Origin: Blattamonas nauphoetae
Taxonomy: Eukaryota > Preaxostyla > Oxymonadida
Direction of reading: 5' to 3'
Assembly (NCBI GenBank): GCA_033064195.1
Contig: JARBJD010000159.1
Coordinates: 1-64,000 of the forward strand
Length of the DNA stretch: 64,000 bases
The notes under the pieces were generated by a model, which saw only the letters and a list, made by a program, of their open reading frames with translations, was not told the origin of the DNA and did no database searches. Shown in pieces: positions 1 through 64,000 of this stretch (the first letter of the stretch is position 1; every line of letters begins with the position of its first letter). Both the position numbers and the translations under genes were made by a program.

Positions 1-545
1 CCTCTTCCACTCGCCTCCACTCGTCCTCCACTCACCTCCAGTCACCTCACTTCTCCTCCACTCGCCTCCACTCGTCCTCCACTCACCTCCAGTCATCTCA
101 CTTCTCCTCCACTCACCTCCACTCGCCTCCTTCGTCCTCCACTCGCCTCCCTTCTCCTCCATTCGCCTCCCTCGCCCTCGACTCACCTCCAGTCATCTCA
201 CTTCTCTTCCACTCGCCTCCACTCACCTTCACTCGCCTCCACTCACCTCCAGTCACCTCCCTTCTCCTCCACTCACCTCCAGTCACCTCACTTCTCCTCC
301 ACTCGCCTCCACTCGTCCTCCACTCACCTCCAGTCACCTCACTTCTCCTCCACTTGCCTCCACTCACCTCCCTTCTCTTCCACTCGCGTCCCTCGTCCTC
401 CACTCACCTCCCTTCTCTTTCACTCGCCTCCCTCGTCCTCCACTCGCCTCCCTCGCCCTCCACTCACCTCCACTCGCCTCCAGTCACCTCACTTCTCCTC
501 CACTCGCCACCCTCGTCCTCCAATCTCTCTTCGCTTCTCCACATC
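1..545. repeat. Degenerate C/T-rich minisatellite
   Basis: The stretch is made of variants of a roughly 10-11 base unit, CTCCACTCGCC / CTCCACTCACC, mixed with longer blocks that include CTCCAGTCACCTCACTTC. The order of variants changes along the array, so it is an old, shuffled tandem array and not a clean satellite. The array runs off the left edge of the window. Both strands stay open for long distances simply because the unit lacks stop codons; I do not call a gene in it. It becomes irregular after about 530. Confidence 0.85.
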
Positions 546-1413
546 ACCTCCAACTCCTCTCTTCTTCTCCTTACCGCGCTTCGATAAACCCCCTTTTTCC
601 TTCTGCGACGTCCAAACTCCTCTCCTCGAGCCTTCTCCTCCCTCCACTCATTCTCACATCAACACTTTCCATCTTAATTGAGTCTTTCATGCATATTGTT
701 GTTTTCAACTCACAATTTACACTTTCTTTCGAAAACCAACCAAAGCAATATCACTTAGTGAATAAAACTGAATTCATACATCCATGCTTCAATGTTGTGC
801 GAAGAGAGAGAGAACAGAGGAGAGAGATTGAGAGAAGATGTAATATGGTGGTAAAGCAGACATTCACCCTGTATACCATATCCAGTGTAGAGAGGAAGAT
901 GGTTGAAAGGAAATTGCCCATCAAATGACGATCAACCCATATTTTTCTGAATCATCCAGCCGAAAAGGCTTCTGGTGGGAAGATTTTTAAAAAAACACTC
1001 GCATTCAGTTGTTTGAGGTGTGAAAGAGTTATTGGAGAGAGATTGGAAAATATTGAAAAAAAAGAAAGGCGACGATCGGTTTCGATGGGGGCTCGAACTT
1101 TTCTATGATGTCAAAAATTCTGACCCATGTCGGGTGAGAAATAATTAAGCCTCATTCCCTTTTTTTCCTCTTCAAAAGTCTTCTGAGTTTCATTTCTGAT
1201 ATTCACACCTCTGTTTCATTGATCATCATTCCTTATTTCCATAAAACGAGAACTTACAGGGTGTCCCAGACTGAAAACCTTTCTTCTTCTTCTCACTGTT
1301 CGCACTTCACAGACAACCTTCACTTTTCATATTCATGTTGATCACTTCATCACTGCCACATTTGGTTGATGATTGAGGAAAAACGTGAATATGTCTTTGT
1401 AGTGACATGAAAA
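546..1413. other. Non-coding stretch with a solo fold-back fragment
   Basis: I see no gene here. A short piece near 1104-1128 (GATGTCAAAAATTCTGACCC) matches the end of the fold-back element at 5434-5651 and is probably a solo remnant of that family. The rest is AT-rich unique sequence with homopolymer runs. Confidence 0.5.
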
Positions 1414-1583
1414 TGCTTCAAATTCGAAGCAAATATTTCAAAGTCGAAGCACTAAATTTTTGGACCAATTTGTTCTCGTGAACCTCACAACCCACTCTTT
1501 CGTTATCACAAAAACAGAATCAATGATCATGGTACTGGCAAGTCAAGTATCATCCGACACCACTCATCACTTTCTCAACCGTA

Positions 1584-3213
1584 CAGTGACTCCTAATTCC
1601 TACTTATTCCTAATGCTCGTCACGTCATGTCATATTCTTCAGTCGCGGTTTCTAGAAAAAGTAGAAAGAGAGGAATCAAGAAACTTTGTGAATTGAAGGA
1701 CTTCACTCCGAAGAGTCTTCACCGTCAGAATCAACGTCTGAGGTGGAATCGGTCATTGTCAATCGACCAAACGACTTTGTTTTTCTTTTTTGTGTTACTC
1801 TTCTCCCTGGAGCAGCTGATAAGAAAGCTTCCACGTCCGCAATTTTGGAGTTGTCAGCAAACACTTCAGGTAAGAGTGAACCTTGGGGGGGTTCTTTGGA
1901 GCTGTCTCTGAGGATTCCGCCTCGCCCAAATGCCTGTTTGATCGTCTCCTTACAGCAGGTCTTGTTGATTGCTGATTCTGAGAGAAAAATCAAATGCTCC
2001 ATAGTGTCGTGATGGTCTCCTCCTCGCAAAACCTGGAAATTTTTCTTATAGGCTGCAAAAATACCCAAATCGAGAACTTGGAGGATGTGTGTGGTGCCAC
2101 CTGGTGGAGTGACAAGGACAATCCGATTGTCCTCCAGGCGCTTCAGTACCTCTTGAGTGACATGACTCCCACATCCGTCTGCCATGAGAAGTGCCTTCTG
2201 TCTTGGTCGATTGATGTCATCGCGAATGGAGTTCACCAATGGAATGAACACCCTGTCAATCCAATCCAACATGAGACAGGCATTCATCCCTCCAGAGTTG
2301 GAAAGGCCACAATGATAGTCAACTCCGAGGACAAGTCCTTCATTTCTAGTCTGCTCCACACTGAATGGAGGTGGGATGGCGTAGTAGGGGATGATGAGGT
2401 TGTAATCGAGAGAGATGCATGCGAGAAGCGTGAAGCGCTTCTCCGATCTGTCGACAGCCATTCGCAGTTCATTGTCGGAAACGTCTGTTGGAACAATCGC
2501 AAGTTGAGTATGAGTGTCTGACCAGGACTGATATCCCACTTCATCAATATGGAAGACGAGACAATCTGGAATACCTTTCAATGCATTCTCCAGTATTTCT
2601 GCATACTTCCGAATGTCTGAACCTTTTATTCTCATCCTTGTCTCTTCCCTAGGACGCCTTTCAACAACTTTAAGATCTTTGTGTCTTGCTAGGAAAGATT
2701 CGTACCAACTATTCACAACAATCTTCCCCTGTAGCTTGGAGGCCGCACTATTGATTTCGGTTGGGGTGAACACAAGTCTTCTCTCCCATCGGGTCTTCAC
2801 TGCCTCCACAATTTCCAATTCCTGTTTCCACGTCAACGCCATCGATTTTTTGTCAACCTGTCGTCTCACTCCATCATCATTTCGAATCTGAGAGACCAAT
2901 CCTTGAGAACATTGCATCATTTCTGACAGTTGGAGAGGTGTGATTTCCGGAATTCTTCCCTCCTTCTCCAGATTCACCAAAAAGCGTATTCCCGCTGATA
3001 CGGTTGCGAAAGATGTTTTTGAAATTGCCTCCAAGAACCAGAACGACTGCGATACTGTGCCGTTGCTGTCAACGTACTTCTTTGCTCCTACTATGGCAAC
3101 AGAAACAGGGTCGTCGCGAAGCATTACTCTTCCTTGGTTGTCGAGAAAGTCACAATTAAAGAATGACATGACATGACACGTCATTAGTCAATAGCCGGAA
3201 TTAGGAGTCACTG
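1584..3213 (-). mobile_element. Whole-looking pogo/Tc1-mariner-type DNA transposon
   Basis: The element is bounded by inverted repeats starting CAGTGACTCCTAATTCC (17 bases perfect, then about 35 bases of weaker match) and flanked on both sides by the target duplication TA (1582-1583 and 3214-3215). The related MITE copy at 6932-7751 has the uninterrupted sequence at the same place (around 7242-7246), with a single TA, so the borders are supported independently. It encodes one transposase on the minus strand that fills most of the element. With matched ends and a long open frame it could be recent. Confidence 0.85.
1703..3184 (-). CDS. pogo/Tigger-like DDE transposase
   Basis: This 493-aa protein would cut and paste its own element. 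The N-terminal third (about residues 25-165) is Lys/Arg-rich with helix-turn-helix character (PLQLSEMMQCSQGLVSQI), expected to bind the inverted repeats. The catalytic DDE_1-type core follows: the first Asp in FHIDEVGYQSWSD, the second in LLMADGCGSHVTQEVLKRL, and the third Asp in LQVLDLGIFAAYKK, which sits where pogo/Tigger proteins have PLDQGVI. The tail is Ser/Asp-rich. The ATG lies 30 bases inside one inverted repeat and the stop about 120 bases inside the other. No frameshift or internal stop is visible, so it may be active. Family assignment is from motifs only. Confidence 0.85.
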   Translation of the reverse strand: MTCHVMSFFNCDFLDNQGRVMLRDDPVSVAIVGAKKYVDSNGTVSQSFWFLEAISKTSFATVSAGIRFLVNLEKEGRIPEITPLQLSEMMQCSQGLVSQIRNDDGVRRQVDKKSMALTWKQELEIVEAVKTRWERRLVFTPTEINSAASKLQGKIVVNSWYESFLARHKDLKVVERRPREETRMRIKGSDIRKYAEILENALKGIPDCLVFHIDEVGYQSWSDTHTQLAIVPTDVSDNELRMAVDRSEKRFTLLACISLDYNLIIPYYAIPPPFSVEQTRNEGLVLGVDYHCGLSNSGGMNACLMLDWIDRVFIPLVNSIRDDINRPRQKALLMADGCGSHVTQEVLKRLEDNRIVLVTPPGGTTHILQVLDLGIFAAYKKNFQVLRGGDHHDTMEHLIFLSESAINKTCCKETIKQAFGRGGILRDSSKEPPQGSLLPEVFADNSKIADVEAFLSAAPGRRVTQKRKTKSFGRLTMTDSTSDVDSDGEDSSE

Positions 3214-3672
3214 TAATTCACATTTTTTAGCTCATTTCACAGTAATTCTTCTTCAAAGCCCAGAAAAACCAACAAATCAGATCTTGCACCAGTTGAACAA
3301 GGCCAAAAATTTCTATAATTAGTTACACCGATGACTCCTTCATGCCTCTCAAATGTCACTTCAATCCTACTACCTTTAGCGTGTCACATCCTGTTTTTTC
3401 TAGGACCAATGAATTGACTCGTTTCATCTAAAAAGCTCAAAATCACTTCAGAAAGTATGAATGAATTGTTTTAAATCCTGAAAAACGTGTTCACCCGAAA
3501 AAGCACATGGGTACAAAAAGGTCACAGTAGAAATAGATGGAATTGTGTGCTGATTTCGGAAATGAAAGGTTAAAACAACTCTGAATTTCGACTTTGAATT
3601 ATTGACCTTCGACTTTGAATTATTTCACTTCGACTTTGAATTATGTGTGTTCGACTTTGAACACTCAGACTG

Positions 3673-4436
3673 TTTGCAGGAATGTCGGATTTTGTCACTG
3701 GGTTTCCACCCAGCTCCCCCAGGATTTTTCATTTTTCAAAAAATTGTCATTTGGAGGGAAAATCAACCCAAACCACCATAAATGAATGAGAAAGAATGTG
3801 ATAAGTGATTTCGTGCCATGAGAGAATAGTGTAGTGGAAGGTTATTACAGTTTCATGACACTTTTTTGATAAATGTCGGCAGATCAATCATTTCTTTTCC
3901 TTACAGACGTGAGTCAACTTTGCAATACTCTCAAATGGAATGAATCGTGTAATCTCTTGGAGATGACATGATTTGAGATCAGGAGATCTCCTTTTTCATT
4001 GATTCCTTCAACTTCTCTTATGGTATCATCTTGTAAGAATTGAAAAAGTCGAGACCATTTCAAAAACAACACAATTAGGTCCATTCTATTTCTTTATGTT
4101 TTGTCAACATACTTCTGAACTGTCACTGTCAAGAACGATGTTGAGAATATTTCCAGACTATGTAACAAAGTATGGGAAAGAAGTTAAGAATGTCAGGAAG
4201 AATCAATATCAAACTTACTGCTTCGGTATGTCTTGTAGACTCCTTTTCTCATCATTTTGGTAGTATTTACGCAAGATTTGCATCCTCGTTGGTGTGAACC
4301 CCACGCCCTTCATCAGATTGGATCGCGCTGGTGTTCAGCGGATACTATTCCTGTAATTGGATGTCCAAGTCGACACCATGGATTCAATCACACCTGAGCT
4401 TTTTCGAACCGACTCCATCTCGTAACTTGAACTCCG
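3673..4436. other. Intergenic stretch, nothing recognised
   Basis: No convincing open frame, RNA gene or repeat end is seen. Around 4250-4436 the base composition resembles the adjoining Mutator-like relic, so the relic may reach further left than I can show. Confidence 0.4.
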
Positions 4437-5430
4437 ACATATCTTCAGCATGACGTTGGATCATCTGAATTATTTCGGCGATCGTGACCTCCTATCATAA
4501 CGAATCGTGCCGGTGCAGGTTCTCCCCCAATGTGGAGGTGTGGGAGACCATACTTGTTTGTTTTGGACGTACAATCCATGTAGACCAGTGCTGGATAAGT
4601 CTGAAAAAGAGTAGTACAATCATTCCTGGCAAAAAAAGGTGGGTGATAGTGCCGTCAGAAAGGCGCCGAAATTCATTAACCCGCCATAAATCGAGTTTTT
4701 CTCGAAAACAGATTGATATCGTCCAACTAAGAAAAAAATAACAATTTTGAAAACAAATTCCAGGAACACGCTGAGAAAACAGCACTTTGCATGAATGCAG
4801 CCTTTTCAATAAGTTCATATTGGTAATATCTCAACAACCCGTGAGGCAATTTTGATGAAATTTTAGCCAGATCCTTTTTTGATGATTCGAACATTTCAGA
4901 AAAATTTTGAAAAAAAAGTCTGGGTGTTTGGCAATTTTCGAACCCATCCTTTCTCGACAAACTTTTCAAAAATCAAAAAAATCTGTCTTTTTTGGTTCAG
5001 AACGGATGGCTGGTTGTGGAGATATGACGTCAAAAAGTTGAAAAAAGGTGTGCATTTTGCTGTATGAAGCGACAGAGCCCAATAATGGGTCTTCAGCTTC
5101 AAAGTTTAGTCAGGATTATTTATTCACTAAAACAACATTTCCTAGAAAAAATCTCGATTTATAGCAGGTTAAGGAATTTTGGCGCCTTTCTGACGGCACT
5201 ATTCGTGCTGAGATGAAGATCTCCGGAACGAGATCATTTTCTTACATTTCTCTGTAAGTTTCTGATATTTTCTGTCCCACATCCACAGAGGTCAATGAGC
5301 TCTGTTAAAATTGTTGCAATCGACATTGAGGAGTTAGGAACAACCAGGGACAGAGAAATATTAGAATCCCTTCTGAAGTCCCAAGCGCTTGGAATTTTCA
5401 GGACTTTCAGGTCTGTTTCGGTTTGTACAT
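4437..5430 (-). pseudogene. Mutator-like (MULE) transposase relic, split by a MITE
   Basis: On the minus strand, about 4437-4646 reads NDCTTLFQTYPALVYMDC followed by TSKTNKYGLPHLHIGGE. This matches the hallmark of MULE/FAR1-type transposases (MDCTYKTNKYKMPLL in that family), including the first catalytic Asp. On the far side of the MITE at 4649-5199, 5202-5300 continues with fragments such as CGCGTENIRNLQRNVRK and ENDLVPEIFISARI in changing frames, which resembles the region ahead of the catalytic domain. Frame changes and stops make it a dead fragment. Plain DNA transposon debris; the exact ends are uncertain. Confidence 0.5.
4649..5199. mobile_element. MITE family A, copy 1
   Basis: A 551-base non-coding element with about 47-base terminal inverted repeats starting GTGCCGTCAGAAAGGCGCC at the left and its complement at the right. 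TA flanks both ends (4647-4648 and 5200-5201), as for Tc1/mariner-type insertions. It interrupts the MULE relic. The interior is AT-rich and has no open frame of its own. A longer relative is at about 6645-8151. Confidence 0.85.
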
Positions 5431-5433
5431 ATA

Positions 5434-5651
5434 GGTCAGAATTTTTGACGTCATTCAAAAGTCCGAAGACCAACATTCAAAAAAAGGAATTAACCACTCT
5501 AGTCGCAGCTTGATCAAAGATTTCTAAAAGATTATTCAATCATGTCATCCACCAATTCTAGAGAAAGGTTGATTCTTTTCTCAACCAAGAGAGGAGTATA
5601 GTTTTGAATGTTGGTCTTCGGACTTTTGAATGATGTCAAAAATTCTGACCC
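5434..5651. mobile_element. Fold-back MITE (family C)
   Basis: The first roughly 50 bases (GGTCAGAATTTTTGACGTCA...) recur as the inverted complement at 5602-5651, with about 120 bases of unique sequence between, so a single strand would fold into a long hairpin. TA/ATA dinucleotides lie at both borders. No coding capacity. A solo end lies near 1104. Confidence 0.7.
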
Positions 5652-6056
5652 ATATTCAAAAACTGCTTTCTACTTATCAACGACAGCTGATGCTTTTGTG
5701 ATATAAGAGAACCACGTGGTCTTTACCCCGTATGGGATGGTTATTCTAGAAAGGCCGGAATGTGCCTGAATTTGCTTGAATCTAATTCTTTGACTTTCAG
5801 ATTTTGATAGAGTTCTGATTGATTTGACACTGAATCGTCTACAATCCATTTTTGGAGCTCATTTTATCAAAATATAGTAAGAATTAGGTTCAAAATTCAT
5901 CAAAATCGATGGGTTGTTGGCACAACCATCCCGCGTTTGTTGCAGCCGAGAATATTAACTCAATTTCCGTTTTTTCCGATCGTTCCAAAGTTCGTGTTGT
6001 AAACGAGAAATTGCTGTAATCCTTGGCACGAATCTGCACTGGTGGTTTTTGATGTC
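5652..6056. other. Intergenic stretch, nothing recognised
   Basis: AT-rich sequence between the fold-back element and the direct repeat beginning at 6057. No open frame or element end that I can support. Confidence 0.4.
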
Positions 6057-6675
6057 TAATAGTAGTGTCAATAATCCAAGAAAATCAACAATGCACTCTC
6101 TTTTCGGTGTGGGACCATAATGGACCAACTAAGCAAAAATGAAAATTGTAGAATTAGGGTAGCGTTGCCTGATGACAGTTTCGAGAAGTGCGAACAGGAC
6201 ATGTTCGATCTCGCTTTGATTGTTTGTGGTTAAGTTTTTGAAGAAGGCCAGTCCATCACAAAACGATACGGCCTCTTCAGTCTCGCCGTCGTTCCTCTCT
6301 TCTTCTTCAGAATTCTCAGATGATGAACTAGAGTGTGTTTGCAGTGATGTGTCTGAGCTGCTTCCTGAAACTGGAAATGATGTTCGTTCGGGTTGCATTG
6401 GGGGATTAATTGCGGCTGTGAGAGGAAGAGACGGAAACACTTTGAGGCTTGGAAATGCTGGAGGATTCGTTGTGTGAGGTGCACAGAACGAAGATGACCG
6501 GAAGGCTTGTTGAGCCGCGGAAGAGAATGCATATGCAAGCACAGTCATTTGGCCAGGTGTCGAACTGAATGATCGTGATAGTAGTGTGAAGAATCCAAGA
6601 CAATCAATAAACCACGCTCTTGTCGGTGTGGGACCATACTGGACCAACTAAGAAAAAACTGAAAATTTTAGAATT
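6057..6675. repeat. Direct repeat pair flanking a doubtful open frame
   Basis: About 100 bases at 6057-6160 recur at 6578-6675 in the same direction with roughly 80 percent identity; both copies contain GGTGTGGGACCATA followed by TGGACCAACTAAG. A 172-codon minus-strand frame (6129-6647) lies almost exactly between them. It has an acidic Ser/Glu run in the middle and no motif I recognise. It starts inside one repeat and ends inside the other, so it may be transposon debris and not a gene. Confidence 0.5.
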
Positions 6676-8151
6676 ATATCTCGACGCTATTCCGAGAAAA
6701 CCTCAAAATACCCCGTTTTGCCCAATAAAAAAAGTGTTTCGGTTATTTCTTCACAACCTGTGAACCAATTTTGATGAGATTTAGGATAGCATCGTTTTTT
6801 TTGGTGAAATCCTTTTTTTGACAAAAATTTCAACAAAAACTTGTAGGTATCAGGGACGATGTGAAAAAACGCTGTTTTTCGCCCAGAAAAATTGCGTGGG
6901 TTTTTTTTTGAGTGTCTTTGATCGATATCTACAGTCTGAATAATTCAAAGTCGAACAAAAATAGTTCAAAGTCGAAATGAAATAATTCAAAGTCGAAGTT
7001 AATAATTCAAAGTCGAAGTGAAATAATTCTAAGTCGAAGTTAATAATTCAAAGTCGAAATGAAATAATTCAAAGTCGAAATGAGATAATTCAAAGTCGAA
7101 GGACCAAATTTTTGGACAAACTTGTTCTTGTGAACCTCACACACCACTCTTTCAAACTCACAAAAACCGAATCAATGATCATGGTGCTGGATAGTCAAGT
7201 ATCATCCGACATCATTCAACACTTTCTCGGCTATAGTTCACATTTTAGAGCTCATTTCACAGTAATTCTTCTTCAAAGCCCAGAAAAACCAACAAATCAG
7301 ATCTTGCACCAGTTGAACAAGGCCAAAAATTTCTATAATTAGTTACACCGATGACTCCTTCATGCCTCTCAAATGTCACTTCAATCCTACTACCTTTAGC
7401 GTGTCACATCCTGTTTTTTCTAGGACCAATGAATTGACTCGTTTCATCTAAAAAGCTCAAAATCACTTCAGAAAGTATGAATGAATTGTTTTAAATCCTG
7501 AAAAACGTGTTCACCCGAAAAAGCACATGGGTACAAAAAGGTCACAGTAGAAATAGAGTGTGTAATGTGCTGCTTTCGGAAGCTAAAGACAAAAAAACTG
7601 TTTTTCGACTTTGAATTATTTCACTTCGACTTTGAAATATTAACTTCGACTTTGAATTATTTCATTTCGACTTTGAATTATTAACTTCGACTTTGAATTC
7701 TTTCTCTTCGACTTTGAACTATTTTTGTTCGACTTTGAACTATTCAGACTGTATACGATAAAAACGCTTTTTCTTCAGTCCAAAACGGACGTCTGGTTGT
7801 GGAGAAATGACCCCAAAAAGTTAAAAGAAATGTGTGTATTTTCCGATTGGGCGATATGAGGCACTTTCAAATTTTGGTCCTCAAATAAATCTAAAATTGA
7901 TTTTTTTGTTTAGTTCGACCAATTGTGATTTATCTTTCACAGATCGTGCAATATTGACATGGCGTGCTTTATTCCTAGTACCAGTAGAAAAAAAAAGATT
8001 ACTTTTTTGAGCACGTTTTCTCGAGATCTTTACGAATATGATGCACTTTCTTTGGTTCAAAACGGATGGCTGGTTGTGGAGTTATGATATCTCCTAGAAA
8101 AAATCTCGATTTATGGCGGGTAAATGATTTTTGGCGCCTTTCTGACTGCAC
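6645..8151. mobile_element. MITE family A relative, copy 2, interrupted by MITE B
   Basis: Matches to the family A interior (ACCAACTAAGAAAAAA, the CAACCTGTGAACCAATTTTGATG block, and ACGGATGGCTGGTTGTGGAG) occur on both sides of the MITE at 6932-7751. The right end finishes in GGCGCCTTTCTGACTGCAC at 8151, one base different from the family A terminus. No matching left terminus is found, so the left border is approximate. Without the insertion it is about 680 bases, longer than the matching part of copy 1, partly because a roughly 30-base block occurs twice. Confidence 0.6.
6932..7751. mobile_element. MITE family B, copy 2 (uninterrupted form)
   Basis: An 820-base element with terminal inverted repeats starting CAGTCTGAATAATTCAAAG and TA at both flanks (6930-6931 and 7752-7753). 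Each end carries six to eight tandem, spaced copies of the 12-base core TTCAAAGTCGAA in inverted orientation to the other end. The interior has no convincing coding capacity. Relative to copy 1 it lacks the 1630-base transposon, so it preserves the ancestral empty site. Confidence 0.9.
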
Positions 8152-9300
8152 TCTGATTATGTTGTGGGGTTCTATCCTTCAAGATTCGTTCATCCGCATT
8201 TAAATGCGTCTAGAAGAGCGTTAAAGTGCATGAAAAGAGGTTTGGTAGCGTATTACGACTTTACAGGGTTCTGTCCAAGAAACGCCTAATTTGGAGTTTT
8301 CAGGACGATCGGCCCAAGAGAGGACAAAGAGGAGGACAAATCGGATAAGCACCTTATATTAACACTCTTGCTTTCTCTCAATTAGTTCATCCAACTTCTA
8401 TCCTTATCTCAAACCAAGACGAATCCGACATGACATCTGATCTGATCCTCATACCCATGTCAAGATGTTTTCGTCTGACATTTTCTATCAGGACCTGTCA
8501 TACAGTGATTTAAGTTAAGTAATCCATTCATCACTTCTTATATCCGGTTATCACGAGTTTTTGTTTCCATCGTACCAAAATTTGTGGAGATCTGCTCGAC
8601 TATTCATGCACTCTCCTCTTCTCTGTCCATGACTACAACCTCCTTTGATAGATGCCAGTATCACAATATTAGTTTGCCCTTCCGTTGTTTTTTCTATTTT
8701 ATTCGTGTTTTTCTCTTCATTAGTCTGGAATTGGCGTCTGGTTCAAATCCAGTTCTGATCTAGACCGAAAGAAATGAGATATTGAAGATTCATCAAATCA
8801 GTATGCCTCTCCATTGTTTTTACCCTCTTATTTTCCTATTTCTCTCTCTTAGATCGGAGTAGATATCTTGATCACAGTCAAGTCTGAAGTAGAGGTCATG
8901 AGGATGTGCTATGAAGTCGCTCACACAACAACTCCATCGAAAAAGCCTGCTGTTCTGTTTGATTATCTTCGTATCATCTCCTATCTCCAACCCCTTAACA
9001 TCCTAATCATCAAAATGAAACCCAAATGTCACGTGTCAGATCCACTTCACTAAGTGATAATCACACGTTTTTTCTGCGACCTTTCTCGCCCTCAACAAAT
9101 TCACTTCATCATTGCTTTTCGATCAATGCAGAGGATGTTCATGTACTGTTCATGTTCTCGATCTCTCACTCAACATCCAATTACAGCGCAATCTCACAAT
9201 CATCTTTCATATCTCTTTCATTATCCGAGGATATTACTATCAATTCGCGCACACGGCTATCCATTCATTCTCATTTCGACCAATCTCATGACATCAACTT
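8152..9300. other. Gene-poor stretch
   Basis: AT-rich unique sequence with only short chance frames. I see no promoter, RNA gene or element end that I would defend. Confidence 0.4.
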
Positions 9301-11660
9301 CCAAATCGAACCCGAAACCCTGTGAATTGCCCAGGCCAGCTCTCAGATGTCGCCCGTTCGGGCTCGTCGTAGCCACTCAACGATTGGATGCTGTTCGAGT
9401 CGAAGTGGAGGCACATGCTTCTTTATTCCCTCCGCTCGGAAGGGACATCCAGTCCCGTTCTCTCTCTCCTGCAGGGGCTGAGTGATGGAGTGGTCGAGGA
9501 TCTCCTGAAACAAGCCTCGTCTGATCTCCAACGTACCTCACCATCCACTCGCTGTCAGCCAGTCTAGACTTTGACTCCTCGCTCTCGACGGTCACAACAG
9601 CTATCCGCCGCACCGCTTTATCCGCCTCGTCCGGTCAGCTCGACACTCTCAACCTCGGAGTTCAATCACGCAACGTCTGCCTCGACCATCTCGTCAATCC
9701 CACGCATCGCTGAATGTCAAAGCATGCTCGAGTAATACATACTCAACACTTGCGATTTTCATGATTCTATGTCGCTGTCTCTCTTCCAACACTCCGATTA
9801 GCACCCTTCGCCAGGCGTCGTCGCTCGTCAGGTTGCTTTTCAAGCACCGCCCACTGCCTCTCACAGATGGCTGCCAACATCACCACAATCGCGAAAGAAA
9901 CGTCACCAAAAGCACCATCGTGCGTCCGTCTCTGTCGGCGCCGTTCCCCTGTAAACCTTCTGTCTCTCCATGAGCTCATCATCATCTCTCTTTCTCCGTC
10001 ACTCCGCTCCTACCTTCCTGCAACTGTCGCTCTCCTTCATCCTTACTCTTCCATTCTCCAACAACAAAGCTCACCTCCGCCACCTCAACCCGACGCAAAA
10101 AAGGACATCAACCAGTGGCTCTCGTCTCACTCGCACTAATCCACATCAACAACGTCATCGCAGTTGGAAAGCGTGGATGAGCGAATTGAAGAACCGAAGG
10201 CAGCCGACAAGCAGTTCGCGCCAGCTTCACACAGACGCGCTACTCCGCATGTTGCAGATGAACTCGCCGCTGTCAGGCGGCACACTCGACATTGGCCTCC
10301 CCATTCCCATCACCACGTTCCCTCCTCTCGACCACGTCACTTCCGACCAGACTGAATTCGCTCATCCACAACTTCATGCTTTCATCAAAACTGATGATGA
10401 GTGCTCTGGGAAAGAGCAGACAACATCCTCTCGACAGAAGACCAACACACCCACCCTCGCCGATTATGGCAGAGATAGCCACACACGAACTTGACAGCCC
10501 TTTCATCATCACCACCACAATCTCAACGCTCGATCTTCTCGTTCCATGAACCAGACTCACCAACTCTATAGCTTCCGCAGAACATCTCCACATCGAAAGC
10601 GAGCTGTCGGAAAGGAGCACCAGATATTTTCACAATCCATCAGACGATGCAAACTCGGTCAGTCCAAGGTCCGATATCGCAAGTTTGACTGAGTCCATCC
10701 CTCCAATCGTTCCATCAATCCAATCTCCAGTGTCTGGCAAGGAAGCTGAAAAGGACAGAAATTTGGGTGATCATCCCCTTCCACACGCACTGAGAGTGGA
10801 GGTCAGCTCTGTCATTGAATCTCCACCAATTTGACACAACGAGAAAAGGAAGAGAGTAGAGGCTGAGCAGGCCGAGTCAATCGAGATGTGGAGGAAGGAA
10901 GCAGCGCTGAAGATTCTACTTTTGGAGCGGAGTGGAAAAGGGTCAGAGGAGAAGCTGAAGAGTCTCGAGATGATCGCTGAGAATGAAACAGTGGAAGAGG
11001 AGAGACTCCAAAATGGGATGAAAGGGTATGAGTGAGAGAATACTGCTGAAATCAATGTTCTTCGGGACTATGGGACTGTTTTGGACGAAGAAGTTCAGAA
11101 ATGCAGGCAGTCTCTGGCTTCCAAACCGAATGTAATGGACATCAGCATCAACACATCATTGCCACAACGAGTCACAGGAACAGAACACCTCGTAGGAAGA
11201 GCATCCTGTTCATTGTGAAGACGGAACTGAAAAGACAGGAACGGTTGCGGACTGAAGACGATGCTACACGGCATCGAGAAGATGCAGAACGAAGGAGAAG
11301 AGAAGCGGAGGCGGCGAGAGGAAGAAGAGTGGCGGGGGCTGGTGGAAGTTTGAAGGGGGAGAGACTCCGACTGAAGAGGGAAGAGAAGAAACGATTGGAG
11401 GAAGCGGAGTGGCTCAGAAGGATGGAAGAGGAACGATGAAGAGCGACGACAGAGGGAGGAAGAGAGGAGGCGAATGATGGACAACAAAACCTCAGCAACC
11501 TCTGATTGCGTTCCCGCCGATGACATCGACACGCTATTCGCCGTTTTCGCACCTCGCACGAAAAGTGAGACACTAAGAATCCACAACAGACGAAGCAGGA
11601 AGAAAGTGGAAGACAGATATGAAGAAGAAGGATTGAGAGAGCTGAAATGATGAGATCTCC
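9300..11660 (+). pseudogene. Decayed large gene, plus strand, identity unknown
   Basis: Base composition switches to the C-rich, codon-like pattern of the host genes. Protein-like stretches lie on the plus strand but hop between frames and are cut by stops. Examples are the SDGVVEDLLKQASSDLQRT stretch near 9485, ADKQFAPASHRRATPHVADE near 10210, the frame at about 10557-10833 with SVSPRSDIASLTESIPPI, and the coiled-coil-like EKLKSLEMIAENETVEEERL near 10950. A charged, coiled-coil tail runs to about 11650. This looks like one relic of a long helical or coiled-coil host protein with several frame changes. I cannot name the family. Confidence 0.5.
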
Positions 11661-12144
11661 CTCAACCTCGTCCAATAGCATTCATCTCACATCCAATTCA
11701 AAACAAAACATGCAGAAAAAAGATATATGAGATGTTTAAGAATTAAAACAGCAAGTGTAATTTCGACAAATGAATAACGAGAGAGAAATCATGAAAAAAT
11801 GGGTACTTTTTTATGAGGTGTCCACAAACGAATTTTAAGGGTTGATCATTCATCCTTCAATCTTTCCCTCTTTGACTAAATCACACTTTTATCATTTCGT
11901 TGAAGACATTGATTGAATTGTTGCCTCTTAAACCTCTAATTACTGTTCAACATCGACTATTGAAACGAAGACATGATCGACAAAGACAAGCTCTAGGACA
12001 AAAAACCGAAAATTATTTCCCTCCATCTCACTTAAAATCTTTTTTTCATGCAATTTTTCTAAAAATCAATGTTTGAGAGGTGTTTCGTTCCAATTGGACA
12101 TATCATAGAAAATCTCCCAAATGAAGATCGAGTGAATGATAATT
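11661..12144. other. Intergenic stretch, nothing recognised
   Basis: AT-rich spacer between the decayed gene and the small minus-strand coiled-coil gene. No feature supported. Confidence 0.4.
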
Positions 12145-12692
12145 TCAAGAGAGTTCACTCTGAGCATTCTGTATATTTGAGACAGCATCACTAATTTGAT
12201 TCCTCATCTCAGTGAGATCTTGCCGTAATATCATTCCTTCTTGACGAACCTTGTTCAGTTCATTCAGGAGTTGTTTTCGTCTCTCATACACCGCTGAGAG
12301 CGAATCATGAAGATATTCTCTGTTTAAAATTACATAATATAACGAATGTTTCACACAATGTATCGATTCTATCGAGTTCCTCAAAGACCTGTTGAGAATC
12401 ACAAATTGTCAAGAAATCTTCCTGGATAAGGGAAATATCAACGTTATGTTGTTGATTAGACAAGTAAAGCATGATAAACATCACATACCTGAGAATATTT
12501 TGACAGTTCAGTTAAAAACAACGATCCAAGAGTCTTCAAACTTTCGAGACTTCTCTCAGAGAGAAAGTCCTGACTTGGGGCTCCGTTTTGAAAAGCTTGC
12601 AGAAATTCGTCAATTGGTACATTCGTGATATTCGAAACTGTGTCGACAAATTCGGTTTGAAAGTTATGTCGTCTTTTGAAAGTGGCTTGCAT
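12145..12692 (-). CDS. Small coiled-coil protein, function unknown
   Basis: Three exons give about 146 residues: 12692-12491, 12421-12357 and 12319-12145, with GT-AG introns of 69 nt (12422-12490) and 37 nt (12320-12356). The joined sequence reads LTELSKYSQ / EDFLTICDSQQVFEELDRID / EYLHDSLSAVYERRKQLLNE, so the helical register runs on across both joints. The C-terminal half (about residues 85-145) is a strong coiled coil. The size and all-helical look resemble small subunits of vesicle, kinetochore or mediator-type complexes, but I cannot assign one. It starts 38 bases from the divergently placed WD40 fragment. Confidence 0.65.
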
Positions 12693-12730
12693 CTCTCTGG
12701 GCCCGATCGATTCGTCGTCATCACCACTCG

Positions 12731-13060
12731 ATGATATCTCATGCTTGGTTGACTGGAGAGGGCATGAAAATCATCCCGATGGAGAAGCATGATCGAGAGA
12801 TTCTGTGTATGGCCGTTCAAGGTGACAACCTTGTCACAGGATCCTCGGATCATGCACTGCATCTCTATGATCTAAAAGCAAACCGTCTTCGTCGACGTCT
12901 GTTTACACCCAAATTCGGTCATCATAAATGGTAGAATTGCCTTCTTATTGTTTCATTCTCACCATCAATAGGGTGACCTGCTGTGACTTTAACTGTGATG
13001 GACAAGTTGTATCTGGAGGAATGGATGCAAAGATATGTGTTTGGGACAACTCAAAGGATA
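12731..13060 (+). pseudogene. WD40-repeat fragment
   Basis: From the ATG, a WD40 blade is visible (EILCMAVQGDNLVTGSSDHA...LHLYDLK). A 41-nt GT-AG intron (12931-12971) leads into a second blade (VTCCDFNCDGQVVSGGMDAK...ICVWDNSK). The frame then stops at 13116, where a third blade would be expected. Two blades cannot close a propeller, so this is either a truncated gene or the front part of a chimera with the ASH protein that begins in another frame at 13065. I tried GT-AG introns between the two and found none that keeps frame. Confidence 0.5.
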
Positions 13061-13064
13061 GAAT

Positions 13065-14928
13065 ATGTTCCACCGAAAAAATCCTCTCTTCTTACTCCCG
13101 TCTCCCAGCCCCATGATTCTCCCTGCTGGAATGTCCTCATCAGTAGAGATCCTATTTCGATCCATTGAACTCGTTCCTTGTGAAGAACAGATCTCATTCA
13201 AGTGCGTTAAAGGCACTTTCTCGATCCCCCTCATTGCGACAGTCCCACAGCTCTCCCTTTCCCTCCCTGAACAGCTTGACTTTGGCCTTTGTCCTATCAA
13301 CGAAGTTTCATTGATTGACTTTGAGGTTTATAATAATGGACAAATTGACACCGAGTTCTCGTTCAAAATCCCAGAATCGTCTCCACTTCTCACTCTATCG
13401 TTGATGAAAGGTGTTATTCATGCAGGAAAAAGCATTATTGTCACAGCAAAGGACACTCCAACAGATGCAACATTCCTTCAATGCCTTGTTAGCTGTATTT
13501 GCCAGGATCAAGTTCGAGTGATGTCAGTGACTGCCCAAGGGAAATTCCCATTTGTCAAAGCATCTCAAACAGAAATATCGTTTGGGGAGGTATCTTTTTC
13601 GATTCTCTCTCTCATTATTTCAAAAGACTATTGTTGGCTGTCAACCCTCGATCATTTTTCACATAACAAACTGCTCGGCTGTTTTCACGACGTATCAAAT
13701 CATTCCTGAAGACCCAGATCGATCAAACCATGCCATGTTCCAGTTTTCACCTTCACAGGGACGAATTGAAGCGAACGAAAGCATTCGAATCCGAGTCTCT
13801 CTCAATGCAGAGACCCATAATGTAAAATATTGTGATCTCTTCCGGATCTGCACTCCTGGTGGGAATTACATCCAATTGACATGCACACCCCACACTGTCG
13901 GACCAACTGTTGTCACCGACAAAACGGTTTTGAACTTTGGGTCGCTGGAAATCGGAACTACGACAAGCCAGTCATTTCTCATCACAAACATGACCGATGC
14001 GCAAGCCGAGTTCCAAATTCTTGCTGACGAGACTGGATTTTTCAACGTCAATTGTGTTCAAGCTATTCTTCCTGCTTGCTCAGCAGCTAACAACTTCAAG
14101 ACAATCACAGTCACATTCCATCCTCTTGTCTGCATGAACTATCACAAACGGCTCATTATTCTCGTCAAATTCCTCTCTCTCCCAACCAAAGGATACATCA
14201 ACCAGAAGTTGGAGTGTATGTGCTATCTGAAGTACCTTCGCAGCTACACCCTCTCCACAGGACGGACAAAGATCCCGCCGTGGTGTCTGACTGTGTCGTG
14301 CATTGGAAGGCGGATTAAATCCTCGGACTTCATCCCCGTCGCAAAACTCGAACCAGAATCTCTTTATTTCCCTCCCACAATCCCGCGGAGATCAACATAT
14401 CACACAATCAAGTTCACAAACGAAGGAGACATGACTCTCTTGTTCGACACAAGAGGGAACCAGAACCGGTCTTTCTTAGTCTCTCCCACGTCAGCCTGCA
14501 TCCCACCCAATTCGTTCTGTCTCCTCGCTGTCTCATTCCAACCGAGCATCCTCCGCTCTAATCCTCCTCTCAAAGGAAACGCCCAGTTCAATCCACAACC
14601 ATTCAAAGAGATCGAGACAATGGGTGGACCCACACGATACAAAGTGCATCGACCACCCGAGGAGAACACGTTTGATCTTATTCTCAAAGCGAACGCGTCC
14701 ATCGGGGAGACTTATTCGTCTCTTCTGGTTGGGGTCGTCAATCACCCTGGCCTTTGCTTTGAAAACGATCACGTTGTGATGAGGGCAGCGTGCATTGGGT
14801 CGTACAGCAAGAGGCAGATCAAGCTCCGGAATCCTTCCCGGATGTCGATTTGTGTTTGTGTTGGGTTGTATCAGGGCGAGATAGACTTGCGAGGTTCTTT
14901 CACAGAGAGATATTTGATAGCTTCTTGA
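13065..14928 (+). CDS. ASH/MSP-domain flagellar protein fragment (CFAP65/CFAP74-like)
   Basis: Two exons, 13065-13589 and 13627-14928, separated by a 37-nt intron (13590-13626). The joint restores ISFGE/TIVGCQPSIIFHITN, a typical ASH strand pattern. The protein (about 608 aa) is a chain of immunoglobulin-like ASH/MSP domains: SLPEQLDFGLCPINEVSLID, LNFGSLEIGTTTSQSFLITN, and a later one with LEPESLYFPPTIPRRSTYHT. Such chains occur in axonemal central-pair and related proteins (CFAP65, CFAP74, hydin). Those are much longer, and here both ends stop abruptly inside a domain (the N-terminal part starts mid-strand at PAGMSSSVEILF), so it is probably a truncated copy. The exact family member is uncertain. 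Confidence 0.55.
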
Positions 14929-14939
14929 ACTTGACTCGC

Positions 14940-15515
14940 ACTTGTGTATTTTGGAACTTACCTTGAGGGATGTTCGCTCAACAGCTTCGACTGGAGATAG
15001 TGGCCGGAAGTTGGAGGTCTCGACGCATTTTGGTTGATTGGCTGAGTTACAACACCGTTCGGATCACACACAGACACAAGTGGACCGACTGTGCGGGAGT
15101 TGGTGGCTTCGTTTTAACTTGCGAAGGCCCGATTAATGAAGGAGTTGGAGCAGGTTGGAGAGGAGTTGGCATTGCGGGCGTAAAAGAGCCGTTTGGAGTG
15201 GGCTGGGTGGGGATGACAAGGGACACTGATGACTTGGTTGGATCATCCGGTTTAAGAGTCGGTGTCTGCAATTCGGCATTACCCATTTCATCCATTTCGA
15301 CTTCGCTGCGTGTTCCGTATACATTTGTGTTGAACTGCACACTCGAAAGAGAGTTGAGGATTCTGGCGGCGAAGAGGGCCCACGAACAAGTCATCCTCGG
15401 ACATCTGTGAGGAGAGTGCAGAAGGCAGAGGTGATGGACTATGTATGTTTGGAGTGTCATCATCTGTATCGAGCGTGGTGGGCGATCGTCTTTTCGAGTT
15501 TTGTGGACTCGACAC
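14940..15515 (-). pseudogene. Broken Ser/Pro-rich tail, possibly MCM-like
   Basis: On the minus strand from an ATG at 15515, a Ser/Pro-rich, disordered sequence (MSSPQNSKRRSPTTLDTDDD, then MSEDDLFVGP) continues in a different frame as NVYGTRSEVEMDEMG and a Pro-rich repeat. It resembles the unstructured N-terminal tails of MCM helicase subunits (MCM4 starts MSSP...), but no MCM core follows. I found no intron that repairs the frame change. Low-confidence identity; it may be a relic or a noisy first exon. Confidence 0.3.
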
Positions 15516-15547
15516 TTTCGACGATTGAATCAGATCGATCCAACATC

Positions 15548-17680
15548 ATGAGTTCTCGTCCTCTCTCGACGTCCTCAACTCGCCCGATCGTTGAATCATG
15601 GACAAGAGAAGAAGATCCTGATAACCTATACAATGTGAGTAATCACCATTATTCAAATCCTCGATATCTCGCAAAACTCGTTCCAAAAGTCCCTCAAGAT
15701 TATGGACAATATCGTCCAAGGCCACGTGATCAACAGCAAAGAAGACCACCACCTGAACGTGGAAAGTCAAATCTATTTGTGTGTTGATTTCCTGCTTTGA
15801 TCTTCGCATCGTTATTGTTTTTCAGGCGCAGTTCGGATTCAGTTCTCAAAACGACAAGCCAAGTCACCTTGGTGATGTAACTGACGTGATTAATCAACAG
15901 CGAGGTGCAACAGACCGACGAGGTCTCGGATACGATCAAGAAGACGAACAAGCCAAGCCAGAACATGAAGTCATTCTCCCAGACAATTTTGACATTACCA
16001 GATCTATCAGAATGACTGATATCATGAGCAGGCTTCCAACATCGAGCCAAAAACCTCCTCAAGAGTGGAAACACGATTGGATTGTCATTTCAGATGTATT
16101 TCACCCATTTATCTCATCTTTGCCATCATTATCATTAGACCCCTCCTGTCATCGAATCAGACCTTTTCTGTGATCCAAAAAAAGTTGATCGACTCTTCGA
16201 ACTCAAAACTGCCTTTGATAATGTCCCATCACGTGATTTTGTATCAGCTCGAAATAAAAGCAACCCTTACGAGTTGATTGGCAAGTCTATTTTCCAAAAC
16301 AGAGCTGCTCTGAAAATGGCAAATGTCGATTCCACCTGCCACTTCCTCAAGCGCTGCCCAATTCAACGAACAGTCCTTCCATCCCATCATCGATATGTCA
16401 ACCTCTCCCAGCGTCCTCTTGTCTTCGCCGACATCTGTGCGGGGCCTGGTGGATTTACTGAGTATATCTGCTGGCGAACTAATGGAGCTGCAATTGGATA
16501 TGGGTTTACAATCAAAGGGGAGAACGACTTTCGATTGGACAAGTTTAATCAAAGAGCCCCGTCTCATAACTTCCTTCCTCTTTACGGCCCATTGAATAAT
16601 GGAGATATTACAAAGGAAGAGAACCTTCGGGACTTCCAAAAGTACGTTCTGAAAGACACAGCTGATGTGGGAGTTGACCTCGTCATGGCCGATGGTGGAT
16701 TCAGTGTTGAAGGCCAATTCAACCAGCAGGAACTCATTATGCGCCAACTCATCCTGTGCCAGTTTATTATGGCTCTTAGTGTCCTTCGAGAGGGAGGGAG
16801 CTTCATGTGCAAGATGTTCGACATTTACACCCCGTTCACCGTCGAATTGGTCTACCTCGTGTCCCTCTACTTCACTGACGTCGGAATCCTCAAGCCACTC
16901 ACCTCTCGACCAGCCAATTCGGAAAGATATCTCATCGCTGAAGGATTCAAGCGTTCTTCTGCAGTGGGAGAGGGAAAACAGACAGACACCGCATCGACCA
17001 GCCTTCTGGAGCATCTGTACTTCACAAACAAGCAGATCAACGCCCACCCAGACGATGGGCTTGGTGTGGTCCAAGTGTACCCGCTTGAGCTCATCCCGAA
17101 GGCGTTCATCGAGGCTCTCAAGCAGTCCAATCTGGATATCGCTGATCAACAACAAACAGCTCTTGAAGATGTTCTTCGATTCATCCGAGATCCGAACCTT
17201 GTCCCGTTCGATCAACATGTGATTCAGAAGGAATGTCTCCAGCGTTGGGATGTTCCAAATCCGTCAGCGAATCGGACTTATGGCGAGAACAAGCCATTCC
17301 AGGATGGAGGGAGGGACTCCCGAGATGGGAGAGAGAATTACAGACGAGATGGGTATCGTGGACGAGGAGGAAGAGACGACAGACGACGAGGATCGCGTGG
17401 ATCACGTCATCACTCGAATCGGTCAGATTCTCGTTCGTATGGACGAGGTCACGATGATCGAAGACATCCTTCGAGAACGGGAAGCAACGCTGTGCCTGTT
17501 GCCCAGGTTCCGGTGTTGCCTCCGTTGGAAGGAGTGGCGGAGAAGCGACTGAAGACGGATGAAGTGTTTATGGATGTGGATTATTCAGGCTCTGACTTTG
17601 ATATTGGGGATGGAGATTTCGAGGGAGGATTCAGCGACGATGAGGGAATGGGTGCTTCTTTTTCACCGGGACATGATTAG
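15548..17680 (+). CDS. CMTR1: mRNA cap-1 2'-O-ribose methyltransferase (CMTR1-like)
   Basis: Three exons (15548-15778, 15826-16095, 16139-17680; introns 47 and 43 nt) encode 680 aa. It methylates the ribose of the first transcribed nucleotide of capped mRNA in the nucleus. A worn G-patch-like segment lies at about 78-120 (QFGFSS...GLGYDQE). The FtsJ/RrmJ Rossmann domain spans about 205-440. It contains the SAM-binding FADICAGPGGFTEY motif and the full K-D-K-E tetrad: K226 (NRAALKMANVD), D352 (VMADGGFS), K392 (FMCKMFD) and E429 (NSERYLIAEG). The tail has an Arg/Gly/Asp-rich stretch (about 545-600) and an acidic end. Compared with animal CMTR1 it lacks an obvious guanylyltransferase-like and WW region. 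The start at 15548 fits better than upstream ATG codons, which lack family similarity. Confidence 0.9.
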
Positions 17681-17904
17681 TTGTTTCGATATAATGAGAA
17701 TAAAGAAGTTCGTTTGGGTGGTTATTCCTAAACATGATCAACCCTTAATGAAATTCTTATCATCGACAAGATCAATTATCACTTTTATCGCAAAAGAAGC
17801 CAAACACAGTCCTAAAATGCAATATTGACACACTACATCGAGCTATTTCTGAACTGTAGACATGATCATGTCACAATCGAACCCATTCAACCTCTCCACA
17901 AGGG

Positions 17905-20900
17905 ATGAACAATTTCTGCATCTTTCCACGGCCAGAGTCATTTTTTGAATCATCATTTTACAAAGATGTTGTTCGATCACAGCCAACTATGTTTGTTTTC
18001 CATCTTCTGACAATCGTGCAGAAAAGTTGATTTTGAGGAATGTTTAAAGAAAATCAGCACATTAACTACACTTGACGGGATTTCTCACACAATTTTAGAT
18101 CCATCTTTCTTTGTTGGATTCGGTGTTATGCTATGGGATGGAATAAATGCGAGCATCAATTCTCAGAACTCCCAGCGACTGTTCAGCGTTTGCATGAAGT
18201 GTCTCCGTAGACTCGGGACAGATACGCCAAAGTGGACTGATTTAGAGCATAGGGGTTTATTTTTTTCTTCTTTTATTCTCAAATCCCAGCTTTCATCATC
18301 ATTTTCGTCCTCAGCTGTTACCTAATCACTGAAAGTAACGCCATTTCAACGGGAAATCACCGCCTCGACAAGAATGAATCAGGAAAACGAAAAACAAAAA
18401 GTAGTGACAGAGCAGGGAATCTGATTCTTCAAAGAACTGGATCACTCCTCGATGAGCTCTGCCCACTTGTCAAAACTGTTGAAATCGAGATCGGAGGAGA
18501 AGAAAGCCTTCAAATATTGGATTGCATCCATGAAATGTCGAAGGAGCTTCTTAAGCATACTGACAATTTCGTATTTCATTCACAATTACTCACCCCTTTA
18601 CAAGAATTCAACAGCTTTCTCACTCTCGACTCAGATCAAGCGACTCTTTTGTCAACTCTTCGAGTCCCCACTCTTCTCATCTCGTTCCATCAGCTTCTTT
18701 TTCCAGCTCCTTTTCACCGATTCACCCGATCGACGAATAACTATCCAACAAGACGCCAAAACAACCCAAGGAAAACCAAAAACTATCAAAACCGGACTCT
18801 GTCAAGATGGGTTTGATTTGATCCTTGCGACCTCCGCTGAATGTGTCGGAATCGGAATGCCAAGTCCATGCCTCGCTTTTGCCCACGAAACTATCACACT
18901 CCTCGCTCACAACATGATTGGGCAAACAAAAAGTGGAAGTAACGACGTTACAGGTATTTTTGCTTCCTTTTCATCTCTCGAAAGATAACTGCTGCCGTGT
19001 GTTGTCGACACTGTTCAAAAATGTCCCATTCTTGAGCTCTTTCTTCTTCCAACATCTTCTTCCATTCTTTCCCCAAAGTGGATCATCCTCTCTTCGACCG
19101 TCTGTTGGTTTCGTCCTGATTGATGCAGCGGAACAAGTGATTCGCGAACTGAAGGAGCGCTGGGCTTTTGTCTGCTCAAACTCCAAACCAGAAACTGAAA
19201 ATGAAACGCCTGCTCCCTCTGGTTCTGTTTGGCACTGCAGTTGTGGGGCTTTTGGAGACGAGACCCAACTTGAGAGTAGTCTGTTTGTCTGCCAGCATCC
19301 CCTCACCCGCAGTTCGTCCCGTCCTCTCGCTGTGGATGCCTGGCGAGAAGAAGCCGGAGAGAGATTCCACACAATCGTGTCCTCACTCCAACACACCACA
19401 AGCTTCCTCCGCCTTCGAACTTCTTCAAGCCAAAACAACCCCCCACTTCGCTCGGCCAGTCAATCGCCCACATTCTGCCCCTTCCTTCTCCTCCTCCCGT
19501 TCCTCGAAGAGAAAGATTGGAGGATCCGCGTTCGTGCTGCCGAAGCGTATCTTTCACTCATCGACAAGCCAGACGCATCCTCGTCACGCCTTCAAACCCG
19601 CACTCCTCACGAAATGTTTGTGAAGTCCCACATTTCCATTCTTCTCCGCATTGTCGAGCATCTGTTGGCACCGAACATGCATCCGCTATCACCCAAGACT
19701 TCGCAGACATCCACCCCGTCCACACTCACCGAGAAGAATGTTGGGATGAAGCTTCTTCTGTCTCTTCTCACTCAGAACGTCTTCCACTCACACCTCGACT
19801 TCTCGTTCAGCCTCAAAACGTATGTTTCTGTCTGTTGGCAGAAAGCTGGCTTTGACACAATCCACCACCATCTCACTGCCATGTGGAAGACTCACCTCAC
19901 TCGGAACGAGAGCGAACAGGAACCACCGCAGCCACTTGCTGGACCAGCGACATTCGACGATTTTGTGCAGGACTTGAAGAACTCGCAAGCATTTGAGAGC
20001 CTGTCTTCGCAGCCGAGGACGATTGAGGAGAGTGTGATTGGGATCCTGGCGATTGGTGCGAGTGTTCTGTTTGGAATTGAAACCCCAGACAAACAAACTG
20101 AGACATTCTTCCACCCAACACTAGCCGCATCCACAAATTCTCCCCAACCCACTGCCTCACCTTCATTTCTCATCGACTTCACCCAATCTCAGTCAGTCAC
20201 GACCCGCTTCATCGAAATTCGACAGCACTCCCACTTTGTGTTCTCGTTGTGCTCAGACATCCTTCCGATTGTGTACGGGTGTCTCTTCCCACACTCGCTC
20301 GATCATGTCAACGTCTCGCCCATTCTCTCTGCTATCGGCCAGCAGCGTACCAACACAATTTGGGGTTCTGTTGGACACTGCTTGGACGGTGTTCACGAAG
20401 GACAGAGGGAGACCGTCGGGAGTGAAGTGCGGAGGGCGATGCTCCTTCTTTTGTGCGGCGAAGAGGGGGCCGACTCGGACGATGCTCAGCAGAGGCAGAG
20501 TGTGCTGAGGACGATCAGACTCGACGGAGGGTGTTTGGGGCAGAGCTTGACATTCTCGGAAGACAAAGTTCTGATGATTCTTCGGAAGAGGTTGATTGTC
20601 GAAGGAAACGGGCTCCAAACAGCAATCAACATCGCGTTTGCTGGTCCACTGTCTGCCTCTCTCTTCTTTTCATGCTTTCTCGAAGTCTGCAACTCTCTCC
20701 CTCTTCCACGTTCCTCTCCACTCTCCTCTCAGAACAGCAGCCATTCTTTGTTCACGCGGTGATCTCCTCGTTCATCTCTCTCCTCTCCTCACCGTCACTC
20801 CAACAAACCCTCTCTTCAACGCCTTCACTTCTGATGAACTGCCCACTCATCCTCACACACAAAACAGGCGTCGAGCACATTGTCCTCCAGCAAGGCGTGT

Positions 20901-23010
20901 GGCAGGCACTCAACCAGTTCGTTTCTCACACGACATTTCCGTCGTTCATCTCCTCCACCTTCCACACTCACGACACACTCACGTCTGAGTCAACTCTCGA
21001 CAACCTCATCGTGTTGGAAGGAGCACTTCTCGAAAGTGTATCCTCTCCAACCACTCGGAACCCACACATCTCATCCATCCTTCTCCTCTTCAGTGCTCTC
21101 GTCCAGATCGAATCAGAAAACGAAGATCGAATACGCTGGGAGGCCAAGAAAAGGGAAGAACAAGAAGCCAACGAACGCATCGGGTTGGTCGTGTCTCTCC
21201 TCAAAGATCAAACCAATACAGAACCAGCAGCTGTCGCAGAAGAGCACTCGTCCTTTATTCCTGTCTGCACCTTCCTCTGCTCATTCTTCGACGAACACAG
21301 GCTCGACCTCTTCCTCCAAACAGACGGAATTGTCGAGCTCATCTTTCGCCTTCCGTTTGCCCACACACGACTCGCCCGAATCGTTGTCGATCTCGTCCAC
21401 CTCGCTCTTCAGGACGAGGAAGCTGAGGACCTGGTCAACCAGCAGTCAGAGACAACGCAACCATGGCGTGCTGTGAGCATCCTTCTCAACGTCATCAAAG
21501 AGGCCGTGATTGTGATCGGAGCAGAGGCGAGGATTGAAGGCCTCAGGTCGATCAGAAAGACACAGGCCATGTCGTCCAGTGATGGAGGCATGGAGCAAGG
21601 GTATCTCACTGAACACAACAAGCGAATCCAGGCCTTTGCAGCAGTGGAATCAGCTGCAGAAGAAGTGACTGTGTCAAGCTGGATCGGACGAATCGGAATT
21701 CTGTTCATCGAACACATGCTTGAACAGCAGAGGATGAGAAGGGAAGCTTCCATTACTTTCCGCCAGCCGCTCACGGACCACTTTGAATTGTTCTGTCTGG
21801 GGCTCATCGGAGCTTTCTCAGTTGGCTGTCGACGAATTGCTCGAACGTGCATTGAACCTGTTCGCACCATCGTCTCTCAACTCAACGATGCTTCGACAGA
21901 GATGCTTGTCGACGAGCAACCAGAATCACAACACAACACACCAGCGGTCTCGGCGTCTCTCACGTTGTGGAATACTGTGATGGTGATTGGAGAGTTGTTC
22001 ATCGCCAGTCCGAACGAATCAAAAGATCTTGTCGATTGGGTTGGGAGGATCCTGACCAAAAGCAGCCAGCCTTCTCTAACCATCCTCCGTCCACTCCCTC
22101 CTCTTTCGGAGCAAGACTCAGGTCATGACCAGCTGGTCCAAATCTGCAGTTTTCTTGTTCTATCGACACTCCTCCTCAACGGACAACTCGAATCAGTCGA
22201 CTGCACGCTCAGTCTTGCTGGATGTGTCGACAATTCCGAAACAAACCCTCCCCCCTCTCCCACCGACGACAACCAAGAAGACACTTTCAATGTCTCGCTC
22301 ATCTCCTCGAAACACACTCTCCCCCAACGAGATCGGAACAATCTGACCGGTCTTCAGATCACAACCATCATGAACGAGTGGGCGATCTCGTTCTTCTCGC
22401 TTCTCTTTTCGAACGAACGCAGCACGTCTCACAAGCAACGATCCAACCGCAACAAGAAGAGTCGGATAGCTGCGAAGGAGGAGAAGAGAGAGGAAGGCGG
22501 GGACCAGAAAGCGGACAGATCGGGCGGGGTGTCTCTCCAAACGCTGATCATCTTCGACCTGTGCACAAAGGGCGATGGCGCGCGAATGGAGAAGATCTGG
22601 ACAGTCGCTGGGAAGGACAAGACGAAAGTGTGTTTCCTCTTTCTCTCTCATCTCTCTCGCAGCAGCAGGAACTCTCCATCCTTCTCAGCGAGCACCTCAG
22701 CTCCATCTGTTCCCAAAAGTCGATCACACAGACATTTCCATCTCCACAGACACAGATCATCCGGATCGCTTCGATTCTGTCGTCCATCGCCCCATCAATC
22801 CCTTCTCTCTCCTTTCTCGAGAGCGCACTTCAGCAGGGCCTCCTTGGTCCTCGTTTCTTTGCCATCCGAAGCGGAAGAGAGAAGGGGAGCGAAGAAAAGT
22901 CGAAGAGGGATGCCGTCAGAAAGAATCTTGTTGCTCACTCAAAATTGTTTGAAAGCAGAGAGAAGGCGAAGGAGACAACAGCACCAGTTCTGAACCTTCT
23001 CCAAAAGTAA
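17905..23010 (+). CDS. Large helical-repeat-like protein, 1629 aa, unrecognised
   Basis: Seven exons (17905-17990, 18022-18254, 18290-18570, 18605-18953, 18985-20635, 20686-22627, 22663-23010) joined by six GT-AG introns of 31, 35, 34, 31, 50 and 35 nt. The exon sum is exactly 1630 codons, which supports the whole model. The protein is mostly Leu/Ser/Phe-rich amphipathic helix pairs, as in HEAT/ARM proteins (for example FLLLLPFLEEKDWRIRVRAA near the middle), with charged loops and a basic segment around 22430-22500. No enzyme motif or membrane segment stands out. The size and style fit scaffold proteins such as TTI1, condensin or MON2-type proteins, but I cannot choose among these. It is followed by the coiled-coil gene after about 110 bases. 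Confidence 0.8.
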
Positions 23011-23121
23011 TGACTTCTTCGATATTGTGCAATTCGCTAAGTCGTTTTTTCTTCGACTGTTCTAGGGAATATTCTGTGCTTCTGTTTACTTCTCTCCTTC
23101 GATTCCCTTTACATTTATTAA

Positions 23122-26100
23122 ATGTCAAAGCCTCCCCTCGAACGCCCGAAGAAGAGGCGGAAACGTCGGACTGACCCAAGTGTCCTCGACTATGAGATGC
23201 TTCAGACAATGTACAATGAAGTTTCTTCCGAATTACGTGAGTTCCAGTTCAAAAATCGCCGTCTAATAAACGAGAACCAAACAATCAAAACTGCTCTCAG
23301 TGACGTTCAATCTGAACTCGCACACACGAAGGGGATGGCTGAGACTTTGTCTTCGTTGCAATCTGAGGCAAGAACAAAGGAAAACCCGCCGATGTCAACG
23401 GAACAAGAACAAAAGATTGAACAACTCCTTGATCGCGTGGAACAGCTTGCTGAAGCATCCAACAGGCTTAATTCAGCTCTTGAAAACCAGACTGGAACAG
23501 ATTCTGAGGCTCCTACTTCAAATACTCGACGAAAACCACATCCAAAATATTCTCAACAAGAAGATGACTTAGAATCGAGTGCAGACAACAATGAAGTCAA
23601 CCAAACACAACAAAAACGTTCATTACGGGATTTTCATGATCAAACAGAACAATTTGATGATTCTTTGCCATGGGAACAAGAGGCTCAATTCCAGACGCGT
23701 TTGTCCGAATTGGAAGAGAAAGAGAGAATCCTTGCCCAAAAAATTGCTGAAAATGAACAAAAAGAACAAGCTTTACGGGATTGGGAAGAGAGATTAACTC
23801 GAGCAGAAGAAGATGCCCGCTCCAGCATGATCGCCCAGCAAAATTCACTTGCTGAAAGACAAGAAGAACTAAACAACCAGGAATATCAAATTCAAACGCG
23901 AGAGGCCGAACTTTCACAAAGAGAAGAAGAAGATCGCGAACGAATTCGAGCAGAAAGCGATCGACTTGTCACAAAAGAGGAGGAAATCAATCAACACGAA
24001 GAGAACATGATTCAGGCAAACAAAGTGAAGGAATATGAGCTTCAACAGAGAGAAGAAGAGATGGACGAGAAACAAAGGGCCATGGAAACAAAGGAAGACG
24101 AACTGAGTCGTCGTGAAGAAGAGCTGAGGAGGCGAGAAGACGAACTGGAACGAAGAGAGGGAGAACACCAAAAACGAGAGGAGGACATCCAGCGGAGAGA
24201 GCAGGAACATGTTCAGCGAGAAGAGGATTTGCAGAAACAGATGGAAGACCATCTTCAAAAAGTGGAAGAATGCGAGCAACGGGAAGAGAACCAGAAGCAC
24301 AGGGAGACGGAGATTCAGCGTGAGGAAGCAGAGATCCAAGCAAGAGCAGAAGAGCAAAGCATTCGAGAGAATGCCTTGACTCAACGAGAAGAAGAACAAC
24401 AAGTCAAGGTTGAAGAACAGCGAGTTCTTGAAACACAGCTTCAACAAAAAGAAGCGGATCAGCAGGACAGAGAGGAGCAGCTTCAACAGAAAGAGGCGGA
24501 TCAGCAGGACAAAGAAGAACAGCAGCAACTCAAACAAACCGAACTGGACGACAAGGAAAGTGAGCTTCAGAGACGAGAGCAGGAGCTCCTTCGAAAGGAG
24601 GCAGATCTTCAGAAGCGCGAAGAGGAGCTCAGGCAGTGGGAAGCGCAGAGCCAGTTGTATTACACAGAAACGGAGAAGAAAGAGATGGAGAAGAAGAAGG
24701 AGCACGAAGGAAGGGCGGAGCAGATGAACATGCAGCGAGAGGATCTGCTTGGGCAGCTGATTCTGCTGGAGGAGATGGAGGAATCTCTCCACACGCAGCA
24801 GGAAGAAATGAAAGAAGAGAAGGAACAAGTCCAACTAACACTCCACACTCAACAGATCGAACTGAGCACAGAGAAGGAAGGCGTGAAGAAGAAGAAGGAA
24901 GAACTTGGAGAGGAGCAAGAAAGAATTCAGCAACAGAACCAAGAAATCCGTCAAAAGTGGGAGCAACTCAACGACGAGGTGGCTCGACTCGCGTGGGAGA
25001 GGGAAAATGTGGAGATGGAGTGGGAAGATGTGTTCGGCCGGCTGTGTGTTCTGATGAAGTTGGAAGGTCATGCACAGACACAGCTCGACATTCTGAAAGG
25101 AAGAGAGCAAACCTTGCGGAACGACATTCTCAGAGTGACGAGAGATAGCGACCGAGTTGGTCTGAAGGGAGAGGAACTGTCAGCCAAATCTGGAATTGTT
25201 GGAGAACAAGCAGCTCGGCTGAATTGGAGAGAAGAGAGGCTTCACATGGAAGGAGAAGACTTGAGCAGCTTCAGACTTGCCTTGGATAAGAAAGAGGCCG
25301 ATCTTCAACAAAAGGAAGCACAACAGGAAGAGCTTCTTCGGCAGGTTGAGGATGCCAAGGAGAGGGAGATTGAGACTCAGCGCATGCTCCAGAAAGTTGG
25401 AGAGGAGAGGGAGAAGTTGGAAGAGGAGGAGAAAGCGATGGCTGAGCGTCGATCGCGTTTTGAGGCCGAACTTGCAGAGATTGCCGCTGCGAGAGAAGAA
25501 CTGGAGCAGGTGCAAAGACAACTGGACGAGAAGCAGAAGCAGATCGAGCAGAAGGAGAGGAAGACAACACTCCAGTTCATTGCTCTCGACGAACACGAAA
25601 CAAGTGTTGATCAGAAGACAGACCAGGTGAGCACGAGAGAGAAGGATGCTCTCATCCGCGAACACATGATTGCTGAGAAAGAGAGTGAAATCGAGAAGCG
25701 GCTGAGTGAGGTCAGTGAACAAGAAAAGGAGATCAACGAAAAGCAGGCCCGTGTCGAACAGAAAGACGAGGATTTGGAGAAGAAACAGGCAGAGATCAAG
25801 AAGAGAGACGAGGAGCTGAAAGAGAGGACAGTCACTCTTGAGACATGGGAAGAGGAGGTGAAAGTCAAAGAGCAGCAGCAGGAAGAACGAGAAACGATGA
25901 TTGTGGAGAAAGAGAAAGTATTGGAAGAGAAGGAACAAGCGATAAAGGCAAAGGAAGAAGAGATCGAACAAGAACAAGAAAAACTCGGACAAACACTCGA
26001 AGAAGTGCACACTGAAAAGGAGGATATTGTGAAACGGGAGGAGGAAATAGAACACATTCAGCAGGAAGTGAAGGAGAGAGAGGAGGAGATTCAGAAGCAG

Positions 26101-26452
26101 CGGGAAGAACTCCAACAACTTGAAGAGGAGCTGGAGGAGAAAAGATTGGATGTTGAACAGAAAGCTGAGGAACTTGAAGCGTTGTCAGAACATCTCTCTC
26201 AACAGGAGGAGGCTCTTCTTCGACGGGAGACTGGAATTGAGAGTCAAGAGGCTCTATTTCGTGAGAAGGAGGCAAAACAGAACGAAATCAATGTTTGTGA
26301 TTCTCTTTTGATTATTTTTGTAGCTACTGCTCGACAGAGTGGATGAACTTGACGAAAAAATACAGGAGCAGGCCGAAACCATTCGTACATTAACAGCTGA
26401 CAACCAAAAACTAATTGATCGTTGTCAACGGCGTGAATCACTCTTTGATTGA
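23122..26452 (+). CDS. Long coiled-coil protein, 1099 aa
   Basis: Two exons, 23122-26292 and 26324-26452, with a 31-nt intron; the last 43 residues (LLLDRVDELDEKIQEQAETI...) come from exon 2. The start is a basic patch (PKKRRKRR) that could be a nuclear signal, followed by a short helical region and an acidic linker. About residues 180-1080 are almost unbroken heptad coiled coil rich in Glu, Gln, Arg and Lys, with phrases such as REEELRRREDELERRE repeated in variants. A 42-base tandem duplication lies at 24436-24519. Such proteins act as structural rods (basal body, centrosome-like or cytoskeletal). No family-specific motif is visible, so the role is not assigned. Confidence 0.85.
24436..24519 (+). 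repeat. 42-base tandem duplication inside the coiled-coil gene
   Basis: Two adjacent 42-base units each encode a variant of QLQQKEADQQDREE. The length keeps both the reading frame and the heptad register (14 residues, two heptads). Confidence 0.85.
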
Positions 26453-26747
26453 ATTGCTTGAAACTTTTCTTGTTTATCTGTCTTGTTTTTGTGTGTTATC
26501 TTTCTTCATTTTGAGCTTATTGTCTCTTTCTTCATTTTTTGAAACATTTCACCGCTTGCTGATAACTATTCACTCTTTGATAAGTATCAAACACTGCCTC
26601 TTATCAAACGAAAGAGAAAGAGGTGAACAGAGCTGACTGAGGGAAATAATTTGATTGGATCATCTAATTTTTCCCCAGATTTCAAGATATCAGGTTCATG
26701 GAAATGAATCAAACAAGATCCTCCCCTTAAACAATATAATCACCACA

Positions 26748-27834
26748 ATGGGTATGTTCAACTTCCTTCATCTCGCTCCTCATTCATCTAACTATTCCGA
26801 TTTTTCATTTTCTAACATTTATCTTTATTTTAAACTCCACGATTATCTCCATTCATCATCAAAATCTATCCGAATCCATTCCTCGTGTCCTCATAGAACA
26901 AGCAATTGCAACAATTGACAAAATCATTGACAAAATTGAGGGATTAGTCGAAGCCCCTCCTATGCGTATGAATCCCGATGATCCATGGTTTAGTCAGAAT
27001 CTCGTCAACAGCAAATCAGTTTTGAAAGTGAAATGCCCAACTTGCGGGTACTATTACACACACCCGTTCGAAACAACATGCCCCCTCTGCAAGTATAAAC
27101 CTGGTGTGGAACATCCAGATCGAATTCAGTTCGATGTTGCTGCAATTCGCCAACGAGCGACTCCAGCCGCAACTCCTGCTCCATCCGCCGTCAAGGAAGC
27201 CGGAAAACAAAAACAAGAAAAGAAGGAACAGCCACCAAAACCAGCGAAGGGCGGGAAGAATGTGTCCGAAGCAGACAAGCAGGCTGCTCTTGATCAGTCA
27301 TTCGCTTTGTGCAAGTTTCAGATGATCAAGCTCACTGACTGCAAGAAGCATCCAGATGCTGACAAACTTATTGTCTGCACAGCTCATCTCTCAGAAACCG
27401 AGACTAGCACTCTCGTCACTGGCCTCATCCCACATTATCAACCAGAAGACCTCGAGGGAAGAGTGGTGTGCTCTGTGGTGAACCTGAAACCGAAGAAAAT
27501 GATGGGAATAGAAGGACATGTCATGCTCCTCGCAGCGACCGACAAAGTGTCTGGGAAGTGCATCCTTCTACAACCACCAGAGGGCTCTCAAATAGGAGAT
27601 CGTATTTACCCAACTGGGTTCACGTTGGCCGAGGGATGGAAGGAAGGCGATGTTTCCACTGCTCAGAAAGCAACCACACAAGAAGCAGCAGAAGTTCCGA
27701 AGGGAAGATTTGAGAAAGTGGTCAATGGATTCAAGGTCGAGACAGAACTGCCAAAGTTCTATGGAAAGCCATTGGTGACTGCTAGAGGCCCGATCAAGAT
27801 TGAGGGCATCTGCGATGGATCTGAATTCCATTAG
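26748..27834 (+). CDS. EMAP-II/tRNA-binding (Arc1/AIMP1-type) protein with N-terminal zinc ribbon
   Basis: A four-base first exon (26748-26751, ATG plus G) and a 145-nt intron lead into exon 2 (26897-27834), giving 313 aa. The short helix MEQAIATIDKIIDKIEGLVE is followed by a zinc ribbon at about residues 45-65 (CPTC ... CPLC), then a Lys/Pro-rich linker. The EMAP-II domain runs from about 130 to the end; its OB-fold starts with FQMIKLTDCKKHPDADKLIV, the family's KHPDAD signature, and ends with KIEGICDGSEFH-type strands. EMAP-II domains deliver or hold tRNA for aminoacyl-tRNA synthetases. A zinc ribbon in front of this domain is unfamiliar to me. Cytosolic location is inferred from lack of a signal peptide. 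A piece of its 3' end is duplicated at 28597-28745. Confidence 0.85.
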
Positions 27835-28007
27835 ATAATTGACCTTGCTTCTCAAACTGAACAACTTCGATTCTCCTCACTTCATTTTGCGAAAACTCCT
27901 TTTGAATCACACTATGAGGTATTTTCAAATTACACAATCGTGATGGTCCTTCATACTCTCAATTAAAGGTCCCGCTCATCCCAGCATTTTTTTGAATATC
28001 CCTCCAC

Positions 28008-28489
28008 ATGTCCTACAAATGCAAGATGTGTCGTGTTGAAGTATTCACAGAGGATGCAGTCATGCAGCACGAACCCATGGGTCATCAAAGAAAAAAGAAG
28101 GTTTTGTTGAGGTTCACCTACAATTTGACATTTTCTTGCTTAGGGAGCGAATATAACGGAAACTTGTTCATCTGTTTTTATTGAAAAACCTGAATGGTTG
28201 GTTTGCTTCCATTTTCCTCAACATCTCATGTTTTTTTTGAACAGAGTACGGAAGTTGAAGAAGGTGACATTCTCTGCCCAAAATGCCACAAAAAGCTTGG
28301 TTATTATCGGTGGTCTGGAGAGCAGTGCAATTGTGGGTATAATTTTTTTTGCGACATTTTTACCTTTCGTTACTTTTTCTCACCAGCACTTGGATTACGC
28401 CAGCATTTCAAATCTCAAAAGGGAAAATCGATGAACCCGTTCGGACACCAGTTGTTCCCGAAGCAGCACCTATCCAACAACCTCCATGA
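28008..28489 (+). CDS. Stand-alone YVH1/DUSP12-type zinc-binding domain
   Basis: Four exons (28008-28100, 28144-28200, 28245-28336, 28387-28489; introns 43, 44 and 50 nt) sum to 115 codons, 114 aa. The joined protein reads KCKMCRVEVFTEDAVMQHEP ... CSSVFIEKPEWL ... ILCPKCHKKLGYYRWSGEQC ... TWITPAFQISKGKID. This is the zinc-binding C-terminal half of the YVH1/DUSP12 phosphatase, with all expected Cys pairs. No phosphatase (HCxxxxxR) domain is encoded nearby; upstream is the EMAP-II gene's 3' flank. In yeast the zinc domain alone is what late 60S ribosome maturation (release of Mrt4) requires, so a domain-only protein could still work in ribosome assembly. Confidence 0.85.
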
Positions 28490-28596
28490 AACAAATCATG
28501 ACCTTCTCCAGGATAACCAAATGAAGTAAGTGAATAAAACATGGAAAAAATGGAAGTCACACGTTGGTTTGCTTGTTGATTATGCATTGGTTGCGA

Positions 28597-28745
28597 AAGG
28601 TCCATTGGTGACTACTAGAGGCCAATCAAGATTGAGGGCATCTGCGATGGATCTGAATTCCATTTGATAACTGACCTTTCTTTCTCAAACTGAACAACGT
28701 CGGTTCTCACTTCATTGGACAAAATCTCCTTTTGAATAACATTTT
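28597..28745 (+). repeat. Duplicated 3' end of the EMAP-II gene
   Basis: About 150 bases starting CCATTGGTGACTACTAGAGG match 27769-27916, which are the last 20 or so codons and the 3' flank of the EMAP-II gene. The two copies are about 830 bases apart, in direct orientation, and bracket the YVH1-like gene. Identity is roughly 85-90 percent by eye, and the duplicate is non-coding. Confidence 0.8.
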
Positions 28746-28904
28746 CCCACAAACTATATGCTGTACAACTGTCTTTATGAAGTTATTTCAGAAATAGTGT
28801 GGCAGTAATTTGGTCTTTTCAGCGATCAAACCTCCAAGTTTTTCCTGTCAGACTCTCCAGCGCGGTTTGTTTTGCTCATCCTTTACATCTCATAGACTAT
28901 CGAC

Positions 28905-31748
28905 ATGACTGTCGTTGGCATCGATTTTGGAAACGAAGGAAGTCGGATTGCAACTCTCTTGAAAGTGAAGAGATTGCACTCCGATACCGTCGGAAACCAA
29001 CTCACAGTTGTCCTCAACCAGAGCTCCGAACGCACAACACCGTCAATTATAACTCACAAAGGAAAAGAACGATTCCTTGGAGATGCAGCCACAAACGTGC
29101 GAGTTAGCAATGCAAAGAATACAATGAGCGAGTTTAAGATGCTTCTTGGGAAGAAGATTGATGATCCAGAGGTAATCAGTTCTATGCCATTCCTTTCAGC
29201 GAAACTGGTCCCTGGGCCCAACGACGAAGTATCATACAGCATCGACACAGGTGAGTTCGCAGCTACCATTCCTGTCAGTGAAGCCACATCGTCTTTCTTT
29301 GGAAAGATGAAAGAAGTTGTCACACATGCGGTCGATGGTTCATTGGACCCTTTCCGCAAGATGGAGGGAGTTATTTCTGTCCCCGAATTTTTCAACCAGC
29401 ACCAGCGTCAACTGGTTATTGAAGCGTGCAAAGTTTCAGGAATCACCCCTCTCGCAGTTATCTCTGATCCAGCTGCATTGGCAATGGAATATGGTTTCCC
29501 TAAGCTTGATCTTCCGGCAAACAACGAACAGACAAAGCCATTGTATGTTTGCTTTGTTCTTTGTGGACACGCCTACACCACGGTTTCCATCGCTGCAATG
29601 AAGAAGGACAACTTCACAATTCTCTCTAGCGCATCCACATCAGTTTTTGGCGGCCGTGTGATTGATCGCAGAATTGCTTCTTATTTTGCTCGCATCATCG
29701 AGAAAAAGTGTGGGGAACCCGCAGGAAGTGTGATGAAGAATCCAAGAAATGTTGTAAGGTTACTGGCTGCCGCAGAACGTGCCAAGAAAGTTCTTAGTGG
29801 AGGACCCGCTGCACAGTTCAATGTGGAGAATATTTTGGACATGGATTATCAATTTCCATTCACCCGCCAAGAATTGGAAGATCTCCTCACGCGGGGATAC
29901 ACAGAAACGAACAAGGACATCGTTGTTGGAGACAACTGCATCGACATCCTCAAGTCGCTCTGTGAAGAAGCCCTTCAAAACAGTGGCCGCACACTCGCTG
30001 ACATCAACGTGATCGAGGTTGTTGGAGGAACATCACGTGTTCCCATCGTCAAATCCAGCGTGGAAGCCTTCTTCAAAAAGCCCCTCTCGTTCACTCTCAA
30101 CTCGGAGGAGGCCATCGCCAAGGGATGTGCATACACTGCCGTCAAGCTCAGCACAATCTACCGCAGCCGTGCTGTCGTTGTGAAGGACGCCCTTAATGCA
30201 GAAGTGTCGATTGAGTGGTTCAAGGAGGACTCCCCACAAACTCTGAAGCTCCTCCGAGCGTTCAAGAAGAACACCAACTTCGAGGTGACCTCTTCCGATG
30301 ATGAATGCAGTGTCAATGTCCTGTTCAAGCGCACAAAGCCGTTCGTCTTCCGCCTCAAGTACACCGACGAGAAGCTGCGGACCAGAGTGACAATCAACGG
30401 GACAGAGGAAAGTGCTCTGAGCGGACTGAACGTGACATCCGTCCCGCCCATGCCAGCCGACGCGATCAAAGCTGCAGACGCGAAGGTACAAGAGAAGCTC
30501 GCAAAGGGGGAGACAGTGGAGAGGTTGGTGAAGGTGCGAGTGACTCTGGATCGAAACGGGTTGGTCAGGCTGGATCACGCCTTCATCGAAGAAGACTTCA
30601 TGGTTGAGGAGAAGAAGCCGAAGAAGAAGGAGGAGAAGAAGGAAGAGAAAAAGGAAGAAAAGAAGGAAGAAAAGAAGGAGGAGAAGAAAGAAGAGAAGAA
30701 AGAAGACACACCTGAAGAGAAGAAGGAGGAGAAGCCAGAAGAAACGATGCAGAAGGACGAAGACCCTGCCCCCGCCGACCAAAAGACAGAGGAACAGAAA
30801 GATGAGAAAAAGGACGAGAAGAAAGACGAGAAGAAGCCAGAAAAGAAAAAGGAAGAAATTGAGTATGAAACAGTCCAAGTCAAAAAGCAGCGCAAAGTCA
30901 CTCTCCAATCCATCCCGCTCATCATCGGCGAGAAGAGCAAGGAAGCCCTCACTGCTGCTATCAAGACCTACACCACAGCCTTCACCAAGGATGCCGAGAT
31001 CCGCGGCATGGTCGATGCAAAGAACCACCTCGAGACGCATATCTATTGGATCCGAGAGAACCTGGGTGAATACGGGAAGATGAAGGACTACGCACCACAG
31101 AAGGATCTTGCACAGGCCCTCAAACACGCAGACGAGGTTGAGGAATGGCTGTACGGAGAGGGAGGAGACGACGCTGTCGACGCCAAAGGATACAAAGCGA
31201 TGAAGATTGAGTACGAGCAGAAGCTGAAGGAACTGAGCACGGTGGGCGATGCTGCTCTGCGGAGAAAGAAGGAGGAAGAAGAGAGACCCGTCCTCTTCGG
31301 TGCCATCGCGACTGCTTGCGAAAACGCGAAGAATCTCGCCGAGAGCCCAGACAAGGCACACATCGAAGAGGAGAAGAGGAACAACATCCTGAAGGAATGC
31401 ACACTCTGGCTGAGTGAGATTGAGAAGCTGAACACAGAACAGTCGAAGAAGAAGAAATCCGATGACCCTGCTTTTATCTGCGCTGAGGTTAAGAAATCGT
31501 TCGACAAAGTGAAGGAGGTGTGGAGACAGATCCTCTCGACACCCAAACCAGCCCCCAAACCCGAGCCAAAGAAGGAAGAGAAGAAAGAAGGAGAAGAAAA
31601 GAAGGACGCAGAGGAGAAGAAGGAAACAGACCCCACTCCCGGCCTCACACCAACACCAGCCCCCGAGGCAGGGAACCAAAACACTCAAGAAACCATGGAC
31701 GGAACGATAATCGATGAATTCGAACTGAACGAGGAAAAACAGGAATAA
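28905..31748 (+). CDS. Hsp110/SSE-type Hsp70 nucleotide exchange factor
   Basis: A single exon encodes 947 aa. The actin-like ATPase domain (about 1-385) opens with VVGIDFGNEGSRIATL, the diverged phosphate loop typical of Hsp110 (classical Hsp70 has GTTYS), and includes VVGGTSRVPIVKSSVEAFF. A beta-sandwich domain follows (about 390-560). There is then a very Lys/Glu-rich insertion (about 565-655, made of EEKKEEKK runs) and a helical lid. A second Lys/Glu tract precedes the acidic tail, which lacks the EEVD end of cytosolic Hsp70. Hsp110 proteins exchange nucleotide on Hsp70 and prevent aggregation in the cytosol. The length exceeds the usual 690-860 because of the charged inserts. Confidence 0.9.
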   Translation: MTVVGIDFGNEGSRIATLLKVKRLHSDTVGNQLTVVLNQSSERTTPSIITHKGKERFLGDAATNVRVSNAKNTMSEFKMLLGKKIDDPEVISSMPFLSAKLVPGPNDEVSYSIDTGEFAATIPVSEATSSFFGKMKEVVTHAVDGSLDPFRKMEGVISVPEFFNQHQRQLVIEACKVSGITPLAVISDPAALAMEYGFPKLDLPANNEQTKPLYVCFVLCGHAYTTVSIAAMKKDNFTILSSASTSVFGGRVIDRRIASYFARIIEKKCGEPAGSVMKNPRNVVRLLAAAERAKKVLSGGPAAQFNVENILDMDYQFPFTRQELEDLLTRGYTETNKDIVVGDNCIDILKSLCEEALQNSGRTLADINVIEVVGGTSRVPIVKSSVEAFFKKPLSFTLNSEEAIAKGCAYTAVKLSTIYRSRAVVVKDALNAEVSIEWFKEDSPQTLKLLRAFKKNTNFEVTSSDDECSVNVLFKRTKPFVFRLKYTDEKLRTRVTINGTEESALSGLNVTSVPPMPADAIKAADAKVQEKLAKGETVERLVKVRVTLDRNGLVRLDHAFIEEDFMVEEKKPKKKEEKKEEKKEEKKEEKKEEKKEEKKEDTPEEKKEEKPEETMQKDEDPAPADQKTEEQKDEKKDEKKDEKKPEKKKEEIEYETVQVKKQRKVTLQSIPLIIGEKSKEALTAAIKTYTTAFTKDAEIRGMVDAKNHLETHIYWIRENLGEYGKMKDYAPQKDLAQALKHADEVEEWLYGEGGDDAVDAKGYKAMKIEYEQKLKELSTVGDAALRRKKEEEERPVLFGAIATACENAKNLAESPDKAHIEEEKRNNILKECTLWLSEIEKLNTEQSKKKKSDDPAFICAEVKKSFDKVKEVWRQILSTPKPAPKPEPKKEEKKEGEEKKDAEEKKETDPTPGLTPTPAPEAGNQNTQETMDGTIIDEFELNEEKQE

Positions 31749-31966
31749 CCTAAACATTCGCAGCCATTCATCATTTCAAAATAGAATTGAATCTTCTGTC
31801 ACGGGTGGAGGAAAATTGGAAAGATCGTCATCTTCCTTTGAAATGGTGAAGATCACGAGAAATTTGAATGAAATCTTCAAGATACATCATCATTACTCAA
31901 TACTTTGTTGACATTGGAATCTCAGAAGAGCAATCTGAGTCTCTTGGACCATCATTTTTTTCTCAG

Positions 31967-34900
31967 ATGAAGACAAGATTCTCTTTCTTGGACACTGTTA
32001 TTGAAGCCGGATCACTCAGGTTCTTGATTGGAAAACGTCTCAATAACATTTACGAGATTACTCCTACACTCCTTCTTCTCAAATTTTCCCAAGAAACTGA
32101 AAAGAGTTTTGTACTCATTGAAAGCGGGAAACGTGTCCATTCAACAATTTTCACACGTGAAATTCGTGAAAAGCGTTCCCAATTTCTCCAAAATGTCCGT
32201 CAGTTTCATTTTTCTTGATTTTATATCCTTCAAACTCGTTTCTTTACAGTGTCGAAAATACATCAAAACACGTAAACTCGAACAGGTCATACAAGTTGGT
32301 GTGGATAGAATTGTCTGTTTGGTGTTCGGACAAGGAGAAAACCAACATAATCTCATCGTCGAGCTATATACCCCCGGAAATATCCTCATCACTGATCACA
32401 CACACCGTATTTTGTGTATTCTCCAGCCAAAACCAGAAGCATCACCTCCACAGATTGTTGGATCAGTTTATGATATTATGGCTGCGAGGCAACACGAGAC
32501 GATGTCTCCACAATTGATCTATCGGAACCTCTTCAACAGTGTGACCAGTGCTCTCCAGAAACAAGAGCAAGCCCATCAGACTGAGCCTACTCCTCAAAAA
32601 GGGAAAGATACGAAACAAAAAGGAAAAGGAGGTAAACAACAACAACCACAACAACAGAAAAAACGTAAAGAACAACCAATCACTCTCATGTCATGCCTTC
32701 TCTCGACACTTGAATATGGAAGAGATATCATTGACCATGTCCTGTGCCAACTCAAATATAGCCCAAACACACCACTTGTGCTCCCCTCAGCAAACGAACA
32801 AATCTCCGAGGAGTCGAACGCCTTTGTCGTGACGGAAGACGCATTATTTGTGCATGCGTTGTCCGACAAGTTCCTCCAAGCCGAAGCTCTTCTTCATCAG
32901 CGAGCATCTGAGCAGGGAAAAGGGTATATTCTCTTCAAGTATGTCAAGCAAACTGACGAGTCAAAAGAGCCTGGCCTGAGACAGCAATTTGAGGATTTTT
33001 TTCCTCTTCTTCTGTCTCACACTGCAGCGCAGGTTGGGAGGGCATCAAATCCTCCAAAGGAGGGCGACTTTGGCGTGATGGAATTCGACACATTTGATCA
33101 AACACTCGACACATATTTCAGCACAATCGAAGAAAAACAAGGTTTGTCCCCATCTTTCTCATCCTTCTCCAGACGCCCAAAACAAAGACACACAGGAACA
33201 ATCTGCGATGACCCGTCTGAAATCCATCGAAGACGGACAGAAACAGAGATTGGAGGAGATCGAGTATCGCATCGAGGAGAACCGCATCAAGGGCGAGATG
33301 GTGCAGATGCTGTCCACCCAATTCCAGGCGTGCCTGGATGTTGTGAACGCACTCATCGCTCAAGGCCACGATTGGGGGATGATTGAGAGGCTGCTCAAGC
33401 AGCACGCGAAGATGGGGGACTTCACGTCGAAGCAGATCAAAAAGATCCACTTCAAGACGAACGAGATTGACGTGGAGATCGACAACGGAGACGGCGAAGA
33501 GGATGTCCCAGAGCCAGAACCGGAAGAGGTCGAGCCTCAACGACGGAAAAAGAAGAAAAACCAGGAAGCACCAAACCAGCCCAAACTATCTGTCGAAGAA
33601 CGAGTGCAAAAGTTGACGACGTCCAAAATTCTGGTTCGGTTGGACCTCTCCCTCTCAGCACAAGCCAACTCTCGCAAGTTCTTTGATCAGATGCGAGAGC
33701 TCCAAAACGATCTGAAGAAGGCCCGTGCAGGTGCTGTGCAAGCCATCAAAGCAGCACGCGAGAAAGCCGAAATCAAAGTCCAGAAAGCCACCGAAGTGAA
33801 AGAAAAGCAGATGAAGAAGGTCCGACGTCGCTTCTGGTTCGAGAAATTCGACTGGTTTGTGACGAGCGACGGCTTTTTGGTACTTTGTGGACGAGACGCC
33901 ACAACAAACGAGATGATTGTGAAGCGGTACATGAAGGAAGACGACATTTATGTTCACGCCAACATCGCTGGAGCCGCCTCCCTGCTGATCAAGGGGAAGA
34001 AGGGCATCCATGCTGGCCTGAGCGAGAACGAGTGCGGCATCCCACCGAGAACGATTTTAGAGGCAGGGGTGATGGCAGCTGCTCACACGAAAGGGTGGAG
34101 CAAGGGAGTGATGGATGTTGGGGCATGGTGGGTGAGACCAAACCAGGTGAAAGTGGCTGCACCAACGGGCCAGTTCATGGGGAAGGGGTCCTTCTTGGTT
34201 GTGGGGAAGCATCATGACATCGCCATCAACTCAACTGAAATGGGCTTTGCACTTCTGTTTATGATCGACGAGGAGAGTGTCAAGCGTCGGAAGGAGAGGG
34301 GAGAGAGGCTAATCTGTGCTTACACCGACGACGATGACGAAGTCGAGGACCAGACAGGTGCAGAGGAACTCCCCGCAATTGAAGATCAACCAGAAGAGGA
34401 GAAAGGTGACAATGATGAAGGAGATGGAAAAGACGAGAAAGAAGATGAAAAACTCTCGCCTGAACCTGAGGAAGACGAAGAGCCAACTCCATCTCCGAAA
34501 GAGGAAGATCCAACTCCATCTCCGAAAGAGGAAGATCCAACTCCTTCTCCGAAAGAGGACGAATCTCCTCAACCAACTCCGGAAAAAGACAACGAAAGCG
34601 AAGAAGATGAGAGTGAATCAGAAGAAGAAGAGGAAGAAAAAGAAGAACAAATGGAACAAAGCTCATCAGAATCAGACATTCTGTCGAATGTTCCTGCCGA
34701 ACAGCTGATCGCCCTCGGAATGCCGAATCCAAAGAAGGGAAAGCATATCATGGTCCCAAAACCCACCCAGAAGCTCAAACGTGGGCAAAAGGGGAAATAC
34801 AAAAAGATGCGAGAGAAGTACGGTGAACAAGACGAAGAAGAACGACAGCTCCGCATGGAATTGATCCACGGAAGGGCCGACACCTCCCTCCCTCAGTTTT

Positions 34901-35622
34901 TGAGAGATGAGGAAGAGAGGAAGCAGGCCAAACTGAGCAAGGAACCCAAGAAGGACGACCGAAAAGAAAGGAAGGGCTGCAAGAAAGGAAACACGAAAGG
35001 AAAGAAGACTGAAAAGGTTGCCGAACCAACCCCGGAACCAGCCCCTCCAGTCAAGTTCACCTCGTTCTACGGGCAGACAGAGCTCACCCAGACCGACTCG
35101 TTGGACCCAGCCACAGAGCTCGTGTGCTTCTACTGCAAAGAGAAGGGTCATAAGAAATCAGACTGCCCATCGCTGAAGAAGGATCAGTTGTCTGGCAAAG
35201 TTAAAGCAAGCAACGATACCACACCTCAATCATCCATCGACACTGCTCTCTCGCAGATCTCAGCACTGGTCTGCGATCCGTCACCAGAAGACGAGATTAT
35301 TGCTGCTATCCCGACTGTCGTCCCTTACACAGTCGCGAGGACTTACAAATATTTCGTCAAAATGGTTCCAGGCCCCAAAAAACCCGGTCGTGTCGCAAAG
35401 GAATCAGTCGATCTGTTCATGGCACATCCAGATGCCACCGAAGCTGAACTCAAATGCATTAAAGCACTGGACGACACCGAATTAGTGCAGCAGATGATCG
35501 GACCAGTGAAGATCGACAACCCTGAGCTCGCAAAGGCACTCGCGAAAAAGAACGAGAGAGAAAAGCAAATGAAGAAGAAGAAGGCTTTGGAACTTCAGAA
35601 GGTGATGATTGAGATGAAGTGA
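31967..35622 (+). CDS. NEMF: NEMF/Rqc2 (Tae2) ribosome quality-control factor
   Basis: Three exons (31967-32194, 32250-33141, 33173-35622; introns 55 and 31 nt) encode 1189 aa. NEMF/Rqc2 binds 60S subunits with stalled nascent chains, recruits the Ltn1/Listerin ligase and adds C-terminal tails. The start MKTRFSFLDTVIEAGSLRFL and CRKYIKTRKLEQVIQVGVDR match the NFACT-N domain. Charged helices (about 390-590) form the coiled coil. NFACT-R begins with RRRFWFEKFDWFVTSDGFLV near residue 590. An acidic, Pro/Ser-rich linker contains a 27-base triplication. A CCHC knuckle (CFYCKEKGHKKSDC) lies near residue 1022, and an NFACT-C-like end closes the protein. An ATG at 31868 is in frame in the same exon, but the family start is MK(T/S)RFS, so I chose 31967. 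Confidence 0.92.
34483..34563 (+). repeat. 27-base triplet repeat in NEMF linker
   Basis: Three consecutive 27-base units encode PTPSPKEED / PTPSPKEED / PTPSPKEDE. The first two are identical at the base level and the third differs at a few bases, which suggests recent expansion. Units keep frame. Confidence 0.9.
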
Positions 35623-35836
35623 AGAGGACATCGTTTTTCAATGTTTTGATTTTCTTGCTGAGGTCTGAGAAATCGGGTTTTCCTCTCGACTCCAGCTTTA
35701 CTTCATCCCTTTCATTGAAAAGAACACTTCAGATGTCTCCTGATCCTTGTTCAGTTGGAGAATCATCAGTTTTCCAGGAACGATGCATGAATCAAACAAT
35801 TATTCGTGAAGTGTCTGTTCTAATGAAGATTTGAAA

Positions 35837-38800
35837 TCAAAAAAATGGGGAAATGACGGGGGATTGAGCTGGAGAGGGAGTTTCTCTTTGGGCAATCACT
35901 GCGTCGAGTGCAGCAGTCTGCTTCTGTTGAGAAGCTTCAATGACAGACACAGCCTGTTCGATCTCTTCTTTGTTAATTCGTTCAACTTCCTGCCGAATCT
36001 TTGCGATGGCATGGGACTGAAGAACGGAGAAGGTTTCCTCCACAGCATCGAAGTCGTTGAGATCAGCTGCGGTGATTGTTGGCCCGACTGGGGCGAGTGT
36101 CTTCCGCCGACCGTTCTGCTTGGGACTCGGAGAGGGAGACGGAGAGTTGGAGTCCAGGTCATCAACGCCTTCGTTGACAGGGCGATCATCAAAGTCATTT
36201 TCGTCCTCTCTGTTGGTGAGGAACATCTCCTTCTCTGCTTCAGCTGCAGCAAGGCGATCTTCCTCATCTTCAGCCATCATCATTCCTCTCACCTCATCGT
36301 GTGTCTCAGAAAGCGTGTTGCTTTCAAGATCTGTGTCGCTGTCTGGCTCGGATATTTCCTGCTCGTCCACATTCAGAAGTTCCATTCCACTTCCAAATCG
36401 AGATTTGAAGATATCCGCAAGTTCGTTCTGCCCACTTGCTTTCTTCTTCCTTTTGTCTTTGTCCTTTCCTGACTTCTTCGGCTTCTGATTGGCACGCTCA
36501 CTGAGAGTCTTCTTTTTCTTGTCTTCGCGCATTCCCAGCATCCCTTCGACATCTGCCTTGTTCAACAATGATGCGTAAGTGAAGTGCCCATCACGCGTGA
36601 CAACTTGCTCCACTCTTCTCTTCCACTTCGCTCTCTCCACAATCTTCTCCTCGACAGTCCCTCTCGACACCAGTCGGTACACATTCACTTCTCTTGTCTG
36701 TCCGATTCGATGGGCTCGATCCTGCGCTTGAGCGTCCATTGCTGGATTCCAATCCGAGTCGTAGAAGATGACTGTATCGGCACCAGTGAGATTCACACCG
36801 ACACCTCCTGACCGTGTGGAGAGAAGGAAGAGGAAAACTCGACTGTCCCTGTTGAATCGTTCCATCAGTGCTTGCCTCATCTCAATTGGGGTTGTTCCAT
36901 CCAGGCGGAGGTAAGCATACCCGTAGTGTGAGGCAAAAACTTCCAACACATCCAGCATCTTCGACATTTGTGTGAAGATCAGACATCGATGCCCATTTGA
37001 GTACAGCCACCGGAGGAGAACAGCGAGACATTGGAGTTTTCCACAGTCGTGTTCAACAAGATGGGCGGGAGGGAATGTGAGCGACGTACTGGCAATGTAC
37101 GGTGCTCTTGTGTCCACAAAGGACTCGTCTGGAACGGAATTCACAGAATCAAACGCAGGAAGATCCTGAGAGAAGTGAGACATGAGTGTTGGCGACATCG
37201 AATGCGGAGCAAATGATGCCAAAGCCTTTGCACTGATCGTGTCCGGTTCGTACGGATTGAGCGGAGGAGGATTGATTGGCAATCGCACGAAGCGGATTCT
37301 TGCAGACCGAGTGGGATCTGGGCTTGACGTTGAGAGGAATGGAGAAGTGTCTGACTTCTTTATTGTCTTGCTGTTTTGTTTTGGTGTTGACGTCACACTC
37401 CGAGTCCTCTGAGCTCCAATGAACGGTGATTCTGGCTGTGGTGTGTTGACCGGAGTCGGATGGTCGTTCAGTCCCTTTCCCCGCGTTCTGATTGTGGAGA
37501 CGGTCGCGGGAATTTTGGGAGTGCCAATCTTTCTCGATGTAGTTGATGGGGTTTGGGCAGAAGCAATATGCACTGATGTCGAGTCAGAAGGCGGCTGTTG
37601 GAGTTTCCGTTGTTGACGAAGATTCAGTCCAGTGCGAGGGGCCTCAAGGACCTCATTCCAGTTGCTCAGAGCACCTTCCCTGCCTCTCATCATTTTTGAG
37701 ATACCTCCACCTGTCACTGACCAGCCACCTGCTGCGTTTTGATGCTTCGTGGCCTCGAGTGGATACAGAGACGAATAATTTGGGATGAGGACAGCCTCAA
37801 GTGGTCTGTTTTGATGAGTTGCGGGGAGTTTGGCGAATGTGGTGCTGACGAGAGGGCGAGGTGAAGAGAGCTCATCAGTCTTGAAGAGACGGCGATGTGA
37901 TTGGATGATGTGGGTGTGGATGGGTTGTGAGACGACGGTTGGCTGATAAACAAGACATTGCTTGAGTACGAAGCCAGAATACGAATAGAACAGATCGATT
38001 GGGAGCGAGACGAGATGGAGGAGAGTGTCTGTGTACCCGAACGATGCGTGTCTGACCTCATCCAGTTTATCCTTCGAATGGACGTCTGTTTGGATCAGTT
38101 TCGTGCATATTCGGGCGTGCTTATGGACAAATTGGGGGTGGATGGTGATCCCATCACGGCACAGGAGACATCCACAGCGCAGGTGAGACTTCCGAGCGGA
38201 AAACTTGCGATTCGACTCGACGTACGGACTGTACGATGAGACTTGCCTGGCTTGCTTCAATCTCTCTTCGCTTGTGAGGCGGATTTGTCCATCAAACTTC
38301 ACACTATCCTCTTTGAAGGGAGATGACAAGAACGGCGACATTCTTGTCGACCCCAATCGGAGAGGAGTGAGGAGTGGAGACGGAGTGGGAGAAAGAAAGG
38401 GCGAGTTGGAGACGGAAACACTCGGCTGAGGGTTCCGTGGAGGTCTCCCACGAGTTTCACGTCGTTGAGGGACAACAGGCTCCACTGTTACATCCTCAAC
38501 GGGTATGTCTCCCAAACCAATAATGACCTGCTGCTTCTCCCGTGTCTCTGTGACGTAGGCGTTGAACTCGGCTCGTTTCTGTCTCTTCAGTTCAAGAAGA
38601 GCGTTCTGTGAATGAAGAGAGTCGGGCTTCTCCTCGAAAAGCTGATCATCATCAACTTCGTCTTTCATCATCGTTCTTCTTCGATCGGACGGTTGTCTCG
38701 TTTTGGGTCTTCCTGCGTATGTCAGCTGGATGTCGTTTTCGAGTGGCAGAGGAACCTCTTCGGCATCCTCCTCGCTGTCTGTCGGATCGAGTGTGAGGCC

Positions 38801-41800
38801 GCCCATCAGTCGACATATCAGACGGAAGCCGAGGAGAGGAGCGGTTGTCAGAGGATCACAGCGCTGAGTGTTCAGATGCATCACGTCAAGGATATGTTCA
38901 GTTAGAACCTTCTCCTGTCGTTCCCGCAGTTCAGAAAGGAAAGAATTTGTGGACTGGCATCGAATGACGGGTGTTTGCTGTTGGTGATCACTTCGAAGAT
39001 GGATGACTCCTTCTGTGAACGTTGAGGACGGGCTGTCATCTTTCTCCATGACCTTCGGAGAGAGCTTGTAGAAGCTGTACCAGTCCTCAGGCTTCGGAGT
39101 GAGCGATGTGATCCTTTCGGCTTCAATTGGAGATGGGGGAAGATTGGACGATCCTGGAAGTGAGAGAGGCGAGTGGATTGGTGAGAAGGCGTTGATCTGT
39201 CCCACATCACGGCTTGTGATGGACATCAGAGCCCAGATGCGAGGGAGAGATGCAGTGTACGGGAGAGAAAGACTCGAACGAAGTGTTATGGATGTGTTGG
39301 TCTGAGTGGTGAATGACGGTGTCGGAAATATTTGAGGTGGAGAGAGAGTGATGAACGACGATGGGATGATGGACTGCAGAGCAAGCGATGGATTGAAGAG
39401 TGACCAGCCAGGCGACCCAACAAACGCAGGCTGTTGGATGGACACGTCTTGATGTGAGCGAGCTTCGTAAAATTCACTCAGGAGCCATCGCATGGAGTTG
39501 ATGGGGAATGTGGATGGTTGGAGGGTGAGAGTGGGCTGGTCGAGGGGGAGATGTGGGAAGCCAAGGAAGAGCTGAGGTGCATACGAATGGAGACAGTGGA
39601 TTGGATGAGCGTCAAGAATGTGAAATGCGCAGGATGGGTACGAGCCAACCTCCTCCTTCTGAAGTGCAATCTCTGAGACAGTGCGTCGTTCGTGTTTCTT
39701 CCTCACTGGCGAGAGAGGCTTTGATTGGACAAAGACAGAGGATAGCGAGAGAGGAGAGGAGATGGGGTTTTCTTCGAAGAGGGTGGGATGGTTGCACACT
39801 TTCCTGAGTTGCATAAGCACATTGCACAATCCCATGAAGCTGCCCGACTTCAGCGTCTTCTGAGTTTCTGCGGCCGACAGAAATTCTTCATAGAGGAGCC
39901 TTTGCCGTTTCGACAATGGTGTGAGAATGACGTGCTCGTGCTTCGCCGGAAGTTGCTTCTCCACGTCAACTTTCAACCGTCGCAGGAGGAACGGACGGAG
40001 GATGTTGTGCAGACGTGACACGATCTCGTTTGGAATGGTTGAGGGTGTGCTGGTGTCGGCAAGACCTTCTCGATTCACATAGCCGTCTCCAGTGATTGTC
40101 TCAACGGAGATGGAGTTGGAGATTGGATTTGCAAACCATTCTTTGAACTCGGAATGGGATCGGAAGACTTCAGGCATCAGAAAGTGCATGAACGACCACA
40201 GTTCCATGATGTCGTTTTGGAGAGGAGTTCCGGTGAGGAGCAACCGATGGCGGGTGTTGAAATTGAGCAGGATCTGCCACCGCTTCGACTTGAAGTTCTT
40301 GATGTTGTGGGCCTCGTCGAGGATCATGTAGTTCCACCTCTTCGGGCGGAAGATCTGCTTGTCTTGTATGACCAGCTTGTACGACGTGATACAGACATGG
40401 AATGCGTCTGGCTTGGACCAGCCTTCTCTCTTCTTCTTCCGCTCTGCAGTTGTGCCGTAGTACGAAAGGATCTTGAAGGCCGGGCACCATCGCTTGAACT
40501 CCATCTCCCAGTTGATGAGGACAGACGACGGAACGATGATGAGGTGAGGACCCCACTCGTTCTTTTGGCAGGCGAGGGCGGCAAGGACGGCGATGGTCAT
40601 GACAGTGTTGTGGGTGACGATGAAGGATGAGGTGATGTAAAGTTGAGATGGATGCGAGACGCTGATGCAGACACATTCAGAAATGAGGGGTTGGAGTTGT
40701 TGGGTGGTCGGTGAAGTGATGTCAGAGGAAGGAGACTGAGAGAGGAGAGGCGAGGGAGGGATAAGTGAATCTGATGGAAGCACTGTGAGCTCAGCAGTCG
40801 ATGGAAGTGGAATGATTGAGACGATTGATCTTTTGAGACGAGCACCTTCATCTGTCTGACTTCCTCCGCCCACAACATTCTGTCGGATCTGCGATGGGAG
40901 GCTGATGTCGAGTTGGATGCCATGCTGTGATGCTAATCGATGAACAACACCACCAAGAGACTGTACGAGGTGGATGAGTGAGTTCGCTGCTGAGGAAGAG
41001 AGTGTGGAGATGCGAATGGAGGCGTCTGTGGGATGTGTTGATGGGGAGTGATGATGAATAATCTGTCTCAATATTTCAGTTCGAGTCTGAATATCCGAGA
41101 AAAGAAGAGATTCTGGAAGAACAAATGAAGATTGTGAGAGATCGAGTGATGATAAAGAAGTCTGAGTGCTTTGAGAGGAAGAGAAATGGATTGGTTGGGC
41201 GATTGGGAGACGAATTGACGATGAGTTCGTGCTGAGAAGGCCGATGAGTTCCCGTGTCGTTTTTGTGCTCCATTTCTCCGCCTCTGTCGAAACCCACGTT
41301 GAGCTGTTCCCCTTGTCATTGTCGAGCTGTACTGTCCAAAGATGCTCGTCTGTGCAATCTGCCCACGTTCCATCGTCGAGCACAACGCGGAAGACTTCTT
41401 TCCTTCCCTGTGGAAAGACTCCCGTCACGCTCGTCGTGCTCCCATCACACGCCACAACCTGATCTCCCACGCGTATGTCGCCGATCCTCCTCCACCCGCT
41501 TGGGGTGAGGATGGGGGAGTCGACTGGCTGTGCTTTCCCAAGACCCATCTCATCTGCGAGGATCACGTTGAGATTCTTTTCGTACATGTTCATCAGCCAG
41601 TCCAGCCCAATCATTTGATACTCGCGCAGAGGTCCAGGACCCTTCAGCAGGAATGGGATTTCAGTTTTGATCTCGGTGGATGCGAGAGTCGTTCCGGTGG
41701 GTGCCATCGACGTGGCTTGTTTCGAGACGTCCATCAAAAGTTGGTCCATTGGCTTCTCAGCCTCATTCCTCAACTCATCAAGCTCATTAGCATCTCGCCG

Positions 41801-42728
41801 AGCATCAAATTCTTCAGATGAGTCAATTCCATCTTCGTCAGGCTTGATAGAATCAAGATGCTGAGATGATTTTGCTGGAGTGGACACATCCTCAATGCTA
41901 TCTTTGATAATTCGGCTAAGATCCTCCATCTGTTCCACAAATGTATCAAAACTCTCCTTTTTCACTTCGCGGATCTTTTCCTCCTTCTCAATCAGGTGTC
42001 GGAGACTCACGAATTCTCTCGCGTCATCCCAGAATTGTTTGATCATTGCAGCGATAACCGAGGCTTTCTCCTTCTTTACTTCTTCCTCTTTTCGTGAACG
42101 ATATAGAAAGAAGCGAGGAACCTCAACTTTCAGTCTTTCACCTTGTCGGACGACAATTCGTCGAGTTTGTGCTTTATAGTTGGCTGCGTCACAAACGTCT
42201 TGGAGAAAGGATGTTTGATCATGAATAGGGACTAAATGAAAATTGTTCTGTTCAGGCAAGTCACTAAAAGGTATTTTACCGGACGAACAAAACCATACAT
42301 CTGTTGAGGAGTTGGGGTGGCTTTTTTACGACCTCGCTTTCCTTCAGTGGATGGTTTCCCATCTGGTCTATTGATTTGCATAAATATAGCTGGAGGTTGT
42401 GGATAACTTGATTGAAGTTTTCTTTGTCGTGTCTTGATGGCTGCCATCTTGACTATGGTCTGAAGAAGATTTTGTTTTGTGAACGAAGTATGTTGTTGTT
42501 CGACTTCTGAAGAGGATGCATCTGTATAGTTGTCATCTACTCCAAGTAAAGAGAGAAAATGTGGAGGTAACGACCATCGGAAAAAAGCAAACCTCCCTCT
42601 GAATCGTCTTCATCTTCCACATTGAAAGCAAATGACTGGGAAACATGTGAAAAACGTCTTTGCTGTTGAGATGACATCGAGAAATTCTCAATTTTTGTTG
42701 AAGACCATCGATCAACCCAGATACACAT
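35837..42728 (-). CDS. SWR1: SWR1/SRCAP-type chromatin-remodelling ATPase containing an intein
   Basis: Three exons on the minus strand (42728-42575, 42536-42280, 42247-35837; introns 38 and 32 nt) encode 2273 aa, or 1964 without the intein. SWR1-family enzymes exchange H2A for H2A.Z in nucleosomes. An HSA-type region lies at about 195-240 (FWDDAREFVSLRHLIEKEEK). ATPase lobe 1 starts at LREYQMIGLDWLMNMYEKNL and is cut at Walker A (DEMGLGK, residues 369-375) by the intein at 376-684. It resumes with TVMTIAVLAALA, MILDEAHNIKNFKSKRW and LLLTGTPLQNDIMELWSFMH, which match SWR1/SRCAP/Domino more closely than INO80. A very long low-complexity insertion (roughly 930-1850), typical in kind for split SWR1 ATPases, precedes lobe 2 (HRCLIFTQMSKMLDVLEVF, DRAHRIGQTREVNVYRLVS). 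It is convergent with NEMF and divergent from RPS14. Confidence 0.93.
40607..41533 (-). other. Class 3-like intein in the SWR1 Walker A motif
   Basis: This in-frame segment of 309 residues is inserted between Lys and Thr of GLGK/T. It starts AQPVDSPILTPSGWRRIGDI, a block-A motif with Ala instead of Cys/Ser. Block B contains CTDEHLWTVQ (His64, Trp66). Block F reads ECVCISVSHPSQLYI (Cys289), and block G ends SSFIVTHN with Thr307, His308, Asn309, followed by Thr as +1. Trp, Cys and Thr at these places form the WCT triplet that defines class 3 inteins, in which the block-F Cys replaces the missing N-terminal nucleophile. The middle keeps a piece resembling the second half of a LAGLIDADG endonuclease (LSSSAANSLIHLVQSLGGVV), but no DTDG-type acidic motif is visible. 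It is coding, not an intron: the frame is open throughout and there are no suitable splice borders. Confidence 0.92.
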
Positions 42729-42901
42729 CTATGATCTAAGTTGAATGCTATTTATGAAGACTGCCAGATGAGTTGAAAGAAATTTTCACAGTTTTGGAGA
42801 CATCACCAGAGTTCCATCCCTCTTTTCTTCGTCTGTCCCAAAAAAACTGGAGATTATGGACCAATCTTTTGATCAAAAGGAAGAAGGGAATTATCCGCGA
42901 A
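42729..42901. promoter_or_regulatory. Divergent promoter region SWR1 / RPS14
   Basis: The 173-base gap separates the SWR1 start (minus) from the RPS14 start (plus) and must hold both promoters and both 5' untranslated regions. I see no TATA box that I would defend. Confidence 0.4.
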
Positions 42902-43753
42902 ATGGTTTGGGTTCTACGATTGTTATTCGACTCTAATCTTCCCCCTCCATATTCAATTGTCTCTTTTTTCATCATAGACCGCTGCTCCAGCAACCAAAGG
43001 AAAGGCAAAGAAAGGAGAGAAGAAAGTTCAGGAAGTCATCTCATCAATCCCTGATCTCAAGGTATATCACTTTTTTAATGACCTAATAACATTGACTTTG
43101 CACATTGTTCTTCATTTTCTGTCAGCCTGGTGAGAACAGATTCGGCGTTTGCCACATCTACGCTTCATTCAACGATACCTTCATTCACGTTACTGATCTC
43201 TCCGGACGTGAAACTATCTGCCGTATCACCGGTTTGATTCTCTTCTCAACCATCATGAGAATCAATTCATCCATTTTAATCGTTTTTTCGTGTGTAGGAG
43301 GCATGAAAGTTAAGGCCGATCGTGACGAGTCCTCACCATACGCCGCTATGATGGCCGCCCAAGATGTCGTTTCTGAGTATGATTTCACTTTTCTCGTCAG
43401 ACTTTCAATCATTTATCTCGTCACGTTTACACAATTTTCACAAAAAATATTCCTGTTCAAAACTTCCATCTTTTCCTTCATTGCATCTATCAATCGCTTC
43501 CCACCAACATTTTTTCTTTTCCTAATATATCATTTTTACATTGTTCAGATGCCAAAAGAAAAACATCAACTGCCTTCACATCAAAATCCGTGGAGTTGGT
43601 GGAACTCGTGCCAAGACTCCAGGACCAGGTGCCTCTGCCGCTCTCCGTGCTCTTGCTCGTGGTGGTATTCGTATTGGCAGGATTGAAGACGTGACTCCAA
43701 TTCCAACCGATTCCACAAGAAAGAAGGGTAGCAGAAGAGGTCGTCGTTTGTAA
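42902..43753 (+). CDS. RPS14: 40S ribosomal protein uS11 (RPS14)
   Basis: Five exons (42902-42904, 42978-43061, 43126-43231, 43298-43376, 43549-43753) with GT-AG introns of 73, 64, 66 and 172 nt sum to 159 codons, 158 aa. Exon 1 is only the ATG. The protein reads [20 protein letters not shown], then [20 protein letters not shown] and the highly conserved end [20 protein letters not shown]. uS11 sits on the platform of the small subunit near the mRNA exit. Its introns are longer than those of most neighbours, a pattern often seen in ribosomal protein genes. Two AATAAA-like hexamers follow the stop at about 43807-43818. Confidence 0.97.
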
Positions 43754-43889
43754 GAATACTTGCATATTCATGCGACCTTTTCATGGAAAGGGCATTTCGA
43801 GTAATCAATAAAAAATAAATTCAATTTTTGAGCGGATTATTACGTTCACTAAGAACAATTCAGAGATAACCAAAAGTTTTCTTTTCACG

Positions 43890-46800
43890 ATGGAATCGTC
43901 CGAAGAGGACGAGCTACCTTCTGAAAAAGAATCTTCTTCATCAAAGTCCCATGATACAACATCTTTCTTGGAAGAAACACCCCATTTCCCCATCCTTCTC
44001 CCTCCCGACCCGCGAACAATTGGAATCTCACATTCTCAGATGCTCTACGACCTTCATACAAATCATCAACCACAAATCTGGACAGACTATACAATGAATC
44101 ATGCCTTGGATTTGCAGGCAGCTGGTAACGGATATCCAGAAAGAACCCTGCTCGTAAATATCGCACTCTCTCCAGAGAATGATTCTCAAATTCAATCTCT
44201 CATTAAAGAAGGTCTCTCATTACACGCATCACTCTTTGTGGATGGTAAACCATTTTCAAGAGTGGTATCTCTTCCCCTCAATACACAGAAGTCATTTCAA
44301 AGAACATACAATATTGCTTTTATGGAGTTTTCTCGCTTCAATTTTTCGTCTCTTTCGAAGAATACACATTCACGAGCGTCGAAATTTCAAATATTGTTTT
44401 CCGTGACCTCACAGTATCGCTCGTGTTCATGTCCACTCGCAACAAACTCCGTTCCATTCATCCTAGCTGATCCAAAATACGATAAAACTCCAACAACAGA
44501 TGATAATTCCATGCTTATCTTTGGACATTCATATGTTTCACAATTCTCTCTGTCAGCTACCCGAAAGGAAAGGATTAACATTCCGGGTTCATCTCATGCT
44601 TCAACGACCCTTTCAACGAATCCACTTCATCTGTCAATAACAATAACGCCTACAAGATCCACACCACAGCCATTTCATGAACTTCTATCAAATTCTGTTT
44701 CAGATAATTCGCGTCTGGCCAAGACTCACTTTGTTGCTTCGTCAATTGTCCTTTCTCCACAAGCAATCAAAACGATGTCATCGGACACATATGATTCTAC
44801 CCTCATCCTCTCATTGAACGCCTCATTCTTCTCAGCTATCATCAGGGCCGCTCTCGAACAAGAAGAGAACCATCGCTTGTTCCGCGCAGCAGGCTACCCC
44901 ACCCACACCGTCCACAACACCCTCAGCAGCAGCACCCCTTCCACGGTGTCCAAGCCTTTTGCGAATCTTTTCACTTCACCCTTCATTGTCGTCGTTCATG
45001 TTGTCGGCGCCTCTGGAATTGGTCTCCCAGGCCAGTCTCGCCTCCTGTTCTGTTCGCATCAACACTCGCTCCTTCTGGACGGGCTCTGCTCGCCACAGCC
45101 ACCTGTTTCGTTCACCCTCCCTTCCCTCACCGACAACGCCCTTCATCTCCTCTTCTGTTTCCACTCGTCAATGGCCGATCCCATCCGCACCACAAACCAA
45201 CTTCCTCCCCCAACAGACTCCTTCGCCCATTGCTTCTTCCCAATCTTCTCCCAGCAATCCATCACTCGCCTCTCTGACGGGTACCTCCTTCGCATCTATC
45301 CCAACCCGCCCCCTGTCCCCCGCCCTCCTCCTTCCGGTTTTGTTTTGGGGGCTTCGCAAGAAGAGGTCGACCACACGCAAGATCCTCTGTGGTCCGAACG
45401 CGTGTACGAGATCGAAAGGCCCGTCGCAGGCTCAACACGCTCCAAACCAGGCACATCACCCTCACAGTCACTTCAATCTCCGTTCCACTCGACGTCCTCC
45501 CTCCAACGGGCAGTCGTCGAGACAGAGCCTGTCCATCTGAAGACATCCAACGTTCGGACCATCCCACAAATCCGAAGACCAGAAGTGTTCGAGGATATGT
45601 CGGCAGAGAAAGACGATGATTCGGAGGAGCATGCAAAGCCGCTCATCCCTTTCTACATCCTCTCTCGACCCATCACGACGCCGGACGAGGATGCATTCTG
45701 CGACATCACTCTTCCCATCACGTTCACCTGCTCGAGCCTCACAACAGTCAGCTCGCCGTCCGTCTCCGTTCTGATTGAGCCAGCCCTCACTGGATTGTAC
45801 GACATCCCACAAATCGACACCGAGATAGCGCAGATCATGACGCAGAAGATATCCCGCCAGTCGTCAGTGACCATCCAACTCAACAGTGAGTTGCTCCTCC
45901 ACTCCGAAACCATCTTCACCACACTCTCCGTCTACCTCCAACAGAAAACACAGAGGTCAACAACTCTCTCCAGCTCGCCTCAATTGCCTGTGAAATCCAT
46001 CGCAGACGTCTCCTCTGAACGACCCTTCATATCCTTCCTCTGCCATCTGTTCATCCTCCACTCGCTCAACGGACTCCCACTTCCAGTCGCAGCCATCAAC
46101 CATTCACTCCTCACGTTTGTTCTCCGGACTGCAATCGGCATTCTGAAGACCCTCCATTCTGACGACAGCCAGCTCCTCTGCGACTATCTCCTTCCTGCGT
46201 CACATGTCATCATTTCTACGTACTTCGCTTCTCTCTCGCCAGAGTCCCTCCAGAGAGGCGTCGACACGTACCTCGGCAACACAGAGCATCTCGTTCCTGC
46301 TCTTTCGAAGGACGGGGCGACACGAACACTTCTCGACACTCCGCTCAATCAAATCGCAGGCCAAACCCTGACGGACACACTTGATCCCAGCACTGTCGAT
46401 CCGCAAGATGTGTCGGACATGATCCGATCCGCAGCCTCTCTCTGGCATTACTGCGTGGAGCAAGTGATCAGCGGGGGGACCAGCTTGGATGACGACCCCC
46501 TCCCGTTTGTGACAAATGGGTGTGTCTCTTTCATTTCAACGATGCTCTCCACTTCTGGGCCACTCCTCATCATCCTCCAATCCGAACGCAGGAGGGACCA
46601 GGAGACAGAATTCTTTGGACAGACTTTGGGACGCGGGGGGATCTTCACGCTGAATGACGACAACGTCGGAGTCGACCTCGACGATGACATCAGCGAGGTC
46701 CTTGCAATCAGCTCGAAACGGGAAGATTTGTTTGAGTCAGCAACTCTCCTTGTCGGATCGGTGTATTCCACTTCACACCATTCTTTTGAACAGATTCAAC

Positions 46801-49800
46801 TGTCTCTTCTCGGCACGTCCTGCGAACTCCTCCACAACTACGTTCAGAACGACAACCACCCACTTCACCACAACGCAGTTCTCCATTCCCTCATCGTCCT
46901 CACCTCTTCCTTCCTTCCGAAGATCTTTGCGAACGAATCCCGGCTCCTCGTCAGTCACATCCAAGTTTCTGTTCTCATCGATGCTTTCAAGCACTGCTTT
47001 TCTCTAATTTCGTCGATCCTTGTTGTGATCTGCACAGAGAGTTCTGTGATCTCGATCCCTCTTCTTCTGGCTGTGACCTCTTTCTTCGCAATCGGCTGTG
47101 CCACTGAGTGCCGCCTGTTCTCGACGTCCTTCACCCATTTCGAGAACCAGCAGTCTGCTCTCTCATCGTTCATCAACACCTTCTTCTACTCCCTCGCAAC
47201 AATCGCTTCCATCCCACTCGCTGTGTCAGCGAAACACAATCAGAGTGACCTCTCACCCGAGTCCGATGTCCTGCTCTCCTCGTTCACTTTCCTCTTCTCT
47301 TCGCTGATGAACTCTGCCAATTCTCTCTTCTCTCTTCTTCACATCTTCCTGAAATCATCACACAATACAATCTGGCGATTTCTCATCCAATCCGTCGCAT
47401 GCATCCTCACCTCACCCATCCTCACTTCACTCCCTCCACCCCCAACACAACCCTCAAACACACTTCCACAGCTTCTCACGAACAATCTCACCACATCCGA
47501 TATCCTCCTCTCTTCCCCGCAGTTCTGCTCTCTTCTTCAGAAAGAATGGCAGAACAACATTGTCCAGACCACCCTTTCCATCCTCACGTCGGCCCTTCTC
47601 TTCATCGTCCCCGTTTCAAGCGGGCCAGCGTACACCACATTCACTCTCCTGCTGATGATCTGCATCAACACTCCGCCAACACTCGTCCCGCATCTCAAAC
47701 AGATCCAATCAATTTTGGCGCTCTGTTTCCAGTCCGAACACATCCACAACAAGTCCTTCTCTCGCTTTGGACGGGAGATCATCAGTGTCATCATTGCCCT
47801 CGCTGACCGAGAGAAGAAGAAGCTCGACCAAATCAACAAAACAAAGAAAGGGACAACAGCCAAAGCTCCTGGTGTCAAGGTTCTCCTCCAACCCGGCCGA
47901 AAGGTCTGCAGCAAAACAGAATGGGTAACAGCGGTGACAGGAAACATCAGCGGGGTGTCATTTAACGACGACCTCAGAAAACTCAGGTCACTTCTTCTGT
48001 CTCTTCCGACACTGTTGGAGGAGCTTGGCCGGAATGTTCAATCGATAAAGGAGGATTGGTCAGAAAGATTGAAACGGGAAGAGAACTCAATCGTTCAAGA
48101 GGAAGAAAGCGACCTCGCATCAGAAACTGCTCTGTCGTCGCGTCTGAAACAAGTGATGGTTCAGAACACTCCAACGACGAGGGAAACACTCACCTCTGAA
48201 GCCGAACCCGACGACTCCCTCCTCACAACATCAACGATGCACCTGATCTTCGGCGAACACACACTCGAATCGTTCAAGAACGACCTCCAAGGTCTCGTAG
48301 TCTCTCTGTTCCTCTACGATGCCATCCATCCCTTCACGTTCCTCATCCAGCCCCTCACCTCCTCACAGCTTGCCATCACATCAACAACCACAACGACAAC
48401 CACAAAGGCACAGCCCATCCAGTCAAATCCACTCGCCGCACTCCGATCTCGTCCAAAGGCCGTCAAAACTGTTCAAAAGCCCAAACTCCAAATCACCGAC
48501 GAAGGCGACGTGGAGAGCAGCCTGTTCAGCTTCTTCGCGTGCCAAGGGGGGACTGAGGCGGAGCTTGCTGACAGCCTCTGCAAAATTGTGCAGATGTGTG
48601 TGAAGTTTGACGACAAACGGTGCCTCGACTATGCCGAGGCTCTGATGGGGTTGTACGAGATGCTGGACAACACCAGCAGTGGCGAGATCCCAGTCTCGAT
48701 CATCAAGCGGATTGTTCCCATCCGCCGTGAAATCGGGTTCATTGAGCTGAAACGATTGGAGATGCTGACACGTCTGAAACACAAAAAGGAAGAGACTCGA
48801 AAGGACACTTTGGAGCTCTTCTGTTTCAACGGAGATCTGAACCGGACGGTCAAGCTTTCGCAGATTCAGAACTTGGCCTTCCCGTTCATGACCGCCCTCG
48901 AGGCATCAACGATCATCCTCCCCAAGTCACTCGACATCGCTCGGAAAGCCATCTTTGACGAACGGCAGCGAGCAATCGAGGAACAAGACGTCCCGTTCGC
49001 AGCAGACACACCCAGCCTGCGGGGTGTTCAGTCACAACCATCACCAGGACCATTCGCAGCACTTCAGACTCCAATGACACCAGCTCCAACCAACATCTTC
49101 CTCCCACTCTTCAAGAAGATCAGCGACACATTCTCAAAAGCGAGACAGTGCGAGCGTGCGATGTGGATGGAGTCAAACTGGATTCGAATCCAACCCAAAA
49201 CAGATCATGAATCCGGCGCTCTCAACGTGAAGATTCTGGCCAATTTGCGGCAACTTGCATTCGAAGTGAGGTTTTCGTCATGCTTCTATCCCCGCTTTGT
49301 TCTTGCACGGTTCTACAGAGTGTGCGAAGGGAGGGAAGAGTGCCCAAATGGGTATGTGATCGACAGCTCCGTTCAACAGATGATGGCAACATCTGCGACA
49401 ACGACTCCGTGCCGGGGTGCTCCTACAGTCTCGGACTTCCCTCCACCTCAGCAGCCTTTCTCGAAGCCTCCCCACACTCACCTCATCTCGTCCTTCGTGT
49501 ACACTCTGCAGTACGGCGTGTCGGCCAATCTTTTCAGGAAGCAGATTGAGAAGAAGTGTCCTGGCGTTGATGTTGTGGTCAACGACGAACCACTTCCAGA
49601 CCTGCCCGGATCCTCAGCCATCATCCGGCTGAACTCTGTCTGGCCGAACAAGTTGAACCAACTTCCCGGGAACATCTTCGAACGCTACGAAGACCCAATC
49701 ACGATCCTTCCCTCTCGAAGCCCGCAGCCAATGCCTCATCTGACCGATCCGTCCTCAGCAGGTCTCCGGGAGAATCTGGAAGCCGCCCAGTACGACAAAG

Positions 49801-50732
49801 AATACACATCGTTCACAGGCTACCATCTCATTGACGACCACCTTGTCGCGCAAAACCAGGCCTTCACTCGAGACATGACGCAACTCCCTCCGATCGTCGG
49901 CTCGCCCACAAGTTTGTCTGTTTCTGGTGGGCATCATGGGTCTCCAGCATCTGTCCATTCTCAGATAGACACGCCACTCTCAAAGGCCAACCCAGAAATG
50001 GGACCGCCCTTTCCTGAACCAAAGCGGCAGTACCGTCGAGTGCAGTTGTCAACCCAGCGCCCGCTGCCTGGATGCCACCTCAGAGAGAACGTGGCCGATT
50101 GGGAGTGGGACGTCGTCAACGTTGAGCAGTTTTGGAAAGAGACGCTCGAACGATTTGCACTCCGCCTGTTTGCCATCTGGCGAGTTGGGATGGAGCGACT
50201 GAACATGGATCAGTCGGGTCGTCTGAAGAAAGACCTCAAAATTGAGTCGATGGAGAAAGTGGAGACTGTTGAGAAGGGCGAAATCATCGCTCTGTTTGAA
50301 GACATGCTGTATACGGTTGGGAACGAAAAGCCGTTCGCTGATCTGTCCAAGGCTGTGCGGGAGTACTGGTCGAAGCTCAACACGATCAATGCCATCATCC
50401 AGGGCGAAATCCCAGCTACTCTTGAAACGGATCCAGTTCAAAATGAAGAAACGATTCAGCAGGGGCAGACGGAAGATGATCAGGATCGAGACAGCGTCGA
50501 ATTGATGGATCAACGGAAAGTCCAGTTCAGCATCAAACGTGGAGGTCAACTGTGGACAGAAATTGCATCCAGATTCATCGTTCTTCTCGAAACATCAAAC
50601 AAAGTGCTGGATATGCTCGATAGCAACGAGACACTGATGATTGAGGAGAGACAGAAAGTTTCTTATTACACATCATGCATCAACTCACTCTGTGAGCTCA
50701 TGCCACTCTTGCAGGACATTATAGGTGCTTGA
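43890..50732 (+). CDS. DOCK-family-like guanine nucleotide exchange factor, 2280 aa
   Basis: One uninterrupted exon of 6.8 kb. The N-terminal part (about 80-190) resembles a C2/DHR-1 domain: PERTLLVNIALSPE and HASLFVDGKPFSRVVSLPL. The middle is long, helical and Ser/Thr-rich. The C-terminal part (about 1640-2280) is DHR-2-like. It includes FKKISDTFSKARQCERAMWM, then FEVRFSSCFYPRFVLARFYR, where DOCK proteins have a YYFRVAFYG strand, then KQIEKKCPGVDVVVNDEPLP. YRRVQLSTQRPLPGCHLREN corresponds to the TERTTLxTEHPFPGxLRW block, followed by a closing helical bundle. DOCK proteins activate Rac/Cdc42 at membranes to drive actin remodelling. Similarity is weak, with big insertions. Domain order and length support the call, but I am only moderately sure. 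Confidence 0.6.
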   Translation: MESSEEDELPSEKESSSSKSHDTTSFLEETPHFPILLPPDPRTIGISHSQMLYDLHTNHQPQIWTDYTMNHALDLQAAGNGYPERTLLVNIALSPENDSQIQSLIKEGLSLHASLFVDGKPFSRVVSLPLNTQKSFQRTYNIAFMEFSRFNFSSLSKNTHSRASKFQILFSVTSQYRSCSCPLATNSVPFILADPKYDKTPTTDDNSMLIFGHSYVSQFSLSATRKERINIPGSSHASTTLSTNPLHLSITITPTRSTPQPFHELLSNSVSDNSRLAKTHFVASSIVLSPQAIKTMSSDTYDSTLILSLNASFFSAIIRAALEQEENHRLFRAAGYPTHTVHNTLSSSTPSTVSKPFANLFTSPFIVVVHVVGASGIGLPGQSRLLFCSHQHSLLLDGLCSPQPPVSFTLPSLTDNALHLLFCFHSSMADPIRTTNQLPPPTDSFAHCFFPIFSQQSITRLSDGYLLRIYPNPPPVPRPPPSGFVLGASQEEVDHTQDPLWSERVYEIERPVAGSTRSKPGTSPSQSLQSPFHSTSSLQRAVVETEPVHLKTSNVRTIPQIRRPEVFEDMSAEKDDDSEEHAKPLIPFYILSRPITTPDEDAFCDITLPITFTCSSLTTVSSPSVSVLIEPALTGLYDIPQIDTEIAQIMTQKISRQSSVTIQLNSELLLHSETIFTTLSVYLQQKTQRSTTLSSSPQLPVKSIADVSSERPFISFLCHLFILHSLNGLPLPVAAINHSLLTFVLRTAIGILKTLHSDDSQLLCDYLLPASHVIISTYFASLSPESLQRGVDTYLGNTEHLVPALSKDGATRTLLDTPLNQIAGQTLTDTLDPSTVDPQDVSDMIRSAASLWHYCVEQVISGGTSLDDDPLPFVTNGCVSFISTMLSTSGPLLIILQSERRRDQETEFFGQTLGRGGIFTLNDDNVGVDLDDDISEVLAISSKREDLFESATLLVGSVYSTSHHSFEQIQLSLLGTSCELLHNYVQNDNHPLHHNAVLHSLIVLTSSFLPKIFANESRLLVSHIQVSVLIDAFKHCFSLISSILVVICTESSVISIPLLLAVTSFFAIGCATECRLFSTSFTHFENQQSALSSFINTFFYSLATIASIPLAVSAKHNQSDLSPESDVLLSSFTFLFSSLMNSANSLFSLLHIFLKSSHNTIWRFLIQSVACILTSPILTSLPPPPTQPSNTLPQLLTNNLTTSDILLSSPQFCSLLQKEWQNNIVQTTLSILTSALLFIVPVSSGPAYTTFTLLLMICINTPPTLVPHLKQIQSILALCFQSEHIHNKSFSRFGREIISVIIALADREKKKLDQINKTKKGTTAKAPGVKVLLQPGRKVCSKTEWVTAVTGNISGVSFNDDLRKLRSLLLSLPTLLEELGRNVQSIKEDWSERLKREENSIVQEEESDLASETALSSRLKQVMVQNTPTTRETLTSEAEPDDSLLTTSTMHLIFGEHTLESFKNDLQGLVVSLFLYDAIHPFTFLIQPLTSSQLAITSTTTTTTTKAQPIQSNPLAALRSRPKAVKTVQKPKLQITDEGDVESSLFSFFACQGGTEAELADSLCKIVQMCVKFDDKRCLDYAEALMGLYEMLDNTSSGEIPVSIIKRIVPIRREIGFIELKRLEMLTRLKHKKEETRKDTLELFCFNGDLNRTVKLSQIQNLAFPFMTALEASTIILPKSLDIARKAIFDERQRAIEEQDVPFAADTPSLRGVQSQPSPGPFAALQTPMTPAPTNIFLPLFKKISDTFSKARQCERAMWMESNWIRIQPKTDHESGALNVKILANLRQLAFEVRFSSCFYPRFVLARFYRVCEGREECPNGYVIDSSVQQMMATSATTTPCRGAPTVSDFPPPQQPFSKPPHTHLISSFVYTLQYGVSANLFRKQIEKKCPGVDVVVNDEPLPDLPGSSAIIRLNSVWPNKLNQLPGNIFERYEDPITILPSRSPQPMPHLTDPSSAGLRENLEAAQYDKEYTSFTGYHLIDDHLVAQNQAFTRDMTQLPPIVGSPTSLSVSGGHHGSPASVHSQIDTPLSKANPEMGPPFPEPKRQYRRVQLSTQRPLPGCHLRENVADWEWDVVNVEQFWKETLERFALRLFAIWRVGMERLNMDQSGRLKKDLKIESMEKVETVEKGEIIALFEDMLYTVGNEKPFADLSKAVREYWSKLNTINAIIQGEIPATLETDPVQNEETIQQGQTEDDQDRDSVELMDQRKVQFSIKRGGQLWTEIASRFIVLLETSNKVLDMLDSNETLMIEERQKVSYYTSCINSLCELMPLLQDIIGA

Positions 50733-50836
50733 AATACCTTCATTATCTTCTTTGTTCTTTTTATTTGTTGTTCTTGCTTTTTTGCTGTGTTTCTTCTCTT
50801 CCAATCATCTCACCCTTCATTTTATTCATCGAGCGA

Positions 50837-52095
50837 ATGAACAAACCTCCCACGATTGAAAAGACAAAACGCCAAGTTTGCAGTCTGGTCCCCCTAATAT
50901 TCACATCTTTTTCATTTTCTTGAACAGCGCTCAACGAAAGACCCTGTTAATTGGAAAAAACCACCCATTCCTGGTCTTCATTCTCATCCTGACATAAAAC
51001 CACCAATTCACAAAATACTGCCGCTATTCTTGTCATTTAGATATTTCCACTCATCTTCAAACCTATCTAGAGACATCAAAAGCCTTTAAAACTCAAAAAT
51101 CCGTCAACTTATCCCCAACACTCGGTCTCTCATCCATCTCTTATTCAAACGAATTCTTCTGATTTCAGACTACATCCATGTAGAAACCGATGATAAGTCG
51201 TGGGGGTGTGGATATAGGAATATCATGATGCTTTACTCCTCCCTTATTCAATATCCTCTCTTTCGAGCGGAATTTGAGCGTAGTATGAATGATTTGTCAT
51301 TGATTTCATACTTTCCCGATTAGAAAAACTTCCTTTAACACTTTCCATCATGGATATACAACATACTATTGAAGAAGGATGGAAATCGTATCCTTTTCTT
51401 TTCAATTCATGATCGAAAAGCGGACTGGATCCACGAGGTTTTCGTGAATTCAAAGGAAAAGTGCGTCATTTTCCTCCATTCTCACATGTACTCAGTTAGT
51501 TGCAACGACAAAGTTTATTGGTAGCACAGAAATGTGGGTTTTTTTCAGATACCTGAATGTTCCGTATTGAAGTTTTACTTTCGCTTCATGGGCGTCCTAT
51601 CAATAGTGTTCAACTGATACGGTTCACTGATGCTCCTTTAGATTTGATTTCTTTCACATGCCACTTTTATTCACGACAACATGATCTTCAACGCTCTTCT
51701 CCTCGGATCGGAGAGCGAATAACATCCCCGATGATACTCCAGGGTAATGGACATTCTAAAATCATCGTTGGCTCAATTCAGTCAAAGGTATTGCCTGATT
51801 TTCCACAGTCAGCATCCATCCTAGAAAGCACTGATTATTCTTGATCCTTCGAGCAGAACACAGATTTCGAACCTTCCTGACATTAAACTGTGTATTAAGT
51901 CTCTTCTCAACGATAGCGAACGCATAAGATCATTTAGTAAGTTGGTATGAATCCTGTCTCCATCATCTCCCAACTAAGGTTGACGTTGTTTTTGTAGACG
52001 AACTTTGCCTCCTCTTTCCGGAGCATCCGTTGTACCAGACTTCTCCTGGCCACCTTAAATTAACTACCATTCCACCGTTACCAGAAGAAGAATGA
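50837..52095 (+). CDS. ZUP1/UFSP-type peptidase C78 (deubiquitinase-like)
   Basis: Ten small exons (50837-50875, 50928-50973, 51041-51124, 51169-51279, 51324-51387, 51421-51460, 51496-51563, 51607-51787, 51825-51944, 51979-52095) sum to 290 codons, 289 aa. The nine introns are 33-67 nt. Joining them restores the C78 fold: catalytic Cys70 in DDKSWGCGYRNIMMLYSSL, then IEEGWKSGLDP, KLVATTKFIGSTEMW, His200 in MILQGNGHSKIIVG, and Asp218 in ALIILDPSS. The GHS and LILDP arrangement fits ZUP1 (ZUFSP, a K63-ubiquitin protease) better than UFSP1/2, which use DPH. It lacks ZUP1's zinc fingers and ubiquitin-binding helices and is essentially the catalytic domain. It is convergent with UFD1, 73 bases apart. 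Confidence 0.88.
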
Positions 52096-52168
52096 TGCCT
52101 TTTCTGATTGGCTTGAAACGCGAGAAAAAACATCGACGGATGAAATGTTGAAAAAAGAATGACAATCT

Positions 52169-53910
52169 TCACTTTTTGAGTGAATTGCCTGCTCCAAATT
52201 GACTCCAAAAGTCACCGTCGCCTCCTGAAGCTGGTGTTTGCTTCGGTGCTGGCGCTGGAGCAGGTCGTGTTGACACTTGTGGTTTTGGCTGAGCAGGCGG
52301 AGCCGATGCTGGCTTTGCTGTCTTCTTGTTGGAGAGTGAGTATCCGCCTGTGTTTTCCCAATTCATCTCTTTCTTCGCCTCGTCTTGCTTCTTCTGCTCT
52401 TCTTCGGAGAGAGGGATCTTCTGGACTGTCCCAAACATGATGACAGGTTCCTCTTTCTTGTCGGGAGCTGGAGAGGCCTTCGGGGGAGGTGGTGGAGTGA
52501 ATGGCTTTGGCTTAGCCTTGGTAGTGTTTGATGGGAGTGTTTTTGTGGATGAGGTCGGTGATTGTTTGGCGACGGTCTTTGGCGGTGCTTTGGACGGAGA
52601 CACTTTCACTTGTGCCTTGAGGCCATCAAAGGCAGTCTTTGGTTGTGGGGCCGGCTGCTTCTGGGTGAGGAGAGCCTCGTTCAGGATGTGTGTCTCTTTG
52701 AGAATGTGAGGCTCAGGCTTCTTCTCCACCTTCGCAGCTGCAGAACTGTCGTCGCTTTGCAGGAATTCGAGGGCCTTGTCTGGCGAGACTGTCTTCTTCC
52801 CGGAGAGTGTGTAGCAGGTGGGGGGAACTTCGGGTGCGGAGGGTTGGGATGAGTGAGATGGAGTGAGGGTAGGCTGAGGTGTCTTCTTCTCTGTGCTGAG
52901 AAAGTCTTCAAGATGGTCTTTGTTCACCTTCACTTTCTTCCCGGACAAAGACGTCAGGACGACACTCGGGGCTGGCGGTGGTGATCTGCTTGCTGCGGGC
53001 GATTTTGAGGCACCCGGTCGAGAAGCAGGGGAAGGCCCCGCGAGAGGAGGGGGTGACGACGATTTTCGAGCTCGTGGGTTCTGTGGCTGAGGAATGGCGA
53101 GTGGTGGGCGTTCTCGCTCGACAAATTCGACCTGCATATCAGCATCAACAACACAAACTCCATTCGCCGGCTTTAACTCTACCACCTGAAGCTGATAATA
53201 TGTTTGATTATATTTGATCCTGATAGTGGTTCTCACGGTGAGAGCTGTGAATGATCGAAGACTGTACTCCAAACTAAAAAAGCAATCACAACAGAGAACG
53301 AAAAAATTGAAAGAAAATAAGACAAACACGGCTTTTGGATTGGTGATGTCAAAGAATCTATCATCCATTGGACGGAATTTGACGTATGTTCCTGAAGGGA
53401 GTTTTGCGCCATCAATACGGATTTTTCCAAATTCTTCCACACCAAGATAATCCATAATCTGTTCGAGATGGAAGATAAGTCGTCATTTGATTCAAATGAG
53501 AGGCATACCCAATATGGAACTCCAACACTGCCGTCTGGAGCGGAAAATTCGACAACCCCGACATGAATTTTGAGGTTGTTATTCGGATTAGACAACTGAA
53601 ATATCATTGGGGTTCGTTGGTCCATGCAATCAGCGAGTTTTGCGAGAACATCCGTTGGGAGGAAAACTGGTCCGAGAAACCGATAAGACATATCAGGAGG
53701 CAGGATAATCATACAAAAACAAAAAGAATTCAATGTAGAAAAATCGATAAAGATGATGAATTGATAATTCTTCAGACCTTTCCCTGAATCATCGTAACTT
53801 CCGTCTTTTCCGAGGACAGCTAAGCTGCTGCAGGTAAATGTGCTGTGGTATTGAGTAATATCATTGAGGCCACCACCGTGACCCTGCCTTAAGAACGAAG
53901 GAAAGAACAT
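52169..53910 (-). CDS. UFD1: UFD1, p97/Cdc48 ubiquitin adaptor
   Basis: Four exons on the minus strand (53910-53778, 53666-53509, 53458-53328, 53273-52169; introns 111, 50 and 54 nt) sum to 509 codons, 508 aa. UFD1 with NPL4 brings ubiquitylated clients to the Cdc48/p97 unfoldase. The double-psi barrel reads ITQYHSTFTCSSLAVLGKDG, GKVFLPTDVLAKLADC, TPMIFQLSN, MDYLGVEEFGKIRIDG, then FDITNPKAVLEYSLRSF and VVELKPANGVCVVDADMQVEF. The Pro/Lys-rich C-terminal half (about 190-508) contains two copies of a LSGKK...EDFL/EFL motif. Near the end DFWSQFGAGNSL resembles a SHP box for p97 binding. The length is greater than the usual 310-360 because of this tail. Confidence 0.92.
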
Positions 53911-54045
53911 TAGAAAGAGACGAACTGATCTCAAACCAGAATAAAAAAATAAAAGATGCATGAGTTATGACAAAACGGTGAAACGATAGAAGAATCAAGA
54001 GAATATGAAATGAATAGAAACAATAATGATGATTCTCTCAAAAAT

Positions 54046-55839
54046 TCATTCCGCAGGTTCTTCATCACCATTCAAGAAGAACCAATCATCTTCCAATGAT
54101 CCGAAGTCATTCTGAACGATCCTCGAGAGGGACATCTTTGACCATTCGTCCACAAACCGGGACTCCGAAAAATAATCATTTGTGCTGTTCTCATCAGGTT
54201 GGATCATCACAAACTCTTCGCCAGTGATTTCACCCTTCTCCTTGTTTGGATCGACGAACGGTTCGACCAAAATGCCTTTCATCGCTTCTTCTAGTTTTTG
54301 TTGAGCACTGTCTCTGTCTTTATCATCAATTAATCCACCAAAGTCGTTTGATGATTCGATGTGGAACGGTGAGCTGCAAGACGCTGGAGTTTGAGTAAGA
54401 TTAACTCCATCAGGAGTTGGGGAGCGTCCAGAGGGGTTTGCGGAAGGGTCGAGGAGCTTATCATTCATTGAGAGACGTCTCTCCGAAGAGTCCGAAAATC
54501 CTTTGTTTTCCCCAGTCAACACCCAAGATTGTGTTTTCTTCATATTTACATCTTGAGAACCAGCCTTTGGACGTGGTTTAGGAAGAGCATAATTGCTTTC
54601 ATTCCCACCGGCTGGCTGATTCGCTGGTTCACTGATATCTTGGTCAGTGAAGGCCTTTTTTGCGAAGTTCTGGAAATCTGGAAGCTGAAGTGGATGAAGA
54701 ACAAGTTTTTGGGAAACAGAATTCTCTGGTTTTGAGAATGGTGTCTTTTTTGGGTCATGTCCATGCTCGCCCTTCTCATTCTCTTTTCCATCACGATTTC
54801 GATTTGCTCCATAGTTGAGGGGTTCTGCAGGCTGTTTGATCGCTGAAATGACATTTTGTTGGATCTGACGCGTGTGGGTGGACTCCATACCACCCCTCCC
54901 AAGATCAAGTTTGATGGGGAATAAAGTCTTCATCATTTCATCTGCAGTTGCATTAAGTTGGTCAAGTTCGACATTCCTCAGGCACATCATCGTCAGGAGT
55001 GTCCTTAGATACTGGTAGTTGGGCTTTTCTCCGAATGTGATTGTTTTCGTGTATGAGATGAAGGTTGAAAATTCAATTGGACATCCATGCGTTAAATCTT
55101 CGTTACTTGTTGCAATTTTCATCTCACCAATCAGTTGGTACTTTTTCAGGGCCTCGCGGCACCTGATTCCCATCCACGGTAGGAACCCTTTGTAGAGATA
55201 AATGAGAACGTAGCAGAGAGATTCCAAGTCGTCCTTACGATCCAATTCCATTCCAAGGTGAGCATTGGCAGTTGCATACCGAGGGGTTCCAGTGAGGCTT
55301 TTGTCGGTTCTGAAGGGTATGTGTTTTCCAGTTCGAGGATCAATAAAGCGTTTCGAAAGGCCAAAATCAATCAGAAAAAGGGTATCTTTGTTCTTTCCTG
55401 TCCCAAATACAAAATTTTCTGGTTTGATATCGCGGTGGAGGAAGCCCTTTTCGTGAAGATGCTCAAGTCGTGTAATTGCCTGAATCCCGATCGAGCAAAC
55501 ATAATCCAAGGGAAGACATTTTCCATATCGTTGCATCGAATCCTCGACGTTCTTACCGAGAAGATCAATGATGAGAAAGACAAATGAATCTTGTTCACCA
55601 AAGAAAATAACGCTCGTGAATCCCTCAGCCCCTTGAATTTGTTGCAGAATTCGATGCTCATAGTAGAGGAGAGAGTTTTTTGATTTGGGTTCGACCTTTG
55701 CTGCATATTTTCCATTCGTCTGAGAGTCCCGAACGAGAAAAACCCAACCGAACGATCCCTTTCCAAGAATTTCGCGTCTATTCAGTCGAAACCTATTGTT
55801 TATCAAAGTTGGAATACGATCAATGAATCTAGGATCCAT
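54046..55839 (-). CDS. Casein kinase 1 family Ser/Thr kinase
   Basis: A single exon of 597 aa. The kinase domain (about 15-300) has the Gly loop LGKGSFGWVFLV, the Lys in YAAKVEPKS, the catalytic HRDIKPENFVFG and the DFG loop LIDFGLSKRFIDPRTGKHIP. FRTDKSLTGTPRYATANAHL is the CK1-specific activation segment that replaces the usual APE motif. The C-terminal 290 residues are polar, disordered and Ser/Pro-rich, as in CK1 tails that control activity through autophosphorylation. The ATG at 55839 is the best start: upstream codons stay open to about 55905 but hold no ATG. It lies 182 bases downstream of the TTLL gene on the same strand. Confidence 0.95.
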   Translation of the reverse strand: MDPRFIDRIPTLINNRFRLNRREILGKGSFGWVFLVRDSQTNGKYAAKVEPKSKNSLLYYEHRILQQIQGAEGFTSVIFFGEQDSFVFLIIDLLGKNVEDSMQRYGKCLPLDYVCSIGIQAITRLEHLHEKGFLHRDIKPENFVFGTGKNKDTLFLIDFGLSKRFIDPRTGKHIPFRTDKSLTGTPRYATANAHLGMELDRKDDLESLCYVLIYLYKGFLPWMGIRCREALKKYQLIGEMKIATSNEDLTHGCPIEFSTFISYTKTITFGEKPNYQYLRTLLTMMCLRNVELDQLNATADEMMKTLFPIKLDLGRGGMESTHTRQIQQNVISAIKQPAEPLNYGANRNRDGKENEKGEHGHDPKKTPFSKPENSVSQKLVLHPLQLPDFQNFAKKAFTDQDISEPANQPAGGNESNYALPKPRPKAGSQDVNMKKTQSWVLTGENKGFSDSSERRLSMNDKLLDPSANPSGRSPTPDGVNLTQTPASCSSPFHIESSNDFGGLIDDKDRDSAQQKLEEAMKGILVEPFVDPNKEKGEITGEEFVMIQPDENSTNDYFSESRFVDEWSKMSLSRIVQNDFGSLEDDWFFLNGDEEPAE

Positions 55840-56020
55840 GTATATGCCTACGTATTGCTGGAGGAAGAGTTGAAAGGAACAGAGAAAATGTTGGGCTTTC
55901 TCCAAAAATGAATTCTGAACATATCGATAGGTTAGACGTATTGGAAATGCAAGCAGTCAAAATAAAAGAGATAGAACAGAACTTCAGCGTGTACAGAATT
56001 AAGATTGGACGTCGGCCTTG

Positions 56021-58851
56021 TCATGGAGCAATTCTCTTCCCTGTGATTACTAAACGTCCTGGGTTCTTCGAAAAAAAAGCTTGTTCCTTCCGCTCGCGGT
56101 AAATCAGCTCCCAGCCACCTGTGTTGAGGGTACACGTCTCGTCCAGAATCATGTTCTGATCGTAAAACGCAGAACGCTGCTTCTCTCCCTTCGAGCGCGG
56201 CGGAGGCGTCGAGAGGGAAGTGCCGGCGGAAGGAGGAGTGTGGATGTCGGGTGGAGTTGGTGATTCCTCGTGGGCTGTCTGCTCAGGCGAGTTGTCTCTT
56301 GGCGACGAGTCGTTCGAGGGAAGATCCTGTTTTGGCGATGAGGGGGACTCGTCTGTGGATGAAGGGCGAAGGCCGGAATAGTATTTTGCACAGCGCTGCT
56401 GATCGAACGATAAATCAAGTTGCTGTGCCTTCATTCGGTCTGCGGCGTCTGAAAGGATCTTCGCTTCAATTTGGAGTCGCTCCTCCATTTCTTTGGCGAG
56501 ACGGATGCTTTCCTCCTCCTTCCACCTCCTTTCCTCTTCGCTCTTCCGCTGCTGCTCAGCCTTCTGCGCGGCGTCGATTTCGAGTTTGGCAGTCTTCTTC
56601 GGCACTCCATTTTTGTACGCATTTTGGAGCACTCGCACCTTCTTTGGTGTGACTGCATGCTTCTCCGATTTGTGTGTCTTCGCGTCGGAGGTGGTTGGCT
56701 TGGAAGGCAGGCTGAGTGTGGTGTTTGCTGCCGAGTTGGCGATGGATGGCTGCCTTGTCATTGTTTTGGAGCACTCGTCGGATGCGACGATGGCCTGCTC
56801 TTCCGCGTGATGTGCGGCACTTCTCCTCGGAGCCCCCTTCCCACCAACACTCGTCACGCGATCACACATCCTGTTGTCCAGCACGACCTTCATTGTGTCC
56901 TCGATGCACTGCGTCACAAGCGGGCCGACGATTGTCGTGGAGTGTTCGAAGGAGGGCGCGGAGTTGATTTCGATCAGCCACGGCGACAGGTCTTCGTCGA
57001 GCATGAAGTCGAACCCATAAATCTCGAACGAGTTAGGCCTGTCTTTGATCTTGTCCCGTCCGCAGAGGAAGCACGTCGTGACAATCCGGCGGATGAGAGG
57101 AATCGTTTGTGTGCGCAGTTTGTTGAAAAGCGAGGACGGGGCCTGTTTGGCCTGGTCCGCAGTGTCCTTGTCTGAACACCAAACAAGGCCAGGCTTGCCC
57201 GCATCGATCTCCTCCAGGTAGTGCTCAAACTGGCTCCATCGCCACATGTTCCCCTCCACGCCAATCTCATCGCCGATGGTCTCTCTCAGGGTCTTCACCT
57301 TTGACTCCTTCTCCCACACACTTTGCACGCAATTGTTGGTCAGATGGACTATACCGTCGTGGCAGTCGAGGGAGAACGGGACAGACGAGAATCGGATGTA
57401 AGGGTCGTGGTAGTACCAGATGGAGAGGGGATTGACGGAGGTGACCATGATCCACAGACGAATGTCAAATTTAAAGCCATGAATGAGGAAAGGACGCTCA
57501 ATGTATTTCTAAACAATAATAAAATGGAGAAAGGAGAGATTGTTTCACAGAAGAAGGAAGAAATAAGACGTGACGGTGATATATGAAGGAAATGAAGACC
57601 TGGATCAAAAACTTGTCCTTCCCTTCAGCAATATGCTTGAATATCTCGGAAAGTGAGGAATGAACGGCAATTCCGCGCCCTCGCGATTTTCCAGTCGGTT
57701 TGACGATCCACATGTTGTGCTTCGTTCCTAGCCGACTCAAAGACTGAACTAATTCATCAGATTCCATCTGTTTCAGGGTAGACTGAGCATTATCATAGAC
57801 GATAGTGAGTTGTTGTTGTTCAGCTTCAGTTGGTTCCTCATCGATAGTGCCGCAGATAGTGCCGCAAGGAGTTGATTCATTCCGATTATGTTTTGTCGTC
57901 TCTCTGTCGATGGTTTTGCTTCCTTCGACTGGAGCTCTCGTTGACTTTCGAAGGGTCGATTGAGAGCGACTCATTGATTGTATTTGTGGTCGAGTTTGAA
58001 AGCGTAGAGACGACTGGGACCGACTGATGGGGTTGACTGAAGCATCAACAAGATCTGTGAGAGCTTTCTTTACAGCACATTCAGGGCCTATTTGTTTCCA
58101 TTGTGCTTCTGAGAGTTTTATTGGTTGGGTTGTCAGTTCACAATCTCCATCACATTCACTTTGTGTCTTGCGTTCGAGTGTGCATGAAATATGGTTTGAA
58201 AGAACCTTCAGAAGAAGTTGGACAGAAGTTAGATCTTTCTTTGGAAGACGTAAAAATGACTCACGGTCATGAATGGCGAGGAAATCTCTGAGTTTGTGGA
58301 ATGCGGCGAGGATTCGAAAAGTCTCAACAAAGCAATCTTTTTCCACCTTTTCTCGAAGATCAAAACACATAGGGAAAAAAGTTCGATGATCAACGCATTC
58401 CCAGTGGGCGTTCTCCTTTAGACATGTGTTGAGGCCACTTTTTGTTGTGAGGATCGCTGTTGATGGGAAATGATTCGTAAGCTGACTGTCTTTCAGGTTC
58501 GTGTATGACAAATCTACCGTTTTGATTGTCCAGCGAAAATTAAAAACATGTTCTACCGAAAAATCGAAGAGTTGAGTGAGAACTTTTGTGAAACGAACTA
58601 TTTTGGTCAATTTCGTCCCAGAGTCGACGAGACATCGCTTGACGAACATCATCTGTGCAGTCCCCGCTGTTAAAGACAACGTACATCTAAACAATATAGC
58701 TACACTGAGATAAGTTGAATAAAACTTTTGGAGGTTTCCTTGAGACAACTGGGGATGATGATCGACGTGTCATTCTCGATGATGACTTGGACTTTACTGA
58801 CACAACATTTCCCCGCTTAGGCGAGTTCGAATTATGATTGGATGCCAACAT
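56021..58851 (-). CDS. TTLL3/8-like tubulin ligase (probable glycylase)
   Basis: Four exons on the minus strand (58851-58727, 58687-58599, 58552-57600, 57508-56021; introns 39, 46 and 91 nt) sum to 885 codons, 884 aa. TTLL enzymes add Glu or Gly side chains to tubulin tails in cilia. The ATP-grasp parts are clear: LTNHFPSTAILTTKSGL, MWIVKPTGKSRGRGI, then across the last intron KYIERPFLIHGFKFDIRLWI. They continue with SIWYYHDPYIRFSSVPFSLD, VHLTNNCVQ, IYGFDFMLDEDLSPWLIEIN and SAPSFE. The sequence around VTSVNPLSIWYYHDPYIRFS is closest to the TTLL3/8 glycylases, where the family has WFYRDSYIRFS. A Lys/Glu helix and a Ser/Pro-rich tail follow. Substrate choice (Gly or Glu) is inference. Confidence 0.9.
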
Positions 58852-59017
58852 CTGACGATGAAAACATGGTGGTTTGATCGGTTCCTTGGGCGATGATCAG
58901 TATTATGGAGGAGAAAACATGAAAGAGAGATATTTCACTAATTTGAACCAGATTTTGCTAACCCGGGAACAAAAGTGACGATATATAAGGGGATTGATTG
59001 AAGTTGGGAGTGAATTG

Positions 59018-59915
59018 TCATGACTGTTTTAAGAGCTGTTCTTGAGAGAGTATTTCCTGTAAAACAGATATTAGATTGTTGAGCCCGTCAATGTACCCAT
59101 CATCTTCCCCATACGCAACGCTTTCTGGGACCTGTTCAAAAACGTGCTGGAAATCGATCATCTTTGTACTAACATCACCAGAATTAGGAATTGCACCATC
59201 AAACGTGATCAAGAGGCTGCTTGAATAGAAATTAAATTTGGTTTTGGGTGGTGAACACATGAAGTCTCTGAGATTCTGCAATTGTGAGATTACTGATTGG
59301 ATGGCATTCCTATTGATCTGAGCTTGCATGAGATCTGCTTCAATCATTGATTGCTGAAAGGTTTCATTCACAATTTGCTCAGACGTCGCTGTGTGCGGGC
59401 AGGCAGCAGAGAAGAAATGAGTGAGGCTCAATCTCACTTTGTCCATGTTGTCTAAGCCAGCACCAAATGATTTTGGATAAGTCACAACATTTTTAGTCAC
59501 ATGATCATATTTCTGTGGTGATATTAAGAAGAAAATGCGAAGATGCCTTCATTCCAATAATGCGGAGTCCATGAGAGAGACCCGTCGTAGAGAGGGCCTT
59601 TTTATATTGGATTTCTTTCTTTTGCTCAGATGCATCTGGAGCTGATGATTTTTTGCCCATCTTAATGTCAAGAACGCATGGTTGAGAGAAACGGGCTGTC
59701 AGATTTTCCATCAATAAATAAGTTTTATTTTCGATAACTTTGGTTCCAAAATACTTTGGAAGAAACGGTGCCCATTCATTTGCACGGGTTGTGAAAGTTT
59801 TGTATGCTTCATTCTCGGGAGAATTATCTGGTTGAAACTTCAAAAGGATGTTATGATCTTGCTCAGTAAAGAGAGTATTGTCATGACCTCCGGTTTGTTG
59901 TCCATATTGTTGCAT
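59018..59915 (-). CDS. Inositol polyphosphate kinase (IPK/IPMK family)
   Basis: Two exons (59915-59547 and 59512-59018) joined by a 34-nt intron with a GC donor and AG acceptor (59513-59546) encode 287 aa. The family phosphorylates inositol phosphates such as IP3 to IP5. The hallmark PxxxDxKxG is present as PCVLDIKMGKK, followed by GLSHGLRIIGMK / KYDHVTKNV across the intron. The catalytic end has SSSLLITFDG, KMIDFQHVF and DDGYIDGLNNLISVL, which give the SLL and IDF motifs. The length fits a compact IPMK or IP6K-like enzyme; I cannot separate these. The 60-base gap to the divergent 14-3-3 start must hold both promoters. Confidence 0.93.
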
Positions 59916-59975
59916 GATAGACGAGTGGTGTTAGTGGTATTGTTGATAAAATTGATCGACCCTCAACATTCCAAA

Positions 59976-60850
59976 ATGTCAACTGATCCCAACCTGCTGA
60001 ATCAATATACCGAAAGAGAGGACCTTGTCTTTGTATTGAAACTTCTTGAACATTCAGAGCGATACAATGGTTTCTCTCAAAATATTCTCACAAACTACAG
60101 ACATGATTGACTATTCTATCAGACTTGTCCGTTTACGAATTAAACTGACACGTGAAGAGCGGAATCTTGTCTCTGTCACTTTTCGCAATGTCGTTGGAAT
60201 GAGACGAGCATCTCTAAGAACTCTGTACACGATTGAAAAAGCTGAGTTGGACAAAGAGAACATTAAAGAAGTCAAGATTGTTCGAAAGGCAATTGAAGAG
60301 GCGACAAATGAACTAACAGACTATTGTACGACAATTATTCACCTGGTGGACGATGATATAATGAAAAATGACCAATCTTTAGAAACACAAGTTTTTGTCA
60401 TGAAAATGTTTGTTATTTCACCTATTATTCGCCCGAAGGAAAGCTGATTACTATCGATATCTTGCTGAGGCCTATCGTGGATCAAAACATGCCGAATACT
60501 CCAGAAAATCGCTCTCCAGTTATGAAGAGGCCATGGAGCAAGCGAAAGCCCTTTCCGTTGCCTCACCGCTTTCCCTTAGTGTCACCCTCAACTATTGTGT
60601 CTTTCAATATGAAGTACTTAATGACGTTACAACTGCATTGACCGTCGCACGACGTACATTCGATTCAGCGACTTCAGAGCTAGATACCCTCAGCGAAGAA
60701 TCGTATCACGATGCAAACCTCGTTATCCAGATTCTACGAACTAATATTACCCTTTGGTCCTCCGCACCCGATGAACACCAAGAACAGGATAGTATCTCCT
60801 TCATTCTCATTCATTTGCCTCGTTCAGATAATAATTCGAAGATAGACTGA
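59976..60850 (+). CDS. 14-3-3 protein
   Basis: Three exons (59976-60069, 60101-60407, 60439-60850), both introns 31 nt, sum to 271 codons, 270 aa. The all-helical phosphopeptide-binding dimer is recognisable throughout: LNQYTEREDLVFVLKLLEHS, ERYN/DMIDYSIRL across intron 1, NVVGMRRASLRTLYTIEKAE, then FVMKM/KADYYRYLAEAYRG across intron 2. LGLALNFSVFYYEIL of typical members appears as LSVTLNYCVFQYEVLND. The phosphate-binding Arg and the Arg-Tyr pair (DYYRYLAE) are kept. N-terminal helices A-B differ from animal forms (NLLNQYTERED), but spacing is normal. Cytosolic adaptor for phosphorylated clients. Confidence 0.95.
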
Positions 60851-60998
60851 ATGAATAGTGACATAGATAGTTCATACCCTCGTCATTGAGACGAGTGAAT
60901 CATGGATGAGGCTGGACCAACTTTCATCGGATGGATGAAAGCACTCTTCATATCCGATCGTGAAGTGATGTCAAAATTATAATGTGAAGTAATCGGGT

Positions 60999-61573
60999 TT
61001 AATTTTCTGATTCTTCCTCTTCCTCATCTTCTTGTTCCTTCTCTATTGATTGTGGCGGTTGTTCTGAGTTTGAAGAGTATATAGTAAACAAATATAACAA
61101 AAAACCTCCTTCAATGGCTCTGACAATCATATTTGGAATTGAATTATGAATTGGGTAGATTCTACCGCAAGAAGAACATGTCATTGCTCCTTCGACGACA
61201 TCTAGGCAGTTAATTGCGAAGAAGAGTGATTGAAGGAAGACTTCATTAGAGGCTCCATCTTCAGGAACTGCTGGAGGGAGTTCTGGTTGTCCATCCTGTC
61301 GGAGCTTCAACAAACTTGTGAGAGAAAAGGACAACTGATACACTATTGTAAGCTTCGAGTAAGATGTTGTATTCCAACCTCTCAAGCATTCGAGAAGCAA
61401 AAATAGCATCAAATGGATTTTCTTCAACGTTGAGGAGGGATGCAGTGACCTGATAGAGGTGGTGATACAATCCATTCATCAATCACAGAATAAACGCATA
61501 CTTTAAGTGGATAATGGTGTTTTCGGCAAGCAGGAACAATACATTGGAGTAGGTTGTGAGTTAGAAGCTTCAT
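60999..61573 (-). CDS. TRM112: TRM112, methyltransferase activator
   Basis: Four exons on the minus strand (61573-61502, 61449-61342, 61304-61106, 61063-60999; introns 52, 37 and 42 nt) sum to 148 codons, 147 aa. TRM112 is a zinc-binding partner that stabilises several methyltransferases acting on tRNA, rRNA and release factor eRF1. The start MKLLTHNLLQCIVPACRKHH is diagnostic, and the second zinc half is CSSCGRIYPIHNSIPNMI. The middle insertion domain is LNVEENPFDAIFASRMLERL. The acidic tail (EKEQEDEEEEESEN) is longer than usual. The last intron is the least certain, because retaining it would also keep the frame open. It overlaps nothing but shares a 39-base upstream gap with UTP13. Confidence 0.9.
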
Positions 61574-61612
61574 TACACTTCTTCCCCAGATGTCGGCCCA
61601 TTGGGAGAGCTC
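61574..61612. promoter_or_regulatory. 39-base divergent gap TRM112 / UTP13
   Basis: Only 39 bases separate the ATG codons of two divergent genes, so promoters or untranslated regions must overlap or lie inside the neighbouring coding sequence. No TATA-like motif is seen. Confidence 0.5.
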
Positions 61613-64000
61613 ATGAATGATCGATCTGAGATACCGTCTCAACAAGAGAATGGAGAGATTATTAGTGAGACCCTGAAGACAAAGTTTCGGCAGACTGTGT
61701 CTTTATCTCCTTTCTATGATAATGGACCAGTTGCACAGTGGGAAAACTACATTTATCTTGCTGAGGACACACATGTGAATATGATTGACCTTGAAACAGG
61801 AGCTCTCGTTAGAACCTTTGAAGTGGTCTGTTTTGCCAGTTTTCTCTTGAATATCCTCTTTTTTTCCTTCCATCTGTGTCACCACCATCATCAATTTTCA
61901 GAACACACTCATTACAACACTTACAGCTTTCAAAGAAGTTTCAAAACCGAAAAAAGGCACTATTCGGGATACTGGATCTGTAATTCTTGTTGTAGCTTCT
62001 GTCGATTCTTCAGTTACTATCTTCAATGTCGACACTGGAGAAACGATCAAGAAGAGAAAACTTCATTCGCAGCCCGTTCTCTCTCTTTCATTTCATCCAA
62101 CGGGTGCATTCCTTGCCACATCATCAGCGGATTGTAGTATTCTTGTGTGGGACATCACTGACCTCCAATTAACACATTCGTTCAAGAATCACACAGAAAT
62201 CGTCTCACTCGTTCGTTTTCACCCTGATCCCTCTAAATTCATCCTTGTCTCTTGTTCAAACGATCGTACTGTGCGTGTTTTCGATCTTCTCGAGCGCAAA
62301 TGCATCCACCTCTTTGAGGGCTTCCAATCTCCCGTTGTCTCTCTCGAATTCCACCAAACAAAAGGCGGATCGATCATATCAACTGCTTCCAATGATGGAA
62401 CAATTTCGCAATGGTCACTTTCCACAGGAAAGCTCCTTCGAACACAGCCATTTGGACACGCCATCGAGGCCATTATGGGATACACTCCGGACCCTCCCGC
62501 CGACGTCGTGTGTTCAAACCCTTTCTTGTTTTGTGGGACGCCCGATGGAGTCTTTCTGCTGCATACCAGCGACCTGAAGCTCACTCCACAGCAGTACTCC
62601 GCCAGCGTCCTGCACCTCCTCCCTCTCAACTTGGACAGGACGACCGGACAGTTTGAGAGTCTTTTGGTTGTGACTGATGATCAGACTCTCATCCAACTCG
62701 ACCCAGACACTCTCGCTCCTCGCTCGTTCCGCTCTGCCAACATCGGCGAAGTGATCTCTGCCAAGTTCATCCAGTCCAACCCCCACTTCATCCCTCCCTC
62801 CCTCCTCTCTGCCCTCAATCTCACACACCCGTTCACTCCCAGCTCGTCACTCTCAGTGGCTGTTGCATCAAACTGCAACGAACTCCGACTCTTCTCCCTC
62901 TCCACTCAGCACTTCACGCCTCTCTTCGGCCACTCCAACTTTGTGATGTCTGTCGATGTCTCCAAAGACGGAAACTGGATCCTCACTGCTTCCAAAGACA
63001 AAACCGTGCGACTCTGGGGTCGGACGTGGAGGCGGATGAGCGAGGAAGAGGAGCGCCTGTCCAGCTTCGACTCGGCGAGGTGGAACAGGTGGCAGTGCAT
63101 TGCGATTGGAAAGGGCCACGCGCAGTCTGTCCTCAGCTGCTCGTTCAGCAAGAAACTCTTCAAGTTCTCCGTCAAAGCCAAAGTCCCCGTTCTGTCGAAG
63201 AAGGGGAAGGCGAAGTCGGGGAAGAAGGAGGAAGTTGAAGTGCCCTTTCTTGTGCCTCAGTTTGCCATCAGCGGGAGCGAGGACCGGACAATCAAAAAAT
63301 GGGACGTCTTTGCGGCCATCCGCCGGGCTCTCCAGAAACAAGTCAAGGCTTTCGTGAACGACCACTTCGATGGGCCTTCTCCGCAGAACGAGGCGAAGAA
63401 CGAGGACGATGGAGAGGAGGAACAGAATGCCGAAGAGAACGAGATGGTCTGCCTCTCCACTATTGTTGCCCACACGAAAGACGTGAATGTGTGTGCAGTC
63501 TCTCCGAACGATGCCATCGTCGCGACTGGATCGCAAGACAAGGACATCAAACTGTGGTCTTTCTCATCCACCCAAACATCTGTTTTTTCAGTTTCCACGA
63601 CATCTTCTTTCTTCGCCCCGATTTCCACTCTGAAAGGGCATCGGAGGGGCATCTGGGCTCTTTCTTTCTCCCACATCGACCGCCTCCTCGCCTCGGCCTC
63701 TGGAGACTCAACCATCCGCGTCTGGAACCTCGCCGACTACTCGTGCCTGCGCGTGCTGGAGGGGCACTCCGGGGCTGTCCTCAACGTTGCCTTCCTTCCT
63801 CCGCCTGTTGTGGAGGAGAAGGGGGGCAGCGAGGTGTGTCGGGAGCTTGTGTCGAGTGGAGGAGACGGGACTGTGCGAGTGTGGAGCGTCGGGACGGGCG
63901 AGTGTCTGAGTACGTTTGATGAAACACATGACGATCGCATCTGGTCGCTCGACACTATCCAAGTGGAGAGTGAACGAGACGAGGACGAGGGGGACGAATT
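61613..64000 (+). CDS. UTP13/TBL3-like WD40 protein of the U3 processome, partial
   Basis: Exon 1 (61613-61825) and exon 2 (61902 to the window end) with a 76-nt intron; the 3' end is cut by the window. UTP13/TBL3 is part of the UTP-B module that starts 18S rRNA processing in the nucleolus. Two WD40 propellers are suggested. The first spans FNVDTGETIKKRKLHSQPVL, SSADCSILVWDIT and SNDRTVRVFDLLERK. The second starts near GHSNFVMSVDVSKDGNWILT and TASKDKTVRLWG, with an insertion rich in Lys/Glu, and continues through SGSEDRTIKKWDVF, GSQDKDIKLW, ASGDSTIRVWNL and SSGGDGTVRVW. The C-terminal UTP13 domain would lie beyond the window. UTP13 rather than PWP2 is chosen from overall order, so moderately sure. 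Confidence 0.85.

Follow-up and report, generated by a model that had tools for sequence, protein, structure and literature searches.

A class 3-type intein in the Walker A motif of the SWR1 ATPase of Blattamonas nauphoetae, with relatives in five other SNF2 ATPases

The SWR1 gene and the insert in its Walker A motif

What are the 309 residues that separate the lysine from the threonine of the Walker A motif in a chromatin-remodelling ATPase, and how could the enzyme work with them? The question is raised by a locus of Blattamonas nauphoetae, an oxymonad with a published genome (PMC10703272). The window analyzed here comprises 64,000 nucleotides (positions 1 to 64,000 of contig JARBJD010000159.1). 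The features needed below are the following:

35837..42381, minus strand: SWR1/domino gene, exon 1 from the ATG at 42381, long exon ending with the stop codon at 35837
42264..42298, minus strand: spliceosomal intron of 35 nt (GT...AG) in the SWR1 gene
41534..41620, minus strand: host SNF2 domain until the Walker A Lys (profile positions 1-30)
40607..41533, minus strand: class 3-type intein of 309 residues between the Walker A Lys and Thr, replacing nothing
41312..41533, minus strand: N-terminal splicing part, residues 1-74, blocks A and B (Ala1, TDEH 61-64, Trp66)
40868..41200 (limits approximate), minus strand: relic of a LAGLIDADG endonuclease comprising only its second half, with helices and an RSLGG-like turn, residues ~112-222
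40694..40855, minus strand: Ser/Pro/Gln-rich linker of low confidence (pLDDT < 50), residues 227-280
40607..40690, minus strand: C-terminal splicing part, residues 282-309, blocks F and G (Cys289, Thr307-His308-Asn309)
40604..40606, minus strand: +1 Thr codon; in the host this Thr belongs to Walker A, and in splicing it is the expected branch-point nucleophile
39782..40606, minus strand: host SNF2 domain beyond the intein (profile positions 31-289)

With the 35-nt intron taken out, exon 1 and the long exon encoded a protein identical to the deposited B. nauphoetae 'putative Helicase domino' (P0002), whose gene model retains all 927 bases of the insert as coding. The open frame around the insert (42259..35837, minus strand) comprises 2140 residues, and the flanks of the insert are those of an SNF2/Helicase_C ATPase (PF00176, E 1.7e-76; PF00271, E 2.1e-25). 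The SNF2 part stops at residue 826 of this frame and Helicase_C starts at 1741, leaving a long insertion between the ATPase lobes, which marks the INO80/SWR1 group. Among the best 120 of 7600 relatives, most of those with names are SRCAP, domino, PIE1 and swr1, i.e. SWR1 orthologues; one plant row carries the name INO80 and many are nameless. Identity was 63-66% over 44% in most of these 120 rows, which contained no ortholog from another oxymonad. Across the assembly (88.3 Mb) no second SWR1 copy was detected; BRM came next, at 42%.

The contig neighbors of SWR1 (HSP70, CFAP65/HYDIN-like, UFD1, tubulin-tyrosine ligase and a kinase) are eukaryotic and, together with the SNF2/Helicase_C flanks, bear out the nuclear SWR1 host named in the original prediction. 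Elsewhere in the window we noted an open frame with a DDE_1 transposase-type match (1706-3184, minus strand; E 5.1e-15), a 2280-residue open frame with no Pfam match at E 0.001 (43890-50729, plus strand) and, read by eye, a short intron-bearing gene for a putative ribosomal protein S14-like product (~42979-43754, plus strand).

In the frame of the insert (41533..40607, minus strand) all 309 codons are free of stops; the other five frames over 40607..41533 contain 3 to 19. EMGLGK precedes the insert and TVMTIAVLAAL follows it, so that Walker A is split between Lys and Thr. The sequence DEMGLGKT is unbroken in 119 of 119 other proteins among the best 120 of 7600 matches (the query's own protein is the remaining one), identifying the SWR1 segment as an insertion. 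Coordinates and length were as predicted, and the predicted residues recurred position by position: Ala1, Thr61-x-x-His64 (TxxH), Trp66, Cys289, Thr307-His308-Asn309 and Thr at +1. The resemblance to an intein exceeds chance: the N-terminal part matched solved inteins by sequence (6riz, 4.3e-10; 6bs8, 1e-6), and tblastn with the intein gave matches in 444 of 50,697 phage records. Pfam matches of the insert were far under the cut-offs (Hom_end_hint 16.6 bits vs 32.1) and NCBIfam gave none; library models alone would thus miss the intein. No LAGLIDADG match from Pfam was obtained with the SWR1 protein including the insert. The GC3 values (intein 0.505, N-extein 0.463, next 900 bases 0.703, rest 0.531) gave no clear compositional sign of transfer.

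Further copies in the genome and the class of the intein

We searched the genome with the window's intein and two other Blattamonas inteins as queries. Six intact inteins were found, in SWR1, SNF21/BRM (C71), an SNF2 ATPase (C13) and three CHD genes (C72, C223 and C334). The SWR1 intein is not a lone case: six SNF2 ATPases of this genome are occupied, and all six copies read GLGK/AQP...THN/T (slashes, junctions), i.e. they share one site. The five other copies are 33-38% identical to the SWR1 intein, and Ala1, His, Trp, Cys, Thr, His and Asn are common to all six. At least nine other SNF2 places in the genome have an unbroken GLGKT or GLGKS. A tenth place, a duplicate, is damaged; Walker A was not seen at one place (C7). 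Outside SNF2 genes the three queries found no match better than E 0.09 (the extra matches were weak, E 0.09 to 0.87). Searches of the genome with Pfam PF14890 and NCBIfam TIGR01445 returned no intein; as they miss all six known copies, these models are blind to this kind, and the genome may hold inteins of other types.

With PF14528 the search yielded no more than 14 matches, all under the cut-off and most of them to one repeated 69-residue frame (14 places, L186-L195 and others; LAGLIDADG_3, E 1.56-1.73) that is probably a repeat and not an endonuclease. The deposited Blattamonas SNF21 model (P0032) combines an armadillo repeat, an SNF2 ATPase and a thioesterase, and is perhaps a fused gene model. 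On C334 we observed two broken CHD copies whose intein fragments share ~90% identity with the intact C334 copy:

C334:275217-275570, 276760-276870, 680567-680704 and 683596-683715: broken CHD copies and intein fragments (L007, L009, L129, L132, L134 and L137)

Class 3 inteins are defined by Trp at B:12, Cys at F:4 and Thr at G:5, with a dispensable nucleophile at position 1 and Ser or Thr at +1 (PMC5222942). As predicted, this WCT triplet is complete in the SWR1 intein (Trp66, Cys289, Thr307). The general splicing residues His64 (B:10), His308 (G:6) and Asn309 (G:7) are present as well, as is Thr at +1, and all six intact Blattamonas copies have Ala instead of Cys, Ser or Thr at position 1. 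In an alignment of 37 rows (the window, 33 of 78 IMG/VR loci and 3 of 5 genome loci, chosen for full-length in-frame matches), Ala1, His64, Trp66, Cys289, Thr307, His308, Asn309 and Thr+1 were invariant. On residues, class 1 is ruled out by Ala at position 1. Class 2, in which Cys+1 attacks directly (PMC7765530), is ruled out by Thr at +1 and by the block F Cys and Trp B:12. The insert in SWR1 is thus supported, at the level of sequence, as an intein with the class 3 signature.

A class 1 intein that has lost Cys1 and only resembles class 3 is very unlikely. It could draw on the predicted structure, which shows the HINT splicing fold with PI-SceI as top Z, this fold being common to all classes, and on the TxxH motif, which is generally missing from class 3 inteins (PMC6195587). 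However, Thr61 recurs in some class-3-type relatives (8 of the 37 rows, the SWR1 row included, the others having mostly Cys), and the complete WCT triplet comes with a Ser/Thr-type +1 residue. The nearest sequences also have Ala first: of 269 intein candidates, a set biased by its collection with a profile of the SWR1 intein's own family, 223 carry Ala at position 1, 268 have THN as their last residues and 195 occupy GK/T. The tree called for by the original prediction was built from 87 rows and 109 columns, and in it a split with support of 99/97 separated five class 1 inteins from the rest of the rows. This places the SWR1 intein apart from class 1 as represented by five inteins out of two bacterial genomes, with very long branches and a later Trp aligned under B:12 by the program; the tree is without a class 2 row.

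Compared with full-length relatives of about 340-370 residues, all six copies lack the first LAGLIDADG motif stretch in the alignment and retain just a degenerate second half, at whose end lies an RSLGG-like turn. The acidic residues of the two LAGLIDADG motifs, expected of a homing intein, are missing from the six copies. The homing endonuclease is therefore gone and the SWR1 intein is no longer mobile. Comparable half losses are seen in phage EL and in some of the uncultured rows, and the loss in Blattamonas therefore need not be a shared derived event.

Origin of the inteins and known relatives

For phylogenetic analysis, 287 collected inteins were reduced to 253 by a score filter and to 217 by removal of near-copies. 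The 87-row tree contained the 9 nearest rows per focus row, 30 random rows, named phages and class 1; a full-length tree used 73 of these 87 rows, class 1 and long phage rows being dropped. In the full-length tree the five Blattamonas inteins other than that of SWR1 formed a clade (99/93), which fits a single entry; the intein would then have moved from one SNF2 gene to another, and in the CHD branch gene duplication would have added copies. The SWR1 intein may have its origin in common with these five, or may derive from a second entry.

Independent acquisition of the SWR1 intein from a bacterium or phage is a serious possibility, although somewhat short of probable. The SWR1 intein fell outside the other five both in the full-length tree and in the 217-row FastTree (0.855-0.95 with viral and uncultured rows), and its splicing blocks reached their best identity with non-Blattamonas rows (58% vs 44-51% with Blattamonas rows). 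In contrast, the 87-row tree joined all six, if weakly (25/72; 28% of 200 bootstrap trees), and a clade of all six was not rejected by the AU test (p 0.527), the constrained tree scoring 2.45 higher. The placement of the SWR1 intein is unsure, given long branches and an unusual composition.

The relatives of the SWR1 intein are inteins of phage helicases, terminases, PhoH-like proteins and bacterial SNF2 proteins. No donor was found among them; the closest rows, at 50-58% identity in the splicing blocks, come from phages, IMG/VR and bacteria. Transfer from the helicase of a phage or large DNA virus, as originally proposed, stands as only one option. As the source it was too strongly put, because bacterial SNF2 class 3 inteins at the same site, e.g. 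of Hymenobacter, are equally close.

Class 3 inteins have so far been treated as phage and bacterial elements, and one was reportedly described in the Snf2 protein of Deinococcus radiodurans by Brace et al. in 2010. That intein resembles the one in SWR1 in class and in its SNF2-family ATPase host, which is bacterial. Inteins in Hymenobacter-type bacterial SNF2 proteins (P0073, P0079, P0113) likewise share the site (DMGLGK/AQP...THN/T), Ala1 and the block F Cys with that of SWR1, but they are longer (~347 residues), have a LAGLIDADG_3 match and reside in a bacterial host protein. The closest eukaryotic precedent is BRM of Anaeramoeba flamelloides (P0042), an SNF2 remodeler deposited as intein-containing, with the junctions EMGLGK/AQP...LTHN/T and the Trp/Cys/Thr triplet. 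A chromatin-remodeler host is therefore not new in itself, contrary to the original prediction, and class-3-type SNF2 inteins occur in at least two metamonad lineages. As in Blattamonas, the acidic residues of both endonuclease motifs are gone from the A. flamelloides intein in the alignment; it differs in belonging to another metamonad lineage and in retaining more of the endonuclease length. A joint origin of the six inteins with that of Anaeramoeba was neither supported nor rejected (AU p 0.318; score 12.11 lower). An Anaeramoeba intein paper (PNAS 2023) is said to find dozens of inteins per genome, and its host list could include more such families.

A further class 3 P-loop intein is DnaBi1 of M. 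smegmatis DnaB (PDB 6bs8), which differs in its bacterial replicative helicase host, a +1 Ser, DxxH in place of TxxH and a length of only ~139 residues (PMC6195587). Nuclear inteins are known in PRP8, VMA1, GLT, CHS, RNA polymerase, ThrRS and eIF5B; these are likewise nuclear-encoded in conserved proteins, at other sites in other hosts, and the main text of this source contains 0 occurrences of class 3 and 0 of SNF2 (PMC5784728). As a separate observation, a primase-helicase-like protein (P0007) carries two short class-3-type inteins (541-688 and 694-842) five residues (SGTGK) apart in one P-loop. No joint report of Blattamonas and inteins was found in open-licence full-text literature, nor any report of these SNF2/SWR1 class 3 inteins in eukaryotes or oxymonads among the titles and abstracts listed. 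A class 3 intein in a bacterial SNF2 protein (Deinococcus) and the eukaryotic BRM precedent (Anaeramoeba) are already known. As far as our searches go, two things are new, namely an oxymonad with inteins in SWR1 and CHD proteins, and a single site filled six times by endonuclease-less inteins.

Splicing, constraint and retention

In the SWR1 precursor, proper ATP binding would be impossible before the intein removes itself. By analogy with its class (PMC5222942), Cys289 would attack the Lys-Ala1 junction to give a branched ester at block F, the N-extein would be handed to the +1 Thr, and Asn309 would cyclize with the assistance of His308, leaving a joined host that regains GLGKT. As Thr+1 is the Walker A Thr, a single residue would serve in splicing and then in ATP-Mg binding; a dual role of this kind has been described in M. 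smegmatis DnaB intein 1, where the P-loop residue is a serine (PMC6195587).

We compared pairs of the CHD copies for signs of constraint. In the splicing blocks identity was 77, 70 and 68%, with dN/dS of 0.11, 0.14 and 0.20, and the host C-exteins gave similar values (70, 69 and 63%; dN/dS 0.12 and 0.13 for the two computable pairs); these ratios are rough, since synonymous sites are near saturation. The intein middle was only 50, 39 and 41% identical. Intein and host are similar in synonymous divergence, indicating that the intein and the CHD duplications are of the same age. In the broken CHD copy L007, compared with the intact L006 over the first 118 codons, 12 non-synonymous and 9 synonymous codon changes were counted, a pattern as expected without constraint. 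Judged from these sequences, splicing is under purifying selection.

Could the intein instead be present by descent with its splicing lost, so that it cleaves or stays in place and SWR1 is dead or acts independently of ATP? Splicing here is inferred rather than directly proven, and this reading has in its favor the broken intein-bearing CHD copies on C334 and the codon changes of L007 against L006. We nevertheless consider this reading distinctly unlikely: the splicing residues are kept in all six intact copies, the CHD splicing blocks are as conserved as the host, and the ATPase frame of SWR1 is otherwise intact. As SWR1 is single-copy and its P-loop is broken if unspliced, working splicing is the simplest reading. 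Removal of the segment as RNA, by a spliceosome that does act on the genuine 35-nt intron of the same gene, has a negligible chance of being right. The junctions (GGGAAA/GCACAG...CACAAC/ACTGTC) are without GT..AG, no in-frame GT..AG pair lies within 30 nt, and the segment consists of open codons with protein homologs that the deposited model keeps; a spliceosomal intron was therefore rejected. Bacterial contamination or a misjoined contig deserves equally little credence, although the culture was polyxenic and required decontamination (PMC10703272). It was rejected because the insert shares one open frame with a eukaryotic SWR1 protein, the neighbors are eukaryotic and contain introns, and the six copies lie on different contigs or places.

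The whole is, with high probability, best explained by a class 3 intein in the Walker A motif of SWR1 that restores GLGKT by removing itself, has lost homing, splices under purifying selection and has five relatives in SNF2 ATPases. An intein of a type that phages and bacteria have disseminated among P-loop ATPases would here interrupt the Walker A motif of SWR1. It would persist because it is seldom lost precisely, and an imprecise loss destroys the ATPase.

Alternatively, the endonuclease-less class 3 inteins of SWR1, BRM, the three CHD proteins and the further SNF2 ATPase might jointly control remodeler maturation after translation. The block F cysteine would tie splicing to redox state, oxygen halting maturation and anoxia releasing it. 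Blattamonas is an anaerobe without a mitochondrion. Oxidative stress blocks splicing of the mycobacterial DnaB class 3 P-loop intein (PMC6195587). If true, the inteins would be kept by function and not just by the difficulty of loss. We regard such a redox gate as unlikely: no cysteine beyond Cys F:4 is common to the six inteins, so that the disulfide trap of the mycobacterial DnaB case is not conserved as such, and other SNF2 genes of the same genome are unoccupied.

In conclusion, reading the six copies as self-splicing class 3 inteins, the Blattamonas cell must probably splice proteins to obtain working chromatin remodelers. If splicing occurs, at least three remodeler types (SWR1, SWI/SNF and CHD) would depend on it for their P-loop. 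One genome would then allow two questions to be tested, namely how inteins move between non-allelic nuclear genes and whether, once homing is lost, they are retained by function or by difficulty of loss, with the at least nine unoccupied SNF2 sites as a built-in control.
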